A DNA stretch of 64,000 bases from NCBI RefSeq assembly GCF_002573715.1, contig NZ_PDHM01000017.1:62001-126000 (forward strand), given 5' to 3'. The DNA comes from Paenibacillus sp. EZ-K15 (GTDB lineage: Bacteria > Bacillota > Bacilli > Paenibacillales > Paenibacillaceae). Positions 1-64,000 of the stretch are shown here, piece after piece. Positions within the stretch are counted from its first letter, which is position 1; every line of letters begins with the position of its first letter. The notes under the pieces are model-generated. The model was not told the origin of the DNA. It searched no databases and saw only the letters and a list, made by a program, of their open reading frames with translations. Made by a program: the position numbers and the translations under genes.

Positions 1-166
1 ACAAGTATGCCTTTACGTTCCGGATATTTGCGTCCGAAGGCAATTGGTTCATCGCCAGGAAAGCATCCTGTACGATGTCTTCCGCATCCATGACGCTTCC
101 GAGCATTCGATACGCCAGTGAGAACATTAACGTCCGATAAGTTTGATATAGTTGTTCCGTGTCCAT
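1..166 (-). CDS. ECF-type RNA polymerase sigma factor, N-terminal part (cut by window edge)
   Basis: Only the first 55 codons are in the window. They read MDTEQLYQTYRTLMFSLAYR and continue with a region-2 motif (RMLGSVMDAEDIVQDAFL), which is typical of sigma-70 region 2 in the SigJ/ECF41-like group. The ATG at 166 is preceded by an AAAAGGAGGT ribosome binding site at 171-180. The gene follows the FAD amine oxidase by 27 bases on the same strand, so the two are probably co-transcribed. ECF41 sigma factors usually carry a C-terminal SnoaL-like domain; that part lies outside the window and cannot be checked here. Confidence 0.85.
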   Translation of the reverse strand, partial: MDTEQLYQTYRTLMFSLAYRMLGSVMDAEDIVQDAFLAMNQLPSDANIRNVKAYL

Positions 167-193
167 ACAGACCTCCTTTTCGAAATCGTCCGT

Positions 194-1468
194 CTAGTGC
201 GCGAGAATATGGAGTGCAGCTCGCTTCGCGCTTGCTGCCGCCCCGCCTGCCAAATATTCACCGTGCGACACCCAATCTCCAGCCACGTATAAGCCCTTGA
301 TTTGAGGGACCGCAGGACCCGGATTCTCGACCCGCTTCATATGTGGAAAGTCATGAACAACCGTCATCTTGGGCAAATACTGCTCCGCCACCACTTCCCG
401 TCTCCAACCGGGATGAACGAGATCCATTGCTTGCTCAAGTTGTCTGCGGTCTTCTTGCGCACTGCTTCCCTGCACCTGGAACTTGATCATTTGAAACACT
501 TGAACGTCATCGTTCTCGCTGAGTTCTAACCCTTTGATTCGTGATGAGTTGATCATAAGGACCGGTTGATCGATGCCGTAGACGAATTGATGCTGCGGTG
601 AGGGAAGTCGCCGGAGCCCAATATCCAAACAAGCGGCCGTAATCGGAATGGCCTGCTGCTCCCACGTCCGCAGCGAAGTCAGTTCGACAGATGGAACCAG
701 CTTGCTTGCGATCTGCGGCGATGTCGTCAGGATCACGTAGGGAACCTCAATCGTTTCGCCATTCTCGCATCGAACTCGTTGCACCCGACCGTCATCATGC
801 TCAACGGATTTGACTCTCCTGCCTGTAATCACGTCTACGCCGAGCCGACGTGCTTCCGAGCACATTTCCTCGATCAGGGATCCCCAGCCTTTCTTCAAAT
901 AATACACTCCAGTGATGGAACGCTGCATCTGTCTGAACAAGGGTCCCGCCACTTGTAAATCCGGAGCTTGCACGTATGTTCCTCCTCGGGCCAGTACGTA
1001 CAGAAGATGACGTACCATCGGGCTTCTCACGTGCTCCTCCATCCAGTCTCGCAGACTCATGTGTGGAATCGTGGCCGTGTCAAGCTTGAGGATCTTTATG
1101 AGGATGGCTCCGAACCTATATTTGTCCGCCGCCGATAATAAGGGAGTCTTGAGCAGCGAATGGACCGCCGCAGGAAAAGGGTGCACCTGCTCTTTCCAGA
1201 TTCCGTACGGCGTGAACTCGTCGACTTTTCGAAAAATATCCGGATTTAAGTTCAATTCTCGGAAAATGTCGTACGCATCCCCGGCATAGAGTGCATGCGA
1301 ACCCAAGTTGAAGTGTATTCCGTCCTTCTTGTTCGTGATCGCCCTTCCCCCCGTCTGATTCTGACTTTCCAGTACGACGACGCGTTTTCCTCCTCTTGCC
1401 AAATAAAGAGCTGCGGTCAGTCCGGCAATACCTCCACCAACAACGGCCACATCATACTTTGCAATCAT
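194..1468 (-). CDS. FAD-dependent amine oxidase / phytoene desaturase-like oxidoreductase
   Basis: The 424-residue protein starts with a Rossmann dinucleotide-binding motif (VVGGGIAGLTAA, residues 9-20), an acidic residue after the second strand (VVVLES) and a following GGRA motif. It ends with a second FAD-contact segment (GLYVAGDWVSHGEYLAGG). This is the layout of the amine oxidase/protoporphyrinogen oxidase/phytoene desaturase superfamily, of usual length. The substrate cannot be read from the sequence. The ATG is preceded by GGAGGTTTCTTCGA. It is the first gene of a likely two-gene unit with the ECF sigma factor gene, so the sigma factor may control its own operon including this enzyme. 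It is probably cytoplasmic, since no signal peptide is seen. Confidence 0.85.
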   Translation of the reverse strand: MIAKYDVAVVGGGIAGLTAALYLARGGKRVVVLESQNQTGGRAITNKKDGIHFNLGSHALYAGDAYDIFRELNLNPDIFRKVDEFTPYGIWKEQVHPFPAAVHSLLKTPLLSAADKYRFGAILIKILKLDTATIPHMSLRDWMEEHVRSPMVRHLLYVLARGGTYVQAPDLQVAGPLFRQMQRSITGVYYLKKGWGSLIEEMCSEARRLGVDVITGRRVKSVEHDDGRVQRVRCENGETIEVPYVILTTSPQIASKLVPSVELTSLRTWEQQAIPITAACLDIGLRRLPSPQHQFVYGIDQPVLMINSSRIKGLELSENDDVQVFQMIKFQVQGSSAQEDRRQLEQAMDLVHPGWRREVVAEQYLPKMTVVHDFPHMKRVENPGPAVPQIKGLYVAGDWVSHGEYLAGGAAASAKRAALHILAH

Positions 1469-1615
1469 TCGAAGAAACCTCCTTCATGCGTTGTCATTAA
1501 ACAAGACAGGAAGGAGGCCGAAAGTGTGACAAAGTGAAATCGGCGATACAGTAAAAAGAGCAACCCGAATAACGCAGCCCCATTGAGTTACGACAAGAAA
1601 TTATTATACTTCAAA

Positions 1616-1643
1616 GAAAAAAGCCGCATATTATGCGACTTTC
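1616..1643 (-). terminator. Factor-independent terminator of the 1738-2226 gene
   Basis: A short hairpin (GTCGCAT / ATGCGGC, one G-T pair) is followed on the minus strand by a run of T. It lies about 100 bases after the stop of the unknown gene at 1738-2226. The same hairpin core with a similar flank recurs at 33505-33556. Confidence 0.6.
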
Positions 1644-1737
1644 AAAGCGATTGCATCTGAGTTCCGCTGACGATCGCGCCAATATTCAGGTTTCATTGGG
1701 ATTTGGACCTAAGCATGCTCTCCTTCACGATTATTTT

Positions 1738-2226
1738 TTATTCCTTAATCCGTCGAATGCCTCGCGCGATTTGTTCCCTCTCACATTCTTTCAGCGAATA
1801 TAGTACAGGTGCCATAGGAATGTCGAACTTCAGATGAGAATGAGGGATTTCCGTCAATAAAGTTCCAATGGGTTGTTGACTATTCTTACTACGTATAACA
1901 TTCCAGAAAATTCTGGACCTATTATCCTCGGTCCCCCATTTTTCAAGCGAGTTGCGAAATAGCAGACATTTCCCGATTACAAAATCATGCTCCTTGAGGG
2001 GTTCCGTTGTTTCGAAACCTGCATCTTCAAGGCTATCGAAGATTACGGGCATCAACTGGTCCAAATAAAGCCCATAGGCAGCATCCTCGATTTCACGAAA
2101 AGCGATCGTTAACTCATCAAGCATCGAATCGTATAGTGTTTTCCATACCGATTCGATATATTGATTACCTGCCCCGCAAATCTCCTCAATTGTCATGTCG
2201 TAACAGAATACTGGTTTTACAGTCAT
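1738..2226 (-). CDS. Hypothetical protein, 162 aa
   Basis: I do not recognise this family. The protein is acidic and soluble-looking, with no signal peptide or membrane segment. The start is well supported: AAGGAGGAGTATAT directly precedes the ATG. It stands alone between the amine oxidase operon (same strand, about 270 bases further down) and the divergent MerR-type regulator gene, and it has its own terminator at 1616-1643. The 150 bases between it and the MerR-type gene hold the promoters of both, so regulation by that neighbour is possible but not shown. Confidence 0.7.
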   Translation of the reverse strand: MTVKPVFCYDMTIEEICGAGNQYIESVWKTLYDSMLDELTIAFREIEDAAYGLYLDQLMPVIFDSLEDAGFETTEPLKEHDFVIGKCLLFRNSLEKWGTEDNRSRIFWNVIRSKNSQQPIGTLLTEIPHSHLKFDIPMAPVLYSLKECEREQIARGIRRIKE

Positions 2227-2377
2227 ATATACTCCTCCTTGAATTGGATTATCTCCATCTTATAACATGTAAGCCAATTGGAAGGTTAGAGGATAAATTT
2301 GAAGGAAATCAATAAATAATCCAGAATAACATTACAACTGTTTTAATGTTGTGCATTGTTCACGAAGGTGGGATAAC

Positions 2378-3076
2378 ATGGGCTTTCGACCAAAAAAACT
2401 GGCAGAAAAATACGGGTTAAGCAGCAGCACCCTGCGGAACTACGAAGCGAAGGGGCTGATACCTCCTGCAGTTCGATCTTCAAATGGATATCGTATGTAT
2501 ACCGAACGGCATGAAGCTTATCTGGCATGTATTCAAGCCATGGCTGCCGGATTCGGTATGGAAGTTACGAGCGAGGTAATGCATTGTCTTGAGCGAAATG
2601 AGTTGAATGACGCATTGTGGATCGTCAGGGATCGGGAGGTCATGCTGCATCGGGAAAAAGCAAGTTTAGATCAACTGGTGAGGGAGTTAAAATCGTATTC
2701 TGAAGGTAATCGAGATCACGATTTTAACCACCATTTCAGCATACAAGAGGTTTCAAGACGGACAGGGGCTCCTAAATCGGCAATCCGTTACTGGGAGCAA
2801 AGCGGCCTGTTTACGGCTAAGCGAGACCCTGATAACGATTACCGTCTTTATAATGAAGCGCATCTCTTTAAAATTAGGATGTTTCAGGTACTGCAGAGCG
2901 CTGTTTATTCCGAGGAAACCGTGAACTTAAAACAATCCATTGCACGCTTAGATCTAGAGAACATCGAGCATGCGATGAAGCTTTCTGAAAGTATCCAGGC
3001 TTACCTGCACAAAACGATCAAACTCCAGATGCGAGCGCACTATTTTCTATATCGCTTAATTAAAGACCCATTGTAG
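2378..3076 (+). CDS. Tandem MerR-type transcriptional regulator
   Basis: The protein (232 residues from the ATG at 2378) carries two MerR-type winged-helix domains. The first (about 3-70) has KLAEKYGLSSSTLRNYEAKGL followed by NGYRMYT. The second (about 119-188) has EVSRRTGAPKSAIRYWEQSG followed by DNDYRLYN. A predicted helical stretch (about 85-112) joins them and another helical tail closes the protein. Canonical MerR proteins have one such domain plus a dimerisation coiled coil and an effector domain; no recognisable effector domain is left here. An upstream GTG at 2351 is possible, but GAAGGTGGGA sits 4-5 bases before the ATG at 2378, which I therefore prefer. It is transcribed alone and divergently from the 1738-2226 gene. 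Confidence 0.8.
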   Translation: MGFRPKKLAEKYGLSSSTLRNYEAKGLIPPAVRSSNGYRMYTERHEAYLACIQAMAAGFGMEVTSEVMHCLERNELNDALWIVRDREVMLHREKASLDQLVRELKSYSEGNRDHDFNHHFSIQEVSRRTGAPKSAIRYWEQSGLFTAKRDPDNDYRLYNEAHLFKIRMFQVLQSAVYSEETVNLKQSIARLDLENIEHAMKLSESIQAYLHKTIKLQMRAHYFLYRLIKDPL

Positions 3077-3111
3077 TGTATAGATTAATAAACATCGACC
3101 GATTCAAAAGA

Positions 3112-3157
3112 AGCCATGGTAACAGTAGGATTATCGCTGTGACCATGGCTTTTATTT
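3112..3157 (+). terminator. Terminator after the tandem MerR gene
   Basis: The arms AGCCATGGT and GACCATGGCT form a hairpin followed by TTTTATTTATT on the plus strand, 35 bases after the stop of the regulator gene. Confidence 0.75.
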
Positions 3158-3197
3158 ATTTGGAACTATAAGTTATCCGTATCATGCCACGAGGAGT

Positions 3198-3384
3198 ATT
3201 TGTCATGAAAGACCTTGGTCCAAGTCCGAAATCAACGATAAACAAGCCGTTTGTTTTCGAATTCTCGCCAGTACATGCCGACAAGCTCCAGATAGGAATA
3301 GTTCGCCTCCTGCCATCCTTGGCGGACCTGATCCAGCCACCACTGCATCACTTTTATCCGGTTTTCGAACGCTTTCTCTCTGCC
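3198..3384 (-). pseudogene. Remnant of a second DUF4855 gene (internal fragment plus 3' flank)
   Basis: Bases 3268-3384 match 8535-8651 of the intact DUF4855 gene over 117 bases without gaps and with about seven mismatches. Bases 3198-3266 match 6764-6832, the region just downstream of that same gene, with a few mismatches and one single-base indel. The two blocks that are 1.7 kb apart at the intact locus are fused here. The remnant therefore looks like a duplicated gene end that lost most of its 3' half. Its orientation is the same as the intact gene. It sits directly beyond the GH27 stop codon at 3412. Open frames through it are short and it cannot make a functional protein. Confidence 0.8.
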
Positions 3385-3411
3385 TTCGAATGTTGCGGAC
3401 ACTTTGGTTAT

Positions 3412-6399
3412 TTATTTCGCTTTGTCAGCAATAAATTGGGCGTCCGCCCAACCGGCGTGATCATTGCCATTTCCATCGCCGGCATCGGTAACGATTAACT
3501 TCAATTGTTTCCTTCCACTAACATCAACATCAATAAACTTGGCCGGAGTGTCTCTTTTCATCATCCCGCTGTCAAACAATTTTTCCCCGTCGGCCCATAC
3601 TTGAAAAGCTACGGATCCTACATCGTTTCTGTTTGCCTCCTGGTCAAGGCCTACGTAACATTGAAAGCGATTATACCCTTTCCCGGCAATGTCGTAAATG
3701 ATTTCTGAATTAGCATGCGTTCCAATTCCTCTATCATAAGTGACAACGCCCGAATCACTTAACAATTCAATCGGGTTCCCTTCGACACTAGCATCTCGAT
3801 GAATCGTTCCCCAGCCAGTCGTCGCGTAAATCCACGGAATGTCGCTTAAATACAATTGTGGAGTGATATTAAAATGAATCTTATACGTTTGCGTTACGGA
3901 TCCATCTGCCGAGGTGACGGTAATCACGGTGGTACCCGGAAGTTGTTCCGCCGGTGAAATATCTACCTTGACATCGTTATTGGCCGGAATGACTTCCACC
4001 GTAGGTACATCCGATATCGTGCCTTCCAAAAATGTCATGTAGTAATCTTTGGTTACGTGATCAAAACTTGAGAAGGATTCCCCGTTGATCTTGATGTCAT
4101 CTACTAACACCTCTTTCAACAACTTAGCTCCAGCCCAATCAGCATGAGTCGCACCATTGCCTACCCCACCATCCATTACTTCCAACGTAAGAATATCGAC
4201 ATCGGAAACATCAACATTGACATGCTGGGAATCCGCGTTATCTTTCATTACACCGCTATCATAGAGCTTTTTCCCATCTCCCCACACTTGAAAGATGACA
4301 GAGCCCCCCTGAGTTTCAACATCTAGTCCAATATCCGAGATAAACCTTGAAAAGTTCTTACCGATATAAAATGAAGCTTTAGAATATGCATGAACACCCA
4401 ACCCCTTTTCATACCCTTTACCGTTCAGGGTGATCATATTGCCATCTCCTTGACCACTCCCGCCGACACTTGTATCCCTTTCAGCCGGACCCCAGCCGTT
4501 TGAAACGTTGCCGAAAAATGGCATGTCGCTGATAAATGTATCTTCCGCCTTAGGGGCGGACGGGACTTGCACGGAATATTCTGAGCGTACATGCCCCTGA
4601 ATTTCCCCACCAGAAACGAACATGGCATCCGCTGTAAGATGACTCCAGCCAGCTCCAGCGTCTTGAGGCACCGTCACCTTCCAACTCACCTTAACGGAAT
4701 TGTTTTTGCCTTCAGGTGGCATGGTTTGAAATGTGGTGTCCGAAGCGGGGATTACTGTCCATCCTTCCGGTACATTTAGATTGAGATCCAGGTTATGAAC
4801 AGCCACTCTTCCATAATTGGTCAGCGTTGTTATGATCGTTGTGGTTTCACCTGGGGCTATAACAGAAGGACCGTCAAACGATATACCAACAGCCGCAGGC
4901 ACCCCGTTCGGTGTTCCCGGTGTAACACGGTAGGTGACCGCTGAAAATGGTTCAACATCGGAAACGATTTTGCTGGCATAACTCATTGTTTGGCCAGTCC
5001 AATCATCTTCAGCCAAATAAACTGAAGCAGGTTTAAAACCTAATTTTTCCGGTTCAGCACTGATTGTTGTCGCTATAGTAGTCCGGTTGACCAATGTCAT
5101 CATTTTGCTTCCGTCAGACAGCGATTTGACCCAAATTTCTTTGCCGTCATTATCGATAACTCGCTTAAATCCGTCAGTTGAAACCTCATTTCTCGTTTCC
5201 GGACTGACGCGATACATCATAATTCCGTGAGACGGAACAGAAGCGCTGATTTTGTCTGTGGTCGTAGTCGTTTCATGTGCCCAGAGATTCCGAACCGTAT
5301 AGGTCTTATTGTCGTCAGAGGTTGGTATGCCCAATTGACTTAGACTTATCTCCATATTTGACGCACCATCGGTTGAGTTGAAGAACAACACGGCTTTGTC
5401 CCCATTGGCCATCGGTTTCAACAATACATAAGTACCGTCGTTTGGCATCTTGATGGGACGTCCCTGTATTCCGATCGGATCCTGATTCACCGCAGTCACT
5501 TCGCGATTGGCGTAAATATCTAAAATTTCTTGGGAGGCATTCAGTAAATCGGTACCCGAGAGTAATGGCGCAGCCATTATGGACCAAAGACTAAATTCGG
5601 TACGATATTCTTCTAAACTCATGCCCCCGTTACCGACTTCCAGCATATCGGGATCATTCCAATAACCCGGACCAGCATACGGATACAGTTCAACAGTCTT
5701 AAGGAAATGGACTAACATCCGTAGATACGTATCACTAATATCACCTGTTGTCCGCCACAGATTGCCCACCTGCTTGCCCCATATCCACGGATCATCGGTT
5801 CCCCCAACGCTCATACTGAAAACAATGTCCCGTCCTGTATCCGCAAGCGCATCGCGCATCTTCTCATAGCGTTCCTTTACCGGTCGACCCTGAGGGTCTC
5901 CACAATTATCATACTTTAAATAGTCGATTCCCCACTCGGCAAAACTTTGGGCATCTATCTTTTCATGGTCGAGACTCCCCGGATAATTGGCACAAGTCGT
6001 GGTACCTGCGCTTGCGTAAATACCAATTTTCAGACCGAGAGAGTGAACATAATCAGCGACTTCCTTCATCCCGTTTGGAAACTTCTCCGGATCGGGAACT
6101 AAATTGCCGTTTGCATCGCGTTGATTAAGCATCCAACAATCATCGATGTTGACGTACTGATAGCCCGCTTCTTTCATCCCGGAATCAACGATCTTTTTCG
6201 CCGTTTTCTTCACGAGATCGGCATTAACGTCACAATGAAAGGCGTTCCAACCATTCCAGCCCATCGGAGGCGTTTTTGCAAGCCCATTGTCAAGCGCATA
6301 GGCTTGCGAATGATTGAACCCTAACAAACCAATGACCAGTGTAAACAAAAACAAAAGCGTTACCAACGACTTTTGAAACCTAGGTTTGTTCATTGACAT
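3412..6399 (-). CDS. Secreted GH27 alpha-galactosidase with NEW3 and two NPCBM modules
   Basis: The product (995 residues) hydrolyses terminal alpha-galactosides or related alpha-linked sugars outside the cell. A signal peptide ends near AYA35. The GH27 barrel follows: PPMGWNGWN near 45, YVNIDDCW near 82, the nucleophile Asp164 in YLKYDNC, the likely acid/base Asp220 in WRTTGD, and WNDPDML near 248. After the beta-sandwich come a NEW3-type alpha-galactosidase-associated domain (about 510-615), an NPCBM domain (about 630-760), a linker Ig-like segment, and a second NPCBM domain (about 850-990). I chose the ATG at 6399 because AAAGGA lies five bases upstream; an in-frame start at 6474 would place extra residues before the signal peptide. 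It is the last gene of the locus. Confidence 0.92.
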   Translation of the reverse strand: MSMNKPRFQKSLVTLLFLFTLVIGLLGFNHSQAYALDNGLAKTPPMGWNGWNAFHCDVNADLVKKTAKKIVDSGMKEAGYQYVNIDDCWMLNQRDANGNLVPDPEKFPNGMKEVADYVHSLGLKIGIYASAGTTTCANYPGSLDHEKIDAQSFAEWGIDYLKYDNCGDPQGRPVKERYEKMRDALADTGRDIVFSMSVGGTDDPWIWGKQVGNLWRTTGDISDTYLRMLVHFLKTVELYPYAGPGYWNDPDMLEVGNGGMSLEEYRTEFSLWSIMAAPLLSGTDLLNASQEILDIYANREVTAVNQDPIGIQGRPIKMPNDGTYVLLKPMANGDKAVLFFNSTDGASNMEISLSQLGIPTSDDNKTYTVRNLWAHETTTTTDKISASVPSHGIMMYRVSPETRNEVSTDGFKRVIDNDGKEIWVKSLSDGSKMMTLVNRTTIATTISAEPEKLGFKPASVYLAEDDWTGQTMSYASKIVSDVEPFSAVTYRVTPGTPNGVPAAVGISFDGPSVIAPGETTTIITTLTNYGRVAVHNLDLNLNVPEGWTVIPASDTTFQTMPPEGKNNSVKVSWKVTVPQDAGAGWSHLTADAMFVSGGEIQGHVRSEYSVQVPSAPKAEDTFISDMPFFGNVSNGWGPAERDTSVGGSGQGDGNMITLNGKGYEKGLGVHAYSKASFYIGKNFSRFISDIGLDVETQGGSVIFQVWGDGKKLYDSGVMKDNADSQHVNVDVSDVDILTLEVMDGGVGNGATHADWAGAKLLKEVLVDDIKINGESFSSFDHVTKDYYMTFLEGTISDVPTVEVIPANNDVKVDISPAEQLPGTTVITVTSADGSVTQTYKIHFNITPQLYLSDIPWIYATTGWGTIHRDASVEGNPIELLSDSGVVTYDRGIGTHANSEIIYDIAGKGYNRFQCYVGLDQEANRNDVGSVAFQVWADGEKLFDSGMMKRDTPAKFIDVDVSGRKQLKLIVTDAGDGNGNDHAGWADAQFIADKAK

Positions 6400-6445
6400 A
6401 TCATCCTTTCTTTTATTGTATTCTCGTATGGAACTCTCGATTTTT

Positions 6446-6458
6446 GATCCCTCCTTTC
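6446..6458 (-). promoter_or_regulatory. Shared leader motif GAAAGGAGGGATC upstream of the GH27 start
   Basis: On the minus strand GAAAGGAGGGATC lies about 47 bases before the GH27 start codon. A near-identical 13-mer (one mismatch) is at 9974-9986, upstream of the DUF4855 gene. Neither copy is followed by a start codon at normal spacing. The role is unknown; it may be a leader element common to the two secreted-enzyme genes. The rest of 6459-6652 shows no gene that I can support. Confidence 0.3.
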
Positions 6459-6652
6459 GCTGCATCCGGCACAAACCATTTGGAGAACACTTTCGTAACG
6501 GCCATGCTGAAAACGCTTCCGCTTGGACTTATGATAAAGGGGGACTTACAGGAGAGCAAGCAGCATAATTTGATGTACTGTACTATTTTTTTCGTATGCT
6601 ATATGAGACGTATTGTCCGTGAAAATCGCAAAAAAATAGAAAATGACACACG

Positions 6653-6685
6653 AAAAAAAGGCCATATCCGAACTGGACATGGCCT
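6653..6685 (-). terminator. Terminator after the DUF4855 gene
   Basis: AGGCCATGTCC and its near-complement GGATATGGCCT form a hairpin followed by seven T residues on the minus strand, about 170 bases downstream of the stop at 6858. Confidence 0.75.
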
Positions 6686-6763
6686 ATAAGAACCTATATC
6701 ATTCCCACGTTTCTTTTCTTCATACGTTGTATACCGCATGCTATTTGCATCACGCTGCAACAG

Positions 6764-6832
6764 AATTTGTCATGAAATGCCTTGGTCCAAGGCAGAAATC
6801 AACGAAAACAAGCCGTTTGTTATCGAATTCTG
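6764..6832. repeat. Second copy of the 3198-3266 sequence (3' flank of DUF4855 gene)
   Basis: The block ATTTGTCATGAAA ... CCTTGGTCCAAG ... CGAATTCT occurs here and at 3198-3266 with about 90 percent identity. It contains the palindrome CCTTGGTCCAAGG at this site. It lies between the DUF4855 stop codon and that gene's terminator, so it is 3' untranslated sequence of the intact gene. Confidence 0.75.
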
Positions 6833-6857
6833 CGCTTGCCCGAGAAATAATCATCAT

Positions 6858-9800
6858 TCACTGTGGCTTGTATTCAAATGTTAACTTCACGGGAGTCGAC
6901 ATACCTTCTATTGAGAGATAGGCATCGTTGGTTCCTTTTAGAAAACCGGTAAGCTTGATCGTGAATTGGAAACTTCCCGTTACTGTACTTGTCGTCTGGC
7001 CTTCATACCGAACTTTCCCTTTCGAATCGAGCACTTTCAAATTCACTTTGGACTGACTGCTTGCATCCATGACCAGACCATCAATCGTCAATTTTCCTGC
7101 GCTGACATCTGCCACAGCTCTTACGCCGTCGATCGGGGTTACCCCGTCGCCTCCCGCCAGGTTGTACACGCCAAACTCATAGAAGGAGTAACCATAATCC
7201 GTATTTCTTTCGAGCCCTTGAAATTTGACGTATCTGGCTTTGACCGGCTCAAAATGAACCGTTTCTTTTCCGTCACGTGCCGTAATCATTCCGTCATTGT
7301 CCTTGACCACGCTGATCCAGTTCTGCTTATCGTCAGATACAAGAAGTTTGTAGGTTTTAGCACGCGCAAATTCCCAGCTGATTCGTACGGTATCAAATTC
7401 CTTGGTTTCGCCAAGATCGACCTGGTACCAGCTATTATTCGTGTAATCACTGGCCCATCTTGTCGCTGGGAATCCATCTACTGCTTTTTCCGGTTGATAA
7501 TTCGGGCTGCCGCCTTCTACCGAAGAAGCTTCCGCCTTTTTATTTTGCGCCAAGTTTCCAATGAGGTAATAAACGTCTTCCTTCAGCGCGTTGTACGCCG
7601 TTTCTTTTATAACGCCATCTTTCAACAAAATATCAAGTTCCTCGTTAAATCCTTTCAGATATTTGTCAAACTGTGTCGCATCCGTTCCTTCGTAGCGTTT
7701 CATTAGCTCTAGATAATTGTTCAAAGAACGAGGCGCTTCGGCATTCGTAAATTGATTTTGTTCTACAAATCGGTTCACCAATGTTTTCATGCTGTCCGCG
7801 TTTGCACGGGCATCGATGATATAAGACGTTTTCTGCGACTTGCCGGCCGTTACGGTAATAACCAATTCATGTTTTCCGGGTGCACCCGACAGATTTATGG
7901 TTGTTCCAGCCGTATAAGGCTTGCCGTCAAACTGAGCCGTCACTTTCGTCACGCCATCGTCATCCTTTAACTGCCACGTAAACTGGAACGGCTCTGTTTC
8001 ATTTACCACGGCACCACTTTGAAGAGGTTGTCCATTTATTTGTACGGCTGCCTCCGGCGGAGCCGCATTATTGATTTCATATGTTCCATTCACATATTGA
8101 TACAACCAATCATACAAAATGCGATTGGAAGGATCTTGGTTGACCGCCGCATTGTAAACGGCATTATTCCCTTGATAATAAGCTCTGAATCCGTTTTGCA
8201 TCAAGCCGGTTTCAGCGCCGCTGTTCAAGTAGTCGATAAAACGCTCACGGAACACACCGTCAGTCAGCATCCGGTCATCAAACTCGACTTCATTGGACAT
8301 GCCGTATTGCTTCGCCAGGTTGGCGGCATCCTCCAGACGGTCGTAGCCCATATCCTCGAAGAAATAGTTTGGCTGGAAGGCAGCGTTGTCAAAGCCAACG
8401 TCCTTCCACATAAACGCTTTGTATGCCAAAGAATGCGGAATCCAGAAAAATTTCAGATCCATATCATGGACTTTGCCGCTTACTGCTTTAATCAAATCCG
8501 GGCCCGTATCGCTTGTGCTGATTTGTTCTTCCAGCCAGTACATGCCGACAAGCTCCAGATTGGAATAGTTCGCCTCCTGCCATCTTTGGCGGACCTGATC
8601 CAGCCACCACTGCATCGCTTTTATCCGGTTTTCTTGCGCTTTCTCTTTGCCGACAACCGAGTCTCTGAAGCTTTCGGATACCCCGTCACCGTCAACGTCA
8701 CCAAAGTCGTTTACGTATTCCCCCGGGTTCGGAATCATGAGCACAACCTTCATTTTATGATCAGGCTGATTCAGCTTGGATCCGACTTCCACTGTAGCCT
8801 CATTTAACTGCTGCATATCCCCTGCGGCTGCGAAGGTTTTATCCAAATACCAATTCCAGTCCTCCAGAATCGTTTGCCCGACACCGAAGTCACGGCCGGC
8901 AGGCGAAGCCAGTCCGAGATATAATATCCCGTCAAAAAACCAGTCGATAGGCTCGCCATCTTTATTTACATAACTGATATTAGGGATGATCCGTTCCTTG
9001 TTCCAATCACCCAGACCATTTGGATATTGTCCGTTATAAAGCAGTCCGAGATTGCGGATGCCTCCAGTGGCTTCTCCCGGGGCCATAAACTGCGGATGCT
9101 CGGCAGGGACCTTTACGGCCCCGTCAGCCTGCCCATCGGTGCCCCGAATTTCGATCTCATCAATATATGACCATTGTGTTGGATGCATCGTAAAAGTGAC
9201 TTTGACATAACGGGCATACGCCAGCTTGCCGTTCGGATTCCCGCCTTTGATTCCATCCCGGCTGCCGTCCCATTCAAAGATCTCCTGTCTTGGCGGTCCT
9301 TCCCCCCAGAGCAGTTGGGTGGCGTTATGGGACAACAGTCCCCAATTTTCTTTATCGTCGGAGACATACATGGATACCGTCAAAGGTACGAGGATCGAGT
9401 TGGTAGGATAATCTTGGAAAAAGTGTGCTGTAATCTTTCCGATTGATTTTTCCTCACCGAGATCAAAGACGACTTCCCGCGTTTTTCCACGTTGATGCCC
9501 TACCCATGCCGGGTCATTCATATCCAATGTGCCGTATTTTCCATCCGTAAGCTTGTACTCGCCGTCAGGACGCGACGTGTCTGGCTCCTCAGACCATTCA
9601 TAAGGAAGGCCGGCCGCAAGATTGCGGAATTGCGTCTCCTCCACTGCCGAAGATGCTGCCACTTGGTTTGGACTCGGAGCTGATCCTGCCTGTTCCGCTG
9701 CTGGTTCCCCAGCATCCGTCGGTAGATCTGGTACGAACTGTGGATTTCTTGCCTCATTTCCTTCCGGCTGGCCTGCATCGCCTGCCTGTGCAATCATCAC

Positions 9801-9896
9801 TTCCGGAACAGGCGTTTTCGCCTGGACCGCAGAAACCGGGGCCATCAGCAATACGGCTGCCATCAGGACGGTTCCCCATTTCTTATTCAAATTCAT
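6858..9896 (-). CDS. Secreted DUF4855 protein with F5/8-type carbohydrate-binding modules
   Basis: This is a 1012-residue exported protein. A signal peptide ends at AVQA26 and is followed by a low-complexity Ala/Pro/Glu stretch to about 75. A first F5/8 (discoidin-like) module covers about 85-255, the DUF4855 domain about 270-590 (RNLGLLYNGQYP, MIPNPGEYVNDFGD, GMYWLEEQI, FQPNYFFED), then an Ig-like segment, a helical FIVAR-like region (about 690-790), and a second F5/8 module (about 795-925; DGFPATRWASD, WYQVDLG). DUF4855 has no described activity that I can name; its barrel-like pattern and glycan-binding modules suggest a glycoside hydrolase or glycan-binding role. The start is the ATG at 9896 after AAAAAAGGAGTTGAC, as only this start opens with a signal peptide. 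It follows the Gfo/Idh gene in the same direction. Confidence 0.85.
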   Translation of the reverse strand: MNLNKKWGTVLMAAVLLMAPVSAVQAKTPVPEVMIAQAGDAGQPEGNEARNPQFVPDLPTDAGEPAAEQAGSAPSPNQVAASSAVEETQFRNLAAGLPYEWSEEPDTSRPDGEYKLTDGKYGTLDMNDPAWVGHQRGKTREVVFDLGEEKSIGKITAHFFQDYPTNSILVPLTVSMYVSDDKENWGLLSHNATQLLWGEGPPRQEIFEWDGSRDGIKGGNPNGKLAYARYVKVTFTMHPTQWSYIDEIEIRGTDGQADGAVKVPAEHPQFMAPGEATGGIRNLGLLYNGQYPNGLGDWNKERIIPNISYVNKDGEPIDWFFDGILYLGLASPAGRDFGVGQTILEDWNWYLDKTFAAAGDMQQLNEATVEVGSKLNQPDHKMKVVLMIPNPGEYVNDFGDVDGDGVSESFRDSVVGKEKAQENRIKAMQWWLDQVRQRWQEANYSNLELVGMYWLEEQISTSDTGPDLIKAVSGKVHDMDLKFFWIPHSLAYKAFMWKDVGFDNAAFQPNYFFEDMGYDRLEDAANLAKQYGMSNEVEFDDRMLTDGVFRERFIDYLNSGAETGLMQNGFRAYYQGNNAVYNAAVNQDPSNRILYDWLYQYVNGTYEINNAAPPEAAVQINGQPLQSGAVVNETEPFQFTWQLKDDDGVTKVTAQFDGKPYTAGTTINLSGAPGKHELVITVTAGKSQKTSYIIDARANADSMKTLVNRFVEQNQFTNAEAPRSLNNYLELMKRYEGTDATQFDKYLKGFNEELDILLKDGVIKETAYNALKEDVYYLIGNLAQNKKAEASSVEGGSPNYQPEKAVDGFPATRWASDYTNNSWYQVDLGETKEFDTVRISWEFARAKTYKLLVSDDKQNWISVVKDNDGMITARDGKETVHFEPVKARYVKFQGLERNTDYGYSFYEFGVYNLAGGDGVTPIDGVRAVADVSAGKLTIDGLVMDASSQSKVNLKVLDSKGKVRYEGQTTSTVTGSFQFTIKLTGFLKGTNDAYLSIEGMSTPVKLTFEYKPQ

Positions 9897-9973
9897 TTTG
9901 GTCAACTCCTTTTTTGTTCTCAACTGAAAGAAATGCCTGAAATCTTTACCCCATTGTGATGAATACCTGAATC

Positions 9974-9986
9974 GATCCCCCCTTTC
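9974..9986 (-). promoter_or_regulatory. Leader motif GAAAGGGGGGATC upstream of the DUF4855 gene
   Basis: This is the counterpart of the motif at 6446-6458, about 78 bases before the DUF4855 start codon. It resembles a ribosome binding site but has no start codon at the proper distance. Confidence 0.3.
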
Positions 9987-10010
9987 AAGAAATCTGGCAA
10001 AAGCCTTTGT

Positions 10011-10024
10011 TGGAATCGCTTTCA
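10011..10024 (-). promoter_or_regulatory. Putative cre (CcpA) site upstream of the DUF4855 gene
   Basis: TGAAAGCGATTCCA on the minus strand fits the Bacillales cre consensus TGWAANCGNTNWCA with one mismatch. It lies about 115 bases upstream of the start at 9896. A catabolite-repression site is expected for such a gene, but a single degenerate match can arise by chance. Confidence 0.4.
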
Positions 10025-10195
10025 AAAATAAAAAATTCATATACCCCATTTCCTTTTTCTTTGCTCGCGAACTTGTACGGCGTCCGGGGTACGCACTTCC
10101 AAACCCCCGACGCCGCGGATGTCCGCCATGGTTACTGCACGGCAAGTAATTCTGTTCTATTTGCCTTTGCCGGAGAGTTCCACAGATTTCAACAA

Positions 10196-11470
10196 TTAAA
10201 CTCCCGCTTCTTCCTTCTCATACATCTCTGTCAGCTTTATGCTTCTGCCTTGCTCCAAGCGAGATCGTTCGGAAGCGAACGCTATCAAATGGCTTTGCAA
10301 GGAAGCTGTAGCCGATGTGAGGCCTTGAGACGGGTTGCGGTCGAACTTATGTACATTTTTGAGGAAGGAACCCACCATGCGCTCATCGCCTCCGCCGTGG
10401 CCGTCTCCCTGCACGCTGCATTTAATTTCAATCTCTTCGCCCGTCGCATAGCGGTACAGCGTAAAAGAGCCTTTATCCATGTCGCCAATGATCTCTCCCT
10501 GCGTGCCCATAATCTGCACACGGCGAGTAGCGCTCTTGGTTAATCCCGACATAATAAAGTTAGCGTTGGCGCCGCTGGCAAATTCCATATTGACGACCTG
10601 ATGGTCGACAACATTGTTATCGCAGCGATAGACGCAGCGGCCGAACGGTCCTTCCTTAAGCGCACGGATAATGCCTTCCTGTGATAAATCGTGCGTCATA
10701 TAGCGCGCCCAATGATCGGCAGGTTGCTCCAAATACATTTTAATCGCTGAAAAGGCACATTCCCTCTCTGCTTCGCAACCATCGATGCAACGGTCCGTTG
10801 CACCCTCCGGCGCGTTCTCGGCTTTAAAATGAAGCAAAGAGCCAAAGGAGCTGACCGCTGTGCACGGCTCATCCATCATCCAGGAGATCAGGTCCAGGTC
10901 ATGGCAGGACTTGGCCAAAATCATCGGGCTTGTTTCCTCGGAATTGCGCCAATTGCCGCGTACGTAGCTATGAACCATATGGTGATAGCCTACGTTTTCG
11001 GTCAGCTGAATGGTGCCGATTGCGCCCAGTTCCCCATCCTCGATGCATTTCTTGATGCCCGACCAGAACGGGGAATAGCGAAGCACATGCGTGACCACCA
11101 GCAAACGCTTATGCTTAAGAGAAGCTTGCTCCAGTTCTATGCATTCCTGCACATTCGGCGACATCGGCTTCTCCAGCATGACATGGTAGCCAAGCTCCAT
11201 CGCTTTCATTGCTGGTATATAATGCATCCGATCAAGCGTGCAGATGATCATCACGTCGGCTATTTTTCCCTGCTCGAATGCTTTTTCCCACGAATTGTAA
11301 ACGTGTTCTTCAGTGATTTGATGAATCTCTGCAAAGCGTTGTCTGCGTTCATCATCCGGCTCGGCTACCGCAACAAACTTCAGCTCATTCGGAAATTTTT
11401 CCGCATACGGTCCATAGATGTATCTTCCTCTACTGCCTGCGCCTAATAGTACAGCTGTTAATGTTTTCAA
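10196..11470 (-). CDS. Gfo/Idh/MocA-family NAD(P)-dependent sugar oxidoreductase
   Basis: The 424-residue enzyme has an N-terminal Rossmann fold (LLGAGSRGRYIYGPYAE at about 8-24), the family's EKPMSPN motif near residue 120, and a C-terminal substrate domain. It would oxidise or isomerise a sugar or sugar derivative released by the locus. The start is a TTG at 11470: GGGGGAGCAGCA lies just before it, and it puts the nucleotide-binding motif near the N terminus as in the family. Upstream in-frame ATG codons have no comparable site. It follows the response regulator gene by about 95 bases and precedes the DUF4855 gene. Confidence 0.88.
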   Translation of the reverse strand: MKTLTAVLLGAGSRGRYIYGPYAEKFPNELKFVAVAEPDDERRQRFAEIHQITEEHVYNSWEKAFEQGKIADVMIICTLDRMHYIPAMKAMELGYHVMLEKPMSPNVQECIELEQASLKHKRLLVVTHVLRYSPFWSGIKKCIEDGELGAIGTIQLTENVGYHHMVHSYVRGNWRNSEETSPMILAKSCHDLDLISWMMDEPCTAVSSFGSLLHFKAENAPEGATDRCIDGCEAERECAFSAIKMYLEQPADHWARYMTHDLSQEGIIRALKEGPFGRCVYRCDNNVVDHQVVNMEFASGANANFIMSGLTKSATRRVQIMGTQGEIIGDMDKGSFTLYRYATGEEIEIKCSVQGDGHGGGDERMVGSFLKNVHKFDRNPSQGLTSATASLQSHLIAFASERSRLEQGRSIKLTEMYEKEEAGV

Positions 11471-11566
11471 TGCTGCTCCCCCTTGCCTATACAATTGCAT
11501 CATAATTACATTGTAAGGGGTGATTCCGCGCATCAAAATAGATCATTGCTTACATTCCATATACAT

Positions 11567-13249
11567 TTATTGACCTTGCTGCATCGTTTCGGCTCGGGCC
11601 GTCCGAAAATCCTGCGGCGTCATATCATTTTGCTTCTTGAAGAAGCGGATAAAGGCCAGCGCTGAATTGTAGCCGAGCTTGGCGGCAATTTCATTGACCT
11701 TCATGGATGTATTGAGCAGCATGTCCTTTGCAATGACATTACGGTAATCATTTACGTATTTAGAGAGTCCAATTCCCGTGATCTGCTTGTAAAGCCTTGA
11801 TAAATAGGATGGATTCAAGCTGACATAATCCCCAATAGCGGTTAGGGATATATCATCCGCAATATGCTCCTCTATATAACGATGCACCTTATTGACGACC
11901 TCCGCCGGCAGCTCTGTTCCTCTAATTGCATTCCATTCAAAAAAGCAGTCCGCAATTTGCCAATAGTATGGAATGAGCTCCGTCCATGAAGCGGTCTCCT
12001 CCTGGCGGAACAGCATATCCAAATTAATCTGGGTATTCATATAGTCTCGCATATCTTTATTTTTGTGCAAATGCGCCAGAAATACCGCAGATAGGAAATG
12101 GTACAACTCAACCTTGCGCTCATAAGGAGTGTCCGGATCGTTCCAGATGTCTGTCAATTCAACAAATAGATGATTAAACTGCTCGCGGTGATTATTTTCA
12201 AGACAGCTCATCAGCAGCTGTACGCGAGCGTGTAAAAAGCTGTCATGATAGCTTTTCGCCTTCTCTTTTTCTTCGGACTTTTGAATATCTTTATCCGTCA
12301 TGATGACCTCATGGAACAAGCCATGGCCTTGCATAAGACCGTATTTCATCGCATGAAAACGATCCGACAGCCGATTCCATGGGACAGCCTCGCTGCCAAT
12401 AAGAAAAGATACGGAGAGGCTCAGCAACTTTTTGCTGGTCGCCTGGATCGTCTCCAAATTGCCGCTTACATAGCGGTATGCTCTGGTCCATTCCATAGTA
12501 CCGATATCCGCCGTTAACTCCGGACTAGCTTTAGGCTGAAAGATCCAGACCATTTTGTTCATATCAAATACGACGGAGAAGCAGCGCATATGGGCGGATA
12601 AATACTCATCGCCGATATTTTGCAGAGCGTAAGCGAGCAAAGCCTTATCCGGAGCCGTGAACATTTCCTTCCAGGCATCGATCCGACCAATCAGTAAATA
12701 GACAGGCAGCGATGCGTCGAGCGGAATGTCAATTTCCGCAAAAGCGTCCCGAAGCTGCTGCTCCGTCATTGTCTTGCCTTGAAATAAGCCCCAGATATAT
12801 TCCTTCTGCAAGGAAGGCATTGCTATTCTCATTTTGGACTGGGCACGCAAGATCATTTGCGCCTGATCCTGTTCCTCTTCAATTTCCTCTATCGCCCGTT
12901 CAACGGTATGAATGATCTTCTCGTCGCTTTCCACTTTCAGCAAATAATCAAAGGCGCCAAATGAAAGGGCGCTCTTCGCATAGTGAAAATCATTGAACCC
13001 TGTCAATAAAATAACTTTGCACGCCGGCCACTGCGATTTTATTTCCTGCAGAAGCTCAATGCCCTCTATGCCGGACATCTTAATGTCCGAAATCACAATA
13101 TCCATCCGGTGATGTGACAGCACCTCAAGCGCCTCTTCGCCGGAATAGGCCTTCATGACTTCAAGCTCCAAATGCTCCGTCTTCTCGAACAACTCCAGAA
13201 GACCATCTACAATAATCGGCAGATCATCCACGATTAAAAGCCTGTACAT
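11567..13249 (-). CDS. Response regulator with AraC-type output domain (YesN-like)
   Basis: The 560-residue protein has a receiver domain (VDDLP near 8, phosphoacceptor Asp55 in VISDIKMSG, FDYLLKVE near 100), a long linker (about 130-450) and a C-terminal AraC/XylS double HTH (about 455-555; ISLTAIGDYVSLNPSYLSRLY). It is the partner of the histidine kinase encoded just upstream (12 bases between the genes). It probably activates the ABC importer and glycosidase genes of this locus when the extracellular sugar signal is present. The ATG has GGAGGAATCGCC directly in front. Confidence 0.93.
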   Translation of the reverse strand: MYRLLIVDDLPIIVDGLLELFEKTEHLELEVMKAYSGEEALEVLSHHRMDIVISDIKMSGIEGIELLQEIKSQWPACKVILLTGFNDFHYAKSALSFGAFDYLLKVESDEKIIHTVERAIEEIEEEQDQAQMILRAQSKMRIAMPSLQKEYIWGLFQGKTMTEQQLRDAFAEIDIPLDASLPVYLLIGRIDAWKEMFTAPDKALLAYALQNIGDEYLSAHMRCFSVVFDMNKMVWIFQPKASPELTADIGTMEWTRAYRYVSGNLETIQATSKKLLSLSVSFLIGSEAVPWNRLSDRFHAMKYGLMQGHGLFHEVIMTDKDIQKSEEKEKAKSYHDSFLHARVQLLMSCLENNHREQFNHLFVELTDIWNDPDTPYERKVELYHFLSAVFLAHLHKNKDMRDYMNTQINLDMLFRQEETASWTELIPYYWQIADCFFEWNAIRGTELPAEVVNKVHRYIEEHIADDISLTAIGDYVSLNPSYLSRLYKQITGIGLSKYVNDYRNVIAKDMLLNTSMKVNEIAAKLGYNSALAFIRFFKKQNDMTPQDFRTARAETMQQGQ

Positions 13250-13261
13250 GGCGATTCCTCC

Positions 13262-14992
13262 TTAGCTCATGCTCAGTTTAATAATAACTTGAAGCCCGCC
13301 AAGCTCAGAACGTGATACGGTAATCCCATACTCTTCTCCATAACGAAGCTGAATTCTGCGATGAACATTAAGCATGCCCGTTGTCTCCTCAATCTGGTTG
13401 GTTGAATAACGCAGCCTCTTGCCAAGCGCTTCGATCTCCTCGTCCGTCATGAACTCGCCGTTATCTTCTACATAAATGTAAAAAGCATCATTTTGCAGCT
13501 TGCTGTGCACCCATAGCTCGCCCGTGCCGCGCATATTGCCGAGGGCGTACTTGTAAGCATTTTCAATAATAGGCTGCAAAATCAATCGGGGGACTTCAAT
13601 CGGCTGGGCTTCGACTTCAAACAGCACTTGGATTCGATCCCCGTAACAGATCGACTGCATCTCCACATATGTGCGGGAATGCTCAAGCTCCATCTCCAGC
13701 GGGATGTCGTCATCATGTTGGCGTGTAATGAACTGAAAATATTGCCCGATGTATAAACAGAACTGGTAGGCTTTTTCCTTCTGGCTATCGGATTTAATCA
13801 AGCGGCAAAGCACGAAAAAACAATTATATAAAAAATGAGGATTAATTTGCGATTGCAATCTTTTCAGCTCCGAACGCTGGTTGCGTATTTGCTGCTCATA
13901 ATTTTCCTCAATCAGTGTTTTCAAAGATTTCACGGTATCGTTAAAAGCCTGGTATAAATAGCCGAACTCATCCTTCCTGCGGTCGATCAAGATCGGCTCC
14001 AGCTCGTTTTGCTGCATGCGGCGGAAGGAACGCACCAGCTTTAACAACGGACGGTATATTAACCGGACTATAAAATAGGTGAAGAATAAAAAAATAAAAA
14101 CAGCAAGCGCGCAAGCCCACCAAAACAAAGCTTTATATACCTGGAGCGAACCGAGAATCATCTCTTCCGGTATGCTCGTTACCATGTATGAATTCCAGAG
14201 GCTGGAATACTTGAATACGGTTAGAAATCGCTTATTTTTATAATGGATCGTATCATAGCCTTCATCCATTTTTGCTGCCTGCTTCTCAAAAGCCAGCTGC
14301 TTCATCAAATCATGCAATTCAAGATCGGAGCCGCTATTGATTTCCAGACCGCGCTCCAGATTAAACAATACGGTCTGGCCTCCTCTGCTATTGCCGATTT
14401 GCGCTAAGGTTTCTTTAATTTTGCCCGTTGAGAGCTCTACGCCTACCACATAGAGCGGGTCCTTCTTGCCTGCAGGGTACTGCATCGTGATAAACAGCCG
14501 GTCCTGCCAATAAATAAAGGGCTCCGTATACAGCTTCTTCTCTGGCTGCATCGCTTCAAATTCTTCCGCGTTCAGCTTGGTTTCAAAGCTGTTGCTCAGC
14601 ACCGTGCGCTCGATATGCGGAATGTACGCCTTCGCCTCGCGAATGAACGGACTGGAATTTTTCATCAAATCCAGGCGGTGCTGAATATCCAATATTTTAT
14701 ACGACCGATCATAAGAGTTCATCTGCTCGCCTGTCGCCGCCACTTCCATTAAATCCCTGTCCATGACGTAGTTAGGCAAATATCGGCTGATCCGGTCTGC
14801 TTCCTGATCTAAGGAGTCTAAATAAAACCGCGTCGTATTCAAAATCGAATCGGATATTTCACTGCGGATATGATTGGCCCCTTGCTCATTCATCATCCAG
14901 GTAATTGCCATAAGCGGCAGTAAGGCCGCCAAAAAGGCAGCCATAATTTTTTTGAATATAGAGGAATCCTGTAAAAAGAATATACTTTTCAT
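13262..14992 (-). CDS. YesM-like sensor histidine kinase
   Basis: The 576-residue membrane kinase has a TM helix near 10-30, an extracellular sensor region, a second TM helix (about 285-310), a HAMP segment, a His_kinase domain with the phospho-acceptor motif QINPHFLYN (near residue 380) and a C-terminal ATPase domain (IIENAYKYALG, VEDNG). This is the 5TM-lacking LytS/YesM family that pairs with AraC-type regulators and senses sugars, often with a binding protein. It lies between the permease genes and its response regulator gene. CAGGAGAACAGACG precedes the ATG. Confidence 0.93.
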   Translation of the reverse strand: MKSIFFLQDSSIFKKIMAAFLAALLPLMAITWMMNEQGANHIRSEISDSILNTTRFYLDSLDQEADRISRYLPNYVMDRDLMEVAATGEQMNSYDRSYKILDIQHRLDLMKNSSPFIREAKAYIPHIERTVLSNSFETKLNAEEFEAMQPEKKLYTEPFIYWQDRLFITMQYPAGKKDPLYVVGVELSTGKIKETLAQIGNSRGGQTVLFNLERGLEINSGSDLELHDLMKQLAFEKQAAKMDEGYDTIHYKNKRFLTVFKYSSLWNSYMVTSIPEEMILGSLQVYKALFWWACALAVFIFLFFTYFIVRLIYRPLLKLVRSFRRMQQNELEPILIDRRKDEFGYLYQAFNDTVKSLKTLIEENYEQQIRNQRSELKRLQSQINPHFLYNCFFVLCRLIKSDSQKEKAYQFCLYIGQYFQFITRQHDDDIPLEMELEHSRTYVEMQSICYGDRIQVLFEVEAQPIEVPRLILQPIIENAYKYALGNMRGTGELWVHSKLQNDAFYIYVEDNGEFMTDEEIEALGKRLRYSTNQIEETTGMLNVHRRIQLRYGEEYGITVSRSELGGLQVIIKLSMS

Positions 14993-15031
14993 CGTCTGTT
15001 CTCCTGTGCCCGAGATCTACGACCTTCCTCT

Positions 15032-15916
15032 CTATTCTTTTACACTTCCCAATACAATGCCTTTGATGAAAAACCGCTGCAAGAATGGATAGACGATAAG
15101 AATCGGGAAAGCCGCTACGAAGATTTGTGCCGCCCTGCTTGTACGGTCAGACAGCTGGAGCATGAGTTCCACATTTTCTGATTTAAGAAATCGGAAATCC
15201 ATCTTAATAATAACGGTTTGCAAGAAAGTTTGCAGCGGGTAATTTTCCGGGTGATTCATATAAAGCATGCCGTCGAACCAACTATTCCAATGCCCTACCA
15301 TCGTAAACAGCCCCGTTGTCGCCAATGCGGGCAACGATAGCGGAACATATATTTTCCAAAGTGTTGCAAAATGCCCGGCTCCGTCAATCCGTGAAGCATC
15401 CTCAAGCTCCCTGGGCAAATTGCGGTAAAAGTTCAATAGCAGGATGACGTTAAACACGTTAATCGCCATAGGAAACACCAGCGCTCCGAGAGAATCGATA
15501 AGTCCCAAGCTTTTAATCGTCAAATAGGTAGGAATAAGTCCGCCGTTAAACAAAATCGTAAAAACGAAAATCCAGGCATAAACGGTTCTTAGACGAAACG
15601 TATTGCGGTCCTTGGATAAAGGATAAGCCGTAACAATCGTTAACAGCATGCTTAATGCCGTCCCGACAACAACCCGTTGAATAGAGATGCCAAAGGCTCT
15701 TAAATATTCAGGCTTGCCGAACACGTTATCATAAGCCGCCGTTGTAAATTCTACAGGCCACAGCGCAACCTTCCCGGCTGCCGCCGCCGAACCCGAGCTA
15801 AAGGATATCGCCAAAATATGAATGATCGGCATTAAGCATAAAAAAGATATAAACGCAAGAAAGATCAGATTGCAAACTTGAAAAGCCCTTCTTCCGAATG
15901 ACGGTTTAATAACCAC
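15032..15916 (-). CDS. Sugar ABC transporter permease (LplC/YtcP-like)
   Basis: The 294-residue protein has six hydrophobic segments and the inner-membrane component signature EDASRIDGAGHFATLWKIYV (EAA loop) near 185-205. It belongs to the CUT1 family, LplC/YtcP branch, which imports oligosaccharides. The start is a GTG at 15916 with AGGAG seven bases upstream. It forms a heterodimer with the permease of the next gene upstream. No ATPase gene is present, as is usual for these loci, which share a housekeeping MsmX-type ATPase (established for Bacillus relatives; inferred here). Confidence 0.93.
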   Translation of the reverse strand: MVIKPSFGRRAFQVCNLIFLAFISFLCLMPIIHILAISFSSGSAAAAGKVALWPVEFTTAAYDNVFGKPEYLRAFGISIQRVVVGTALSMLLTIVTAYPLSKDRNTFRLRTVYAWIFVFTILFNGGLIPTYLTIKSLGLIDSLGALVFPMAINVFNVILLLNFYRNLPRELEDASRIDGAGHFATLWKIYVPLSLPALATTGLFTMVGHWNSWFDGMLYMNHPENYPLQTFLQTVIIKMDFRFLKSENVELMLQLSDRTSRAAQIFVAAFPILIVYPFLQRFFIKGIVLGSVKE

Positions 15917-15953
15917 GGTCAGTCTCCTTTCTGAATCACCGACTTTTCATCTA

Positions 15954-16859
15954 TTAGAAAATACGGTAATTCGCTAGTCGGTATGCGAGTACGTAGGATA
16001 CGGAAATGAAAATAAAGGATACGACGGATTTCAATAAGCCGACAGCTGTGGCAAATCCGAACTGGGCTTGCTGGATCCCCATGCGGTAGACGAAAGTATC
16101 GATGATATCGGCACTTTCATAAACCGGTGCGCTGTACAGGTTAAATATTTGATCAAATCCGGCATTCAGCACATTGCCGATATTAAGCGTAAGCATTAGA
16201 ACGATGATCGGCATCATACCCGGCAGCGTCACGTGAAGCGTCTGTTTCCAGCGGCCCGCGCCATCGATTTGAGCGGCTTCATAAAGCGTAGGATTAATTC
16301 CTGTCAGCGCCGCCAAATAAACAATGGTCCCAAATCCAAATTCTTTCCATACATCGGAGATGACCATGACATAAGGAAACCAGTTATTGTCGCCAAGAAA
16401 GAATATCGGCTTCATGCCGAACCATCCAAGCAGCTGGTTCAATATGCCGGAGGAAGGAGACAAAATATCGACCAAAATACCGCTCAGCAGTACCCAGGAT
16501 AAGAAATGGGGCAGATAGACCAGGGTTTGGAACGTTCTTTTCATCCATTCTCTTCGCAATTCATTAAGCAAAATCGCAATGGTGATCGGCACGAACAAAC
16601 CGGCAACGATTTTCATTACAGCAATGTATACCGTGTTAAAGAAGATGCGGCCGATATCCGGATAATCCATTAACAGCTGGAAGTTCCTCCATCCGATAAA
16701 CGGGGAGCCAAACAACCCTTTATTCGGCACATATTTTTGAAAAGCCATCAAGATTCCTGTCATAGGAATGTAACTAAAAATAACAATCATAGCTAAACCC
16801 GGCAGCAGCATCAAATGAAGCGGCCATTCCTTCTTCCACATGCGCGTCAGACTATTCAT
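15954..16859 (-). CDS. Sugar ABC transporter permease (LplB-like)
   Basis: The 301-residue protein has six TM segments and the EAA loop YEAAQIDGAGRWKQTLHVTL near 200. It is the LplB-branch partner of the 15032-15916 permease. I chose the ATG at 16859, with GAGGTGAAG just upstream, over an in-frame GTG at 16880 that lacks a site. It is separated from the binding-protein gene by a terminator-like hairpin. Confidence 0.93.
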   Translation of the reverse strand: MNSLTRMWKKEWPLHLMLLPGLAMIVIFSYIPMTGILMAFQKYVPNKGLFGSPFIGWRNFQLLMDYPDIGRIFFNTVYIAVMKIVAGLFVPITIAILLNELRREWMKRTFQTLVYLPHFLSWVLLSGILVDILSPSSGILNQLLGWFGMKPIFFLGDNNWFPYVMVISDVWKEFGFGTIVYLAALTGINPTLYEAAQIDGAGRWKQTLHVTLPGMMPIIVLMLTLNIGNVLNAGFDQIFNLYSAPVYESADIIDTFVYRMGIQQAQFGFATAVGLLKSVVSFIFISVSYVLAYRLANYRIF

Positions 16860-16925
16860 ATCTTCACCTCGCTGATTCACTTTTCATGCTGTGCGCATTC
16901 CCTGCTCAAGAACCTGATTGTTCTT

Positions 16926-16960
16926 GAAAAAAGGAGGGATTGCATCGATTCAATCCCTCC
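16926..16960 (-). terminator. Intra-operon terminator/attenuator after the binding-protein gene
   Basis: A perfect 10-bp stem (GGAGGGATTG / CAATCCCTCC) with an 8-base loop is followed on the minus strand by TTTTTT. It sits 15 bases after the stop of the binding-protein gene and before the permease genes. It would make the binding protein more abundant than the membrane components, or protect the 3' end of the upstream mRNA. Confidence 0.8.
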
Positions 16961-16974
16961 CTGCGCTACAGATC

Positions 16975-18639
16975 CTATTGAAGCGATTTATACCACTCGT
17001 TAACTTCTTTCGTGATTTCATCGCCGCCAAGCTTCTTCCACTCTTCAACGAATGTATCGAACTCGTCTACGGATACTTGATTCATCATGATTTTGATAAA
17101 TATTTCATCACGTTTCTTCGTTAAGATTTCTTGACGGTCTGCCATCGTCGGAGTAGGCGCTCCGTAGAACTTGTTTTGCAAGTATTGCTTGTTCTTTTGA
17201 ATTTCTGGAATATGCGAAAAGGCTCCATTAGGACCAGAGATTATATACTCCCACCACATGCTTGTATCGCCTTCAACGTATTGCATGGCGCGTGCATAAC
17301 GCGTTTTTTGGTCTACTGTCTCAAGGATGCTTTCGTCTTTGTTTTCAATGGCTTTAGGCAGAATTTCGCCGTTATTGTCAGACTGTTTGCCTACACGAAG
17401 CGGGTTAAGCAGCCAGTAGTTGTTGCCTTTTTCCACAGGGTCTTTGCCATACGTGTATACCTTCTGCTCTTCTGTCGGATGATTGTCAACAACGATCCAT
17501 TGGTTTAATAAACCGACCACGCCTTCCGGATGCTTGGCTTTTTTAGAGATAACATAGTACTCATCAACGCCAAGGCCAATTTGATTCAATGTAGGCTTAT
17601 TATCTATGGAAGGGATAGGGAACACTCCCCATTCTTGAACAACCTTGCCGTCTTTCACAGCCCCTTGCGCAAGCTGCGCCGGTGTCCAGGAAGCGCCAAA
17701 TACCATGCCGATGCTGCCGTCGTAGATGAGCTCGGCAGCTTTTTCCGTATCTTTAACCGCAAACTCAGGATCGATCAACCCTTTTTTGAACATGTCTTGC
17801 AGCGCTGCAAGAGCCTGCTTCATCTCGGGCTGAATATCACTGTTCATCAAACCGCCGTTCCCGTCTTCCATCCAAATATTTTCATAAGCATGATAGCCGT
17901 TCAAGAACGCTCTCAGACCGGTAACACCTGTCTCTGTACTAAATGGGTTCTTGCTGACCGCAATACCGAAAGCTTGTTTTGTCCCGCCAGGATTCTTGGT
18001 TTTGAACGCTTCGGCAATTTTAATGAAATCATCCATTGTTTTAGGTTCAGGCAAGCCAAGTTCTTTCAGCCAGTCGGTACGAACGAACAAGAATTGATAG
18101 TTGAACGGGTTGTATGAGCTTGGAATACCCATCATTTTCCCGTCGATCATCGCTGTTTTCATCTGCATGCCGCCGTCCATGGTCAGAAACTTTTTCGTCT
18201 CTTCCGTAGCATGCTGATCATAAATCTCTGTCAAATCCATAATCATATCCGCTTCAGTAAGCTCTTTAAGCTGTGCGGCGTTTACAAGCAAGAAATCCGG
18301 AAGATCGTTGGAAGCGATAGCAATTTTTACTCTCTCTTTAAATTGGCTTACATCGGCAATCCACTTGTTTGTAATTTTGACACCGATATCTTTTTCATAA
18401 GCGTCATAAACTGAGTTTTTGTCGAAGTCTTCACCTTCGTCAAATTTCAAGTAAGGATCGCTTGGCGAAACCGTTGAAACCTCAATGATATCATTGCTGT
18501 TTCCTGTGCCTGTTGTTTCAATTGGTTCCTTGGAATTTCCAGGTGGTTGGTTTGGCTCAGACGACGATTTGAAGCCGCAGCCTGAAATCGCCAATGCAAG
18601 CGTCAAGGAGATCATGACAAGTGCCTTTTTGCTCTTCAA
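16975..18639 (-). CDS. Extracellular sugar-binding lipoprotein of ABC importer (LplA-like)
   Basis: The 554-residue lipoprotein has a signal peptide ending in the lipobox ISGC (Cys21) and a family 1 extracellular solute-binding fold of the long LplA type. It captures the oligosaccharide for the LplB/LplC-type permeases encoded next. The start is a TTG at 18639 with CCGGAGGGG six bases upstream, and the encoded MKSKKALVMISL is a proper signal peptide. It is the first gene of the first polysaccharide locus. Confidence 0.93.
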   Translation of the reverse strand: MKSKKALVMISLTLALAISGCGFKSSSEPNQPPGNSKEPIETTGTGNSNDIIEVSTVSPSDPYLKFDEGEDFDKNSVYDAYEKDIGVKITNKWIADVSQFKERVKIAIASNDLPDFLLVNAAQLKELTEADMIMDLTEIYDQHATEETKKFLTMDGGMQMKTAMIDGKMMGIPSSYNPFNYQFLFVRTDWLKELGLPEPKTMDDFIKIAEAFKTKNPGGTKQAFGIAVSKNPFSTETGVTGLRAFLNGYHAYENIWMEDGNGGLMNSDIQPEMKQALAALQDMFKKGLIDPEFAVKDTEKAAELIYDGSIGMVFGASWTPAQLAQGAVKDGKVVQEWGVFPIPSIDNKPTLNQIGLGVDEYYVISKKAKHPEGVVGLLNQWIVVDNHPTEEQKVYTYGKDPVEKGNNYWLLNPLRVGKQSDNNGEILPKAIENKDESILETVDQKTRYARAMQYVEGDTSMWWEYIISGPNGAFSHIPEIQKNKQYLQNKFYGAPTPTMADRQEILTKKRDEIFIKIMMNQVSVDEFDTFVEEWKKLGGDEITKEVNEWYKSLQ

Positions 18640-18745
18640 ATTTTACCCCTCCGGTACATTTCGTTATAGTTTCGCTGCAAATGATACTGCAGTATTTCAT
18701 ATTTCAAGTATAAAAAGAAGCCCCCCGCTGTTCTATATACTAGTC

Positions 18746-18866
18746 TTTACTTTCGTATACACCTCTTGACACCAGACAAAAATAAATATTTACTGTGTTT
18801 GATGTATACAACGGCTGCGTTTACTTTTCATTTAGAAACACCTCAAAATGTATGTATGAAAGTAAA
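18746..18866. promoter_or_regulatory. Divergent promoter region with repeated TTTACTTTCRTA elements
   Basis: Between the binding-protein gene (minus) and the AraC gene (plus) a short element recurs: TTTACTTTCGTATACA at 18746-18761, GTTTACTTTTCATTTA at about 18819-18834, and TTTACTTTCATACATA on the minus strand at 18851-18866. Repeated half-sites of this kind are expected for AraC-family regulators. I cannot assign -35/-10 boxes with confidence. The remainder of 18640-18947 shows nothing else. Confidence 0.4.
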
Positions 18867-18947
18867 TAACCGTATCTGGTTGAAGGCATCCCTTGTCTAT
18901 ATACTTAGCATATAAATTCATGATTGTCTGGAGGCCATTGGATCATA

Positions 18948-19808
18948 ATGAAACTTCATATTGCTTATGATCATCCCATTGCTATCAATGCTTTCGAATG
19001 GACCCCTGCCACTTATCGACAGCCACCTCATGTGCACGCGAGTCTGGAGATCGGCCTTTGTTTAACAGGCAAAGGCTATTTTTTCTTCGGCAACAAACAA
19101 TATGCAGCTAACCCTGGCGACTTGTTCCTGGTCAATAATGAGGAACGGCATATTGCCCAATCTGCCGCCGACGACCCCAGCCGCTATCTTTTTATTAACT
19201 TTGATCCTGCGCTGCTGCTAGCGGAGGAACCCGGTCTGCTGCTGCCATTTTCCTATCGCTCCACTCATTTTTGCAATCATATTATGGGCGGATCGCCCCT
19301 CGCCAAACAACTTACTCCTTGGATGCTGGCTATTGCTGAAGAACTGCGGGTGAAGTCCCCAGGTTATTTGGTCATGGCCAAAAGCGCGCTCATTCAGCTG
19401 TGCGGACGTCTTCTTCGACATTACAACGGTTTGCTAACCGATGATGAGCGTCATCATATGGTACATTCCGTTCGCCAGGTGCACTCGCTTGCTGCTTTGG
19501 TCGAGCATCGTTACAACGAGCCGGTTAGCTTAGGGGAATTGGCTGATGAACTTGGTTTAAGCGTCTCTCGAGTGAGCCGGGCGTTTCTGGAAACGACCGG
19601 TTATCGTTTCTCGGAGTATGTTTCCTTACTGCGTATCCAGGCTGCCAAGCGGGAATTGGCGGGAACGGACAAAGCTGTTGCTGATATTGCATTCGAATGC
19701 GGCTTTCAAAGCTTGCCGACCTTTTACCGCGTTTTTAAAGACACTGTCGGCCTGTCTCCGAACCGTTATCGGCAATCTATGGGGATTACGAAAATGAGCA
19801 AAAAATGA
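18948..19808 (+). CDS. AraC-family transcriptional regulator with cupin sensor domain
   Basis: The 286-residue protein has an N-terminal cupin-like ligand-binding domain (HVHASLEIGLCLTGKGYFFF, then NPGDLFLVNNEERH) and a C-terminal AraC double HTH (VSLGELADELGLSVSRVSRAF; ADIAFECGFQSLPTFYRVFK). It is divergent from the sugar importer operon and probably controls it together with the two-component system. The ATG at 18948 is preferred; an in-frame TTG at 18924 lies before the GGAGG at 18930-18934. The spacing from GGAGG to the ATG is long (about 13 bases), so translation may be weak. Confidence 0.88.
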   Translation: MKLHIAYDHPIAINAFEWTPATYRQPPHVHASLEIGLCLTGKGYFFFGNKQYAANPGDLFLVNNEERHIAQSAADDPSRYLFINFDPALLLAEEPGLLLPFSYRSTHFCNHIMGGSPLAKQLTPWMLAIAEELRVKSPGYLVMAKSALIQLCGRLLRHYNGLLTDDERHHMVHSVRQVHSLAALVEHRYNEPVSLGELADELGLSVSRVSRAFLETTGYRFSEYVSLLRIQAAKRELAGTDKAVADIAFECGFQSLPTFYRVFKDTVGLSPNRYRQSMGITKMSKK

Positions 19809-19903
19809 GAATAATGCTTTCATGATTTGAGAAGCCATTGCCGGCATGGCTGGTTATAATCAAGGCATATATTGATTTCACCTATTTCAGGAGGGCAACC
19901 GTT

Positions 19904-21286
19904 ATGACGAAATGGATTGGACTGAGGGAATTAGTTCGGGAAGAAATAAAACAGCGCGGAGAAGAAGGCTGTAATGCAGAGGGGATGTCCGAACGTCTGG
20001 AAGCAGCCGGCACAGACGAAGCAAAGCTAATGGAAGTATACCAGGCTTTAATGGCTCTTGAACCACGTGCGGATTTCAAGTATATCGAGCCGTCGGAATT
20101 GGAAGCCATTCGCGCAGAACGTCCGGATGGACCAAGAACACTGTCCGGAAACTGGGATGAACTTAAATGGCAGGATAAATTTCATGGTGCTTGGCTCGGC
20201 CGTTCGGCTGGTTGTGCGCTCGGAAAACCTCTGGAGTCTCCTGCCTTCATGCAAGGCTCCGACGAAAGACCCGGCTGGCACAATATGAAGTTGTGGTTCG
20301 AAGGCGCAGGGCAATGGCCGATTCGCCACTATACACCGGGCGAATCAACTGCAGAAGCCGAGTACGGTATCGAGATAGCAAGGTGGAGCAGCTTGGCCAG
20401 CTGCCGGGAAAACATTCGCTTTATGGAAACAGACGATGATATTCGATATACCGTTCTCGGCCTGCTCATGCTTGAGGAACACGGGCTTGATTTCAACTCC
20501 TGGGATGTGGGCAAGCTGTGGCATCGTCATTTGTCATTCGGGCAGGTATTCACGGCTGAAGCCCAGTCCTATCTTAATTTCGCTCGTATCACTTCACATA
20601 TTAGCGGCGATCGGCCAGACGACTGGGAGAAACATATCCATTGGGGACGCTCTTATCTAAATCCCTACCGCGAATGGATCGGCGCCCAAATCCGTGTGGA
20701 CGGCTATGCATACGGCGCTGCCGGCCAGCCCCAGCTTGCAGCTGAGCTTGCTTGGCGGGATGCTTCCTTCTCCCATGTGAAGAATGGTATTTACGGCGCC
20801 ATGTTTTGTTCGGCTATGATTGCCGCCGCATTCGTTGAACGTGATATGAAGCGAATTGTTGAGATCGGATTGAGTGAAATTCCGAAACGCAGCCGTCTTG
20901 CAGAAGATATCGCATTAGCGGTCAACATTGCTGAGGAAACGGAAGATTCATTAGAATTGGTGAGTAAAATATGGGAAGCATTTAAGCACTATCACCCTGT
21001 TCATACCAATAACAATGCTGCATTATGCGCGGCTGCACTCATTCATTCCGGAGGCGATTTTGAGAAAGGCATAACGACAGCCGTACTTGGTGGCTGGGAC
21101 ACCGATTGCAATGGCGCCACCGTCGGTTCCATTCTTGGCGCATCGCTTGGAGCGGCGGCGCTCCCTGAGAAGTGGATCTCGCCGCTAAACGATACGTTGT
21201 ATGCCGATGTCAGTGGCTTTCACCCCATTGCCATCTCCGAATGCGCTCAAAGAAGCTATCGTGTTTTCCGAAAATTACAGCATTAA
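19904..21286 (+). CDS. ADP-ribosylglycohydrolase-family protein
   Basis: The 460-residue protein has the ADP-ribosylglycohydrolase (DraG-like) core: DKFHGAWLGRSAGCALG near 92-108, the first metal-binding motif TDDDIRYTVLG near 177, and the second, GGWDTDCNGATVGSILG, near 398. The family removes ADP-ribose from proteins or nucleotides, but members also occur in carbohydrate loci, where the substrate is not known. The N-terminal 90 residues are an extra helical region. The ATG at 19904 follows AGGAGGGCAACCGTT. It lies 95 bases after the AraC gene on the same strand and may be co-transcribed. Confidence 0.85.
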   Translation: MTKWIGLRELVREEIKQRGEEGCNAEGMSERLEAAGTDEAKLMEVYQALMALEPRADFKYIEPSELEAIRAERPDGPRTLSGNWDELKWQDKFHGAWLGRSAGCALGKPLESPAFMQGSDERPGWHNMKLWFEGAGQWPIRHYTPGESTAEAEYGIEIARWSSLASCRENIRFMETDDDIRYTVLGLLMLEEHGLDFNSWDVGKLWHRHLSFGQVFTAEAQSYLNFARITSHISGDRPDDWEKHIHWGRSYLNPYREWIGAQIRVDGYAYGAAGQPQLAAELAWRDASFSHVKNGIYGAMFCSAMIAAAFVERDMKRIVEIGLSEIPKRSRLAEDIALAVNIAEETEDSLELVSKIWEAFKHYHPVHTNNNAALCAAALIHSGGDFEKGITTAVLGGWDTDCNGATVGSILGASLGAAALPEKWISPLNDTLYADVSGFHPIAISECAQRSYRVFRKLQH

Positions 21287-21346
21287 AATCATGAACCTCT
21301 CGATTCATACGGCTTCTTATCATTCAGCCAATCACGGTATCATTCC

Positions 21347-21384
21347 GAGAGCCCAATGTGGAAACATATTGGGTTCTCTTTTTT
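21347..21384 (+). terminator. Terminator after the ADP-ribosylglycohydrolase gene
   Basis: The stem GAGAGCCCAAT / ATTGGGTTCTC is followed by a T-run on the plus strand, about 60 bases after the stop codon at 21286. Confidence 0.85.
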
Positions 21385-21545
21385 GCAAGTTCTTTCAGCC
21401 ATTTTTCTGCTCGACTGCGATGCCCTCTGAACCTCTCGTATTTACACATCGCTCATATGACTAATCTTCGGTTCAGACAGTCAATGGCGTACTTTGTTGC
21501 CGATGGATTGAATTTTGTGAAGTAGTTGAGCATCCTTATAGACTT

Positions 21546-21574
21546 AAACCGACTGCAACAGATTGCAGCCGGTT
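21546..21574 (-). terminator. Hairpin downstream of the DUF998 gene
   Basis: AAACCG(A)CTGCAA pairs with TTGCAG(C)CGGTTT. It lies about 50 bases after the stop of the minus-strand gene at 21622. The T-run is poor, so it may be a weak terminator. Nothing else is seen in 21385-21621. Confidence 0.45.
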
Positions 21575-21621
21575 TATCGATTACGTATCCAAATGTAATT
21601 TTTCGCAATAATATGCCTCAG

Positions 21622-22290
21622 CTATTTCCTTTTAAAAGATCCCAGCTTTGCAGCATGGATTCCGACAATGAGTAGCCATGCAATTTCGGCTGCGATTAAG
21701 AATCGTCCGAACAAACCTGCCAGAACATCGGGTCCAAATTGTCCATCTTGGGGAATTTGAAGTACAAATAGAAGCATAGCGACTATTGCAATAACAGAAC
21801 TTAGAATGAGTAGACTCCTAATCGGTCTCCAAGTATCGACTCGAGTTAGCGAAAAACTAATCAGGAGTGAGGCTAGTGGCGTATAGTCAAGCATCGCTCC
21901 AATCGAATGCATTCTGCCATTGAACGTTGCATCCTCTGGACGGATAGAAATTGGATCGGTGACAAAGATCCCCGCGATGATGACGCCAATTGCACTGATC
22001 CCAAGTATGACAAGTCCTATGTATCCTGTGATGGTACGAATTTGCGGGAAAATCGTAACCGTGACACTGATTTGGGCAACCGCCAGCATTCCAAAAGACA
22101 AATGCATCATCCAACCAGAGGTCCCAAGCGCATACTCGCTGATAAAGCGCCATGTCGGATCAAATTCAGGCTCCAGAATATGAAGACTAGAAAGGATTAA
22201 AATGAACAACGTCCCAGCGAGGACTGATATAAGCGCAAATCTGGAAGCAGTCTTTGTTATAGGTTTTGCATGGACTAGCTGCTTAGCCAA
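21622..22290 (-). CDS. DUF998-family membrane protein
   Basis: The 222-residue integral membrane protein has six hydrophobic segments. The conserved loop FISEYALGTSGWMMHLSF (near 50-66) and GRMHSIGAMLDYTPLA (near 125) are typical of DUF998 proteins, whose function is unknown. It overlaps the 3' end of the upstream gene (22275-22715) by 16 bases, so translation is likely coupled. The two genes and the ArsR-like remnant upstream probably form one small unit. Confidence 0.8.
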   Translation of the reverse strand: MAKQLVHAKPITKTASRFALISVLAGTLFILILSSLHILEPEFDPTWRFISEYALGTSGWMMHLSFGMLAVAQISVTVTIFPQIRTITGYIGLVILGISAIGVIIAGIFVTDPISIRPEDATFNGRMHSIGAMLDYTPLASLLISFSLTRVDTWRPIRSLLILSSVIAIVAMLLFVLQIPQDGQFGPDVLAGLFGRFLIAAEIAWLLIVGIHAAKLGSFKRK

Positions 22291-22715
22291 TTTCTATCCC
22301 TCCTGTTGTCCGTGACTCTCGTCATCGTCGATTCATATCCACCCCCACCGGGATAACTCCATGCACCTTCATTGGAGTTCCCATCAGTACTAAAAATTCC
22401 TTTGAAGTATGAAGTCGATCCCTTCTCACCTGCCCAAATGACAAGCGTGTCTCCTTCGATCTCATAAACATAATCGAAAGTATTGCCTAGCGTATCATAA
22501 TACCGGGATCGGATATCCGTGCTTGTTCTCTCGCCGAACGGCTTCAAATGCCCAATAAACTCAATGCCTTTCACTTCTTGCCCATTTTGGGAAAGCTGGA
22601 CGTGTTGGATCAAAAAATGTCCGCCTTCCATCCATTCATAGGTTACCGTTCCTTCGGCTCCGCCGCTGATATCCCAAGTGCCGACCAAACGATTCAGAGT
22701 TTGAAGATCTCTCAT
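22275..22715 (-). CDS. DUF1579-like / lipocalin-type hypothetical protein
   Basis: The 146-residue protein starts MRDLQTLNRLVGTWDISGGA, the usual opening of small beta-barrel proteins of the DUF1579 type (a short helix, then L.GTW). It contains GGHFLIQHV and ends in a series of alternating strands. No activity is assigned. The ATG at 22715 follows AAGGAG by nine bases. It is upstream of and overlaps the DUF998 gene. Confidence 0.75.
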   Translation of the reverse strand: MRDLQTLNRLVGTWDISGGAEGTVTYEWMEGGHFLIQHVQLSQNGQEVKGIEFIGHLKPFGERTSTDIRSRYYDTLGNTFDYVYEIEGDTLVIWAGEKGSTSYFKGIFSTDGNSNEGAWSYPGGGGYESTMTRVTDNRRDRNWLSS

Positions 22716-22742
22716 ATTCACATTCTCCTTAAGCAAAATGTC

Positions 22743-22862
22743 TTACGATTCAAAATCAGCATTTATCCTTGTTAGATAGTGTTCAAGTGAATCTAGCCTT
22801 TTGTTCCAGACGTCCCGGTAATTTAGCATGTAACTCGTAATAAAACTATTGATACCTGTCAT
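22743..22862 (-). CDS. Small ORF of 39 codons behind the ArsR-like gene
   Basis: It begins MTGINSFITSYMLNYRDVWN and ends with KRLDSLEHYLTRINADFES. An excellent site, AAAGGAGGAACT, precedes the ATG, and the ORF overlaps the end of the ArsR-like gene by 17 bases. The motif W..RLDSLE.YL resembles the C-terminal helix of ArsR-type regulators, so it may be a detached tail of the damaged regulator rather than an independent gene. Confidence 0.4.
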   Translation of the reverse strand: MTGINSFITSYMLNYRDVWNKRLDSLEHYLTRINADFES

Positions 22863-23139
22863 AGTTCCTCCTTTTTCTAGTAGTCCAGCTTTTACTCCTC
22901 AAAATGATCGAGACGCTCTTCGATGATAGATATATTCGAAGCTGCGCTTTGCTACGGGAGCGCACTATCCCTGCTTCGCTCAAAACGAGCAAAAGACAGG
23001 ATACGTGCGGCTGGCTGATCCCTAGGGCTTTGACGATTTCTCTTACTGATTTCGGACCTTTTTTAAGTAGTTCAACAATGTTGGACCAAGATCGGCAAAA
23101 GTGAGTAACGTTATTTGGATGACTAATGTGTTCGCGCAC
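22846..23139 (-). CDS. ArsR-type HTH regulator, probably damaged
   Basis: The 97-residue product contains an ArsR-like HTH (IVELLKKGPKSVREIVKALGI..., then QPHVSCLLLVLSEAGIVRSR). The segment before it is too short: where relatives have about 15 residues of the form FKALGDPTRL, this protein reads HFCRSWSN, as if a few codons were lost. The C terminus is also unlike the family, while another frame there reads EERLDHFEE. No good ribosome binding site precedes the GTG at 23139. I suspect a decayed or mis-started regulator. A perfect operator-like palindrome lies immediately upstream, at 23143-23162. Confidence 0.55.
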   Translation of the reverse strand: MREHISHPNNVTHFCRSWSNIVELLKKGPKSVREIVKALGISQPHVSCLLLVLSEAGIVRSRSKAQLRIYLSSKSVSIILRSKSWTTRKRRNYDRYQ

Positions 23140-23142
23140 CTA

Positions 23143-23162
23143 ATATACACTTTAGTGTATAT
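23143..23162. promoter_or_regulatory. Palindromic operator upstream of the ArsR-like gene
   Basis: ATATACACT - TT - AGTGTATAT is a perfect 9-bp inverted repeat with a 2-base spacer. It ends four bases before the GTG of the ArsR-like gene. ArsR-family repressors bind such sites over their own promoter. Confidence 0.6.
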
Positions 23163-23227
23163 ACATGTCAACATATATTAGGCGCCAACAGTTCTTCCAC
23201 ATTTCGTTACCACCTTTCTGGCAATAG

Positions 23228-23265
23228 AAAAAAGCCCACCATCAGTTGTGATGGCGGGCTTTTTT
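23228..23265. terminator. Bidirectional terminator after codA
   Basis: AAAAAAGCCC(A)CCATCA - GTTG - TGATGG(C)GGGCTTTTTT is a strong hairpin with A and T runs on both sides. It lies about 40 bases after the codA stop on the minus strand. On the plus strand no gene ends here. Confidence 0.85.
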
Positions 23266-23302
23266 CAATAGTTCAACATTACGGACTTTAATACATGCTA
23301 GA

Positions 23303-24571
23303 TTATTTATTGAAAGTAACTTTCTCTGAACCGCCCTCAAGAACGATCGACGTGTCCCGCGGCTTCGTTTCTGCGATTTTGCGGCCGCCTCTGAACGAAT
23401 AAAGCACTGCGGCCTGTTTGCGAATAGCCTCATATTCGTTCTCCGCTTCAAGAACGATGAAGTTGGCAGGCTTGCCTTCTTCAATACCGTACGCGTCCTC
23501 GATATGCAGCGTTCTCGCGCTATTTTTCGTAATGAGATCGATTGAGTTCACGATTTGATCGTAACCGAGCAACTGCGATGCATGGATGCCCATGTGCAGC
23601 ACTTGAAGCATGTTGCCCGTGCCTAGTGGATACCATGGATCAAAGATGTCATCGTGACCGAAGCACACATTGAGACCGGCTTCCTGCAGCTCTTTGACGC
23701 GAGTCAGCCCTCTTCTTTTCGGATACGTGTCGAAGCGTCCCTGCAGATGGATGTTAACCAGAGGGTTGGAGACGAAATTCAGGTCCGCCATCTTCAGCAA
23801 TCTAAATAATTTGTACGTATAGGCATCATTGTATGACCCCATCGCCGTCGTGTGGCTTGCTGTCGTGCGGGAGCCCAGTCCGCGTTCGTAGGCTTCTTTG
23901 GCGACGACTTCCACGAAACGGGATTGCTCGTCATCAATTTCGTCGCAATGGATGTCGATAAGACGGTCGTATTTTTCGGCGAAGTCAAACGCAACCTTCA
24001 TCGAATCGACGCCATACTCCCTCGTGAATTCGAAGTGCGGAATGCCGCCGACCACGTCAACGCCCATTTTCAGCGACTCTTCCAGCAATTCCGCGCCGTT
24101 CGGGTAAGAGTGAATGCCTTCCTGCGGAAAAGCGACAAGCTGGATGTCGATGTACGGTGCCATTTCTTCTTTCACTTCCAGCATCGCTTTAACCGCGGTC
24201 AAGCTTGGATCGGTAACGTCCACATGCGTCCGTACATGCTGGATGCCCTGCGCCATCTGCCACTTGAGCGCCGTTTTGGAGCGCGTTTTGACGTCTTCAT
24301 GCGTGAGGAACGCCTTGCGTTCTGACCAACGCTGGATGCCTTCGAACAACGTTCCGCTCAAATTCCATTCCGGCTCGCCTGCCGTTAATGTTGTGTCCAG
24401 ATGAATGTGAGGTTCAATGAACGGCGGCAGCACAAGCGAGCCGCCCACGTCAATGACTTCCTCATTCGCAGTTGTTTCCAGTGACTGCGTGATTTGCTCA
24501 AACTTCCCGTCTTTCACGACGATATTCCATAAACCTTCTTTACCCCGCAATTTTGCGTTCTGTATAATCAT
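23303..24571 (-). CDS. codA: Cytosine deaminase
   Basis: The 422-residue amidohydrolase converts cytosine to uracil and ammonia for pyrimidine salvage. Metal ligands are visible: EPHIHLD (His55, His57), the HCDEIDDE motif near 214-221 with a conserved Glu, a His in ASHTTAMGS near 240, and GHDDIFDPW with the catalytic Asp near 310. Length and motifs fit CodA well. The ATG at 24571 is preceded by AAAGGGGAAAACAA and lies inside the end of codB (32-base overlap). Expression should follow the PyrR-type leader upstream of codB. Confidence 0.93.
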
Positions 24572-25817
24572 TTGTTTTCCCCTTTTCTGTGGATTCTTTG
24601 GCAGGCACGACCAGCATTAACACGATGTAGACCACCGCCGTACCGATGAGTGCGTTCAATGGCGTTATTCCCGGAGCCAGCTGGGCAAAGGCAACGCCGA
24701 TAGCCCAAGCCACCATCGCTATCCAGTTTACCTTCTTGAAAGTCATGTCGGCAAACGGTTTATAGTTTCTGCGCTTCACAAAGAAGTAGTCCGCGATGAT
24801 GATGGCCCCGATGGACGGAATCGCCGCGCCCAGCACATTCAGAAAACCGACGAAATTGTTGTACATCCACATGGCCAATATGGTACCCACGATGCCATTT
24901 ACAATGACGAAGAACTTTTTCGGAATTTTCGTAATGTTGGCAAAGCCCAGCCCGGAAGCATAAAGAGCGTTATCATTGGTCGTCCAAATATTCAGTCCCA
25001 GAACGATGATCGCGGGAATGATCAAGCCTTGCAGGAACATGACCTCCGAGATATCTGCCTGCTTATATGCCATTGCGCCGACTGCGCCGAACAGGAACAT
25101 GAGTGAGTTCCCCAGGAAGAACGCAATGACCGTTGCAGTAACCGCCTGCCGGGACGTGCGAGAAAACCGGGCGAAATCGGGAGTCAGCGTTCCGCCGCTT
25201 ATGAATGAACCGATACAAATGGTCAATGCCGCTGCTGCGGTGAGCGTCTGGGTCGGGGTGTAATCGAGCAATCCTTGCAGTCCGCCCAAGGAGCCTGCCC
25301 CTTCGAACATGGAGTAACCGCCGAGAATGGTAATAGCCGGAACCGCAATATAACCCAGAATGACGAGCGACTTCATGCCGAAGATGGCAGATGCCGTCAT
25401 GGCAAGACCAAACAGGAAGATCAACAGGTACACGTTCCAATCCATCGCTTTGGCAACCGGTATCGCGAACATGGCCACGCCGACACCGAACCAACCGACC
25501 TGCGTAAAGCCGAGCAGGAACGAAGGCAGGTACGAGCCTTTCTCACCAAACGCATACTTTGCCAGCAAATGCGTGGAAAGGCCCGTTTTGGCAGCGATAT
25601 GTGCCAGCGCTCCCGTATAGATGCCGAGTGCCAAATTACCCGCAAGCACGATTCCAATGAACTCCATGAACGTCAAGCCAACTCCGAGCGTCCCCCCTGC
25701 CAGCATGCTTGCCGAAAAGAAAGTGAATCCTAACATGACGGATAACGTCTTCCAAAAATGATTTCTCTGCGTTTTCGGTACGGCTTGCCACGAAAACTCT
25801 TGATCTTGTTTGCTCAT
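24540..25817 (-). CDS. codB: Cytosine permease
   Basis: The 425-residue protein has 12 hydrophobic segments and belongs to the NCS1 nucleobase:cation symporter family. Visible features are the N-terminal [27 protein letters not shown], and the loop [16 protein letters not shown]. It imports cytosine, which codA then deaminates. GGAGGTATTCTG precedes the ATG. A leader with a PyrR-binding stem-loop and a terminator (25861-26022) lies in front, so the operon should be turned down when UMP/UTP is plentiful. Confidence 0.93.
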
Positions 25818-25860
25818 CAGAATACCTCCAGGTTAAAGTGTTCTGATACCAAAGAAGCAG

Positions 25861-25908
25861 AAAAAAGAGGCTACTCGTCAAGTCTTCACTGACAAGTAGC
25901 CTCTTTTT
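25861..25908 (-). terminator. Attenuator terminator in the codBA leader
   Basis: AGAGGCTACTTGTCAGTG pairs with the following GACTTGACGAGTAGCCTCT (read on the minus strand) and is followed by TTTTTT. It ends about 44 bases before the codB start. It is the terminator half of a pyrimidine attenuation leader. Confidence 0.85.
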
Positions 25909-25990
25909 CACATCATAACCCGCGCGAAGACGCAGAGCATCCCCTGACGGAATACGCACTGATCCTCGCGTGATTATAAAAATCCGCTGC

Positions 25991-26022
25991 CCTTGCCAGC
26001 CTCTCTGGACTGAATTAAAGGT
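25991..26022 (-). promoter_or_regulatory. PyrR-binding stem-loop of the codBA leader
   Basis: On the minus strand the transcript reads CAGUCCAGAGAGGCUG, flanked by CCUU and AAGG. This matches the known PyrR binding-loop consensus (ARUCCAGAGAGGYU) of Bacillus pyr attenuators. PyrR with UMP would stabilise this anti-antiterminator and allow the terminator at 25861-25908 to form. The region 25909-25990 between them can hold the antiterminator strand. No coding sequence is supported in 25818-26130. Confidence 0.85.
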
Positions 26023-26043
26023 ACCAGTATTCAATTACATTCT

Positions 26044-26072
26044 ATTATTTTGGAAAAACCTACAGTTGTCAA
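26044..26072 (-). promoter_or_regulatory. Promoter of the codBA leader
   Basis: On the minus strand TTGACA (26067-26072) is followed after 17 bases by AATAAT (26044-26049). It lies just upstream of the PyrR-binding stem-loop. Confidence 0.55.
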
Positions 26073-26130
26073 TGTTATAATTATCCAATGGTTAAAATCC
26101 TCTTAAGTAAATGTTCTTTTTGCTGGTTGT

Positions 26131-27498
26131 TCAATCTTTGATGCGGAAGGAAATCGCAAAACTCAAGAGCACAAAGATAAATTGGAGAGACAAAGCCAAT
26201 AATATCCCCGTCAATATGCCCAAATCCAGCGACTGACTTATCGCAATGAGGGCTCCGCCGATTCCAATACTCAAGCCAGGACTAAATGCATCTGTAAACT
26301 GAAGACTGGCGGATATTTCCCCCTCTTCCCCTGCTTTCGCGTGCTGCAGCGCAATGGCTCCAGTGGTTGGATGTGCTAGACCGATGCCAAACCCAGTGAA
26401 AAGCTGCGACATAACTGCAAATCCAATTCCCCCTGTAGGTAGGCCAACAGCCAGCAGTACTGATAAAACTCCAATGAACATAAATCCAATGCCGATGATT
26501 ACCCGTTTCTTTCGTCCCTTCCCGTGGTCTTTAACATCAAGCCTTGACTGTAGCCAAGCTGCCGTTGACCAACTTAACGCACCCGCGGCCACAATTAGTC
26601 CCGCTAAATCTGCAGGAAGCTTTTTCACATCAGTCAAAGCCAAGACGACATAGCTTTCAGTCGCATTATAACTAGCCACGAAGAATCCTCTTGAAGCAAT
26701 CGTAGCGGGCAGACCCGCTCTAGCGCTTAAGGTACCCTCAGGCAGCAATGTTCGCAAAGGCTGAATCAAGATCGCCAATCCTGCTATCGAAAGCAATATA
26801 CCACTCCAATTGGTTATCAGACTTAATCCAACCAGCAGCATGCCCGTTCCAATCGTTAGAAGTAACGCAAATCCTTCTTTCCGGCTGTTCTTTGGAGCAG
26901 AATCCGATCTCACAGGAAATTTGAGAAAAGCGGGAAGCGTCAGCAGTACAGCCAAACCAATGAAAGGAAGAACCAGCCAAAAAACAAATCTCCAGGACAC
27001 ATACTCCGCTATGAATCCGGCAATATAAGGGCCGATTAATGCAGGCAAAATATAAGCCCCAGAAAACAAAGCAAGTATTTTCGATCTCAGCTTATCTGGA
27101 TAACCCAAAGTAATGCTGTAATACACGCACGTAATAATAGCCCCTGCACCAAATCCCTGAAACACTCTCCCTGCGAGTAACATCATCATGTTCAAGGAAG
27201 CAGCCGCAATCACGATACCTGTTACAAAAATAAGAATCGATATGCCAAACGATGCAAAAAGGCCGATTCGGTTGATCCGCTGACCGATAATCATCGTTCC
27301 GAGGATTTGTGCCAAAAGAAAAGCGCTGAATATCCACCCGAACAAATGTAGCCCATCCAATTGTTGAGCCAGGGTTGGTGCAATCGTCACAAGCGCCAGT
27401 CCTTCAAAGGCAACGGTCGTTACCGCAAGAATGATCCCTATAGTTAGTGCTCTATACTTGGCATCGAAAACCCCGGCATTTTCGGAGGTCAATTCCAT
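26131..27498 (-). CDS. MFS transporter, drug-efflux type
   Basis: The 455-residue membrane protein has 12 or more TM segments. It shows the major-facilitator pattern FSAFLLAQILGTMIIGQRINRIG (motif A-like loop between TM2 and TM3) and VFQGFGAGAIITCVYYSITLGYP (motif C-like region). It fits the EmrB/QacA-type proton-driven drug exporters, although the substrate is unknown. AAGGAGAACTGAAGG precedes the ATG. It is not clearly co-transcribed with its neighbours: the codBA leader promoter begins within 60 bases after its stop. Confidence 0.85.
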   Translation of the reverse strand: MELTSENAGVFDAKYRALTIGIILAVTTVAFEGLALVTIAPTLAQQLDGLHLFGWIFSAFLLAQILGTMIIGQRINRIGLFASFGISILIFVTGIVIAAASLNMMMLLAGRVFQGFGAGAIITCVYYSITLGYPDKLRSKILALFSGAYILPALIGPYIAGFIAEYVSWRFVFWLVLPFIGLAVLLTLPAFLKFPVRSDSAPKNSRKEGFALLLTIGTGMLLVGLSLITNWSGILLSIAGLAILIQPLRTLLPEGTLSARAGLPATIASRGFFVASYNATESYVVLALTDVKKLPADLAGLIVAAGALSWSTAAWLQSRLDVKDHGKGRKKRVIIGIGFMFIGVLSVLLAVGLPTGGIGFAVMSQLFTGFGIGLAHPTTGAIALQHAKAGEEGEISASLQFTDAFSPGLSIGIGGALIAISQSLDLGILTGILLALSLQFIFVLLSFAISFRIKD

Positions 27499-27633
27499 CC
27501 TTCAGTTCTCCTTATGTAAAGCTCCAAATTAGTCTTGAAAATAAATGTTTACCCCAGCATTCGTATCTCCAAGACACTGTTATAAGAACATTTGCGAATT
27601 TGTCATAGTGATTCAGGAGCACAACCCGGAAAT

Positions 27634-27921
27634 TCAATACGTTATTCTATCTAAAGTTATCCCTTCCTCGTCACAACCGATTTGAAGGAACTGCTTCTCC
27701 AAAATCCATGCATCCGTATGCTCTATGAAGAAATGAATCCCTGCTATGGATTGAATCCATACAGGATCGATCGGTGTTGCATTGGCATTTAGACCCACAG
27801 TGAAAGCATCTGAACCTCCACCCGCGTATTTAGCATAAATTCTTACGTGTTGTCCCTCTTCCAAGCCCCAGTCATGCTTAAAAGAATAGATTGCTCTATC
27901 AGATACTACCAGTGACCTCAT
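27634..27921 (-). CDS. HesB/YneR-like Fe-S biosynthesis family protein
   Basis: The 95-residue protein has the Fe-S_biosyn fold pattern (VSDRAIYSFKHDWGLEEGQHVRIYAKYAGGGSDAFTVGL, shown here in outline) but lacks the three cysteines of true A-type carriers. Such HesB-like proteins are common in Bacillales and their role is unclear. It follows the IscA-like gene by 27 bases and both are divergent from the SufR-like regulator gene, which suggests a common Fe-S-linked regulon. Confidence 0.8.
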   Translation of the reverse strand: MRSLVVSDRAIYSFKHDWGLEEGQHVRIYAKYAGGGSDAFTVGLNANATPIDPVWIQSIAGIHFFIEHTDAWILEKQFLQIGCDEEGITLDRITY

Positions 27922-27948
27922 TCATATTTCTCCTTTCTGCTTCGGCTT

Positions 27949-28305
27949 CTAATCGCATTTTTTAACTTCGCCACGATAATTCGCCATTCGGAAACTGGCT
28001 CCGCATCCACAAGAAGCTTTTGCATTGGGATTATTCATGGTGAAGCCGCCTAACATTCCGCTTTCTTCATAGTCAATGACAAGTCCTTCAATGAACTCAA
28101 CGCTATTAGCATGCACCAGGATGCGGAACTCTCCTTGGTTCAGGATGATATCTCTATTTCCTTGCAATTCATCCACGGTAAGCGTGTAAGATAGTCCGCT
28201 GCAGCCCCCTTCTTCAATACCTACCCTGAGAAACGAATTAGGAATGTTTTCGTTTGCTATGATTTCGGCTACTTTTCTTGATGCTGTTTCGGTGATCTGA
28301 ATCAT
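27949..28305 (-). CDS. A-type iron-sulfur carrier (IscA/ErpA/SufA family)
   Basis: The 118-residue protein carries the three ligand cysteines of the family: Cys35 in EEGGCSGLSY, and Cys99 and Cys101 in ASCGCGASF. It delivers Fe-S clusters to apo-proteins in the cytoplasm. It is the first gene of a two-gene unit with the HesB-like gene and faces the SufR-like regulator gene across a 160-base promoter region. Confidence 0.92.
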   Translation of the reverse strand: MIQITETASRKVAEIIANENIPNSFLRVGIEEGGCSGLSYTLTVDELQGNRDIILNQGEFRILVHANSVEFIEGLVIDYEESGMLGGFTMNNPNAKASCGCGASFRMANYRGEVKKCD

Positions 28306-28380
28306 TGCCTATCCCTCCAAATGATGATGCATACATTGAACTCGGATACTTAGTAAACATTTCCCTTTACAAAGTATAAG

Positions 28381-28426
28381 GTACATTTCGTTTTTGACTT
28401 TGTCAACATTTTTGTTTAAAATGTAC
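28381..28426. promoter_or_regulatory. Divergent promoter with palindromes between IscA-like and SufR-like genes
   Basis: A plus-strand promoter TTGACT (28394-28399), 17 bases, TAAAAT (28417-28422) serves the regulator gene. The palindrome TTGAC-TTT-GTCAA (28394-28406) covers its -35 box, and its other arm offers TTGACA to the minus-strand gene. A wider inverted repeat GTACATTT / AAATGTAC (28381-28388 and 28419-28426) flanks the site. This is a good candidate operator for the Fe-S regulator. Confidence 0.6.
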
Positions 28427-28466
28427 ACGTTAGCGTAGATTGAATGGTTCCAATGGAGGTATGCAA

Positions 28467-29117
28467 ATGAGTCGAAATCAAAGTAAAAAGGATGCCTCCA
28501 CAAGGACACGGAGAGCAATCATCGATCAGCTAAAAGAGCATGGTAGAATGGACGTTTTAGCACTCTCCTCCCACTTTTCTCTTTCAGGAATGGCGATTCG
28601 TCAACATTTGAGTGCGCTATTAGAAGAAGGATTGGTTACATACGAAGAAGAACCTCGTCCCATGGGCCGACCAACCAAACTATGGAGACTAACACCGGCA
28701 GCGGATCGTTTTTTTCCTAGCGGTTATTCGGAGTTATCACGCAGTCTAATCCATTCATTGAAAGAGGCATTCGGGAACGAAGGAATGGATAAACTACTGA
28801 CTGTCCGAAATAAGAACATGCAAGAACAATATATGAAGTACATTGGCGATACTTCTGATGTGATAGAAAGGCTGGAAAAACTGGCGGAAATTCGAACAAA
28901 TGAGGGCTATATGGCTGAGATCAAGGAAGAAGACGATAAGAGTCTTTTGTTTATTGAAAAGCATTGTCCGATTTGTGAAGCAGCCGCTGCATGTACTGGT
29001 TTATGTAAGAACGAATTGCAATTATTTCAACATGTTCTTGGAAATGATGTTACTGTCGAACGGATTGAGTACATTCTTTCGGGTGGAAGAAGCTGCATTT
29101 ACAGGGTTCGTAAATGA
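28467..29117 (+). CDS. SufR-like Fe-S-dependent winged-helix regulator
   Basis: The 216-residue protein has an N-terminal winged HTH (RAIIDQLKEHGRMDVLALSSH, then AIRQHLSALLEEGLVTYEEE and GRPTKLWRL) and a C-terminal domain with clustered cysteines: Cys167, Cys170, Cys176, Cys180 and Cys210. This is the organisation of SufR/IscR-like DeoR-type repressors that bind an Fe-S cluster and control cluster biogenesis. The ATG at 28467 is chosen because GGAGGT ends six bases before it; the ATG at 28461 would be too close. It is divergent from the IscA-like and HesB-like genes, its probable targets. Confidence 0.85.
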   Translation: MSRNQSKKDASTRTRRAIIDQLKEHGRMDVLALSSHFSLSGMAIRQHLSALLEEGLVTYEEEPRPMGRPTKLWRLTPAADRFFPSGYSELSRSLIHSLKEAFGNEGMDKLLTVRNKNMQEQYMKYIGDTSDVIERLEKLAEIRTNEGYMAEIKEEDDKSLLFIEKHCPICEAAAACTGLCKNELQLFQHVLGNDVTVERIEYILSGGRSCIYRVRK

Positions 29118-29175
29118 AAAATCCCCTCCAAGTGATCTTAATGTGCTTGCACACGGTCTACTTAAAGGGGATCTT
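29117..29175. terminator. Terminator between sufR-like and L4-paralogue genes
   Basis: GATCCCC and GGGGATT form the base of a long hairpin. On the minus strand it is followed by TTTTT and would end the L4-paralogue transcript. It also lies right at the stop codon of the plus-strand SufR-like gene. Confidence 0.55.
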
Positions 29176-29262
29176 ATCCATTTGGAGATCGTTGTTCTGC
29201 GACTCTAAAAGTTCATATGGGCCTTGTACTTTTCTTCATCACTCCATTTCCAATTGTGCTTT

Positions 29263-29886
29263 TTAGTTATAGACTTCTGTAACTATATTTATAGCATCCT
29301 TAGCTATAATGAGCGTGTCACAATTAAGAATATCATATACATTCAACGAGTTGGCTTCAGTTGTCTGCACATCTGGAATGTTATTTGCACTTTTATACAC
29401 GATGTGATCCACCTCAGGTGTTACAATTAGCACTTTCTTATTGGCATGAAGAGCTTTAAGCATCGCGACGATACCTTTTGTCCTGTAGCTTTCAAGCTTA
29501 ATATGGTCAACTACAATGAGTTCATCATCTTGTACTTTGGCGGATAAAGCTGATTTGATCGCAAGACGTTTAACCTTTTTATTGAGACGATATCCATATT
29601 CACGAGGTTTGGGACCGAACGCAATACCTCCGTGACGCCAGTGCGGCATACGAATGGAACCCGCTCGTGATCTATTAATTTTATTTTGTTTATAGGGTTT
29701 TCTACCTCCACCTCTAACTTCGCCACGAGTTAAAGTCGAGTGTGTTCCACTGCGTTTGTTCGCAAGATGGTTTACAACAGCTTCATGCAGTACCGATTCG
29801 TTGGGGACAATCCCGAAGATGGATTCTTCAAGTTCGATTTCACCCGTAATGTTACCTTCCATATTATAAATAGAAACGATTAACAA
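29263..29886 (-). CDS. Diverged stand-alone paralogue of ribosomal protein L4 (uL4)
   Basis: The 207-residue protein aligns end to end with bacterial L4: IYNMEGNITGEIELEESIFG, then EVRGGGRKPYKQ, GSIRMPHWRHGG, FGPKPREYGYRLNKK, RLAIKSALSAKV and a C-terminal IIAKDAINIVTEV. Canonical L4 reads KPW(K/R)QKGTGRARQGSIRSPQW in the loop that reaches the nascent-peptide tunnel; here the tip is NKINRSRAGSIRMPHW. So the Lys and two Gly of KGTGRAR are replaced (Asn68, Lys69, Asn71). The gene is not in an S10 operon: no rpl or rps gene is near. The start is a TTG at 29886 with AGGAGG nine bases upstream. It is probably a second, condition-specific L4 that can be built into ribosomes. Confidence 0.88.
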   Translation of the reverse strand: MLIVSIYNMEGNITGEIELEESIFGIVPNESVLHEAVVNHLANKRSGTHSTLTRGEVRGGGRKPYKQNKINRSRAGSIRMPHWRHGGIAFGPKPREYGYRLNKKVKRLAIKSALSAKVQDDELIVVDHIKLESYRTKGIVAMLKALHANKKVLIVTPEVDHIVYKSANNIPDVQTTEANSLNVYDILNCDTLIIAKDAINIVTEVYN

Positions 29887-29926
29887 ACTTAGCTACCTCC
29901 TGATTATCATCGTAAGAGTGAACTTA

Positions 29927-29954
29927 ATTATAGGAACGGACAGCTCAAAAGTAA
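29927..29954 (-). promoter_or_regulatory. Putative promoter of the L4-paralogue gene
   Basis: TATAAT (29927-29932, minus strand) is a perfect -10 box about 40 bases before the start codon. The best -35 box, TTACTT at 29949-29954 (16-base spacer), is poor, as expected for a regulated promoter. Confidence 0.4.
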
Positions 29955-30142
29955 GCAGAAATAATGATTACAATCGAAGTATCTACGATAACATCCATCA
30001 CTTCGACCCCCTCTTGATGCAAATTTAAATGGCTAACAGCCAGTGTGTCTCTTACATCTAAACGATAGCAGATTGAAAATTCATGATCTATATACAAAAC
30101 GATGCTGTAGTATTTTATATTTGTTAGCTTAAGCTCCATCAC
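29945..30142 (-). CDS. Small ORF of 65 codons, doubtful
   Basis: It reads MMELKLTNIKYYSIVLYIDH and continues with a protein-like composition and a hydrophobic end (VIVDTSIVIIISAYF). I do not recognise it. No ribosome binding site precedes the start, so it may be a gene remnant. It lies between the CD3324-family gene's terminator and the L4-paralogue promoter. Confidence 0.3.
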   Translation of the reverse strand: MMELKLTNIKYYSIVLYIDHEFSICYRLDVRDTLAVSHLNLHQEGVEVMDVIVDTSIVIIISAYF

Positions 30143-30183
30143 ATGTAAGTGGCTGCTCTGAATTCCCGATTTCTTCTTTGCGT

Positions 30184-30235
30184 TAAAAAATCCCTTCTAG
30201 TAACAGTGCTCGATTTTAGCACGCTTGAAGGGATT
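30184..30235 (-). terminator. Terminator after the CD3324-family gene
   Basis: AATCCCTTCAAG and CTAGAAGGGATT pair and are followed by TTTTTT on the minus strand, a few bases after the stop at 30245. A smaller inner stem (GTGCTAAAATCGAGCAC) is included. Confidence 0.85.
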
Positions 30236-30244
30236 AGTAGGTAA

Positions 30245-30508
30245 TTATTTCTGATATATTATTTTTCTGATAGCATAGGTTGATAAAAAGAATGATTCTG
30301 CGAGTTCCTCGACCGAAGCGCCAGCTAAATATGCATTCAGAATATCATTATTTCTTTTGTTAATCTCTTTTCGTGCGCCAGACAGCTCTCCCCAGACTTT
30401 ATGTTCATTTTTTCTAGCGGGTATATAGAGGTATTCGCCTTGTATATATTCCTGCAATTTTTCAACTAGTTCCTCCGGCAAGACGACAGTAGCATTCATA
30501 TATCTCAC
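30245..30508 (-). CDS. CD3324-family HTH protein
   Basis: The 87-residue protein has the CD3324 pattern: NATVVLPEELVEKLQEYIQG, EYLYIPAR, a K.WGE.SG. segment and a C-terminal HTH (ASVEELAESFFLSTYAIRKI). The family is small, common in Firmicutes, and has no established function; the HTH suggests DNA binding. The start is taken as the GTG at 30508, because MRYMNA aligns with the family's MSYKNA; AAGGAG lies ten bases upstream. It follows the Cfr-like gene on the same strand with a 24-codon ORF in between, so it is probably read from the same transcript. Confidence 0.8.
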   Translation of the reverse strand: MRYMNATVVLPEELVEKLQEYIQGEYLYIPARKNEHKVWGELSGARKEINKRNNDILNAYLAGASVEELAESFFLSTYAIRKIIYQK

Positions 30509-30567
30509 GAACGACTCACTCCTTGAAATTATAATTCAAGTAGCAAAGCCAGTTTAAATTTTGTTGG

Positions 30568-30642
30568 CTACTCCATGCAAATACTCAAAACCGGCTCTGC
30601 ATGGAGAATCACATGTGTTATCGTTGTATTTTTAAGGGACAT
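30568..30642 (-). CDS. 24-codon ORF between the Cfr-like and CD3324-family genes
   Basis: It encodes MSLKNTTITHVILHAEPVLS plus ICME. A very strong site, CAGGGGGGAAATACA, precedes the ATG, so it is likely translated. Its 3' half contains a 9-bp inverted repeat (CTCCATGCA / TGCATGGAG, 30571-30606). It is placed like a leader peptide for the CD3324-family gene, but no pairing with that gene's ribosome binding site is visible. Confidence 0.5.
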   Translation of the reverse strand: MSLKNTTITHVILHAEPVLSICME

Positions 30643-30674
30643 TGTATTTCCCCCCTGTTCAGTTGGTCGAGTTA

Positions 30675-31715
30675 TTAAATTTTCCCGTTTGATCCATATA
30701 GTTGGCCGCATGCTGCGTTGATGTCTGATCCAAATTGGGTCCTCACGGTGACATGGATTCCCTTGGACTTCAAGATTTTAAGGAACATATTGATGCTGTT
30801 CTGATCCGACTCTACAAAACTTTGTGATGTGGCATCAGTGGAATTGTAAGGGATTAGATTGACATGATATAAATGTTCCCATGACCCTCTGCCACGCAAC
30901 AAATCTGCAACAGCTTCAGCATGTTTAGTTGAATCGTTGATCCCCCTTAGCAGGATATAAGCAATGTAGACCTTTCGCTTCGTTTGTTGAATATGCTCAT
31001 CCAACACGGTCAAAACTTCTTCCAATGGAAAATGATGGTTAATTGGCATTAACTCGCTTCGCTGATCATTAAACGGTGAATGTAGGGAGAAGGTTAAATT
31101 AATCTGCGGAAATTCCTTCGTCAACTTTTTTACTCCAGGTAATATACCTATTGTGGAAACCGTAATTCTTCGATGTCCTAATCCGAAATGTTTAGGATCC
31201 GTAAGCAGATGCAACGCATCAAATACATATGGGTTTGCAAGTGCCTCCCCCATCCCCATAAAGGACACACTGTCCAAGGGATAGTTATTCAAAGTAAAGT
31301 AAAGAAGTTGATCCGTTATTTCATCCGTTGTAAGATTCCTTTTCAAACCAAGTGTTCCCGTAGCACAAAATGTACAACCAAATCCGCAACCACACTGCGA
31401 AGAGATACAATAGGATTCCCATCCGGTTTTATAACTTAACCTAACGGACTCAATGAATTCATCGCCAGGGATGGCAAACAGCATTTTACTAACTTGATTG
31501 GATTTCTGCTCCATTTTTGGTGTAATGCTTAACACATTGTTTCCAAGCTCTTTGATTAATTCATTTCTTAATTGCTTAGGCAAGTTGTTCATTGCTTCAA
31601 AAGATCCAATCTTGTTCTTGAAGATTGCCTCAGTTATTTGCGAATATCTATAATTCGGTTGCTTTAGATCCGATAAGATCTTACGAATTTTCTCATACTT
31701 AGATAAATGCTTCAT
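30675..31715 (-). CDS. Cfr-like 23S rRNA (adenine2503-C8) methyltransferase
   Basis: The 346-residue radical-SAM enzyme has the cluster motif CGFGCTFC (Cys110, Cys114, Cys117) inside GWESYCISSQCGCGFGCTFC, plus Cys103 and the C-terminal catalytic Cys336 in AACGQLYG. The sequence follows Cfr far more closely than the housekeeping RlmN: ISSQCGC, NLT.DEITDQ.LYF, SFMGMGEALANP, LTFSLHSP, HVNLIPYN. Cfr adds a methyl to C8 of A2503 in the peptidyl transferase centre and gives resistance to phenicols, lincosamides, oxazolidinones, pleuromutilins and streptogramin A. The ATG has AAAGGGAG seven bases upstream. A leader peptide and a terminator precede it, suggesting drug-induced expression. Activity of this homologue is not proven by sequence. 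Confidence 0.85.
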   Translation of the reverse strand: MKHLSKYEKIRKILSDLKQPNYRYSQITEAIFKNKIGSFEAMNNLPKQLRNELIKELGNNVLSITPKMEQKSNQVSKMLFAIPGDEFIESVRLSYKTGWESYCISSQCGCGFGCTFCATGTLGLKRNLTTDEITDQLLYFTLNNYPLDSVSFMGMGEALANPYVFDALHLLTDPKHFGLGHRRITVSTIGILPGVKKLTKEFPQINLTFSLHSPFNDQRSELMPINHHFPLEEVLTVLDEHIQQTKRKVYIAYILLRGINDSTKHAEAVADLLRGRGSWEHLYHVNLIPYNSTDATSQSFVESDQNSINMFLKILKSKGIHVTVRTQFGSDINAACGQLYGSNGKI

Positions 31716-31720
31716 ATCTA

Positions 31721-31738
31721 TCTCCCTTTAAACGGAGA
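31721..31738 (-). promoter_or_regulatory. Hairpin covering the ribosome binding site of the Cfr-like gene
   Basis: On the minus strand TCTCC (31734-31738) can pair with GGAGA (31721-31725), which includes the ribosome binding site. The stem is only five base pairs, so the effect on translation is uncertain. Confidence 0.35.
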
Positions 31739-31740
31739 AA

Positions 31741-31778
31741 ACGCAAAAAAGCACCAGCTTACCGGTGCTTTTTTGCGT
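31741..31778 (-). terminator. Transcription attenuator directly upstream of the Cfr-like gene
   Basis: A perfect 15-bp inverted repeat (ACGCAAAAAAGCACC / GGTGCTTTTTTGCGT, 8-base loop). On the minus strand it is a GC stem followed by six T, ending about 25 bases before the start codon of the Cfr-like gene and after the leader ORF. No gene ends here on either strand, so it is best explained as an attenuator of the downstream gene. Its symmetry would let it act in both directions. Confidence 0.8.
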
Positions 31779-31829
31779 ACATTAACCTAACTATACCTAT
31801 ACAAAAATAAGAGACTCCCTATAAATAAG

Positions 31830-31955
31830 TCACGAACTGTATATATGCATAGAAGGATAAAGTTCCGGTATCTGATTTGTTGTTTTGTGAACCTGATCAA
31901 ACCTCGCCTTAAATGACAGGTTCACATTTACATCTACAATTTCAGAAGCAGTCAT
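31830..31955 (-). CDS. Leader peptide of the Cfr-like gene (41 aa)
   Basis: The ORF reads MTASEIVDVNVNLSFKARFD, then QVHKTTNQIPELYPSMHIYSS and a TGA. GGGAGGG lies eight bases before the ATG, a strong site. It is the first ORF of a transcript that starts at the promoter at 32002-32030 and then meets the terminator at 31741-31778. Placement and size fit a regulatory leader whose stalled translation would prevent termination. I do not recognise a known stalling motif, and no antiterminator pairing is obvious by eye. Confidence 0.65.
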   Translation of the reverse strand: MTASEIVDVNVNLSFKARFDQVHKTTNQIPELYPSMHIYSS

Positions 31956-32001
31956 CACTTTATCCCTCCCATTCAATTCATCATTGTTATTACATGAAAA
32001 A

Positions 32002-32030
32002 ATTTAACACAAGTTATATATTTCGGTCAA
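32002..32030 (-). promoter_or_regulatory. Promoter of the leader peptide / Cfr-like transcript
   Basis: TTGACC (32025-32030), 17 bases, TTAAAT (32002-32007) on the minus strand. Transcription would begin near 31995, about 40 bases before the leader ORF. Confidence 0.6.
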
Positions 32031-32060
32031 GGCGGGCTCAAAAATAGGATTCAACGACCT

Positions 32061-32422
32061 TTACTCATTTTTTATATGGACTACTAAAGATTCGAACTCC
32101 GGAATGTCCTTCTTTCGATACAAGTCATATCCAAGCTCTATCGTTTCGGCAAGTTGATTGCGAAATGCTTGAGAAACTTCCGGTCTTTCGAGATACATCT
32201 TAATGGAGTACATAATATTAGATCCATACGTTCTCCCGCTTGGCTAAATTCTTCAGTTCCTGAATCAGCTTGGGGATTCATATTCATGGACTCAACAGCT
32301 TCTTTCGTTACTATCTCTTCTGGGATGCGTGGATTACTTCGTTCACTTGCGCTGCAGCCGACACTAAATGCAATGAACAACATCATAGTGATGAGGCCAG
32401 AATTTTTCACAAAACTCTTCAA
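32061..32422 (-). pseudogene. Frameshifted small lipoprotein gene
   Basis: The frame from 32422 gives a lipoprotein signal (KSFVKNSGLITMMLFIAFSVGC, Cys23) and a polar stretch ending AGERMDL. After about 32222 the frame changes: the sensible continuation is GSNIMYSIKMYLERPEVSQA followed by FRNQLAETIELGYDLYRKKD and a stop at 32061. The joined product would be about 119 residues. The first frame alone runs to 32138 with an unlikely tail. A single-base frameshift is the simplest reading; a sequencing error cannot be excluded. I do not recognise the family. Confidence 0.6.
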
Positions 32423-32540
32423 GCCTAGTTCCTCCTCAAACTTTATATTGGTAGTTTACCAGGCTGAGGTTTATTTTTCTAAAAAGTCCATTATCTTCTT
32501 TAGATTAGGATGTAGCATGTTACCCATTCCTTCATTCGCT

Positions 32541-33251
32541 TTATTTTTGACCTGTAAAGTCATCTTGGATCTTGTTCAGTCGTTCAAGATGCGGTTTTAA
32601 CTGCCGCAGCAATTCCGCTTTATATGACTCTATTTGATCCTCGAAAAACATGTGATGTGCGTCGTCCTTAAACGACATAATCGTTTGGTTTAACGCACGG
32701 AGCTCAGTCGCCAGCGAGCGCAAGGTTTCTCTGGTCTTGGCGTCGATTGTTTTAGGATTAGACTTCCAATACGAATAGCTTATTTGGTATAACGGTCGCC
32801 ATGTCCTTGCCTGAAAAGCGAGAATAAACATGTCCTGCTGGTTATCCGTTGTCATTGCCGTATTATTAACTGAAAGCTTTGGAACCGCGTTGTTGGTGAA
32901 GGTATCGCTAAATTCAATGATCGTTAATAGCTGCTCATCGATGTCTTCCGCTTGGGTCTTCGCCTTATCGATCCATTGCCGTATCTTGACAGGATCTACA
33001 TTTTCCTTCGACTCGCTGATCGCCATCAGCGTATCAGCAAGCGGAATCGTTTCAAAAGCGTGCTTCATTAAATAGGCAAATGCCGAGTCGTTCTTCAGCT
33101 GATACAGGGAATGGAGGCTGTTGTATCTAACAGATGCCTGGTTTTCCAAATGCCTGTACACCGCAACGTTTATAAAAATGATAATAATAAGTATTAGTGC
33201 GTTGATCTTTATGTGCTTGGGCAAAGTGTACTTCCTTTCTGATACATTCAT
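32541..33251 (-). CDS. Hypothetical membrane-anchored protein
   Basis: The product (236 residues from the ATG at 33251; a TTG at 33272 would add seven) has one N-terminal TM helix (INALILIIIIFINVAVY), and the rest is a helical extracytoplasmic domain rich in charged residues. I do not recognise the family. No convincing ribosome binding site is seen at either start, which lowers confidence in the N terminus. It lies upstream of the frameshifted lipoprotein gene on the same strand and the two may have formed an operon. The 280 bases upstream of it hold no supported gene. Confidence 0.6.
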   Translation of the reverse strand: MNVSERKYTLPKHIKINALILIIIIFINVAVYRHLENQASVRYNSLHSLYQLKNDSAFAYLMKHAFETIPLADTLMAISESKENVDPVKIRQWIDKAKTQAEDIDEQLLTIIEFSDTFTNNAVPKLSVNNTAMTTDNQQDMFILAFQARTWRPLYQISYSYWKSNPKTIDAKTRETLRSLATELRALNQTIMSFKDDAHHMFFEDQIESYKAELLRQLKPHLERLNKIQDDFTGQK

Positions 33252-33527
33252 ATTATTATTAGGATTATTCAATAGCTGCTATATGAAGTCGCTAGTTTAT
33301 TTTCGCGAATGTTAGTTCATATTGCAGTCGAAAAAATAGTTGAGCATACCAATTCATCAACCATAAATGGATAATATATTCCATTAAAGTGCCCGTTAGC
33401 TTAATAAGCAGTAAATGCACCTGACAGTAGTTAATCATCTAATCGGTCAAGTGATGAAGTTCTTATCATTCCAAAAAAACATATGAATTTTACATTAAGT
33501 AACAACAAGAATTTATATTACTTCAAA

Positions 33528-33556
33528 CCAAAAAAGCCGCACATGAGGCGGCTTTA
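33528..33556 (-). terminator. Terminator of the second polysaccharide locus
   Basis: AAAGCCGCC and GGCGGCTTT-type arms (GCCGC-ACATGAG-GCGGC) are followed by a T-run on the minus strand, about 95 bases after the stop at 33649. Confidence 0.75.
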
Positions 33557-33648
33557 AGGTCTTCAAGTTCTTTTCGTCCAATCAAAACAAAGTTCAAACA
33601 TGATCCGCCATGATTCCCATTGGTTATCCCGAATATAATAGAAACTCC

Positions 33649-34656
33649 TCACTCCGCGTTTCGATGTACAGCCCGTAACGCAAATTCATGAAGATTGCGG
33701 AAACGCCGGCCCAGCAGCTCATACCCCTCGGCTCCAGGGTGCAGACCATCCGTCAGAAAGGCTTCATCCTCCGGACCGAACCACTTCAAGCCATCCTGAT
33801 AGTACAACTGGCGATCACCCCGATCCCTTAGCAGCTCCACGGTCTCGCGGATGAATTCTCGCATGATGGGCAGGGTGAAGCCCAGCGAATTGAGCTTCGT
33901 TTCGCGGATGGTGCCATAGATCGGAGAAATGACAAGCAGCGGGGTATCCCTGTGTTTCTCGCGTATCGTCTCCAGCAGGCCAATCAGCAGCGGCTTGAAC
34001 ATGCGAGGGCTTAAGGTGCCCCCGCCGTAGATGTTCACGCCTACACATATCGAGATGAAATCAGCCGGCAAGTCGCGAATCAGACGCCCGATCATCGGTT
34101 CCATGTGGCAGTTGCCGGAGAAGCCAAGATTGGTCAAGCTGAAGCCGCAGGCTTCGGCGGCAATGGCAGGCCAAGCGCGGGAGGGGCTGGAAGCCCCGAC
34201 GCACTGGGTAATGGAGCTCCCGTACGTAATCCAGCGGGGCCGGGGGTCCGGCAGCGGGACTCCGACAGTATGGACATCAATCCGTAGGCCGGTGACGGTT
34301 ATTCCTATATTTTGAGGGAGCCAAATCTCCAAATCCTTGATTCCGTCCTTAAGTCCGCTGAACAAGGCTTCTGTGGCTCCGACGGGCAGGCTGAGCGTCT
34401 GGCATAATTCCCCACCTGCCATGCAATCCATGGCGGCCGAGTCCGCAAGCGGTGCAAAAGATACTGCCACCTCGGTGGAGTCCGTCCGCAGCCGCAGGCG
34501 AACACCGGCACATATTTCGGCTTTGCCATCGATTCCCGCAGGCGGATACAGCTCGTAATCCATGTAAGGAATACGCCACGGCTTGATACCATCCTCCCGG
34601 TGTTCGAGCGACACGGCACCGTGAAACCACTCATCCGTTAATGGAAGCTGCTTCAC
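33649..34656 (-). CDS. SGNH/GDSL-family hydrolase
   Basis: The 335-residue protein has an N-terminal beta domain and a SGNH hydrolase core: Ser in TYGSSITQC (near 145), the oxyanion Gly in NLGFSGN, Asn in GVNIYGG, and Asp and His in TDGLHPGAEGYE (near 305). It would remove acetyl or other ester groups from a carbohydrate. It lacks a signal peptide, so it acts on imported material. The GTG start overlaps the stop of the upstream FAD oxidoreductase gene (GTGA), so translation is coupled. It is the last gene of the second polysaccharide locus. Confidence 0.88.
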   Translation of the reverse strand: MKQLPLTDEWFHGAVSLEHREDGIKPWRIPYMDYELYPPAGIDGKAEICAGVRLRLRTDSTEVAVSFAPLADSAAMDCMAGGELCQTLSLPVGATEALFSGLKDGIKDLEIWLPQNIGITVTGLRIDVHTVGVPLPDPRPRWITYGSSITQCVGASSPSRAWPAIAAEACGFSLTNLGFSGNCHMEPMIGRLIRDLPADFISICVGVNIYGGGTLSPRMFKPLLIGLLETIREKHRDTPLLVISPIYGTIRETKLNSLGFTLPIMREFIRETVELLRDRGDRQLYYQDGLKWFGPEDEAFLTDGLHPGAEGYELLGRRFRNLHEFALRAVHRNAE

Positions 34657-36029
34657 GGCGCATTCCCTTCCTTCTGCTTATCAGCCGGAATGAAATCTTC
34701 TCCCAGCCATACATCCTGCTCCAGCAGCCGCTGCTGAAGCTCGGCTACGGAAATGCCGCGCGAGCCGGTGCCATCTCGCAGCGCCAATGCAGCAGCCGTT
34801 CCCGATGCCTGGCCCATGGAGAAGCAGTTCGGCATCACCCGAAGGGAGCCTTGCACTGCTCGGTCCGAGGATACGCAGCGTCCGGCAACCCAAAGGTTGT
34901 CGATGCCAACCGGCAGCATAATCCGGTATGGTACGCCGTGTGAAACCCCGGGCGGCAGGTGGTTAAAGGTCATCTCGCTTTTGCTGTTGGCGAGATGAAT
35001 ATCGATGTAGTATGCGTTGCGTGCAATGTCGTCCGGGAAGGAACGCGCAGCAAGGAAGTCATCGACCGTCAGGATATAGTCTCCTTCAATCCGCCGCGTC
35101 TCCCGGATGCCGAGCTGCTCCCCGCTCGCTACCATATGGGCGCGCTCAAAGCCCGGCACGTAGCGGTGGAAGAACTGCAGCTGGCGTTCCGCCGTGCGGC
35201 GCCCTTCAATCGCCCCCCGTGTCAAATCCTCGGCAAGGGTGCCGTCCACGCCGAATACATGGCCGAAGTTGACGCCTACCAAATAGTCGCTAACCCAAGC
35301 AAGGCCGGAGATCGACTTGCGGCCCTCCGGCAGCGCACCGTCCTCGATCGCCAGCTCCACCGTCTTGTGCAGTTGGCCCGTATCCCCGCTCTCCTCCAAG
35401 TACCGTGTAAACCTTTGACGGTCCACATTCGCAAGCAGATAGCACATGCTGCCGGGCTGAAGTTCGCCCGCTTCGCCACCCTTCTGAAAAGGAACTCCCG
35501 CCAGTGCGGCAATATCCCCATCTCCCGAGCAATCGATTATATACCTGCAGGAGATGAAAGAACGTCCTGTTTTGTTAACGACAACGACACCTTCAACCTT
35601 CCGGCGGTCCTCAGAAAGGATAACTTCGTAAACAAAGGTGTGATACAGCGGCGTCACGCCGCTTTCCAGAATGGCATCGTCATAAACCCGTTTCAGCACT
35701 TCGGGATCGATCGGCACCCAATCCAGCATCTCTTGATAATCCTCACGGTACTGAGGATCGCATGCCTGCTTCATCCTTTCCATCAATTGAAGGCCGAGAC
35801 CGCGGATAATCGGCTTCCGCTTATCCGTAAAGGGACAGAAAGCCGGAACGAGCGCAACCGTGCCCATGCCGCCAAGGAACCCTCGCTGCTCCACCAGCAT
35901 CGTTTGCGCTCCCCCTTTCGCAGCGGCAATGGCCGCGGCGATGCCGGAAGCGCCTCCGCCGATGACAAGCACATCCACCTCGCGGGCAACCGGAATACTG
36001 GCTGAGGGCAGCGTAATATGTCCTTTCAT
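34653..36029 (-). CDS. FAD-dependent oxidoreductase (FAD_oxidored family)
   Basis: The 458-residue flavoprotein has VLVIGGGASGIAAAIAAAKG (FAD-binding Rossmann motif) near 19-38, an acidic residue after (MLVEQRGFLGGMGT), the IDCSGDGDIAALAGV motif near 165, and a C-terminal LWVAGRCVSSDRAVQGSLR segment that contacts the flavin. The family is frequent in carbohydrate loci of Paenibacillus-like bacteria; the substrate, probably a sugar or sugar acid, is unknown. It lies between the GH130 gene and the SGNH hydrolase gene, all on one strand with short gaps. Confidence 0.88.
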   Translation of the reverse strand: MKGHITLPSASIPVAREVDVLVIGGGASGIAAAIAAAKGGAQTMLVEQRGFLGGMGTVALVPAFCPFTDKRKPIIRGLGLQLMERMKQACDPQYREDYQEMLDWVPIDPEVLKRVYDDAILESGVTPLYHTFVYEVILSEDRRKVEGVVVVNKTGRSFISCRYIIDCSGDGDIAALAGVPFQKGGEAGELQPGSMCYLLANVDRQRFTRYLEESGDTGQLHKTVELAIEDGALPEGRKSISGLAWVSDYLVGVNFGHVFGVDGTLAEDLTRGAIEGRRTAERQLQFFHRYVPGFERAHMVASGEQLGIRETRRIEGDYILTVDDFLAARSFPDDIARNAYYIDIHLANSKSEMTFNHLPPGVSHGVPYRIMLPVGIDNLWVAGRCVSSDRAVQGSLRVMPNCFSMGQASGTAAALALRDGTGSRGISVAELQQRLLEQDVWLGEDFIPADKQKEGNAP

Positions 36030-36068
36030 AGAAACCTCCCCATTCTGTATAGCTTTAACATGTCATCA

Positions 36069-37088
36069 TTACTTATGGACTGTGTCTTTCAGACAAAGAT
36101 GCAGCAAATCATCTACATGCGCAGTTGCCAGGCATTCTACAGTATCGGCGGCGCCGTAGTAGATTTTGACTTCCCCGGTATCTTCCAGAATCATGCCCCC
36201 CGGAAAAATAACATGATTGCGGAAGCCCCCATCGGTCTCATAGGCAGCTTCCGGGGCAAGCAGCGGCGTCTCCGCCATGCCGATGATCTGGCTGGGATCG
36301 GCAAGATCCAGCAGTAAAATGCCGGACGTATAGCGCTTCTTCCAGCTGTCCTCCCAGCCGTTCTTGCCCCTGCTCGGATCGATGTCCACGGCATGGAACA
36401 GAGTCAGCCAGCCTTTGTCCGTTTTGACGGGCGGAGCGCCGGGGCCTACCTTGTCATTGGCATAAGCTACATCTTCAACCGCCAGCAGCAGCTTGGAGTT
36501 TCCCCAGTATTTCAGGTCAGGCGAGTCGCTCATCCACATGTCGAAGCGGTCTATCCCGCCCCGGCTGTATACAGGCATCGGACGCTCCAGCCGGACGTAC
36601 TTGCCCCCGATCCGCTCCGGGAACAATACCATGTTGCGGTTATCCGGCAGCGACAGGCTCAACACCTCGAAGGATCGGAAATCTTCGGTGACGGCGATGC
36701 CGCCGCGCAGCCCGTGTTTGGTATCGACCGCAAAGCACATATAACATTGTTCGCCGATTACCGTTAGACGCGGGTCATACACTCGGATGACCTCTTCATC
36801 ATGCCAGAACCAGCACGGTTCCGGCTGCACATCCCACTTTATGCCGTCATCGCTGAAGGCCAGCCCAAGATTCGTTGTATGATGAGGGGCAACAATCCCT
36901 TTAAGTTCATCACCGTAGTCATTGCGAAAAACCATCACATATTTGCCTTTAAATTTGGTAACTCCGGCATTAAAGACCAACGACGGACCGTAGGGCACAT
37001 CACCCGGAGTCAGAATCGGATTCGCGGAATGCCGGGTCATGATCGGGCTGGAAAACAACGCTCCCACTGTAGAATCACTCATTTGCAA
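36069..37088 (-). CDS. GH130-family beta-mannoside phosphorylase or hydrolase
   Basis: The 339-residue five-bladed beta-propeller protein has the family landmarks: NPILTPGDVPYGPSLVFNAG, YDPRLTVIG near 105, RLERPMPVYSRGG, a PPVKTDKGWL.LFHAVD segment and FPGGMILEDTGEVKIYYGAAD at the end. GH130 enzymes phosphorolyse or hydrolyse beta-mannosides inside the cell; the sequence alone does not settle the subgroup. The start may be the TTG at 37088 (AAGGAG five bases upstream) or the ATG at 37082. It follows the permease gene of the same locus. Confidence 0.88.
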   Translation of the reverse strand: MQMSDSTVGALFSSPIMTRHSANPILTPGDVPYGPSLVFNAGVTKFKGKYVMVFRNDYGDELKGIVAPHHTTNLGLAFSDDGIKWDVQPEPCWFWHDEEVIRVYDPRLTVIGEQCYMCFAVDTKHGLRGGIAVTEDFRSFEVLSLSLPDNRNMVLFPERIGGKYVRLERPMPVYSRGGIDRFDMWMSDSPDLKYWGNSKLLLAVEDVAYANDKVGPGAPPVKTDKGWLTLFHAVDIDPSRGKNGWEDSWKKRYTSGILLLDLADPSQIIGMAETPLLAPEAAYETDGGFRNHVIFPGGMILEDTGEVKIYYGAADTVECLATAHVDDLLHLCLKDTVHK

Positions 37089-37115
37089 TCATGCTCCTTG
37101 TATTTGGAATTGAGT

Positions 37116-38018
37116 TTAACCTTTGACTGAACCCGCAGTCACTTGAATAAAGGATTTGTTCGCCACAATATAAGCGAGAAGCATCGGCAGAATCGACAGG
37201 CATGCTCCCGCCATCATCAAATGGATCTGCATGGCCGCGGAAGAACCGTAACGAAGATTCGCCAGCCCGACGGTGAGCGTCTGCAGCTGAGGATTCGTCA
37301 TCGTGAACACCAGCGGCAGAATGTATTCGTTCCAGGCATGGCGGAAAGCAAACAGCCCGGCCACGCCAAGCCCCGGCGTCAGGAGCGGGAGAATAATCCG
37401 AAAGAAGGTTCGGACAAAGCCGGAGCCGTCCACCATGGCCGCTTCGTCAAGCTCGCGGGGAATCGCTTTGAAGAAACCCAGCAGCATAAAAAATGTGCTG
37501 GAATGGGCGCTGATCAGAATCAGGATCACGCCCCAGAGCGTGGTATTCAGGTTCAGCGCGACCATCAAATCGAATTGCGGGCGCAGCACGATCGCACCGA
37601 CGGATATAAACATCATCGACGCCTGTGTCGTCACATACAGGGATTTGCCGGGAAAATGGCGACGGTCCACCACATAAGCCGCCATGGCAGCTACCAGCAG
37701 GGTGCCTGCGGTAACCATAATGCTGACAAAAGCGCTGTTCCAGGTATAGCGGGCAAAATTAGCCTGCTTCCAGGCTTCGGCATAGTTGACGAACTGCAGC
37801 TTGGCCGGCAGCAGGCTCCCGCCGGTCATCATTTCGGCGCCGGTCTTGAGCGAACCGGACAAAGTCATCAACAGGGGAAATAATGTCAGTATCGCCGTTA
37901 TCAATAAGAACAACCACATCACCGTACGGCCCGCAATTCTGCCTATGTGACCGGAAGGCGGGCGGGCGGCGATTTTGCCGCGCGCATCCGGCTGTTGGGG
38001 TAATACCTGATCGTTCAT
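37116..38018 (-). CDS. Sugar ABC transporter permease (MalG/CUT1 type)
   Basis: The 300-residue protein has six TM segments and the EAA loop DEAAMVDGSGFVRTFFRIIL near 195-215. It belongs to the MalG/AraQ branch of CUT1 importers. The ATG at 38018 is chosen because AGGAGGATCAGCAG precedes it; the longer frame has no such site. It pairs with the permease at 38168-39067. Confidence 0.92.
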   Translation of the reverse strand: MNDQVLPQQPDARGKIAARPPSGHIGRIAGRTVMWLFLLITAILTLFPLLMTLSGSLKTGAEMMTGGSLLPAKLQFVNYAEAWKQANFARYTWNSAFVSIMVTAGTLLVAAMAAYVVDRRHFPGKSLYVTTQASMMFISVGAIVLRPQFDLMVALNLNTTLWGVILILISAHSSTFFMLLGFFKAIPRELDEAAMVDGSGFVRTFFRIILPLLTPGLGVAGLFAFRHAWNEYILPLVFTMTNPQLQTLTVGLANLRYGSSAAMQIHLMMAGACLSILPMLLAYIVANKSFIQVTAGSVKG

Positions 38019-38167
38019 CTGCTGATCCTCCTGCACGCCTGCAGCCGTTCATGATCAATCGGTCTGCGGCGTTGTTGTCAAATCGTAAGGGCCATCGCTA
38101 AGTTGGCGTCTATTGTTGCATATAGTGCATGTTCAAAAATCATGTTAAGTGGGTTTTAAAAGAAACT

Positions 38168-39067
38168 CTAATAAAGCTTGTTCATTTTACGGCTTAATAA
38201 GAAATACAAACCAGTGATCGCACCCACAATAACAGCGGTTGCGAAGCCAACGGCGCTGCCGTATCCAAGCTGCTGCTCCACAGGCGAACCCGTGGAAACC
38301 GGAAACAACTGTTTATACAGATAGAGATACATGACCTCGGTTTTGCCGATCGGTCCGCCTTCCGTGATGAGCATAATGCTCTCATAGCCTTTCAGGGATG
38401 CGATAATCGCAAGCATAATGACCAACTGGGCAACCGGAGCCAGCATCGGAAGCGTAATGCTCCAGAACCGTCTTCCTGCATTCGCGCCGTCCATGGCCGC
38501 ACTTTCGTACAAATCCTGCGGAATGCTCTGCAAGCCAGCCAGAAACAGCAGCATATAGTTACCGACCGCGCCCCATACCGCCACAAGAATGACCGTAAGC
38601 ATCGCATGCTTTGGGCCGAGCCAATCGATGGGTTGCGAGACAAGATGCAGCTTCATCAATACGGTGTTTACCATCCCGTTATAGGAATTGAAGATCGTAT
38701 AGAACACCACGGAGATAACCGCGGTACTGATGATCGTCGGCATAAAATAGATCCCGCGCAGCAGATTTCCGCCCCGCAGCTTGCCGTTCAGGATGACCGC
38801 GAGCAGCAGGGACAACGGCAGCGTCAGCAGCAGCTTGCCCCCGGCGTAGATAAAGGTATTGCCAACCGATTCCCAGAACAGCGCATCGCGCATCAGGCGA
38901 CGGAAATTGTCCAGACCAACGAACAGCGCATCGCCATATCCGGCATAGTCATAAAACATATAACGCAGCATCCATAACAAGGGATAGATGCCCAGAGCCA
39001 CCGTCAAAATGATGCTGGGGGACAGAAACAGAGCATTCTCCCTCAGCCGTTTCCATTTAATACTCAC
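38168..39067 (-). CDS. Sugar ABC transporter permease (MalF/CUT1 type)
   Basis: The 299-residue protein has six TM segments and the EAA loop YESAAMDGANAGRRFWSITL near 190-210. It is the partner of the 37116-38018 permease and receives the ligand from the binding protein encoded upstream. The start is a GTG at 39067 with AAGGAGG eight bases before it; earlier in-frame codons lack a site. Confidence 0.92.
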   Translation of the reverse strand: MSIKWKRLRENALFLSPSIILTVALGIYPLLWMLRYMFYDYAGYGDALFVGLDNFRRLMRDALFWESVGNTFIYAGGKLLLTLPLSLLLAVILNGKLRGGNLLRGIYFMPTIISTAVISVVFYTIFNSYNGMVNTVLMKLHLVSQPIDWLGPKHAMLTVILVAVWGAVGNYMLLFLAGLQSIPQDLYESAAMDGANAGRRFWSITLPMLAPVAQLVIMLAIIASLKGYESIMLITEGGPIGKTEVMYLYLYKQLFPVSTGSPVEQQLGYGSAVGFATAVIVGAITGLYFLLSRKMNKLY

Positions 39068-39138
39068 GATTGCTTCCTCCTTCGGGGAAAGAAAAGGGGC
39101 ATCCGCCAAATCGTGTGCGGCAGCCCCATCCTTGCCTG

Positions 39139-40545
39139 TTATTCTCCCTGAGGTTTAGTTGGATCAAAGGCAGGGTTCGGCGTTACAGTGACCTCGCCTT
39201 TCTCCACCGCCTTGGACAATGCGGCGTTGTACCTTGTGTTTAAATCCTCCGTAATCGCTTTCAGGTCTTCATCGGTAAGGATATATTTGAAGAAAGCGTC
39301 CGCATAGGTGGAACCCTCCGGAGTAACGTTTGGCGAAGCAGGCCAGAGCGAGTCGTGTTCCCCGACCAGGAAGCCTTCCATGCCATTGATCTCCGGATCT
39401 TTAGCCTGTTCTACAATGCTTGGCACAATGGCAATACCGAAGCCTTTTTCATGATAGGTCTTCAGATTCTCATCGCCGTACATATACTGCATGAATTTCC
39501 AAGCCGCTTCCTTATTGGCCGATTGGGCGCTGATGCCGAGCCACGTTCCGGCGGACACGATTTCGGAAGTTCCCTTGATCTCACCGTCCAGCGTTGGAGC
39601 CAACGCGCCCCCCCAGTTGATTTCGGTCGGGAATTGATCCATGTACACGCCTGGCTCCGTCGAGAAGGAAAGATACATTCCGATTTTGCCTGCGGCGAAT
39701 TGGGCGCGCAGCGGGTCGATGTCCAGCGCTTCCGCTCCAGGCAGAATGCTTCCGTCTTTATGCATTTGCTTGAAATATTCAATGACCTGCGAGTAAGGCT
39801 CAAAATCGAATTGGCCTGTTTTCAGATCAAAGCCAAGTCCCTGATAACCGCTCAAGGAAAGAATCTCCCGGACGGAACGGTCAAATGCTTGCTTCGGATT
39901 TTTGAAGTTCAGCGCAAAACCATAGATGCCCTCGGCTTTGCCGACTTCGGTAATTTTCTTGGCATCCTCCACCATTTCCTGCAGCGACTTCGGAGGATTC
40001 TCGATGCCCGCTTTGGCAAAGAGATCCTTGTTGTAGACCAGACGCATGGTGAGGCCGGTATTGGCGAGCGAGTACACCTTGCCATCAAAACGGTTGACAT
40101 CGTCGATCAGCAGGCTGCCGAACTTCGCTTTCAAGTCATCGGTTAAATACTCGTCAATCGGCGCGAGATACCCTTTTTTGACAAATCCGGATGTATTGGC
40201 GCTCTTTAGACGCAGCACATCCGGCGCCTGGTTGCTGGAAAATGCAATGTCGACGCTTTGCGCGTAATTCTCGGACATGACCGTCAATTCCACCTGGATG
40301 TTATCGCCGTTAGTTTCATTGAACTTGTTGATTAATTCCTTGATATACTCCTGGTCATGACGGTCGTCAGTCCAGTATTTAAGCTGTACGGGTTGGCCCG
40401 TCTCGGTTGATGGTGCTGCCGTTCCGCCGTCAGACTTACCATTCGTAGTACCGCCATTGCCATTGTTGTTGTCGTTCCCGCCGCAGCCTGCGATTCCGGC
40501 GGCCAGAATGAGGCTCAAGCCGAGACTTAACCATTTTTTTCGCAT
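39139..40545 (-). CDS. Extracellular sugar-binding lipoprotein of ABC importer (family 1)
   Basis: The 468-residue lipoprotein has a signal peptide ending in the lipobox IAGC (Cys21), a Gly/Asn-rich linker (GGNDNNNGNGG) and a family 1 solute-binding fold (LKYWTDDRHDQEYIKELINKF near the start; LRAQFAAGKIGMYL in the middle). It captures an oligosaccharide outside the cell. AAAGGGGTAGAATGT precedes the ATG at 40545; the reading frame extends upstream, but that part does not give a signal peptide. Confidence 0.93.
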   Translation of the reverse strand: MRKKWLSLGLSLILAAGIAGCGGNDNNNGNGGTTNGKSDGGTAAPSTETGQPVQLKYWTDDRHDQEYIKELINKFNETNGDNIQVELTVMSENYAQSVDIAFSSNQAPDVLRLKSANTSGFVKKGYLAPIDEYLTDDLKAKFGSLLIDDVNRFDGKVYSLANTGLTMRLVYNKDLFAKAGIENPPKSLQEMVEDAKKITEVGKAEGIYGFALNFKNPKQAFDRSVREILSLSGYQGLGFDLKTGQFDFEPYSQVIEYFKQMHKDGSILPGAEALDIDPLRAQFAAGKIGMYLSFSTEPGVYMDQFPTEINWGGALAPTLDGEIKGTSEIVSAGTWLGISAQSANKEAAWKFMQYMYGDENLKTYHEKGFGIAIVPSIVEQAKDPEINGMEGFLVGEHDSLWPASPNVTPEGSTYADAFFKYILTDEDLKAITEDLNTRYNAALSKAVEKGEVTVTPNPAFDPTKPQGE

Positions 40546-40610
40546 ACATTCTACCCCTTTGATTAACGATTGTATTATGAGCTCGTTTTTTATTATAGAA
40601 TCCCTTTCCC

Positions 40611-40637
40611 GGAAAAGGAGTGAGGCAAATTCACTCT
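40611..40637 (-). terminator. Hairpin between response regulator and binding-protein genes
   Basis: GAGTGA and TCACTC pair around a short loop, followed on the minus strand by CCTTTTCC. It lies just after the stop of the response regulator gene. The T-run is short, so termination would be partial. Confidence 0.5.
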
Positions 40638-40675
40638 CAAGGGATAGAATTCTATGGTCTCCTGCAGCACTCGCC

Positions 40676-42301
40676 TCACGCCTCCGGCCGGTCCATGTGA
40701 TAGCCCGCCCTGAATTCCGACGGTGTCTGGCCGGTGGTCTTCTTGAACATCTCGCTGAAATATCTGCGCTCCTCATACCCTACCGCCGCAGCCACCTCCT
40801 GCACCTGCGCTCCCTCCACCAGCAGCAGTCTCGCTTTTTGTATGCGTTCCGAGGTGATATACTGCGTGACCGTCATCCCGGTCACCTGCTTAAACAAGCT
40901 GGAAAAGTAGCTGGCGCTTAGATGCACATGCGCGGCACATTCGCCAACGGTAATATCCTCGGACAAGCGGCCCTTGATATAGCCTATGGCATTATAAATA
41001 ACCTTCTGCCCTTCGGATAAGCTGTTCCGGCGAACCAGCTCGGCCCCCTCCGTGCACAAGGCATGCAGTTGACGCTGCAAAGAGGCCAGCGGCAGCCCCG
41101 CCGTCCCTTGTACCGTTCTGAATTTCTGAATCATCGGCTGTATCTCCGAATATGGAACCATTTCGTAAAGCGTGCGGATCGCTGAAGCGGCCAGCTCATC
41201 GTACAAGCTGAGGAGATAATCCGCATTTTGCCGGGAGATCCGTTTCTGCAGCGCTTCCGAAATCGCGGACAGAATCGCGTCCGTCCGGACAGCATTCCCG
41301 GAACGAAGGGCCAGCAGGAGCTCGTCCTTGTATTCCAGTGCCAGCGGCTCCTGGCTTCCGCTTTGGGGGATATCGTCATACATAATGGCGGCATTGCCTT
41401 CAGTGAATAAGTGATGGGAGAGCGCCCGATGAGCCTGGCGATAAGAATCCGGGAGCCCGCTGATCTCCTCCACTCTGCCGCCGACCCCGACCGAGACCGT
41501 AAACTTGGTGTATCGTTCAATATTCCGGCAGCACTGCTCGGCAATTTCGATCGGACTGGACGGTCCTGAATCGTTCAGTACGGCCAGGTACTGATCATGA
41601 CGGGCGCGGAAAAGAACGCTGTGCGCATAATGGGCAAGCGTCTCCTGCATAATATTCAACAGCGAGAACCGGATCAGCTCCATCTCCTTCACGGACTGCT
41701 CGGCAACTTGCTCCCGGAAACGATCAATTTCAATCAGCATCACCACGAAGCCGCGCGGCTCCAACTCAATATTCAGAAAATCCCACCGTTCCGAGGCCTC
41801 TTCCCATGTTGTGCGGTGACTTACGAGCAGCCCAAAGTACTCCTGCCGCAACGCCGGCATGCTCTCGCGAAGCTTGTTCTCCATTTCCCTCAAACTTATC
41901 CGTTTGGACCTCTCTTCCATAACCTCTGCTTTGGCTCGCAGCACAGCCGACATCATATCTTCTTCGGTGAAGGGCTTCACCACAAAATCAAACGCCCCCA
42001 GCTGCACCGCCTGCTGCGCATATTCAAAGTCGGCATAGCCGCTGATCAGAATGACCTTGCAGCTGGGGTTCTCTTCGAGAACCAAACGCAGCATGTTCAG
42101 CCCGTCCATGATCGGCATCCGGATATCGGTAATAACCAGATCCGGACACAACCCGCTGATCAGCTTCAGCCCCTCTTCCCCATTGCTCGATACACCTGCG
42201 ACCCGAATCCCCTGCTCTTCCCAGTTCATGGCGGTCAGCCCGTCCACCACGCTTTTAATATCGTCGATAATGCAGAGACTGATCGCCTCAGGATTGCTCA
42301 T
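40676..42301 (-). CDS. Response regulator with AraC-type output domain (YesN-like)
   Basis: The 541-residue protein has a receiver domain (IIDDIKS near 11, phosphoacceptor Asp59 in VITDIRMPIMDG, FVVKPF near 107), a long linker and a C-terminal AraC double HTH (TVGECAAHVHLSASYFSSLF; VQEVAAAVGYEERRYFSEMF). It works with the histidine kinase encoded just upstream, whose gene it overlaps by 14 bases. It probably induces the importer and the GH28-like and GH130 enzymes. The ATG at 42301 follows AAAGGGGAGCATTTGG. Confidence 0.93.
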   Translation of the reverse strand: MSNPEAISLCIIDDIKSVVDGLTAMNWEEQGIRVAGVSSNGEEGLKLISGLCPDLVITDIRMPIMDGLNMLRLVLEENPSCKVILISGYADFEYAQQAVQLGAFDFVVKPFTEEDMMSAVLRAKAEVMEERSKRISLREMENKLRESMPALRQEYFGLLVSHRTTWEEASERWDFLNIELEPRGFVVMLIEIDRFREQVAEQSVKEMELIRFSLLNIMQETLAHYAHSVLFRARHDQYLAVLNDSGPSSPIEIAEQCCRNIERYTKFTVSVGVGGRVEEISGLPDSYRQAHRALSHHLFTEGNAAIMYDDIPQSGSQEPLALEYKDELLLALRSGNAVRTDAILSAISEALQKRISRQNADYLLSLYDELAASAIRTLYEMVPYSEIQPMIQKFRTVQGTAGLPLASLQRQLHALCTEGAELVRRNSLSEGQKVIYNAIGYIKGRLSEDITVGECAAHVHLSASYFSSLFKQVTGMTVTQYITSERIQKARLLLVEGAQVQEVAAAVGYEERRYFSEMFKKTTGQTPSEFRAGYHMDRPEA

Positions 42302-44051
42302 CCAAATGCTCCCCTTTCTTGGGCAAAGAAATCCGTATTTCGGTTCCACGCTCCGGCGCACTGTCTACGTGAAATTCCGCACCGTCCCCGTAATAGAGCC
42401 GGAGCCGCCGGATCAGATTGGACACCGCATATCCCTTCTTCGACTCCAGCCAAAAGAGTGCGCGCACTTGTGTCTGGTCCATTCCCCTTCCATTATCACG
42501 TACGGCAATCGTCCAGCGTTTCTCATCCCCGCTAATTTCGATTTCGATTAGGCCGCCGTTCTTCAGGTCGCGAAAACCATGCAAAATGCTGTTCTCCACC
42601 AGCGGCTGCAAAATGATGCGCGGAATCAAAAGCGATGACACCTCCGGTTCGCGTACATGGATCTCATAAGAGAATAAGTCTTCATAGCAGCTTAACTGCA
42701 GTTCCAAATACTGGCGCACATGCTCCAGTTCTTTCGACATTGTCGTAATTTCCTGACCATTGTTCAGCCCGAGTTGGAACAGGCGGGAAAGCGACATGAC
42801 CATTTGCTGCGACGGCTCGATCTGCTTCAATTTCAATTTCCAGTAGATGGTGTTGAGCGTGTTGTACAGAAAATGCGGGTCCATCTGCGCCGACAGCGCC
42901 TTGATCTCCGCCGATCGCTTATGCGTCTGCGCTTCCGTAACCTCATCAATCAACACCACAATTTGTTCCAGCATCCGGTTAAACCGGAATCCCACTTGAC
43001 CCAGTTCATCTCCGCTGCCGCTATCAAAACGGGCGGTCAGATCGTTGTTCTCGACCCGCTTCATCACCTTCAGCAGCCCTTGCAGCGGCTTCAGCAAATA
43101 GCGTGCAAATGCTCCAGAAATCAGCGTGGTGACGGTAAAGGCGGCCAGCGTAACCCCGGCGATCAGCCATTTGACGTATACCATGTCCTGGAGCACGTCG
43201 GCCCGGGAACGGATGGTGGTCATCGTCCAATCCGCTATGCCGAGACGGGCATAATTAAGCAGATAGGTTTGGCCCTCCATTTCAAAGGGCTGACTTCCCT
43301 CCGAGCGGTTCATCATGCCACTCAAATTACCCGTCTCCACTGCCTGCCTGACCAGCGGTTCCTTCAAGGGGTAAACCGCCTCTCCATCAGCGTTCAGCAA
43401 GAAGCTGGACGCCCCTTCCGCGGTGTTCCCCTGCACCAGCTTGCGGAAACCGTCCTCACGGATATTCACGACAATATAAACACCGCTGACCGGCGTGTCA
43501 AAGATCGGCTCCAAAATAAGCGAGATGACGCGTTCCTTGCCGGAGAAGAGCATATCCTCATGACCTTCCACCCAAAGGTTCTTTTTCTCCTGCTCGATGC
43601 GTGCATACAGATTGGTATCCTCGAATGCGGTGAGCCGATTTCGGTTCATGGACGAAGGATAAAATTCGCCAATCGGCGTAAATACGTAGATGGATTGGAT
43701 TAGCGGCTCGGCGATCCGCGCCTGCGAGAAAACGTTATCAAGATCGTTCAGATGCGTGTAATATCTGCTGGCATCCCCGGAGGCGGCATCCTTCAGCATG
43801 TCGTAGAAAGGCTGGCTGATCATAAACGTCATCATAATCAGCATCAGTTTGTTCAGCTTCTCATCCACGATCTGCGCGGATCTGACCACCGTGTCCTGCG
43901 TGAGCTTCAGCGCATTCTTTTCCAGCGTGGCAGCCGAGATATAATAAGACAACCCTCCGGTCATCAGGACAGAAAGCACGATGACAGCCAGAAAAGCGAC
44001 CTTGAGTTTGTTGCGGAATGATTGCCTGCGGAGGTACTCCAAGCTTTTCAC
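42288..44051 (-). CDS. YesM-like sensor histidine kinase
   Basis: The 587-residue kinase has a TM helix near 15-37, an extracellular dCache-like sensor region, a second TM helix (about 285-310), a HAMP domain (LLKPLQGLLKVMKRVENNDL) and the His_kinase motif QMDPHFLYNTLNTIYWK near 395, followed by the ATPase domain (LVENSILHGF, VRDNGRGM). It senses an extracellular signal for the second polysaccharide locus. It is downstream of the GH28-like gene on the same strand, but a terminator separates them. Confidence 0.93.
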   Translation of the reverse strand: MKSLEYLRRQSFRNKLKVAFLAVIVLSVLMTGGLSYYISAATLEKNALKLTQDTVVRSAQIVDEKLNKLMLIMMTFMISQPFYDMLKDAASGDASRYYTHLNDLDNVFSQARIAEPLIQSIYVFTPIGEFYPSSMNRNRLTAFEDTNLYARIEQEKKNLWVEGHEDMLFSGKERVISLILEPIFDTPVSGVYIVVNIREDGFRKLVQGNTAEGASSFLLNADGEAVYPLKEPLVRQAVETGNLSGMMNRSEGSQPFEMEGQTYLLNYARLGIADWTMTTIRSRADVLQDMVYVKWLIAGVTLAAFTVTTLISGAFARYLLKPLQGLLKVMKRVENNDLTARFDSGSGDELGQVGFRFNRMLEQIVVLIDEVTEAQTHKRSAEIKALSAQMDPHFLYNTLNTIYWKLKLKQIEPSQQMVMSLSRLFQLGLNNGQEITTMSKELEHVRQYLELQLSCYEDLFSYEIHVREPEVSSLLIPRIILQPLVENSILHGFRDLKNGGLIEIEISGDEKRWTIAVRDNGRGMDQTQVRALFWLESKKGYAVSNLIRRLRLYYGDGAEFHVDSAPERGTEIRISLPKKGEHLDEQS

Positions 44052-44106
44052 GCCTTCCGTTAAATTCTATTCTTTGATTATGTCACTGCATCCCCTGTAC
44101 GACAAT

Positions 44107-44163
44107 GCAAAAAAACGAAGCTGTCCCTAGCAGCCATTCATGGCTTTAGGGGCAGCTCCTTCG
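44107..44163 (-). terminator. Terminator after the GH28-like gene
   Basis: GGAGCTGCCCCTAAAGCC pairs with GGCTGCTAGGGACAGCTTC on the minus strand, followed by GTTTTTTT. It lies about 70 bases after the stop at 44233, between this gene and the histidine kinase gene. Confidence 0.85.
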
Positions 44164-44232
44164 TATGATCCCATTAACGCTGACCAACCTGTGTATCGGC
44201 TCTTATTGACACGGTACGGGATGCCGTACTAG

Positions 44233-47200
44233 TTAGATCGGTGCAGGTGCCAGTACCACAGCATCATCAAAAGCTACGCCTGCCGAAGTGGTCCGAAATC
44301 CTATTTTTCCTGCTGTCAGTTCCGTCTCGGGATTGGTCCATTCCACTTTTAATTCCCCACCCACATAACCTTTTATTGTGTTCCCTTCAATGGAAGCCTT
44401 CATCGTATACCACTGGTTCGCCTGAGCTGTAAACGGGGTACTGGATACAAGGGTCATGACGTTCTCCACGGATTTGTACAACTCCAGCTTTTGGGCTGCA
44501 GAATGGATTCGGAACATATAGAAATTACCCGCATCCTGTACCCTGAAGAGAATGCCTGCGTTGGCATTGGTGATGGGCATTTTCGCTTTGGCTTCATACG
44601 TATAATCCGTCCACGAATCGCCGGCAGTAATGACTGCAGTGGCTGGTTGATTCTGGATCAAGGCTTTCGTGCCGTCAGTTATTACATCCCAGGAGCCTGA
44701 AGCAGACGTCCATCCTCCGTCATTTCCATTTTCGAAATCGTCGCTGAATCGGATGACCGTAGGATCCGGATTCACGGGAGGTTCATTCACGTCCGTGACA
44801 TGGATCGTAAAGGTCTTCTCAACATACAGTCCGCCTGAGTCTGTACTCCTCACCCGGATGCTGTAGCTATCCTTGGCTTCGTAATCAGGCGTTACGGCTA
44901 GAAACAATTTATTGTCCGAAATGGTGAAGCTGCTGTTGTCCACATCCCCTGCCCCTGCTATCAGCATATAAGCAAATGTTTCTTCCGCATCTGGGTCGCT
45001 GGTGGAAAAGGTTCCGACCATGCCTCCCGCCGTCGTGTTTTCAACAACACTGTTGTGTGAAAGGGCAATCTCCTCGGGCGCTTTATTGAGGAGACTAACC
45101 ACGGCATCGTCAAAATGGACGCCAGCCGAGGTGGTCCGGAATCCGATCCCCCCAGCCGTCAATTCGGTTACAGGATTGGTCCATTCCATCTTTAATTCTC
45201 CATCCACGTAACAGGAAATCGTGTTCCCTTGCATAACCGCCTTAACCTTATACCACTGTTTCTCAATCGCCGTGAACGGCTTACTGTTTACAAGCGTCAG
45301 TTGTCCATTCACGGATTTGAACAACTCCAGCTGTTGATTCGATGAATGAATGCGATACATATAATAATTGTTTGCATCCTGCACCCTGAAGACCATGCCC
45401 GCGTTGGCATTGGTGATGGGCATTCTTAATCTGGCTTCATAAACGTAATCCGTCCATGAACCCCCGCTATTAGCGGTAATCAGGGAGGTGGTTGTCTGGT
45501 TCCCGCTGGACAGCACGTGATTCGTGCCGACTGTCGGGACGGTCCAGCCGCCGGATATCGACGTCCAACCCGCCATATTTCCGTCTTCGAAATTGTCGCT
45601 GAATAGCGGCGGCTTGGAATTGGCAAAAACGATCCCATTTACATTGTTATTAACGGTAACATTCAAGTCGTCCAGGGTTGTTGCAAGCTTGCCTCCAACA
45701 TAAACATCTGTGAACGTGACGCCGTTAACCCTTCCGCCTTTCGTGGCATTCCCGGAAATTCTGGATTTCTGGGTGCCGGTCTCGCGAACATTGATGTTCT
45801 TAACTACAACATTGCTTACATCGCCGGAAGTGCTGGTGGACACTCCAAGCCAATAGTTCCCGAATTGATTGATACCGACGCGTTCGATGTCGATATTTTC
45901 AAACGTAATATTTTGGGCGTAACCTTCCTCCGGGAGAGTATTCAGTTGGTATCCATGATCAATAAGCAATGCTCGGGCGCTTTGATACACATACGAATTT
46001 CGGATGGTTACGCCAATTTGCGGCTGGGCTACGCCCATGCCAATCTTGAAAGCCGCGCATCTTGTCCATGCAAAAGCGTCATCAAAGACCACGTTTTCCA
46101 AATGTTCAAGCTCGCCCGGCCAGTCTTTAGACATCCCCGTTTGCAGCCAGGTTTTAGTGGAATAAGTGTCATCATCCGAAATGGCAATCGAATGTTGAAC
46201 AAGCACGTTCTGACTCTCATTGATATCGATAACGTCATTCTCGATTTTGTATAAATCCTGGAATCCCTTAAGATTGTTTATGGTCACATTGTCGGAACGA
46301 ACCACCATAAACGACCAGAAGCCGCCATCCCGCAATATTAAGCCGTCAAAAGTAAAATTGGATGTTGCGATCGGAACGAGCAGGTTATTGAGGAACCCTT
46401 CATTCTTATTCGGCGCCGGCATCTTTCGCTCTCGCATCGCAATGCCTTTTCCATCAATGGTTCCCCGTCCCCGTATCGTAATATTGCTGGAGTCTACGGC
46501 AGTACGAATAAAATACGTTCCATCCGCATTCCGTGAATCCTTGCGAAAATCAATCACGTAGTCTTCCCCCTTGCCCGTGCCGACAATGACGGCGCCGCCG
46601 GCCAGGTAAAAGGTTACGTTGCTTTTTAATGTCAGGTTCCCGCTCTTATAAACACCTGCCGGAATGAATACAACGCCGCCTCCGGCGTGATGGGCGTCAT
46701 CGATCGCCTGCTGAATCGGGCCCGATGCCAGCGATCTACCCGTGTTATCCGCGTGGTATGGCGACTGCGTCACATTATAAATCCCGGCACCTGTGGACGG
46801 GGGAATATCCGTCTCCAAGGGATCTGCTGCGATGACAATCTTCTTCCTCTGGTCATTGATTTTCACGATGACATAGGTTGAGGATGAAAGCGAGAACGTC
46901 AGCTTGTTCCCGTTGACCGTGCCTTCGATATTTTTAGCCTGAGGACTGATGGAGTATGATGTAATCGGCACATTGTTGGTAACTTCGATACGGACCGTGC
47001 CGGAAAAAGAAAATTGAGCATAATCATAATCAGCCAGATAACTGATTACAGGTATCGCTTCGTTGTTCGCTTTCAACGAAAACACGCCGGATGCGGTATA
47101 GATGGCTGGCATCGGGTAATTTTGTATCGTGGCCGGAGCATCGGCGGTCAGTGCCAAAGATGCCGGATCAGCGGCATCCGTCATATCCATTGAAGAAATT

Positions 47201-47307
47201 GAATAGCTATCGATTTCTGCGGCATCCGCAGTTCGGGGTGAGAATCCTGTGATCATTAAGGCAAGCACTACCAACAGACTAACTGCTTTTCTTGTAATGG
47301 TAAGCAT
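44233..47307 (-). CDS. Secreted GH28-like beta-helix enzyme with two LamG-like modules and a cadherin-like module
   Basis: The 1024-residue exported protein has a signal peptide (ending near residue 30, ADA), a beta-sandwich domain (about 60-165), and a right-handed beta-helix (about 175-560) that begins with a pectate-lyase-type segment. GH28-like catalytic landmarks are recognisable but altered: ENDVIDI, ISDDDTYSTKTW and LLIDHGYQLN in place of NTD, DD and GHG. Two about 190-residue LamG/DUF1080-like modules (FEDGNMAGWTS.., FENGNDGGWTS..) flank a cadherin-like domain (about 770-870). It likely cleaves a polysaccharide outside the cell, but I cannot name the linkage. The ATG at 47307 follows GAGGAGGTATTT. 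It is the first gene of the second locus. Confidence 0.82.
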   Translation of the reverse strand: MLTITRKAVSLLVVLALMITGFSPRTADAAEIDSYSISSMDMTDAADPASLALTADAPATIQNYPMPAIYTASGVFSLKANNEAIPVISYLADYDYAQFSFSGTVRIEVTNNVPITSYSISPQAKNIEGTVNGNKLTFSLSSSTYVIVKINDQRKKIVIAADPLETDIPPSTGAGIYNVTQSPYHADNTGRSLASGPIQQAIDDAHHAGGGVVFIPAGVYKSGNLTLKSNVTFYLAGGAVIVGTGKGEDYVIDFRKDSRNADGTYFIRTAVDSSNITIRGRGTIDGKGIAMRERKMPAPNKNEGFLNNLLVPIATSNFTFDGLILRDGGFWSFMVVRSDNVTINNLKGFQDLYKIENDVIDINESQNVLVQHSIAISDDDTYSTKTWLQTGMSKDWPGELEHLENVVFDDAFAWTRCAAFKIGMGVAQPQIGVTIRNSYVYQSARALLIDHGYQLNTLPEEGYAQNITFENIDIERVGINQFGNYWLGVSTSTSGDVSNVVVKNINVRETGTQKSRISGNATKGGRVNGVTFTDVYVGGKLATTLDDLNVTVNNNVNGIVFANSKPPLFSDNFEDGNMAGWTSISGGWTVPTVGTNHVLSSGNQTTTSLITANSGGSWTDYVYEARLRMPITNANAGMVFRVQDANNYYMYRIHSSNQQLELFKSVNGQLTLVNSKPFTAIEKQWYKVKAVMQGNTISCYVDGELKMEWTNPVTELTAGGIGFRTTSAGVHFDDAVVSLLNKAPEEIALSHNSVVENTTAGGMVGTFSTSDPDAEETFAYMLIAGAGDVDNSSFTISDNKLFLAVTPDYEAKDSYSIRVRSTDSGGLYVEKTFTIHVTDVNEPPVNPDPTVIRFSDDFENGNDGGWTSASGSWDVITDGTKALIQNQPATAVITAGDSWTDYTYEAKAKMPITNANAGILFRVQDAGNFYMFRIHSAAQKLELYKSVENVMTLVSSTPFTAQANQWYTMKASIEGNTIKGYVGGELKVEWTNPETELTAGKIGFRTTSAGVAFDDAVVLAPAPI
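44261..45555 (-). repeat. Internal duplication of the LamG-like module in the GH28-like gene
   Basis: The segment at about 44261-44700 and the one at about 45103-45555 encode two closely similar modules. Shared blocks include WTNP.TELTAG.IGFRTTSAGV.FDDAVV and RMPITNANAG. Identity is visible at DNA level (for example GATTGGTCCATTCCA in both). The cadherin-like module lies between them. Confidence 0.75.
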
Positions 47308-47503
47308 AAATACCTCCTCAAGATTATTCATCTGCCCCATGATAATAAGGCGGCGCAGCTTCTGTTCGACAGGATGAATTCTTGCTTGGTTTTTTGTGAA
47401 AGGCGCTAAACATTTTACCGGAAGCAAGCAGCCCGCTTTCTGACGTTCACTCCCCCCTCCATCCAAACTTTTCACTGTCACGATGGATTATAATCCCTGC
47501 CCA

Positions 47504-47534
47504 TAAAAAAAGGAGTGGGGCAAGCCCACTCTCC
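47504..47534 (-). terminator. Terminator after the PEP mutase-like gene
   Basis: GGAGAGTGGG and CCCCACTCC pair (loop CTTG) and are followed by TTTTTTT on the minus strand, about 105 bases after the stop at 47641. Confidence 0.85.
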
Positions 47535-47640
47535 AGGGATACATTTTAACTGTTCTCCATCGCTACCGATTCACCGGCAGCCATAGCGTTGCGGGAATGA
47601 AGATCTACGCAGACGCTATCTCCGTTGATTGCTACCAAGG

Positions 47641-48462
47641 CTACGTTTCCGATAAATCGTCGTAAGAAAGGACTCTCGAAGTCATATGCTCAAAAGTTCC
47701 CTTCTCCAACATTTCTTGGCCCATGCGATGCAGAAGCGATATTGCGGCGCGAAAAGGTCCTGAGCCGGTGCTGATGCGCTGAATCCCTAGCGCTTCAAGT
47801 TCATTTGCGGAAGGCATTCCCGGCCCGGCCAATACATTGATCGGACAGCTTATTTCTTTGCGCAGTGTTTGGATGTCGGAGATTTCCTGGATTCCAGGAA
47901 CAAAAATACATTCTGCTCCGGCTTCCTGGTAGGCATGGGCCCGTTTGATCGTCTCTTCAAGCCTCCCGGCAGGCGGCATGGACTTGATCCAATAAGAATC
48001 GATGCGGGCATTGATAAAGAGAGGATAACCCATGGCATTCCCCAGCTCCCGGATCACGGCTATTTTATTTTGCTGGACCGGAATATCATGCAGCGGCGCT
48101 TGGCGATCCATGTGGCTGTCTTCTATGTTTATCCCCGCCGCGCCTGCCTTGATCACCTGCTTAACCGACTCGGCGACTTCATCAGGTGTTTGTCCATACC
48201 CGTCTTCCATATCCACGGTAACCGGAATATCCACGGCTTGCACGATCCTGCGGACCGTAGCCAGCATCCGATCGAAGGGCATATTCCGATCCGCATACCC
48301 ATGGGAAACCGCTATGCCAGCACTTGTCGTGCCAATGGCCCTGAAGCCGCACTTCTCGAAAGTTTTCGCGCTCGCAGCATCCCATGCATTGGGCAAAATA
48401 AAGAAATTGGAGTGAAGCTTATTAAAAATGGCAAGCTTCTCAAGCTGTTTTGTCATGTCCAT
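47641..48462 (-). CDS. Isocitrate lyase / PEP mutase superfamily enzyme
   Basis: The 273-residue TIM-barrel protein has the superfamily motifs LPNAWDAASAKTFEKCGFRA, TTSAGIAVSHGYAD, VDMEDGYG and INIEDSHMD. These match the 2-methylisocitrate lyase/phosphoenolpyruvate mutase group often annotated as oxaloacetate decarboxylase or carboxyvinyl-carboxyphosphonate phosphorylmutase. The catalytic KKCGH motif of isocitrate lyases is absent, so the reaction remains open. GGGAGGG lies seven bases before the ATG. It is a single-gene unit with a terminator. Confidence 0.85.
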   Translation of the reverse strand: MDMTKQLEKLAIFNKLHSNFFILPNAWDAASAKTFEKCGFRAIGTTSAGIAVSHGYADRNMPFDRMLATVRRIVQAVDIPVTVDMEDGYGQTPDEVAESVKQVIKAGAAGINIEDSHMDRQAPLHDIPVQQNKIAVIRELGNAMGYPLFINARIDSYWIKSMPPAGRLEETIKRAHAYQEAGAECIFVPGIQEISDIQTLRKEISCPINVLAGPGMPSANELEALGIQRISTGSGPFRAAISLLHRMGQEMLEKGTFEHMTSRVLSYDDLSET

Positions 48463-48584
48463 ACCATAGCCCTCCCCATCTATTTTTGTCTGGCGTACTT
48501 TTGTATATAGTATAAACCGAGTTCTATTCGATAATCATCGAAATATGGAATGCACATTGAGTTCCAGAAGGATATGGAAAAGGT

Positions 48585-49079
48585 TTAAAAAGCACTGTCA
48601 AACGTGCGTTCCATTGATTCGGCGTCTTTAGAAACCGCGAAAAAGACAAATGGCCCCTTCGTCTTTAATACATGATGATCGACCAGAAAGTATTCATCTG
48701 GTCGATAATCCTTGAATTTCATTTTCTGTGCTTCGATTCGTTGCTCAATATTCTCTTTGACGCTTTCTGCCTGACGCTCATCCTTTAGCTTGATGACGGC
48801 CAATTCATCAGCTTTTACATTCGATGTAGACGTATAAAGAATAAAATCATCCACGCTGTCTGTATCCATCTTATACAATTTCTGCAGCTTATTCAGATCC
48901 TGCTTTTTCATTTCTTTTAGGCTCACTGCCTGTCCGATACTTTCTCCGATTTCGGTGACCGACAGCTGTTCTGAAGTCTTCTCATCCTTGCCTGCGCATC
49001 CGGACAATACGCCCATCACGACGACGAATGCAAGCATAACCGAGTAAAAACTTCTTTTCTCTGTCCATTGTTTTTTCAT
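48585..49079 (-). CDS. DUF4358-family lipoprotein
   Basis: The 164-residue lipoprotein has a signal peptide with lipobox LSGC (Cys28). The mature part has the DUF4358 pattern of a short alpha/beta domain (KLYKMDTDSVDDFILYTSTS, then ADELAVIKLKDERQAESVKE). Function unknown; the family often sits beside MBOAT/DHHW O-acetylation genes, as here. The ATG at 49079 follows GGAGTGATCAAA; an upstream GTG at 49088 would overlap the DHHW gene. Confidence 0.85.
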   Translation of the reverse strand: MKKQWTEKRSFYSVMLAFVVVMGVLSGCAGKDEKTSEQLSVTEIGESIGQAVSLKEMKKQDLNKLQKLYKMDTDSVDDFILYTSTSNVKADELAVIKLKDERQAESVKENIEQRIEAQKMKFKDYRPDEYFLVDHHVLKTKGPFVFFAVSKDAESMERTFDSAF

Positions 49080-49084
49080 TTTGA

Positions 49085-50224
49085 TCACTCCGTTACATTT
49101 TTTATGGATGGATCCTCGAAAAACGTATTCGCATTATAAAGCAATAGCATGTCCTGGATCCCCTGTTCGTGCACGAACGACGCTAAATCCTCCTCATAAT
49201 ACCGAAGGTCTACCACATGTATTTCGCTAAAGTGCTTTAATAAGAAAGTGATGAGGCTGTTAGCGTATGAATCTTTGACCACCAGCAGTTTTCTACCGCT
49301 CGGATTAGCCGTTTTAATATGGATTCGTGCATGATTACCGTTAAGAAACACCGCATATTTATCCTTCCTCTGCAGCTGCTCCATCGCATACAATGAATCC
49401 GTGGTCTTCTCTTCATCGACATACGTTACAGTATATTTCTCTTGATCCTTTGGCAAATAAAGCTCCAAACGATCGGACTGTACATGTCTGAAACCGCTTT
49501 TTGAATAAAGCGAGCCGTAAAATTCATCGGTTACTTGCTGAATGTTAAACTCTTCCTCTTTCTGAGGTGTCAGCCCCATTTGTCTGCAAAGTTCCAGGTA
49601 AGCGATATAAGCGCCTTTCGTCGTCCAATGATGATCGGTTTTATAATATATAGGTTGATCACGCGCAGCATATAAACTTGGAAAAACATCAATAAAACGA
49701 AGATTAGGATACATCCATTGCTTTACTTTTTTCAGGTAGGCTTCTTGATCGCCGATGATCGTATATTTTGGAAGCTTGTCTTGATATATAGCTGCTGCCG
49801 TTGGCGCCAGCATCACATATTTGTCCAAACCGGGCGTGGCGTGGTCAAACGCATGAATGGCATCAACCTTCTCCTCCAAATCCTTTTCTGCGGGGGGAAT
49901 AAAATTCTGAATCAGATACCCGTCTTTGCCGATGTAAATTCCGTTGCTCTCCTTTTTCCCCATCATGCGGTCCATATCGGTTTTTGCCCCCATCCAAAAG
50001 TCTCTGAAAACAAATTGGTCGGATACATATTTTTCGAAATCGGCAGTGAAATCTCCTGACAGCAATGCTTTCAGCGAGAAATGCGGCAGCTGCTCCAGCA
50101 TCCGGTTTTCCGACTCCGAAAATGAACGATCCGCCGACAAAAGATTAAGAACTGCGATGACGCTTATAAACAAGAGCAGCAATAAGGCCAGCAATTTACT
50201 TTTGAAATTTTTGTAATATCCCAT
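49085..50224 (-). CDS. DHHW-family (AlgJ/AlgX-like) SGNH acetyltransferase partner
   Basis: The 379-residue protein has an N-terminal TM anchor (KLLALLLLLFISVIAVLNLL) and an extracytoplasmic SGNH-like domain with the signature TDHHWTTKGAYIAYLEL near 195-212 and VVKDSYANS near 315. It is expected to receive acyl groups from the MBOAT protein and pass them to an extracellular glycan. It lies 12 bases after the MBOAT gene and next to the DUF4358 gene, forming a three-gene O-acetylation unit. AAAAGGGGACAGCC precedes the ATG. Confidence 0.88.
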   Translation of the reverse strand: MGYYKNFKSKLLALLLLLFISVIAVLNLLSADRSFSESENRMLEQLPHFSLKALLSGDFTADFEKYVSDQFVFRDFWMGAKTDMDRMMGKKESNGIYIGKDGYLIQNFIPPAEKDLEEKVDAIHAFDHATPGLDKYVMLAPTAAAIYQDKLPKYTIIGDQEAYLKKVKQWMYPNLRFIDVFPSLYAARDQPIYYKTDHHWTTKGAYIAYLELCRQMGLTPQKEEEFNIQQVTDEFYGSLYSKSGFRHVQSDRLELYLPKDQEKYTVTYVDEEKTTDSLYAMEQLQRKDKYAVFLNGNHARIHIKTANPSGRKLLVVKDSYANSLITFLLKHFSEIHVVDLRYYEEDLASFVHEQGIQDMLLLYNANTFFEDPSIKNVTE

Positions 50225-50236
50225 GGCTGTCCCCTT

Positions 50237-51643
50237 TTAAAATCGAAAATATAAAAACGGATTGTAGGTTTCATTGACCAAATAAGCCGTCGACAGGAGC
50301 ATAAATACAAGATAGATAAGTGGAACGGTAATCACGCCGGCAATTTTCCGCCTTTCCTTCATGGAAGATAACATCTTTCCTGGAAGCGGTGTTGCACAGA
50401 TTGCCAATACGACAAACAATACAACATTCGTAGACAAATCATAGAGCGCCTGCTGATCCACAAATGCATACCCGCCGAAACCGAACATCACTCCGATGAA
50501 ACGCCAAGCGGAAGCCAGATGCTCCATTTCGAACAATACCCATCCGATCATAACGACCAGAAGCGTGTAGACATGGCCGACAAAAGCGGGTAAACGTCCA
50601 AGACTTTGCAAAAGAAATCGTTTCTCGATGATTACAAAGAAACCGAAATACAAGCCCCACACGATAAAGTTCCAGCTGGCGCCATGCCACAATCCGGTTA
50701 AAAACCATACGACCAGTAAATTCCGGAGCTGCTTCATAAACCCTGACCTATTACCGCCAAGCGGTATATAAACGTATTCCCGAAACCAGCTGCCAAGCGA
50801 AATATGCCATCTGCGCCAAAATTCGGTTACACTTTTAGAGACGTAGGGATAACGGAAATTTTCCATGAAATCAAATCCGAACATTTTCCCCAGTCCTCGT
50901 GCCATATCAGAGTAACCGCTAAAGTCAAAATAGATTTGCAGAGTAAATGCGGTAATGCCCAGCCAGGCGGAGAGTACGCTCAGTTCCTCGATCGGCGTCG
51001 ATTTAACACTCGCCCACAATAATCCGATATTATTAGCCAACAGCACTTTTTTGGCAAGTCCCCTGATGAACAGCTCCGCCCCTTCGCCAAAACGGTCCAG
51101 CGACACCTTACGAGAAACGAGCTGTTTCGCGATATCGCCGTATTTGACGATGGGACCCGCTACAAGCTGCGGGAACATCGTCACATATGCCCCAAAAGAG
51201 ATGAAATTCCTTTGTACCGATACTTTATCCAAGTAAACGTCAACGACATATGACATCGTTTGAAAGGTATAGAAAGATATGCCCACAGGCAGCGGCAACT
51301 CGGCCGCTTGGATATTCATGTGAAACAACTGATTGATGTTGTCCACGACAAAATCCGCATATTTGAAAAATCCGAGAATACCCAGACTGCCGACCATCGA
51401 GCCGATAAAAATCGATCTGGCAATCAGCTTCCGATGTCTATACTTATCGATCAACAGCCCGTTGATATAATCGAAGACCGTGGAGAAGATCATGATGAAA
51501 ATGTATAACGGCTCTCCCCATGCATAAAAAATCAGGCTGACAACAAGGAGGACAGCATTTCGAAATTTCATCGGAGATGCGTAATAGATCAGAATGGTGG
51601 CCGGCAGAAAGAGGAACAGAAATATTAGGCTGCTAAAGACCAA
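50237..51643 (-). CDS. MBOAT-family membrane O-acyltransferase (AlgI/DltB-like)
   Basis: The 468-residue protein has about 11 TM segments. The MBOAT signatures are present: FRYPYVSKSVTEFWRRWHIS (near 268-287), SWFREYVYIPLGGNR and the catalytic His in GLWHGASWNFIVWG (near 318-331). It moves acyl (usually acetyl) groups across the membrane for a cell-surface polysaccharide. The start is a TTG at 51643 after GGGGGTGTGAATA. It probably works with the DHHW protein of the next gene. Confidence 0.93.
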   Translation of the reverse strand: MVFSSLIFLFLFLPATILIYYASPMKFRNAVLLVVSLIFYAWGEPLYIFIMIFSTVFDYINGLLIDKYRHRKLIARSIFIGSMVGSLGILGFFKYADFVVDNINQLFHMNIQAAELPLPVGISFYTFQTMSYVVDVYLDKVSVQRNFISFGAYVTMFPQLVAGPIVKYGDIAKQLVSRKVSLDRFGEGAELFIRGLAKKVLLANNIGLLWASVKSTPIEELSVLSAWLGITAFTLQIYFDFSGYSDMARGLGKMFGFDFMENFRYPYVSKSVTEFWRRWHISLGSWFREYVYIPLGGNRSGFMKQLRNLLVVWFLTGLWHGASWNFIVWGLYFGFFVIIEKRFLLQSLGRLPAFVGHVYTLLVVMIGWVLFEMEHLASAWRFIGVMFGFGGYAFVDQQALYDLSTNVVLFVVLAICATPLPGKMLSSMKERRKIAGVITVPLIYLVFMLLSTAYLVNETYNPFLYFRF

Positions 51644-51678
51644 TATTCACACCCCCGAGTTGGTTGATCCATAGCATG

Positions 51679-52356
51679 CTATTCCACTTGATCTTTTAGA
51701 AGATCCAGCATTCTATTGTAAAACTCCGGTTTAAAATGAATGCCGTCCGAGTCGTACAGATCATTCGAGCCGTTTGATAATATCGGGGACAAATCAACAT
51801 ATCCAATGTTCTCTTTTTCCGCCAACTCCTTTAAGCCTTCGTTATAATCATTGATATTTTTGTATCTTGGTTCCAGTTCTTCCGCTTTCGCCGTTACCGG
51901 GGTTACCGATAAAAGGGTTACTTTCGCTTTTGGAAGTTTTTCCTTGATCATACCGATCAGCTTCGCATAGTTTTTCATGGAATAGGCTTTCGGGTTATCC
52001 GCTTGCCATAAAATGTCATCCGAACCCAAGAGGATAAAGATACGTTCCGGGTCCCGCTTGATCAACTCGTCCATATCTTGAAGTGCGAATTCCGCCGTTT
52101 TTCCTGCACCTGCCAGAACATTCTCCTCTTTAAGCACATCATGGAAAGATAAACCCTCCGTAATGGAATCCCCAAAAAATACGCTGTTCTGGAAGAGTGC
52201 CTGATACTCGGTTTCTACAGAGCCCTTTGATTCCGTTACCTGTCCTTGGTTTTGAAGGGTCGGTTGCTGCGGACTCAAGCTGGTAGATTCGTTTCCGCAT
52301 GCTGCCAAGGCAAGTGTAATACTCCCAAGAAGTAGGGTTGTAACTATTTTTTTCAT
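51679..52356 (-). CDS. SGNH-family esterase lipoprotein
   Basis: The 225-residue lipoprotein has lipobox LAAC (Cys20) and a SGNH hydrolase fold: Ser in FFGDSITEGLSF (near 65), Asn/Asp in LLGSDDILWQ, and DGIHFKPEFYNRML at the end (Asp-His pair). It is likely an O-acetylesterase acting on the same envelope polymer as the MBOAT system. GAGAGGAACATATTAT precedes the ATG. It is a paralogue of the two domains of the tandem protein at 56773-57993. Confidence 0.85.
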   Translation of the reverse strand: MKKIVTTLLLGSITLALAACGNESTSLSPQQPTLQNQGQVTESKGSVETEYQALFQNSVFFGDSITEGLSFHDVLKEENVLAGAGKTAEFALQDMDELIKRDPERIFILLGSDDILWQADNPKAYSMKNYAKLIGMIKEKLPKAKVTLLSVTPVTAKAEELEPRYKNINDYNEGLKELAEKENIGYVDLSPILSNGSNDLYDSDGIHFKPEFYNRMLDLLKDQVE

Positions 52357-52373
52357 ATAATATGTTCCTCTCT

Positions 52374-53075
52374 TTAATTTAAATTTAGAGCTTCTTTAAT
52401 TCCGTCTAGTATGGAGCTTGCCATCCGGTATTGGAAATCTTCCGTCAGCATTTCTTTCTCTTCTTGCGGATTCGTTAAATAACCCATTTCGATTAGAGCC
52501 GCCGGCATGTTCGAATCCTTCAAGACGAAGAAATCCTCCTTTTTTACTCCCCGGTCCCGAAATCCGCTGGTCTGAACCATATGCTTTTGCATAATTTCCG
52601 CCAAGAACTGGGAATCTTCATGATAATAGTAGGTTTCTGTACCCGAAACGCTAGCGTCTTCGTACGTATTCCCGTGAATGGATATGAACAAATCCGCATC
52701 CAGTTGGTTGCCGATTTCCGGCCGTTCCCGGTCAATCGAAGATATAAAGCGATCCTCTGATCGAGTGAGAACCACCTCAATCTGCGACTCTTGTTTTGCC
52801 AGTTCTTCTACCTTTAGCGCTAGCTGCAGAGTAAAATCCTTCTCAAACTTTCCACTGGCTCCCGTTGCTCCGTTATCCTTACCGCCATGTCCCGAATCAA
52901 TCACGACCTTATAAGGCGTTTCTGGCTGGTGTTCTAGCGTTCTTATCTTATCCGAGCGGACATCCATGCCGGCTTTACGTTCGCTTGCTGTCCCTTCCCC
53001 GGAAACAAGTTGATACAGCAGAACGATCACCAGCACAGACAAAAGGGTGATTATAATCGAGCTGCCTTTTCTCAT
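52374..53075 (-). CDS. N-acetylmuramoyl-L-alanine amidase (Amidase_3)
   Basis: The 233-residue protein has an N-terminal TM/signal anchor (SSIIITLLSVLVIVLLYQLV) and an Amidase_3 domain with visible zinc ligands: His in VVIDSGHGGKD, a Glu after it (GKFEKDFTLQLA), His in LFISIHGN, and the catalytic Glu in ALIEMGYLTNPQEE. It cleaves the amide bond between muramic acid and L-Ala in peptidoglycan. AGGAGGAGAGAACTTT precedes the ATG at 53075. It lies just beyond a terminator, so it is not in the deacetylase transcript. Confidence 0.93.
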   Translation of the reverse strand: MRKGSSIIITLLSVLVIVLLYQLVSGEGTASERKAGMDVRSDKIRTLEHQPETPYKVVIDSGHGGKDNGATGASGKFEKDFTLQLALKVEELAKQESQIEVVLTRSEDRFISSIDRERPEIGNQLDADLFISIHGNTYEDASVSGTETYYYHEDSQFLAEIMQKHMVQTSGFRDRGVKKEDFFVLKDSNMPAALIEMGYLTNPQEEKEMLTEDFQYRMASSILDGIKEALNLN

Positions 53076-53179
53076 AAAGTTCTCTCCTCCTCCTGAAAAA
53101 AGTGTAATCGCCGGAGATAAAGATAAGGTGCAGATGATATCAAACTTTCGTAGAGTATGAGGCTTAGGTTGCGGCAAAC

Positions 53180-53230
53180 AAAAAGGAGCTGTTCCTGACA
53201 GGTCCATAAAAGACCTTCAAGAACAGCTCC
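53180..53230 (-). terminator. Terminator after the polysaccharide deacetylase gene
   Basis: GGAGCTGTTCTTGAAGGTC pairs with GACCTGTCAGGAACAGCTCC on the minus strand, followed by TTTTTG. It lies 25 bases after the stop at 53258. Confidence 0.9.
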
Positions 53231-53257
53231 CTGTTCCAAAGGATGCTATTGCTGCGT

Positions 53258-53971
53258 CTACAAGCGATGATCCTTTTGAAAATTCAAGTGAAAATGCTCG
53301 TTATCGTCGTAAACACCAAATTGGTAGCCTTCTTCTTCGTAGAATTCGATGATCTCCGGAAGAACCTGCAGGGTTTGCGGCTTTTCGTGCATCAATACGA
53401 CTTCTAAATCGACTTTTGTTGCTTGTTTGATATTCTCGACAATTTGATCCGGGTGATCCTCCAGTTGCCAATCATTCGATTCAATGGTCCAATCCCAAAT
53501 CTTGATTCCTTCTTGGGCAATTTGGTCGCGCAGCATCTTATCGTCCAGTCCAGGCGCTGAACCGTATGGCGGACGCACCAAATTCGGTTGTTCACCTGTA
53601 ATTTCATGGATGAGCGCCAAGTTGTCTTTCATCTCCGATACGAATTCCCTCTCTTCATACAGTCTATTGTATTCATGAGTCATGCTGTGCCCGCCTATAT
53701 AGTGTCCCTCGTCTGCTGCACGCTTCACGACACTTTGCAGATCCTTGCGCTGCAGGTTGCTTCCTTGCATGAAAAAAGTCGCCTTTACGCCATATTGCTG
53801 CAAAACGTCAAGAAACTCCTCCGTCCATTCGCTCGGACCGTCGTCAAACGTTAAATAAACCATCTTCCCTTCCAGTTTAGGCTTGCTAACATTCCTTATG
53901 GTCAGTTGGTTCACAAACTCTTCTCCATGCTGACCCAAAACGGGATCCTTATCCCATGGCATCCATTTCAT
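53258..53971 (-). CDS. Polysaccharide deacetylase, start unclear
   Basis: The protein has the NodB-homology motifs VYLTFDDGPSEWTEEF (catalytic Asp pair), GGHSMTHEYNR (zinc-binding His-x3-His) and RPPYGSAPG, and WDWTIESNDWQ further on. It removes acetyl groups from a glycan such as peptidoglycan. The first ATG (53971) gives 237 residues without an export signal and has no ribosome binding site. The frame stays open to 54115 and upstream codons encode a basic stretch then a hydrophobic helix (RRRLISLAAIGLLCFCLMKW), a typical signal anchor, but no ATG, GTG or TTG is available there; only CTG at 54055 fits. Confidence 0.8.
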   Translation of the reverse strand: MKWMPWDKDPVLGQHGEEFVNQLTIRNVSKPKLEGKMVYLTFDDGPSEWTEEFLDVLQQYGVKATFFMQGSNLQRKDLQSVVKRAADEGHYIGGHSMTHEYNRLYEEREFVSEMKDNLALIHEITGEQPNLVRPPYGSAPGLDDKMLRDQIAQEGIKIWDWTIESNDWQLEDHPDQIVENIKQATKVDLEVVLMHEKPQTLQVLPEIIEFYEEEGYQFGVYDDNEHFHLNFQKDHRL

Positions 53972-54080
53972 CAGACAAAAACAAAGTAAACCAATGGCTG
54001 CAAGCGAAATGAGTCGCCGTCTGTGTTTTTTTGTTCTAAGCTTTCTTTTCCTCAGACTCTGATCAAGGTCTGTCCCTGAT

Positions 54081-54106
54081 AAAAAAGCGCAGAACCGGGT
54101 TCTACG
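54081..54106 (-). terminator. Terminator overlapping the histidine kinase stop codon
   Basis: GCGTAGAACC and GGTTCTGCGC form a stem on the minus strand, followed by TTTTTT. The TAG stop of the kinase gene lies within the 5' arm. The deacetylase gene must therefore depend on readthrough or on its own promoter. Confidence 0.75.
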
Positions 54107-55919
54107 CCTTCTTATTCAAATGAAAATAGAATAGGACCCCATAAGGAGTATTGGTTACACCATATGGAACACCATGCATTTCCAGAATCTTTTTGGAGAT
54201 GGAAAGGCCAATCCCGGTCCCTCCAGTCGACCGTTTTCGGGAAGGCTCGCCGCGATAAAACCGGTCCCAGATCTTCTCAAGCTGATCAACGGGAATGTTG
54301 GCTCCTTTATTTTCGATGCAAACTTTAACGGTGTCCCCCTCTTCTATGATACTGACGAGAACGGACTCCTGCTCCGGCGTATAGCGAATCGCGTTGCCGA
54401 GGAAATTGACAACGACTTGCTCAATTCGCCGCTCATTTGCCAGCACTTCGACAGGTTTCAGTGACATATCAAGATGTAATTGCTTTGCCTCGATGTCCGT
54501 AGCCAATTTTGCGCATACCCGCTCGATAACGGCGTCGATATAAAAAGAATCCATATCCATGGTATACGTTCCGGATTCATATTTGGCCAGTTCCAACATA
54601 TCCACGATCAGCAGATCCATTCTTTTGACTTCGTCCTCCATCGCCTTAAAGTAATAATCCCTTTTATGGCTTGCCACCCCGTCCTTCATAATGGCCAGAC
54701 AGCTCTGAATAACACTTAGCGGAGTTTTCAGCTCGTGGGATACGCCGGATATAAATTCTTTTCTCGTATGCTCCAGCTGCTTTTCTTTCTCGATGTCCTG
54801 CTCAAGCCGAAGAATATGAGAGTGCAGGCGCTCGGAGAGCTCGTTAATGTTGTGAGACAAGTCCCCGATTTCATCCTTCGTTGTAATTGGGATTTTTTCC
54901 GAAAAATCAAGTTCTGCCATTTGCCGTGTGGTACGGTTGATGCGCAGCAGCGGTCGAGTAATCTGACGAGAATAATAGAACGATGCCAGCACCACGAGAA
55001 GCAGAGTGGCAATAATGATGTAGACATAGTATTCCTTGATCATCCCTGCGGCTTCATTAACCGGCTGGAGTGACGTCATCGCGAACAGATATGCGGGATT
55101 TCCGTCGCGATCTTGAATGCGGTCCACGAAAATTTTGTAATTCGCGTGGTTTTCTTCATAATCAATGATCTGATTTGCGTTCGTGCTATCCTGAAAGTCG
55201 CCGTACAAAAGATCCGCTTGGAAAGCTTTGATTCGATCCAGAAACAAGTGATTGGTATAACGCGAGACTCCTGCACCTTCCGGTATTCGAACTTTCGTAA
55301 TAATTCCTTTGACCAGAAATGTGGGATATTTTTCACGATATTGGATCACGTTCGTTCGATTGAGGACCTCGCCCTCTTTGTTGACCATCTGCCGATTTTC
55401 CAGCTGGTTTTCCTCTCTTAGATTGTATGCGTGCATCGCCATCCGCTGGATCACCGGCTGATTGTTCATGATCAAGCCTTCCATGGCGATCTCTTCCCGT
55501 TCTTGAATCCAAGGAATGAGGAACGGATTATCGCTGCTGAAGTCCTCTACGTTGATAAAACTGTATAGGGGGATGGTTATTGTTTTATTGGAAAACATAG
55601 CCTCATCGGAATGCTCTAGCTTGATCTCCATGAAGAAATCGTTGGTATACTTTAAATTCCCTCGGGTGTCCACAGTCGTGATCCAGGTGTTATGCTTTTG
55701 ATAAAAGTCTTGCTCCAGCTTTGCCGTCCCCTGCGTGTCTACTGCATAATTCAGGTAATCTTGTTCATAAGCCTGAAGCGCCGCGTTCACGTCCTTCACT
55801 TTCTGATGAACATAAAACTGTTTGAAAAATACGGTCTGCAAGGTAAAGATAACGGCAAGAATGAACAAGCATAATCCCGTCGTTAATAGGAACAACTTAA
55901 GAACAATGCCTTTTTTCAT
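54102..55919 (-). CDS. Sensor histidine kinase (HAMP, HisKA, HATPase)
   Basis: The 605-residue kinase has a TM helix near 7-28, a large extracellular sensor domain, a second TM (about 283-305), a HAMP domain (RPLLRINRTTRQMAELDFSE), the H-box FISGVSHELKTPLSVIQSC near 388-406, and an ATPase domain (NFLGNAIRYTPE, GTGIGLSISKKILEMHG). It phosphorylates the OmpR-type regulator encoded upstream (4-base ATGA overlap). It lies among envelope genes, so it probably responds to cell-wall conditions or antibiotics. Confidence 0.93.
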   Translation of the reverse strand: MKKGIVLKLFLLTTGLCLFILAVIFTLQTVFFKQFYVHQKVKDVNAALQAYEQDYLNYAVDTQGTAKLEQDFYQKHNTWITTVDTRGNLKYTNDFFMEIKLEHSDEAMFSNKTITIPLYSFINVEDFSSDNPFLIPWIQEREEIAMEGLIMNNQPVIQRMAMHAYNLREENQLENRQMVNKEGEVLNRTNVIQYREKYPTFLVKGIITKVRIPEGAGVSRYTNHLFLDRIKAFQADLLYGDFQDSTNANQIIDYEENHANYKIFVDRIQDRDGNPAYLFAMTSLQPVNEAAGMIKEYYVYIIIATLLLVVLASFYYSRQITRPLLRINRTTRQMAELDFSEKIPITTKDEIGDLSHNINELSERLHSHILRLEQDIEKEKQLEHTRKEFISGVSHELKTPLSVIQSCLAIMKDGVASHKRDYYFKAMEDEVKRMDLLIVDMLELAKYESGTYTMDMDSFYIDAVIERVCAKLATDIEAKQLHLDMSLKPVEVLANERRIEQVVVNFLGNAIRYTPEQESVLVSIIEEGDTVKVCIENKGANIPVDQLEKIWDRFYRGEPSRKRSTGGTGIGLSISKKILEMHGVPYGVTNTPYGVLFYFHLNKKA

Positions 55920-56593
55920 AACTTCTCCTCGAATTTATAACCTGATCGAACGATCGTGGCAATATGCTTGGCATGCTCCCCTAACTTAGCACGCAAATTG
56001 CGGATATGACTGTTAACAGTCCGATCGTCGCCGACAAAATCATAACCCCAGATTTTTGTAATCAGCTGTTCTCTGGTGATAATAATTCCTTTGTTTTTCA
56101 TTAGATAAGCCAAAATTTCAAATTCCGTATGCGTCAAACTGCAGTTTACCCCATCCACCGTAACCGTTCGGGATGGAAAGTGGATGGAAATACCGTTGCT
56201 GGACAATGTATCGTCTTCTTGTTCCCGGGTCTGTCTGCTCTCCAAAAGCCGCTTTGCCCGTGCCAGCAAGATTGCAGGGCTGTACGGTTTGGTTACGTAG
56301 TCGTCAGCTCCCAGTTCAAACCCCATCAAGGTATCATCCTCATCCGAACGGGCCGTCAGCATGATAATCGGAACGTTTGATACTTTTCGAATGCGTTTGC
56401 ATACGGACCATCCGTCCAATTCAGGGAGCATGATATCCAGAATGATCAAATCCAGCTCATGTTCCTGGAATAGCGCCAGAGCTTTTTTTCCATCGTCCGC
56501 TTCAAGCACTTCATAACCTTCTTCCAGCAAATAATCTTTTATGATTTCTCGTAAAATATGCTCATCTTCTACAATCATTATTGTTTTAGACAT
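55916..56593 (-). CDS. OmpR-family response regulator
   Basis: The 225-residue protein has a receiver domain (MIVEDEH, phosphoacceptor Asp in LIILDIMLPELDGW near 53, DYVTKPY near 103) and a C-terminal winged helix (LTHTEFEILAYLMKNKG, VNSHIRNLRAKLG). It is the partner of the histidine kinase gene it overlaps. The ATG at 56593 follows GAGAGGTTGTCAC. Likely targets are the surrounding envelope-modification genes, but no binding motif was identified. Confidence 0.93.
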   Translation of the reverse strand: MSKTIMIVEDEHILREIIKDYLLEEGYEVLEADDGKKALALFQEHELDLIILDIMLPELDGWSVCKRIRKVSNVPIIMLTARSDEDDTLMGFELGADDYVTKPYSPAILLARAKRLLESRQTREQEDDTLSSNGISIHFPSRTVTVDGVNCSLTHTEFEILAYLMKNKGIIITREQLITKIWGYDFVGDDRTVNSHIRNLRAKLGEHAKHIATIVRSGYKFEEKL

Positions 56594-56772
56594 GTGACAA
56601 CCTCTCAAGTTTTAATGAGCTTAACATTAGCCCCTCAGACTCACCAGTATGTGCTTCATTTGGATATTAGCACTTTTTCACATGCTAGACAAACGTTGTT
56701 CTCGAGACACAACGCTAATCTATTTTGAGACTAAAATCGCAAAATTTCTGCTCACCTAAACCTGCCACATCC

Positions 56773-57993
56773 CTACTTTACGAATTCCATCAAGTAATCC
56801 AGAAGCAGCCGATAGAAATCCGGCTTGAAGTGAACACCGTTGTCCGCGTAACGGATATTGTTGGCGGCAAAGAGGGATGACAAGTCCACGTAATCGACTT
56901 TCATTTCATCGGCCAACTGATCAAGTGCTTGGTTGAAGTCCGTAATGTTCGCATACCGAGGCTCTTGCTTCAGGGCGTTCTCGTCGACTGGCGGTATCGA
57001 CAGGATGTGAATATCTGTCTTGGGCAGCTTGTTCCGAATGCTGCTGATTAACTGGCGATAGTTCTCATTGAATGTCTGCTTATCCGACAACCGAATGTCA
57101 TTGCTGCCCAGCAGAATGAATATATGCTCCGGTGCTTGGTTGGCAAGCTTCTCGACGTTCATGAGAGTGAGATCTAGCGTCGCACCGCTTGGAGCGATGA
57201 CATTCGCTGAATCCAGTTTGTTCAGATAGGACAACGCACCCAGGATGGAATCGCCCAGGAAAACACTGTGGCTGAACGCTGCTTTGTAGACTTCGTTCGG
57301 ATCGGTGACCGCCGGACCGCGCGGTTGCTCGGCCAGATCCGTCCGCTCCTTCAAGAACCCCAAGAGGATTGGGTAAAATGCGTTCGTGAAATGAGAGCCG
57401 TCTTCATCGTATTGAATCTTGTGCTGCCGGAAAATGGGGGCAAGGTCAATATAATCTACTCCCTTCCCCTTCGCCATCTGCTGCAGGGCTGTATTAAATA
57501 TTTCAATCTGCAGGTTCATGGACGCACTGAACGGCGTTGTGGTATCTACCGGCGTAATCGATAGTACGTACACGCGCGCAGTCGGCAATGGTTCCCTTAT
57601 ACGATCAACCAGTTGCTTGTAACGCTGTATGAACGTCTTCTTCGCTTCCTCCGTCGGTTCCCCTAGATCGTTCTGTCCCATTGACAGGAACACATGCGTC
57701 GGCTTGCGGCTCGTGATCTCCTCGACGTTGTCCAGCGTAGATTGGACCGTTGCGCCCAATCCCCCCATAACGTTTGCTCCAGGAAGCAGGTCCTCGTTCG
57801 TCAGTCCTCCAATAATAGAGTCGCCTACGAACAAGCTGCTGCCGAACAATTCCTGGACGCCGTTCACAGGCTCCTGCGTCGTCGCGAGCTGAGACTGCCC
57901 CGTGTCGTCAGCCGCACTGCAGGGGACGAGGGTCGAAAGTATCACTGTTGACAGAAAAATGCTTACCCATCGTTGTATCATTTTCATACACAC
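56773..57993 (-). CDS. Secreted protein with two tandem SGNH hydrolase domains
   Basis: The 406-residue exported protein has a signal peptide and two SGNH domains that resemble each other and the 51679-52356 lipoprotein. Domain 1 (about 50-225): Ser in LFVGDSIIGGL, Asn in SMGQNDL, Asp/His in DEDGSHFTNAFY. Domain 2 (about 235-405): Ser in VFLGDSILGAL, Asn in LLGSNDI, Asp/His in ADNGVHFKPDFY. Both keep the catalytic residues. It probably removes acyl groups from an envelope glycan. The start is either the GTG at 57993 (GGAG five bases upstream) or the ATG at 57987. It is separate from the two-component genes and upstream of them. Confidence 0.85.
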   Translation of the reverse strand: MCMKMIQRWVSIFLSTVILSTLVPCSAADDTGQSQLATTQEPVNGVQELFGSSLFVGDSIIGGLTNEDLLPGANVMGGLGATVQSTLDNVEEITSRKPTHVFLSMGQNDLGEPTEEAKKTFIQRYKQLVDRIREPLPTARVYVLSITPVDTTTPFSASMNLQIEIFNTALQQMAKGKGVDYIDLAPIFRQHKIQYDEDGSHFTNAFYPILLGFLKERTDLAEQPRGPAVTDPNEVYKAAFSHSVFLGDSILGALSYLNKLDSANVIAPSGATLDLTLMNVEKLANQAPEHIFILLGSNDIRLSDKQTFNENYRQLISSIRNKLPKTDIHILSIPPVDENALKQEPRYANITDFNQALDQLADEMKVDYVDLSSLFAANNIRYADNGVHFKPDFYRLLLDYLMEFVK

Positions 57994-58139
57994 ATGAACT
58001 CCTTACTTGCAAGATATCCATATCATAGGATAGCGAAATCAATTTCAGGTGCAGAAAAGATCAATTCGTCTTCAATTTATTATTCGATACCATTTCAGAT
58101 ATAATAAATGGGAGTGAATAATGCGGGAGAAGGTGGACC

Positions 58140-58637
58140 ATGATTAACAAAATGAATGAATTTATGAATTGGGCTAAAGAAAACGGCTGGACGATAACCA
58201 AAAAGTCGGATAACAACGTGAATTTAAGTGGCAGCTTTATAGCTAGATATACAGAAATTCCTAGTGAATATTTAGAATTTTTAAGTGTTGTAAAACAATG
58301 CATCACGCCTAGTGAGAAGACGTGGTTCCTTTGTGAGAATGAATATAATCCTAGCTCTGATACTGCATTTAAATGGAATGAATTTGAATTGCTCAGTTTA
58401 GAAGCAGCAATGGACGATGAGACATGGAAATCAGAAATAACGGCGTGGTGGGATTCTTACCTGCCGATCGTGATGTCAGTTGATGGTGGGTATTCCTTCT
58501 ATGCAATTGATTTAACAAATGACATTGGTGCTATCGTACGTGGATATGAACCTGAATTTGAAGAAGTTGAAAGAGTAGCAAATCATCTAGAGGAATTTTT
58601 TGATTTCATAATGTCGAATACAATAGAGTTCCAATGA
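58140..58637 (+). CDS. SMI1/KNR4-family protein
   Basis: The 165-residue soluble protein shows the SMI1/KNR4 pattern: IPSEYLEFLSVV near 39, then FEL.SLEAAMDDE.W and a YSFYAIDLTNDIGAIVRGYEPE segment. In bacteria such proteins are often immunity proteins of contact-dependent toxins, but stand-alone members are common. No toxin gene is nearby. GGAGAAGGTGGACC precedes the ATG. It is one of the few plus-strand genes here. Confidence 0.8.
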   Translation: MINKMNEFMNWAKENGWTITKKSDNNVNLSGSFIARYTEIPSEYLEFLSVVKQCITPSEKTWFLCENEYNPSSDTAFKWNEFELLSLEAAMDDETWKSEITAWWDSYLPIVMSVDGGYSFYAIDLTNDIGAIVRGYEPEFEEVERVANHLEEFFDFIMSNTIEFQ

Positions 58638-58647
58638 TAAAACAGGT

Positions 58648-58696
58648 AAGGCACACAACCTTAGTTCGGTACCAACCGGACTAGGGTTGTGTGCCT
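58648..58696. terminator. Hairpin between the SMI1/KNR4 and YdeI-like genes
   Basis: AAGGCACACAACC and GGTTGTGTGCCTT form a perfect 13-bp stem with an inner stem (CCGGT/ACCGG type). It lies between two converging genes and can serve both. Confidence 0.8.
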
Positions 58697-58710
58697 TCAA
58701 CCCAGAAATA

Positions 58711-59280
58711 TCAATAATCTAGTAGACGGCCATTATCGTTCCATTGACCGTACATTTTATTCTCTCTCGTGTTGGTTATGAATTTTTCTAATCTGCTCTT
58801 AAATAACTCTGGCTGATTCTTATAACTTTGTATCGTGTCGATCCGAACTCTCTTATAAAGATCTGAAAATGCCATGAAATTCTCATATACTTGCTTTTCC
58901 TCTTTTATTCTTTGCTCAATAACTCCATCGATTCTGAAAGAATCGTGATCCATCTCAGGAAGAACCATTCTGCCTTCGTCTCTCAAGAACCCCAGCTTTT
59001 CGAGTCGGCGGACGCGTTCTTTATTTAATTCAGTCCATGAACTTTTCTTACTTCTAGGAGACAGTCTCTGGGCCAGCTCGGTTTCAGACATTTTCTTTTT
59101 GACTCCATCAATCCATCCAAAGCATAAGGCTTCCTCAACGACGTCCAAATATAACAACTTATCAGAGGTTGGCGTCATACTAACCAAAACCCAGCAAGAC
59201 TTCTCTGTCTTGCCATGGTTCTGCAGCCAAATCCTTAAATCCACTCTTGATGTTACTGGAATTACATGTTCAATTTCCAT
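58711..59280 (-). CDS. YdeI/OmpD-associated family protein
   Basis: The 189-residue protein has the YdeI pattern: RIWLQNHGKTEKSCWVLV, YLDVVEEALCFGWIDGVKKK, RLSPRSKKSSWTELNKERVR and a C-terminal helical part. The family includes bacteriocin-protection and OmpD-associated proteins; a biochemical role is not established. It lies between the hairpin at 58648-58696 and the VOC protein's terminator. Confidence 0.85.
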   Translation of the reverse strand: MEIEHVIPVTSRVDLRIWLQNHGKTEKSCWVLVSMTPTSDKLLYLDVVEEALCFGWIDGVKKKMSETELAQRLSPRSKKSSWTELNKERVRRLEKLGFLRDEGRMVLPEMDHDSFRIDGVIEQRIKEEKQVYENFMAFSDLYKRVRIDTIQSYKNQPELFKSRLEKFITNTRENKMYGQWNDNGRLLDY

Positions 59281-59318
59281 AGCTAAAACCCACCCTCCTC
59301 CTTTCTAATGAGAATATC

Positions 59319-59352
59319 AAAACATGGCCCTTTCATTGGAAGGCCATGTTTT
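59319..59352 (-). terminator. Terminator after the VOC-family gene
   Basis: AAAACATGGCC and GGCCATGTTTT pair, a few bases after the stop at 59360 on the minus strand. Confidence 0.8.
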
Positions 59353-59359
59353 GAATGAG

Positions 59360-59824
59360 TTACTGTTTGTTTGAAATGACTTTATCAAGGAAGCGATCTG
59401 CGTCGCTATTAAATTTCCAGGCAACTCCGAACGGATCAACCAGCATTCCAAAACACGAAGACCAAGGAGTATTAGATAACGGCATCACAACATGGCCGCC
59501 AACAGACAATTGATTAAAGTATTCTTCCAAAGTTTGTTTATCGTCCATGACTAGACTAATAAGTACGTTGTTTCCTTTCACCAGCTCACCTGTCACCGCC
59601 TTCATGGAAGGCAAAATATCCGACATCATAATTTTCCCGCCTGCAAATTCTACCGAAGACTCCATGATCATATCGAGTTCATTTTCTGGCAACGGATAGT
59701 TTGGATCCTGAGGAAAATCCCTGAATTTCACTTTTTTTACCTCGTTCGCATTTAGAGCCTCCGCATAAAATTCAATTACTCTTTCTGCGATTCCATCAAA
59801 GTTTAAATATACAATAGCTGACAT
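59360..59824 (-). CDS. VOC-family (PhnB-like) protein
   Basis: The 154-residue protein has the PhnB/YjdN pattern of vicinal oxygen chelate proteins: IVYLNFDGIAERVIEFYAEAL, GGKIMMSDILPS, a Q.LEEYFNQLS motif and WSSCFGMLVDPFGVAWKFN at the end. The substrate is unknown. The ATG at 59824 follows AGGAGGTACAACTTT. It is divergent from the WYL regulator gene, which probably controls it. Confidence 0.87.
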   Translation of the reverse strand: MSAIVYLNFDGIAERVIEFYAEALNANEVKKVKFRDFPQDPNYPLPENELDMIMESSVEFAGGKIMMSDILPSMKAVTGELVKGNNVLISLVMDDKQTLEEYFNQLSVGGHVVMPLSNTPWSSCFGMLVDPFGVAWKFNSDADRFLDKVISNKQ

Positions 59825-59870
59825 AAAGTTGTACCTCCTTCTTTTGATAAATGAAGTATAATTTATTAGT

Positions 59871-59890
59871 GGTGACAGACGCATGTCACC
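59871..59890. promoter_or_regulatory. Operator-like palindrome between VOC and WYL-regulator genes
   Basis: GGTGACA - 6 bases - TGTCACC is a perfect 7-bp inverted repeat. On the plus strand a TATAAT box (59857-59862) lies just before it, so a protein bound here would sit on the start of transcription of the regulator gene. Confidence 0.6.
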
Positions 59891-59922
59891 ATTTAAAAAT
59901 TTGTATCAAAAGAGGGGCAGCT

Positions 59923-60831
59923 ATGGAGAAGGTTGAGAGATTAATATCTATTATCATGATTTTGCTGAAAAAAGATATCGTTTCAACAAAAGAATTCGCA
60001 CAATTATTTAACGTTTCCAAAAGAACGATTCTTCGCGATATGGAAACACTGAGCTTATCCAACATTCCCATCTATTCAGTTCATGGAATTCATGGTGGGT
60101 ACGGTATTATGGATGAATACAAGGTGGATAAACGTCTTTTAAGCAGCTACGACTTAGAAAATATATTGACTGCGCTCGGCGGATTGGAACAAATTCTAAT
60201 TAGCGAGGAAGTTGAAATCACGATTAAAAAAATGGAAGCCATGGTTCACCCCATGTCACTGAAAAGTTCAGTCCGACTTTCATTTTATGATTGGGAGGGT
60301 CGGTCCGAGATTCTTCAAACCTTGAAAACATGCCAGGAATCGATAATAGGGAAAAAGTTAATTTCATTTGATTATATAGATAAAAATGGCATGATAACGA
60401 ATCGAATTGTTGAGCCGTATCAGCTTCATTTTAGCGAAACGAGTTGGTATTTAAAGGGGTTTTGCTTACATCGTCAGAGCTATAGAACATTTAAATTATC
60501 CAGGATCGATAATCTCAATATGGATGAAAAAACATTTAACCCTAGAGATTATGCATTAGAACAAAATGAAGCTGGTTATCAACCTCAACTTGTTGCAATC
60601 AAGGCGTTGATTGCGCCCAGTGTAAAAGATCAATTCATTGAAAGATACGGTCGCAAGAGCATTGAAAACTTTAACTCTGAATATTTCTTAGCCACTATCC
60701 ATATTCCTCAGAACAGTATTGGATTTCAATTTTTAGCAAGTTTCGGTACGAATCTAGAAATCGTAGAGCCCCAATCCTATGTTGCAGAATTCCGTAATTA
60801 TTTGCTCAAAATGGTAAATAAATATTCCTGA
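59923..60831 (+). CDS. WYL-domain transcriptional regulator (YafY-like)
   Basis: The 302-residue protein has an N-terminal HTH (VSTKEFAQLFNVSKRTILRD), a middle helical region and a WYL domain (about 135-220; SFDYIDKNGMITNRIVEPYQ, then SWYLKGFCLHRQSYRTFKL) plus a C-terminal WCX-like part. Such regulators sense a small ligand with the WYL domain. AGAGGGGCAGCT precedes the ATG at 59923. It is divergent from the VOC gene over a perfect palindrome. Confidence 0.9.
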   Translation: MEKVERLISIIMILLKKDIVSTKEFAQLFNVSKRTILRDMETLSLSNIPIYSVHGIHGGYGIMDEYKVDKRLLSSYDLENILTALGGLEQILISEEVEITIKKMEAMVHPMSLKSSVRLSFYDWEGRSEILQTLKTCQESIIGKKLISFDYIDKNGMITNRIVEPYQLHFSETSWYLKGFCLHRQSYRTFKLSRIDNLNMDEKTFNPRDYALEQNEAGYQPQLVAIKALIAPSVKDQFIERYGRKSIENFNSEYFLATIHIPQNSIGFQFLASFGTNLEIVEPQSYVAEFRNYLLKMVNKYS

Positions 60832-61049
60832 AGGCTTAAAAAAAAGCCATGGATCTGCACAAACCCGATGTGGATATTCTGGTAGGGACGGATGTATCCC
60901 CCGTGTCTGTTCCAATCTTGGTGATTCAACAACGAAGATCTCGGATTCCTTGGCAATCAAATCCGTGTGGTTCAATGGTGTGCTTCAGTTAGGTTAATAT
61001 GGTTAAGGCGAATGATGAGTGAACCAACGACCCTTTTAAAGCTTACCGT

Positions 61050-61255
61050 CCCCCCGATGTGTGAGGACTGTAGTTCTGCTATTTGTTTTTTTCTGCTCAT
61101 TAGCGGATGTATGAGGACATGAGATCCGCTATTGTAGGTTATTGCGGGCTAAATTTGTGGTTATGGTTAGATTAACGGAACGTGTGTCCGGATAGACTCC
61201 CAAATGAACCGATTTTCGGTAAATAGCGGATCGTGTGTCCGCATGGGCCCCAAAA
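61050..61255. repeat. Array of short degenerate intergenic repeats
   Basis: Four or more related units lie in 60832-61309, which has no supported gene: near 61055 (GATGTGTGAGGACTGTAG), 61102 (TTAGCGGATGTATGAGGACA, closing with ATCCGCTATT), 61173 (TTAACGGAACGTGTGTCCGG) and 61222 (AATAGCGGATCGTGTGTCCGC). The common form is (t)AGCGGA..GTGTGTCCGC. Some units are hairpin-like. Their function is unknown. A 48-codon ORF at about 60849-60993 has no ribosome binding site. Confidence 0.5.
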
Positions 61256-61309
61256 TCATTCGCTAAAGTAGCTAACTAATATAGCTAACTATAATAGATT
61301 CTCTTCCTC

Positions 61310-62197
61310 TTAACCGATAACTTCCCTTGCTGCTTCTATGAAAGATAATATGATGGGTGAAAGCCACTTATCTTTATGCCATAACATCTGCGTATACACG
61401 TGCAAGTCCGGAATTTGCCATGGAAGAGCAACAAGTTCGCCCCGTTCAACTTCGGCTTTCGTTACGATTTCAGGAAGAAAGGCAATACCGATTCCCGAAA
61501 TTGCACATTGTTTAATGGCTTCGGCACTTTGAAACTCTAAATAAGTAATCGTATCAATGCCCTCTTTCTCAAATTGCCGGTCAAACATGGTTCGATAGGG
61601 ACATCCCTTTTCATTCGTAAGAAACACTTGTCCATGAAAGTCTTCCAACTGCAGCACCGTTGGTTTCACAAGTGGATGGTCAGGAGCAGCGAATAAGCGG
61701 AAAGTTTCTTCCGCCATCGGCTCCACTGCAAGTCCGCTCGAGCGAATGGGTTCGTCCAACATAAAGACGACATCCGCGGCTCCCTCAAAGAGCGCTTGCT
61801 TGAGTTCTTGATTGGGAACGGAGCGGAAGATGAGACGCACTCCTGGATAGCGTGAACGAAATAGTTGAAAGACAGCTGGAAGCCGATAGGCGCAAATGAC
61901 CTCATTGGCACTGATCGTTAGGGTGCCGATAAGATTTTCATTATCATGAACGACGCTGCGGGCTTCGTCCAATTTGTCTAAAACACTTTGGATCTGAATT
62001 AAAAAGCGTTTACCTGCAGTTGTGAGGACGAGCTGCTTGCCCAAGCGGTCAAAGAGACGAACACCAAGCTCATCCTCCAAGGCTTTCATTTGCATCGTGA
62101 CGTTGGAGGGGACGTAGTTCAGCACTTCCGCAGCCCGAGTGAAATTTAATGTTGATGCAACCGTGCGGAACGTATTCAATTGGCGCAATTCCATCAT
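61310..62197 (-). CDS. LysR-family transcriptional regulator
   Basis: The 295-residue protein has the N-terminal LysR HTH (LRQLNTFRTVASTLNFTRAAE, NVTMQMKALEDELGVRLF) and a periplasmic-binding-protein-like effector domain (GTLTISANEVICAYRLPAVF). It is divergent from the MetX-like hydrolase gene, its likely target. AAGGGGGATCAT precedes the ATG at 62197. A candidate binding site lies at 62216-62230. Confidence 0.92.
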   Translation of the reverse strand: MMELRQLNTFRTVASTLNFTRAAEVLNYVPSNVTMQMKALEDELGVRLFDRLGKQLVLTTAGKRFLIQIQSVLDKLDEARSVVHDNENLIGTLTISANEVICAYRLPAVFQLFRSRYPGVRLIFRSVPNQELKQALFEGAADVVFMLDEPIRSSGLAVEPMAEETFRLFAAPDHPLVKPTVLQLEDFHGQVFLTNEKGCPYRTMFDRQFEKEGIDTITYLEFQSAEAIKQCAISGIGIAFLPEIVTKAEVERGELVALPWQIPDLHVYTQMLWHKDKWLSPIILSFIEAAREVIG

Positions 62198-62215
62198 ATG
62201 ATCCCCCTTCTTACT

Positions 62216-62230
62216 TTCAATAATATTGAA
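62216..62230. promoter_or_regulatory. LysR-type box upstream of lysR and the hydrolase gene
   Basis: TTCAATAATATTGAA is a 7-bp inverted repeat around one base and fits the T-N11-A form of LysR-type binding sites. It lies 19 bases upstream of the LysR start in the divergent promoter region. Confidence 0.55.
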
Positions 62231-62338
62231 TACAACTTTGAATTTCATTCACTTTTATTGAGAGTACCACGGACCTATACTTAGTACAAGAAATACACGC
62301 TACATGTGTGGTTTCATTTTGAAGGGAGAGACAAAACG

Positions 62339-63358
62339 ATGGATTATGAGATTTTTGATTTGGGTGACGTAACCTTGCAATCAGGTGTGACGTTACCGAG
62401 CGCTTTTCTTGCTTATAAAACTTATGGAAGATTAAATGAAAAGAAAGATAATATCATCGTCTATCCAACTGCTTTTGGGGATCAGCATATTCAGAATGAA
62501 TGGTTGATTGGAAACGGCATGGCCCTAGATCCGCGAGAATATTTCATTATCGTTCCAAATCTATTGGGCAACGGGTTATCCTCGTCTCCCAGTAACACGC
62601 CTCCCCCATTTGACCGGGCTCATTTTCCGGGGGTAACCATCTATGACAACGTTAAATTCCAGCATCGGCTGGTGACCGAAAAATTCGGTATTGAAAAGAT
62701 CGCTCTCGTCGTTGGATGGTCAATGGGAGGCATTCAAGCATTCCAATGGGGGGCAAGTTATCCCGACATGGTGGAACGAATTGCACCTTTCGCCGGAGTT
62801 GCAAAGACCTGGCCCCAGACGTATGTGGTCCTGGAAGGAATGAGAGCTCCGCTCATGGCTGCAGTCCGCTTCGATTCAAGTGAACTAAATCAGTTGACTT
62901 CTGCAGACATGCGCGCGGTTGGTCGTGTCTATGCCGGATGGGGCGTATCACACGCGTTTTACAGAGAAGAACTTTATCGTGAGCTGGGATTTGACTCATT
63001 GGCAGATTTTATGGTGGGCGTCTGGGAAGATAGTTTCATGAAGATGGATCCGCACAATGTCTTAGCCATGTTATGGACAGGACAAAATGCAGATATTAGC
63101 GCAAACTCTTCCTACAACGGAGATTTCGATAAGGCGCTCAAGAGCATTAAAGCACTTGCCTGCGTCATGCCGGGGAGCACGGATCTCTTCTGCTCTGCGG
63201 ATGATAACGAATACGAGGCTAAGCTTATGCCTAATGCTGTTTTCAATCCGATCAAGTCGATCTGGGGACATTTTGCCGGTCGCGGAATCAACAGTGCCGA
63301 TAACAAATTTATTGATGATAACCTAAAACGCTTGTTGACGCTTCGTACAGACGGATAG
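62339..63358 (+). CDS. Alpha/beta hydrolase of the MetX (homoserine O-acetyltransferase) family
   Basis: The 339-residue protein has the MetX-like fold: SAFLAYKTYGRLNEKKDNI near 22-40, the nucleophile Ser in VVGWSMGGIQAFQWG near 127, and the C-terminal His in IWGHFAGRG near 318. True MetX enzymes are slightly longer and sit with methionine genes; here a LysR gene is the only neighbour, so a related acyltransferase or hydrolase is equally possible. GAAGGGAGAGACAAAACG precedes the ATG. Confidence 0.85.
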   Translation: MDYEIFDLGDVTLQSGVTLPSAFLAYKTYGRLNEKKDNIIVYPTAFGDQHIQNEWLIGNGMALDPREYFIIVPNLLGNGLSSSPSNTPPPFDRAHFPGVTIYDNVKFQHRLVTEKFGIEKIALVVGWSMGGIQAFQWGASYPDMVERIAPFAGVAKTWPQTYVVLEGMRAPLMAAVRFDSSELNQLTSADMRAVGRVYAGWGVSHAFYREELYRELGFDSLADFMVGVWEDSFMKMDPHNVLAMLWTGQNADISANSSYNGDFDKALKSIKALACVMPGSTDLFCSADDNEYEAKLMPNAVFNPIKSIWGHFAGRGINSADNKFIDDNLKRLLTLRTDG

Positions 63359-63366
63359 ATCATAAC

Positions 63367-63402
63367 TGAGGTCACCAGAACTTACTGGTTGACCTCCTTT
63401 TT
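63367..63402 (+). terminator. Terminator after the MetX-like gene
   Basis: GAGGTCACCAG and CTGGTTGACCTC pair and are followed by CTTTTTG on the plus strand, ten bases after the stop at 63358. The remaining bases up to 63604 show no gene. Confidence 0.8.
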
Positions 63403-63604
63403 GTGTAGTTGTGCTTGCTGAGCAGTTCTGCCCGTTAGCTGAAACCGGTCGTCAGTCTAGTGTTTATATCTTCTGTTGACAACATCAACAGCTACGGCAC
63501 AATGTTCTTGACCTCAGACAGAACTTAAGCAGCTGATCCAGTGTCTTTTTCGAGCCCCTTGCATGATTCCCGTCTCTTCTGGAATAATCGGTGCAAAACT
63601 TCAT

Positions 63605-64000
63605 TCATTTTGAATCGCTTTGAACCGTAGATAACGAAACGAGGACCGGACCGGCAAAATCCGAAGCCTCTTCGCCTTTTGGATTGTGAAGGCGGAACAG
63701 GAATGCGTCGCCTGTTTCAGGCTGCCACACGATATAATCGTTTATCCCTTCACCACTCGAGGTTTGTAGGTAAAGCTCGGCGGAACCCAGTGGATGCTCG
63801 ACGAGCTCTCCACTAAAATCGGATACTTCGCCGAACTCTTCCAATTCCTTTTTTCCTGCAGCTTTAAGCTGCGTTAGGTCATAATTTGTAGGCAGTGACT
63901 CAATATCAACATAGTATTCTGGATTGCTGCTAAGAAATAGACGTCCTTCGGCAGCGTCGAAAGCAAACTTTTCGAATACGTATAAGGAAAAATCTTCTCC
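63605..64000 (-). CDS. Hypothetical protein, C-terminal part (cut by window edge)
   Basis: The minus-strand frame is open from the window edge to the stop at 63605, giving 131 residues: EDFSLYVFEKFAFDAAEGRL, then LFLSSNPEYYVDIESLPTNY and, further on, YIVWQPETGDAFLFRLHNPK. A TTG at 63844 lies within the frame but is unlikely to be the start, since the frame continues upstream with good protein composition. I do not recognise the family. Confidence 0.6.
   Translation of the reverse strand, partial: GEDFSLYVFEKFAFDAAEGRLFLSSNPEYYVDIESLPTNYDLTQLKAAGKKELEEFGEVSDFSGELVEHPLGSAELYLQTSSGEGINDYIVWQPETGDAFLFRLHNPKGEEASDFAGPVLVSLSTVQSDSK

Follow-up and report, generated by a model that had tools for sequence, protein, structure and literature searches.

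Cfr defeats several drug classes together, and how its gene is switched on has been little worked out. The closest described leaders control ABCF proteins. That of VmlR in Bacillus subtilis, as set out in the available part of the report (PMC9226507), places an upstream open reading frame (uORF), MIN, within an anti-antiterminator, followed by an antiterminator, an intrinsic terminator and a Shine-Dalgarno (SD) hairpin that the ON state is predicted to open too; it is induced by drugs that should trap ribosomes at initiation, and retapamulin and lincomycin are reported there to do so at the first codons. The CplR leader of Clostridioides difficile likewise relies on attenuation at a uORF, MRI, acts on an ABCF gene at both the transcriptional and translational level, and is induced by retapamulin and lincomycin; the accessible portion of that paper (PMC10201436) does not mention a gene for a ribosomal protein. 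For cfr of pSCFS1, uORF stalling with rearrangement of the upstream RNA has already been proposed, so the idea that cfr is inducible is not new; the proposal concerns exposure of the ribosome binding site and start-codon choice and, in the part of the article available, names no antiterminator, unlike the model below (PMC8752094, which also lists pleuromutilins and lincosamides as Cfr substrates). Cfr in Paenibacillus, Brevibacillus and Cohnella is known from PMC11047308 (seen in part), whose text contains none of the terms leader, upstream and ribosomal protein.

We propose that cfr in a Paenibacillus genome is under ribosome-mediated transcription attenuation like that of VmlR and CplR, the best explanation we can offer and one we hold to be highly probable, and to it we add, with less certainty, a cassette extension involving a second ribosomal protein L4 (L4*). 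The order of leader elements and the expected class of inducer match those of VmlR, whereas the gene controlled is cfr rather than that of an ABCF protein, the 41-codon leader ORF is far longer than MIN, and no opening of the SD hairpin is predicted. Among the matches listed in open-licence literature, partly available, there was no report of a cfr antiterminator, of its conservation and exclusive partner, or of a cfr-linked L4, which is weak evidence of absence.

Layout of the locus and identity of cfr

The window is the whole stretch of DNA analysed, 64,000 nucleotides of the soil bacterium Paenibacillus sp. EZ-K15 (NZ_PDHM01000017.1, positions 62,001 to 126,000), from a genome of 7.26 Mb. 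Its relevant features are as follows.

32002..32030, minus strand: promoter TTGACC (32030-32025), 17-nt spacer, TTAAAT (32007-32002), extended TG; supported by recurrence in clade 1
31958..31970, minus strand: leader SD region GGGAGGGATAAAG (GGGAGGG inside), the predicted anti-antiterminator, pairing with the antiterminator segment
31830..31955, minus strand: leader ORF of 41 codons, MTASEIVDVNVNLSFKARFDQVHKTTNQIPELYPSMHIYSS, ATG at 31955, stop at 31830
31887..31925, minus strand: hairpin internal to the leader ORF, GTGAACCTG / CAGGTTCAC
31855..31871, minus strand: antiterminator segment ATACCGGAACTTTATCC, predicted from folding and cross-locus pairing
31741..31778, minus strand: intrinsic terminator with a perfect 15-bp outer stem, arms 31778-31764 / 31755-31741
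31721..31738, minus strand: cfr SD hairpin TCTCC..GGAGA, SD 0.25 free in folding
30675..31715, minus strand: Cfr 23S rRNA (adenine2503-C8) methyltransferase, ATG at 31715, stop at 30675; assigned by TIGR04432 and cysteines
30568..30642, minus strand: small ORF 5' of CD3324, MSLKNTTITHVILHAEPVLSICME, with motif [IV]TH[VAD].[FL]HA
30245..30508, minus strand: CD3324-family protein, Mor-like helix-turn-helix (NF040785, Pfam Mor)
30040..30120 (approximate ends), minus strand: conserved, imperfectly palindromic block, possibly promoter or operator, unexplained
29945..29998, minus strand: leader ORF of the second L4, MDVIVDTSIVIIISAYF
29263..29886, minus strand: second ribosomal protein L4 (L4*), loop PYKQNKINRSRAGS

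The promoter, the leader with its SD, the 15-bp hairpin and the cfr start all lie on the minus strand where the sequence-only reading of this DNA had placed them. A single promoter match is close to chance (12 promoter-like sites in 29000-33000 against 11.2 expected); in 10/10 loci of the window's close clade, clade 1, however, TTGAC[CG] and a TG-extended -10 stand 64-75 nt 5' of the leader ATG. The RNA from 31990 to 31700 folds with z = -6.4, none of 200 shuffles being equally stable. The terminator hairpin, whose U-run sits within the stem, is absent from the output of the terminator scan and is visible by eye throughout the clade. Rfam at the gathering threshold returned zero families in the window, and ARAGORN neither tRNA nor tmRNA.

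The enzyme scores 638.2 bits against TIGR04432 (cut-off 550) and 272.9 bits against the RlmN model TIGR00048, below the cut-off of 290. It is approximately 58% identical to the staphylococcal plasmid Cfr and carries the radical SAM CX3CX2C motif and the other conserved cysteines, with C103, 108, 110, 114, 117 and 336 aligning to positions 105, 110, 112, 116, 119 and 338 of S. aureus pMSA16 Cfr, so that all six are common to both. Judged by this score and these cysteines, the gene previously read as Cfr-like is a true Cfr; C8 methylation of A2503 itself is inferred. Further homologues in the same genome, at 39% and 33% identity, both fall below the Cfr cut-off.

Cfr above cut-off was found in 27/100 genomes of the genus, one more genome (G062) having a cfr split in two pieces. 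Twenty-nine cfr loci of about 5-9 kb were fetched and supplemented with loci from a genome-wide scan for the L4* loop and from a later search, giving 51 with an upstream region, or 40 distinct once identical upstream regions were removed. Once two plasmid records and the window are added and L072 is omitted, which has no cfr leader and whose cfr lies directly 3' of L4*, there are the 42 upstream regions used here, spanning Paenibacillus, Brevibacillus, Cohnella and the plasmid records and falling into five sequence groups plus cfr(B). Also left out of counts were L063 (a cfr fragment), L064 (from the same genome as L066) and L086 (Thermoleophilia, 43% identity), whose 2.1-Mb genome yielded no Cfr.

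Conservation of the leader ORF

A leader ORF spanning the conserved core is called in 41/42 upstream regions, the exception, L062, having an N in its SD; failure to preserve the ORF, which the sequence-only reading had named as grounds for refutation, is thus not seen. The peptides fall by clade into MTASEIVDVNVNLSF..IPELYPSMH (clade 1), MFEVVNVHVNRSLSVGTVHDQTKRMPEHYPSIDRCT (2a), MKIEVADDCVNRF and similar (2b) and MLTVFRILYGKN (3). Leaders of clade-3 type, not of the window's clade, also precede the plasmid genes, namely cfr of S. aureus pMSA16 (MLTVFRILFGEN) and cfr(B) of E. faecium (MLTVFRILFGKN). Both begin MLTVFRIL, as do five of the six clade-3 loci of Paenibacillaceae, the sixth (L101) beginning MVTVFRIL. 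In the cfr(B) record the leader stop lies 9 nt 5' of the cfr(B) start, with no terminator in between.

In-frame pN/pS across clades 1, 2a, 2b and 3 is 0.50, 0.51, 0.71 and 0.39, against 0.91, 0.98, 0.90 and 1.34 in the +1 frame and 1.50, 1.16, 0.73 and 1.04 in the +2 frame (10, 15, 6 and 8 distinct leaders respectively, clade 3 including the plasmid ones). The true frame is lowest in all four clades, though barely in 2b (0.71 vs 0.73), and over codons 2-14 of the clade-3 and plasmid leaders it reaches 0.22 against 0.68 and 0.75 off frame. These ratios give a modest indication of coding constraint on the leader, almost absent in clade 2b, and translation itself is inferred from them. The leaders of L037, L059, L060 and L101 continue in another reading frame in their later part, and the antiterminator segment is nonetheless kept as RNA. 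Taken with the coding test, this makes the beginning of the leader look retained as peptide and the later segment as RNA.

A predicted antiterminator switch

The later leader segment resembles the 3' arm of the terminator, and UACCGG..CUUU within 31871-31855 can pair with the terminator 5' arm, supplying the antiterminator pairing that inspection by eye had failed to identify. Pairing survives changes of letter between loci: leader UACCGG faces terminator CCGGUA (10 loci, two with G-U), UAUCGG faces CCGAUA, and UUGCCGG faces CCGGUAA. Across clades 1 and 3 and pMSA16, 6-8 of 8 positions are pairable in 16/17 loci, L059 offering just 4 in the fixed register. The same segment has a competing partner in the SD region of its own leader (GGGAUAAAGU with AACUUUAUCC in the window), and the two pairings are mutually exclusive. 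When leaders and downstream regions were swapped between clades, own pairs were not consistently favoured, clade-3 leaders pairing with clade-1 downstream regions better than with their own (-20.9 vs -16.3) because the CCGG core is self-complementary.

We folded transcripts ending right past the terminator 5' arm, masking a ribosome footprint that reached from 15 nt 5' to 16 nt 3' of the P codon's first base. In each of the 17 leaders with a terminator, among them that of S. aureus plasmid cfr, the antiterminator has a probability of 0.00-0.43 without a ribosome and of 0.87-1.00 with a ribosome on codons 1-3; with the ribosome on the stop codon it falls to 0.00-0.16 in 16/17, L059 standing at 0.56. 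These loci are related, in three sequence groups, and are not 17 independent cases. For the window the values are 0.00 without a ribosome, 0.98 at codon 1, 0.95 at codon 4, 0.18 at codon 5 and at most 0.07 at codons 6-10. Shuffling restricted to the leader region up to codon 6 raises the no-ribosome means to 0.55-1.00, abolishing the off state; a switch of about native size arose in 27 of 680 shuffles.

When the full-length RNA is folded at equilibrium, the window terminator has a probability of 1.00 with and without a ribosome, and the antiterminator is lost once the RNA extends about 18 nt past the start of the GCACC arm. The model therefore needs kinetics, and in the window the switch must act co-transcriptionally, a timing we infer. 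Three loci also switch at equilibrium, pMSA16 (0.77 to 0.00), L101 (0.80 to 0.00) and L059 (0.62 to 0.06); the other 14 do not.

Measured against a leader of the VmlR/CplR type, the prediction provides an anti-antiterminator containing the uORF SD, an antiterminator that overlaps an intrinsic terminator (and in the window is merely transient) and a uORF with its own SD, whose translation has a modest coding signal behind it. Opening of the main-gene SD hairpin on induction is not reproduced: the hairpin is present, and the cfr SD is exposed at 0.25 in both states. We therefore say that the leader works like VmlR and do not call it a full copy.

Model for induction of cfr

The model rests on gene identity, conservation, mutually exclusive pairings and dependence on ribosome position, all of them shown by computation. 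In the absence of drug, the segment AUACCGGAACUUUAUCC would pair with the leader SD region or be covered by a ribosome, allowing the terminator to form. When drug is present, a ribosome trapped on the first leader codons would cover the SD and release this segment, which could then pair with the emerging terminator 5' arm, and RNA polymerase would continue into cfr. Comparison and prediction together give the cfr attenuator good support, and with it the attenuation interpretation first offered from the sequence; induction by drug, like read-through into CD3324, remains an inference without expression or resistance data. As the antiterminator fits S. aureus plasmid cfr too, the model is directly testable on a medically relevant gene.

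Since the predicted ON positions in the window are codons 1-4, drugs that trap the ribosome at the start would not require a dedicated stalling peptide. Streptogramin A also traps ribosomes there, and its class, like those of retapamulin and lincomycin, is a Cfr substrate. Start trapping by such drugs fits the predicted ON position, and by analogy with the VmlR and CplR leaders this would be the route of induction. The sensor could instead be a peptide-specific, drug-dependent arrest inside the leader, as in ErmCL, a possible if rather unlikely reading for which the window's ON positions come early, given a long arrest peptide, and which must accommodate N-terminal peptides that vary among clades. 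It gains from the N-terminal codons being the best conserved (the 0.22 above), from the persistence of the predicted ON state to codon 9 in pMSA16, L061 and L101 (0.94-1.00), and from a motif near the start, [DE]-x(0-1)-[IV]-V-[DN], that cfr leaders of clades 1-2 have in common with the L4* leaders, at a similar position.

A second L4 linked to cfr

Trapping at the start remains our preferred account of the cfr leader, in which the cfr gene and attenuator of the sequence-only reading are borne out; that reading stopped at cfr, and the second L4 downstream was missed. The loop of L4 lines the exit tunnel, and resistance changes in L4 fall in exactly the QKGTG loop. The available parts of PMC3212830 and PMC4036669 link changes in L4 to resistance against macrolides, oxazolidinones and chloramphenicol. 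The L4 resistance changes that have been reported are mutations in the one essential gene, whereas L4* would be an evolved, regulated spare. Antibiotic producers have altered or duplicated ribosomal proteins as resistance factors, rplD being among the flagged genes; unlike for L4*, neither a cfr link nor leader control is described in the portions available (PMC6763770, PMC9290621).

L4* scores 234.3 bits against TIGR03953 (cut-off 130.1), has 3j3v_E as its best solved relative (E 1.3e-62), and is 50% identical to the canonical L4 of its genome, encoded on another contig. It fails the tunnel-loop motif test QKGTGRAR, having QNKI[ND] in place of canonical QKGTG (KGTG being residues 68-71). The L4* loop reads KPYKQNKI[DN][RK]SRA in 39/41 copy-reads, some genomes being read twice, and the other two are fragments without the loop part. 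Canonical PW[RK]QKGTGRAR is present in 29/30 phylum L4 loci (best-scoring of 61 genomes), the 30th being unmatched by the pattern and uninspected.

Phylum-wide, 60/61 genomes have a single L4 and only the window's genome has two. Within the genus, 16/100 genomes carry a second L4, whole or partial, all of them with cfr sequence, that is 16/28 cfr-bearing against 0/72 other genomes (Fisher p 2e-11), or 15/27 against 1/73 (p 1e-9) if the broken cfr of G062 is counted as absent; neither value is corrected for relatedness. The loop motif is found in 20/394 family genomes and in 2/398 class genomes, the latter being the window's own and one of another family. The genome-wide loop scan gave 22 loci, 21 of L4* kind, which include some of the same broken copies and come from Paenibacillus, Brevibacillus, Cohnella, a strain labelled Bacillus sp. 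and bacterium MS4. Within the L4* locus cfr is present in 18/21 and CD3324 in 20/21. Where L4* does not adjoin cfr (four genomes: three cfr-less loci, and G147 with cfr about 850 kb away), a full Cfr is encoded elsewhere in 4/4, and the other L4* genomes checked (G128, G170, G177, G285, G354 and that of L072) have an above-cut-off cfr close to L4*.

L4* forms a single clade across genera, with 100/100 support and a long stem. It is found in more than one family and probably moved, as the L072 cassette, in the order CD3324-L4*-cfr, lies among what we take to be relaxase-like and recombinase-like genes, named from their sequences. Of the 16 genus copies eleven are intact and five are broken or fragments, so L4* is dispensable in some genomes and, with no measured function, might be a neutral or decaying paralog hitch-hiking with cfr. 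We consider this unlikely in view of the one well-supported clade on its long stem, the rewritten loop retained in nearly all copy-reads, a leader ORF with a conserved start, and the presence of cfr even where the two genes are apart.

L4* is the novel part of the cfr locus, its function being inferred. Tentatively, and with somewhat less than even confidence, we suggest that cfr, CD3324 and L4* constitute a cassette for ribosome remodelling that antibiotics induce and in which every gene is preceded by a conserved leader ORF of its own. In this less certain extension, L4* would take the place of canonical L4 in ribosomes newly made under drug stress and change the exit-tunnel wall, complementing methylation of A2503. 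If so, a drug-jammed ribosome would set off both methylation of its own RNA and the exchange of a tunnel protein in newly made ribosomes, and protection could be broader than that of Cfr alone, extending for example to tunnel-binding streptogramin B or macrolides. Resistance of a new kind would be at hand if a non-producer had an inducible ribosomal protein dedicated to it, and L4* raises the question of an on-demand ribosomal-protein swap, which is not met in the parts of the literature available.

Possible translational control in clade 2 leaders

In clade 2 no U-tailed terminator was seen right 5' of cfr, and leader GCCGG[AG]G pairs with the anti-SD at 7-9 of 9 positions in 24/24 loci, so these loci look translational. 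Of the 5 among these 24 for which SD release was predicted by folding, two show it clearly, two in part and one not at all; a ribosome near codon 8 raises SD exposure from 0.07 to 0.51 in L055 and from 0.25 to 0.85 in L077. For the window, an Erm-type translational attenuation, in which the stalled ribosome frees the cfr SD instead of blocking termination, is quite improbable even with these clade-2 predictions and an SD held in a hairpin, given the strong terminator and the barely changed SD exposure of the 10 clade-1 loci, window included (0.25-0.26 without a ribosome, 0.25-0.29 with one at leader codon 1).

CD3324 and the leader of L4*

The CD3324-family protein scores 113.8 bits against NF040785 (cut-off 65) and 22.1 bits against Pfam Mor, slightly below the cut-off of 24.9. 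The motif of the small ORF 5' of it recurs in 25/30 distinct regions, with pN/pS of 0.42 vs 0.61 and 1.49; another two hits, produced by the filter alone, are not counted. An L4* leader ORF starting M-[DN]-x-[IT]-V-[ND], mostly MDAIVN or MDVIVN, is called in 20/25 regions, counting MGDAIVN of L072 as a one-codon shift, and 2 of the remaining five are visible by eye; codons 2-7 give an ambiguous pN/pS of 0.38 in frame vs 0.81 and 0.36 off frame. The motif common to these and the clade 1-2 cfr leaders suggests, and does not prove, a shared sensor. Ribosome masking of 19 of the 20 L4* leaders produced no clear SD release, the largest rise being 0.22 (L042, L084), and we therefore do not claim translational attenuation for L4*. 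A resemblance of the TSIAV ending of one L4* leader to ErmAL is given no weight here.

An intrinsic-terminator-like hairpin 3' of CD3324 (about 30235-30185, seen by eye and absent from the terminator-scan list), together with the conserved block, which lies 82-113 bp 5' of the L4* leader in related loci, suggests that L4* is transcribed as a separate unit. In the window, L4* begins 57 nt closer to the start of its leader than in the other genome of the same species, the peptides having 17 and 11 residues respectively. A second block-like site, with 3 mismatches, sits in a hairpin beside an assembly gap.

Regions upstream of the cfr leader in clade 2

In clade 2, a group of 24 loci defined by the region upstream of cfr, additional elements are found ahead of the conserved small open reading frame that forms the cfr leader. 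A hairpin pattern resembling an intrinsic terminator lies upstream of this leader in 11 of the loci, and ATGTAATATT is present upstream of it in 12/24. The extra hairpin, the ATGTAA start-stop, or both, fall approximately 265-565 nt before cfr, as seen for example at L045, L048, L049, L053, L078 and L083, and possibly represent a second attenuator placed in series.

Surroundings of cfr and the second L4 gene

Ahead of L4*, the second ribosomal protein L4 gene with a rewritten tunnel loop, lies an imperfect palindrome around CTACAG (window 30120-30040) that is strongly conserved across genera and for which one other site exists in the genome at three or fewer mismatches. Just beyond L4* lie two further genes:

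27949-28305, - strand, iron-sulfur assembly accessory protein
28440-29117, + strand, regulator with a sub-threshold hit to the cyanobacterial SufR model

Cfr is itself an Fe-S enzyme, and its link with the nearby regulator and iron-sulfur accessory gene may be chance. The same genome carries three more paralogs of the CD3324-family gene (L144, L145 and L146; identity 40-47%). At locus L072 (1862-9736) the order is CD3324-L4*-cfr, with cfr last, flanked by what we take to be relaxase-like and serine-recombinase-like genes, a setting like that of an integrative element.

A Thermoleophilia L4 (L086) has a partly similar loop, with 62% identity over the loop query and 43% overall; the genome it comes from (2.1 Mb, possibly incomplete) yielded no Cfr.

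Variation among cfr copies

The Enterococcus faecium cfr(B) plasmid record (L108) retains the conserved leader start, and its leader-gene interval is without a terminator. In Paenibacillus sp. DMB20 (L064/L066) L4* is intact and cfr is split over two frames, a sequencing error not being excluded. In one genome, G019, cfr is present three times, twice as a full gene and once as a fragment (L043, L045 and L063).
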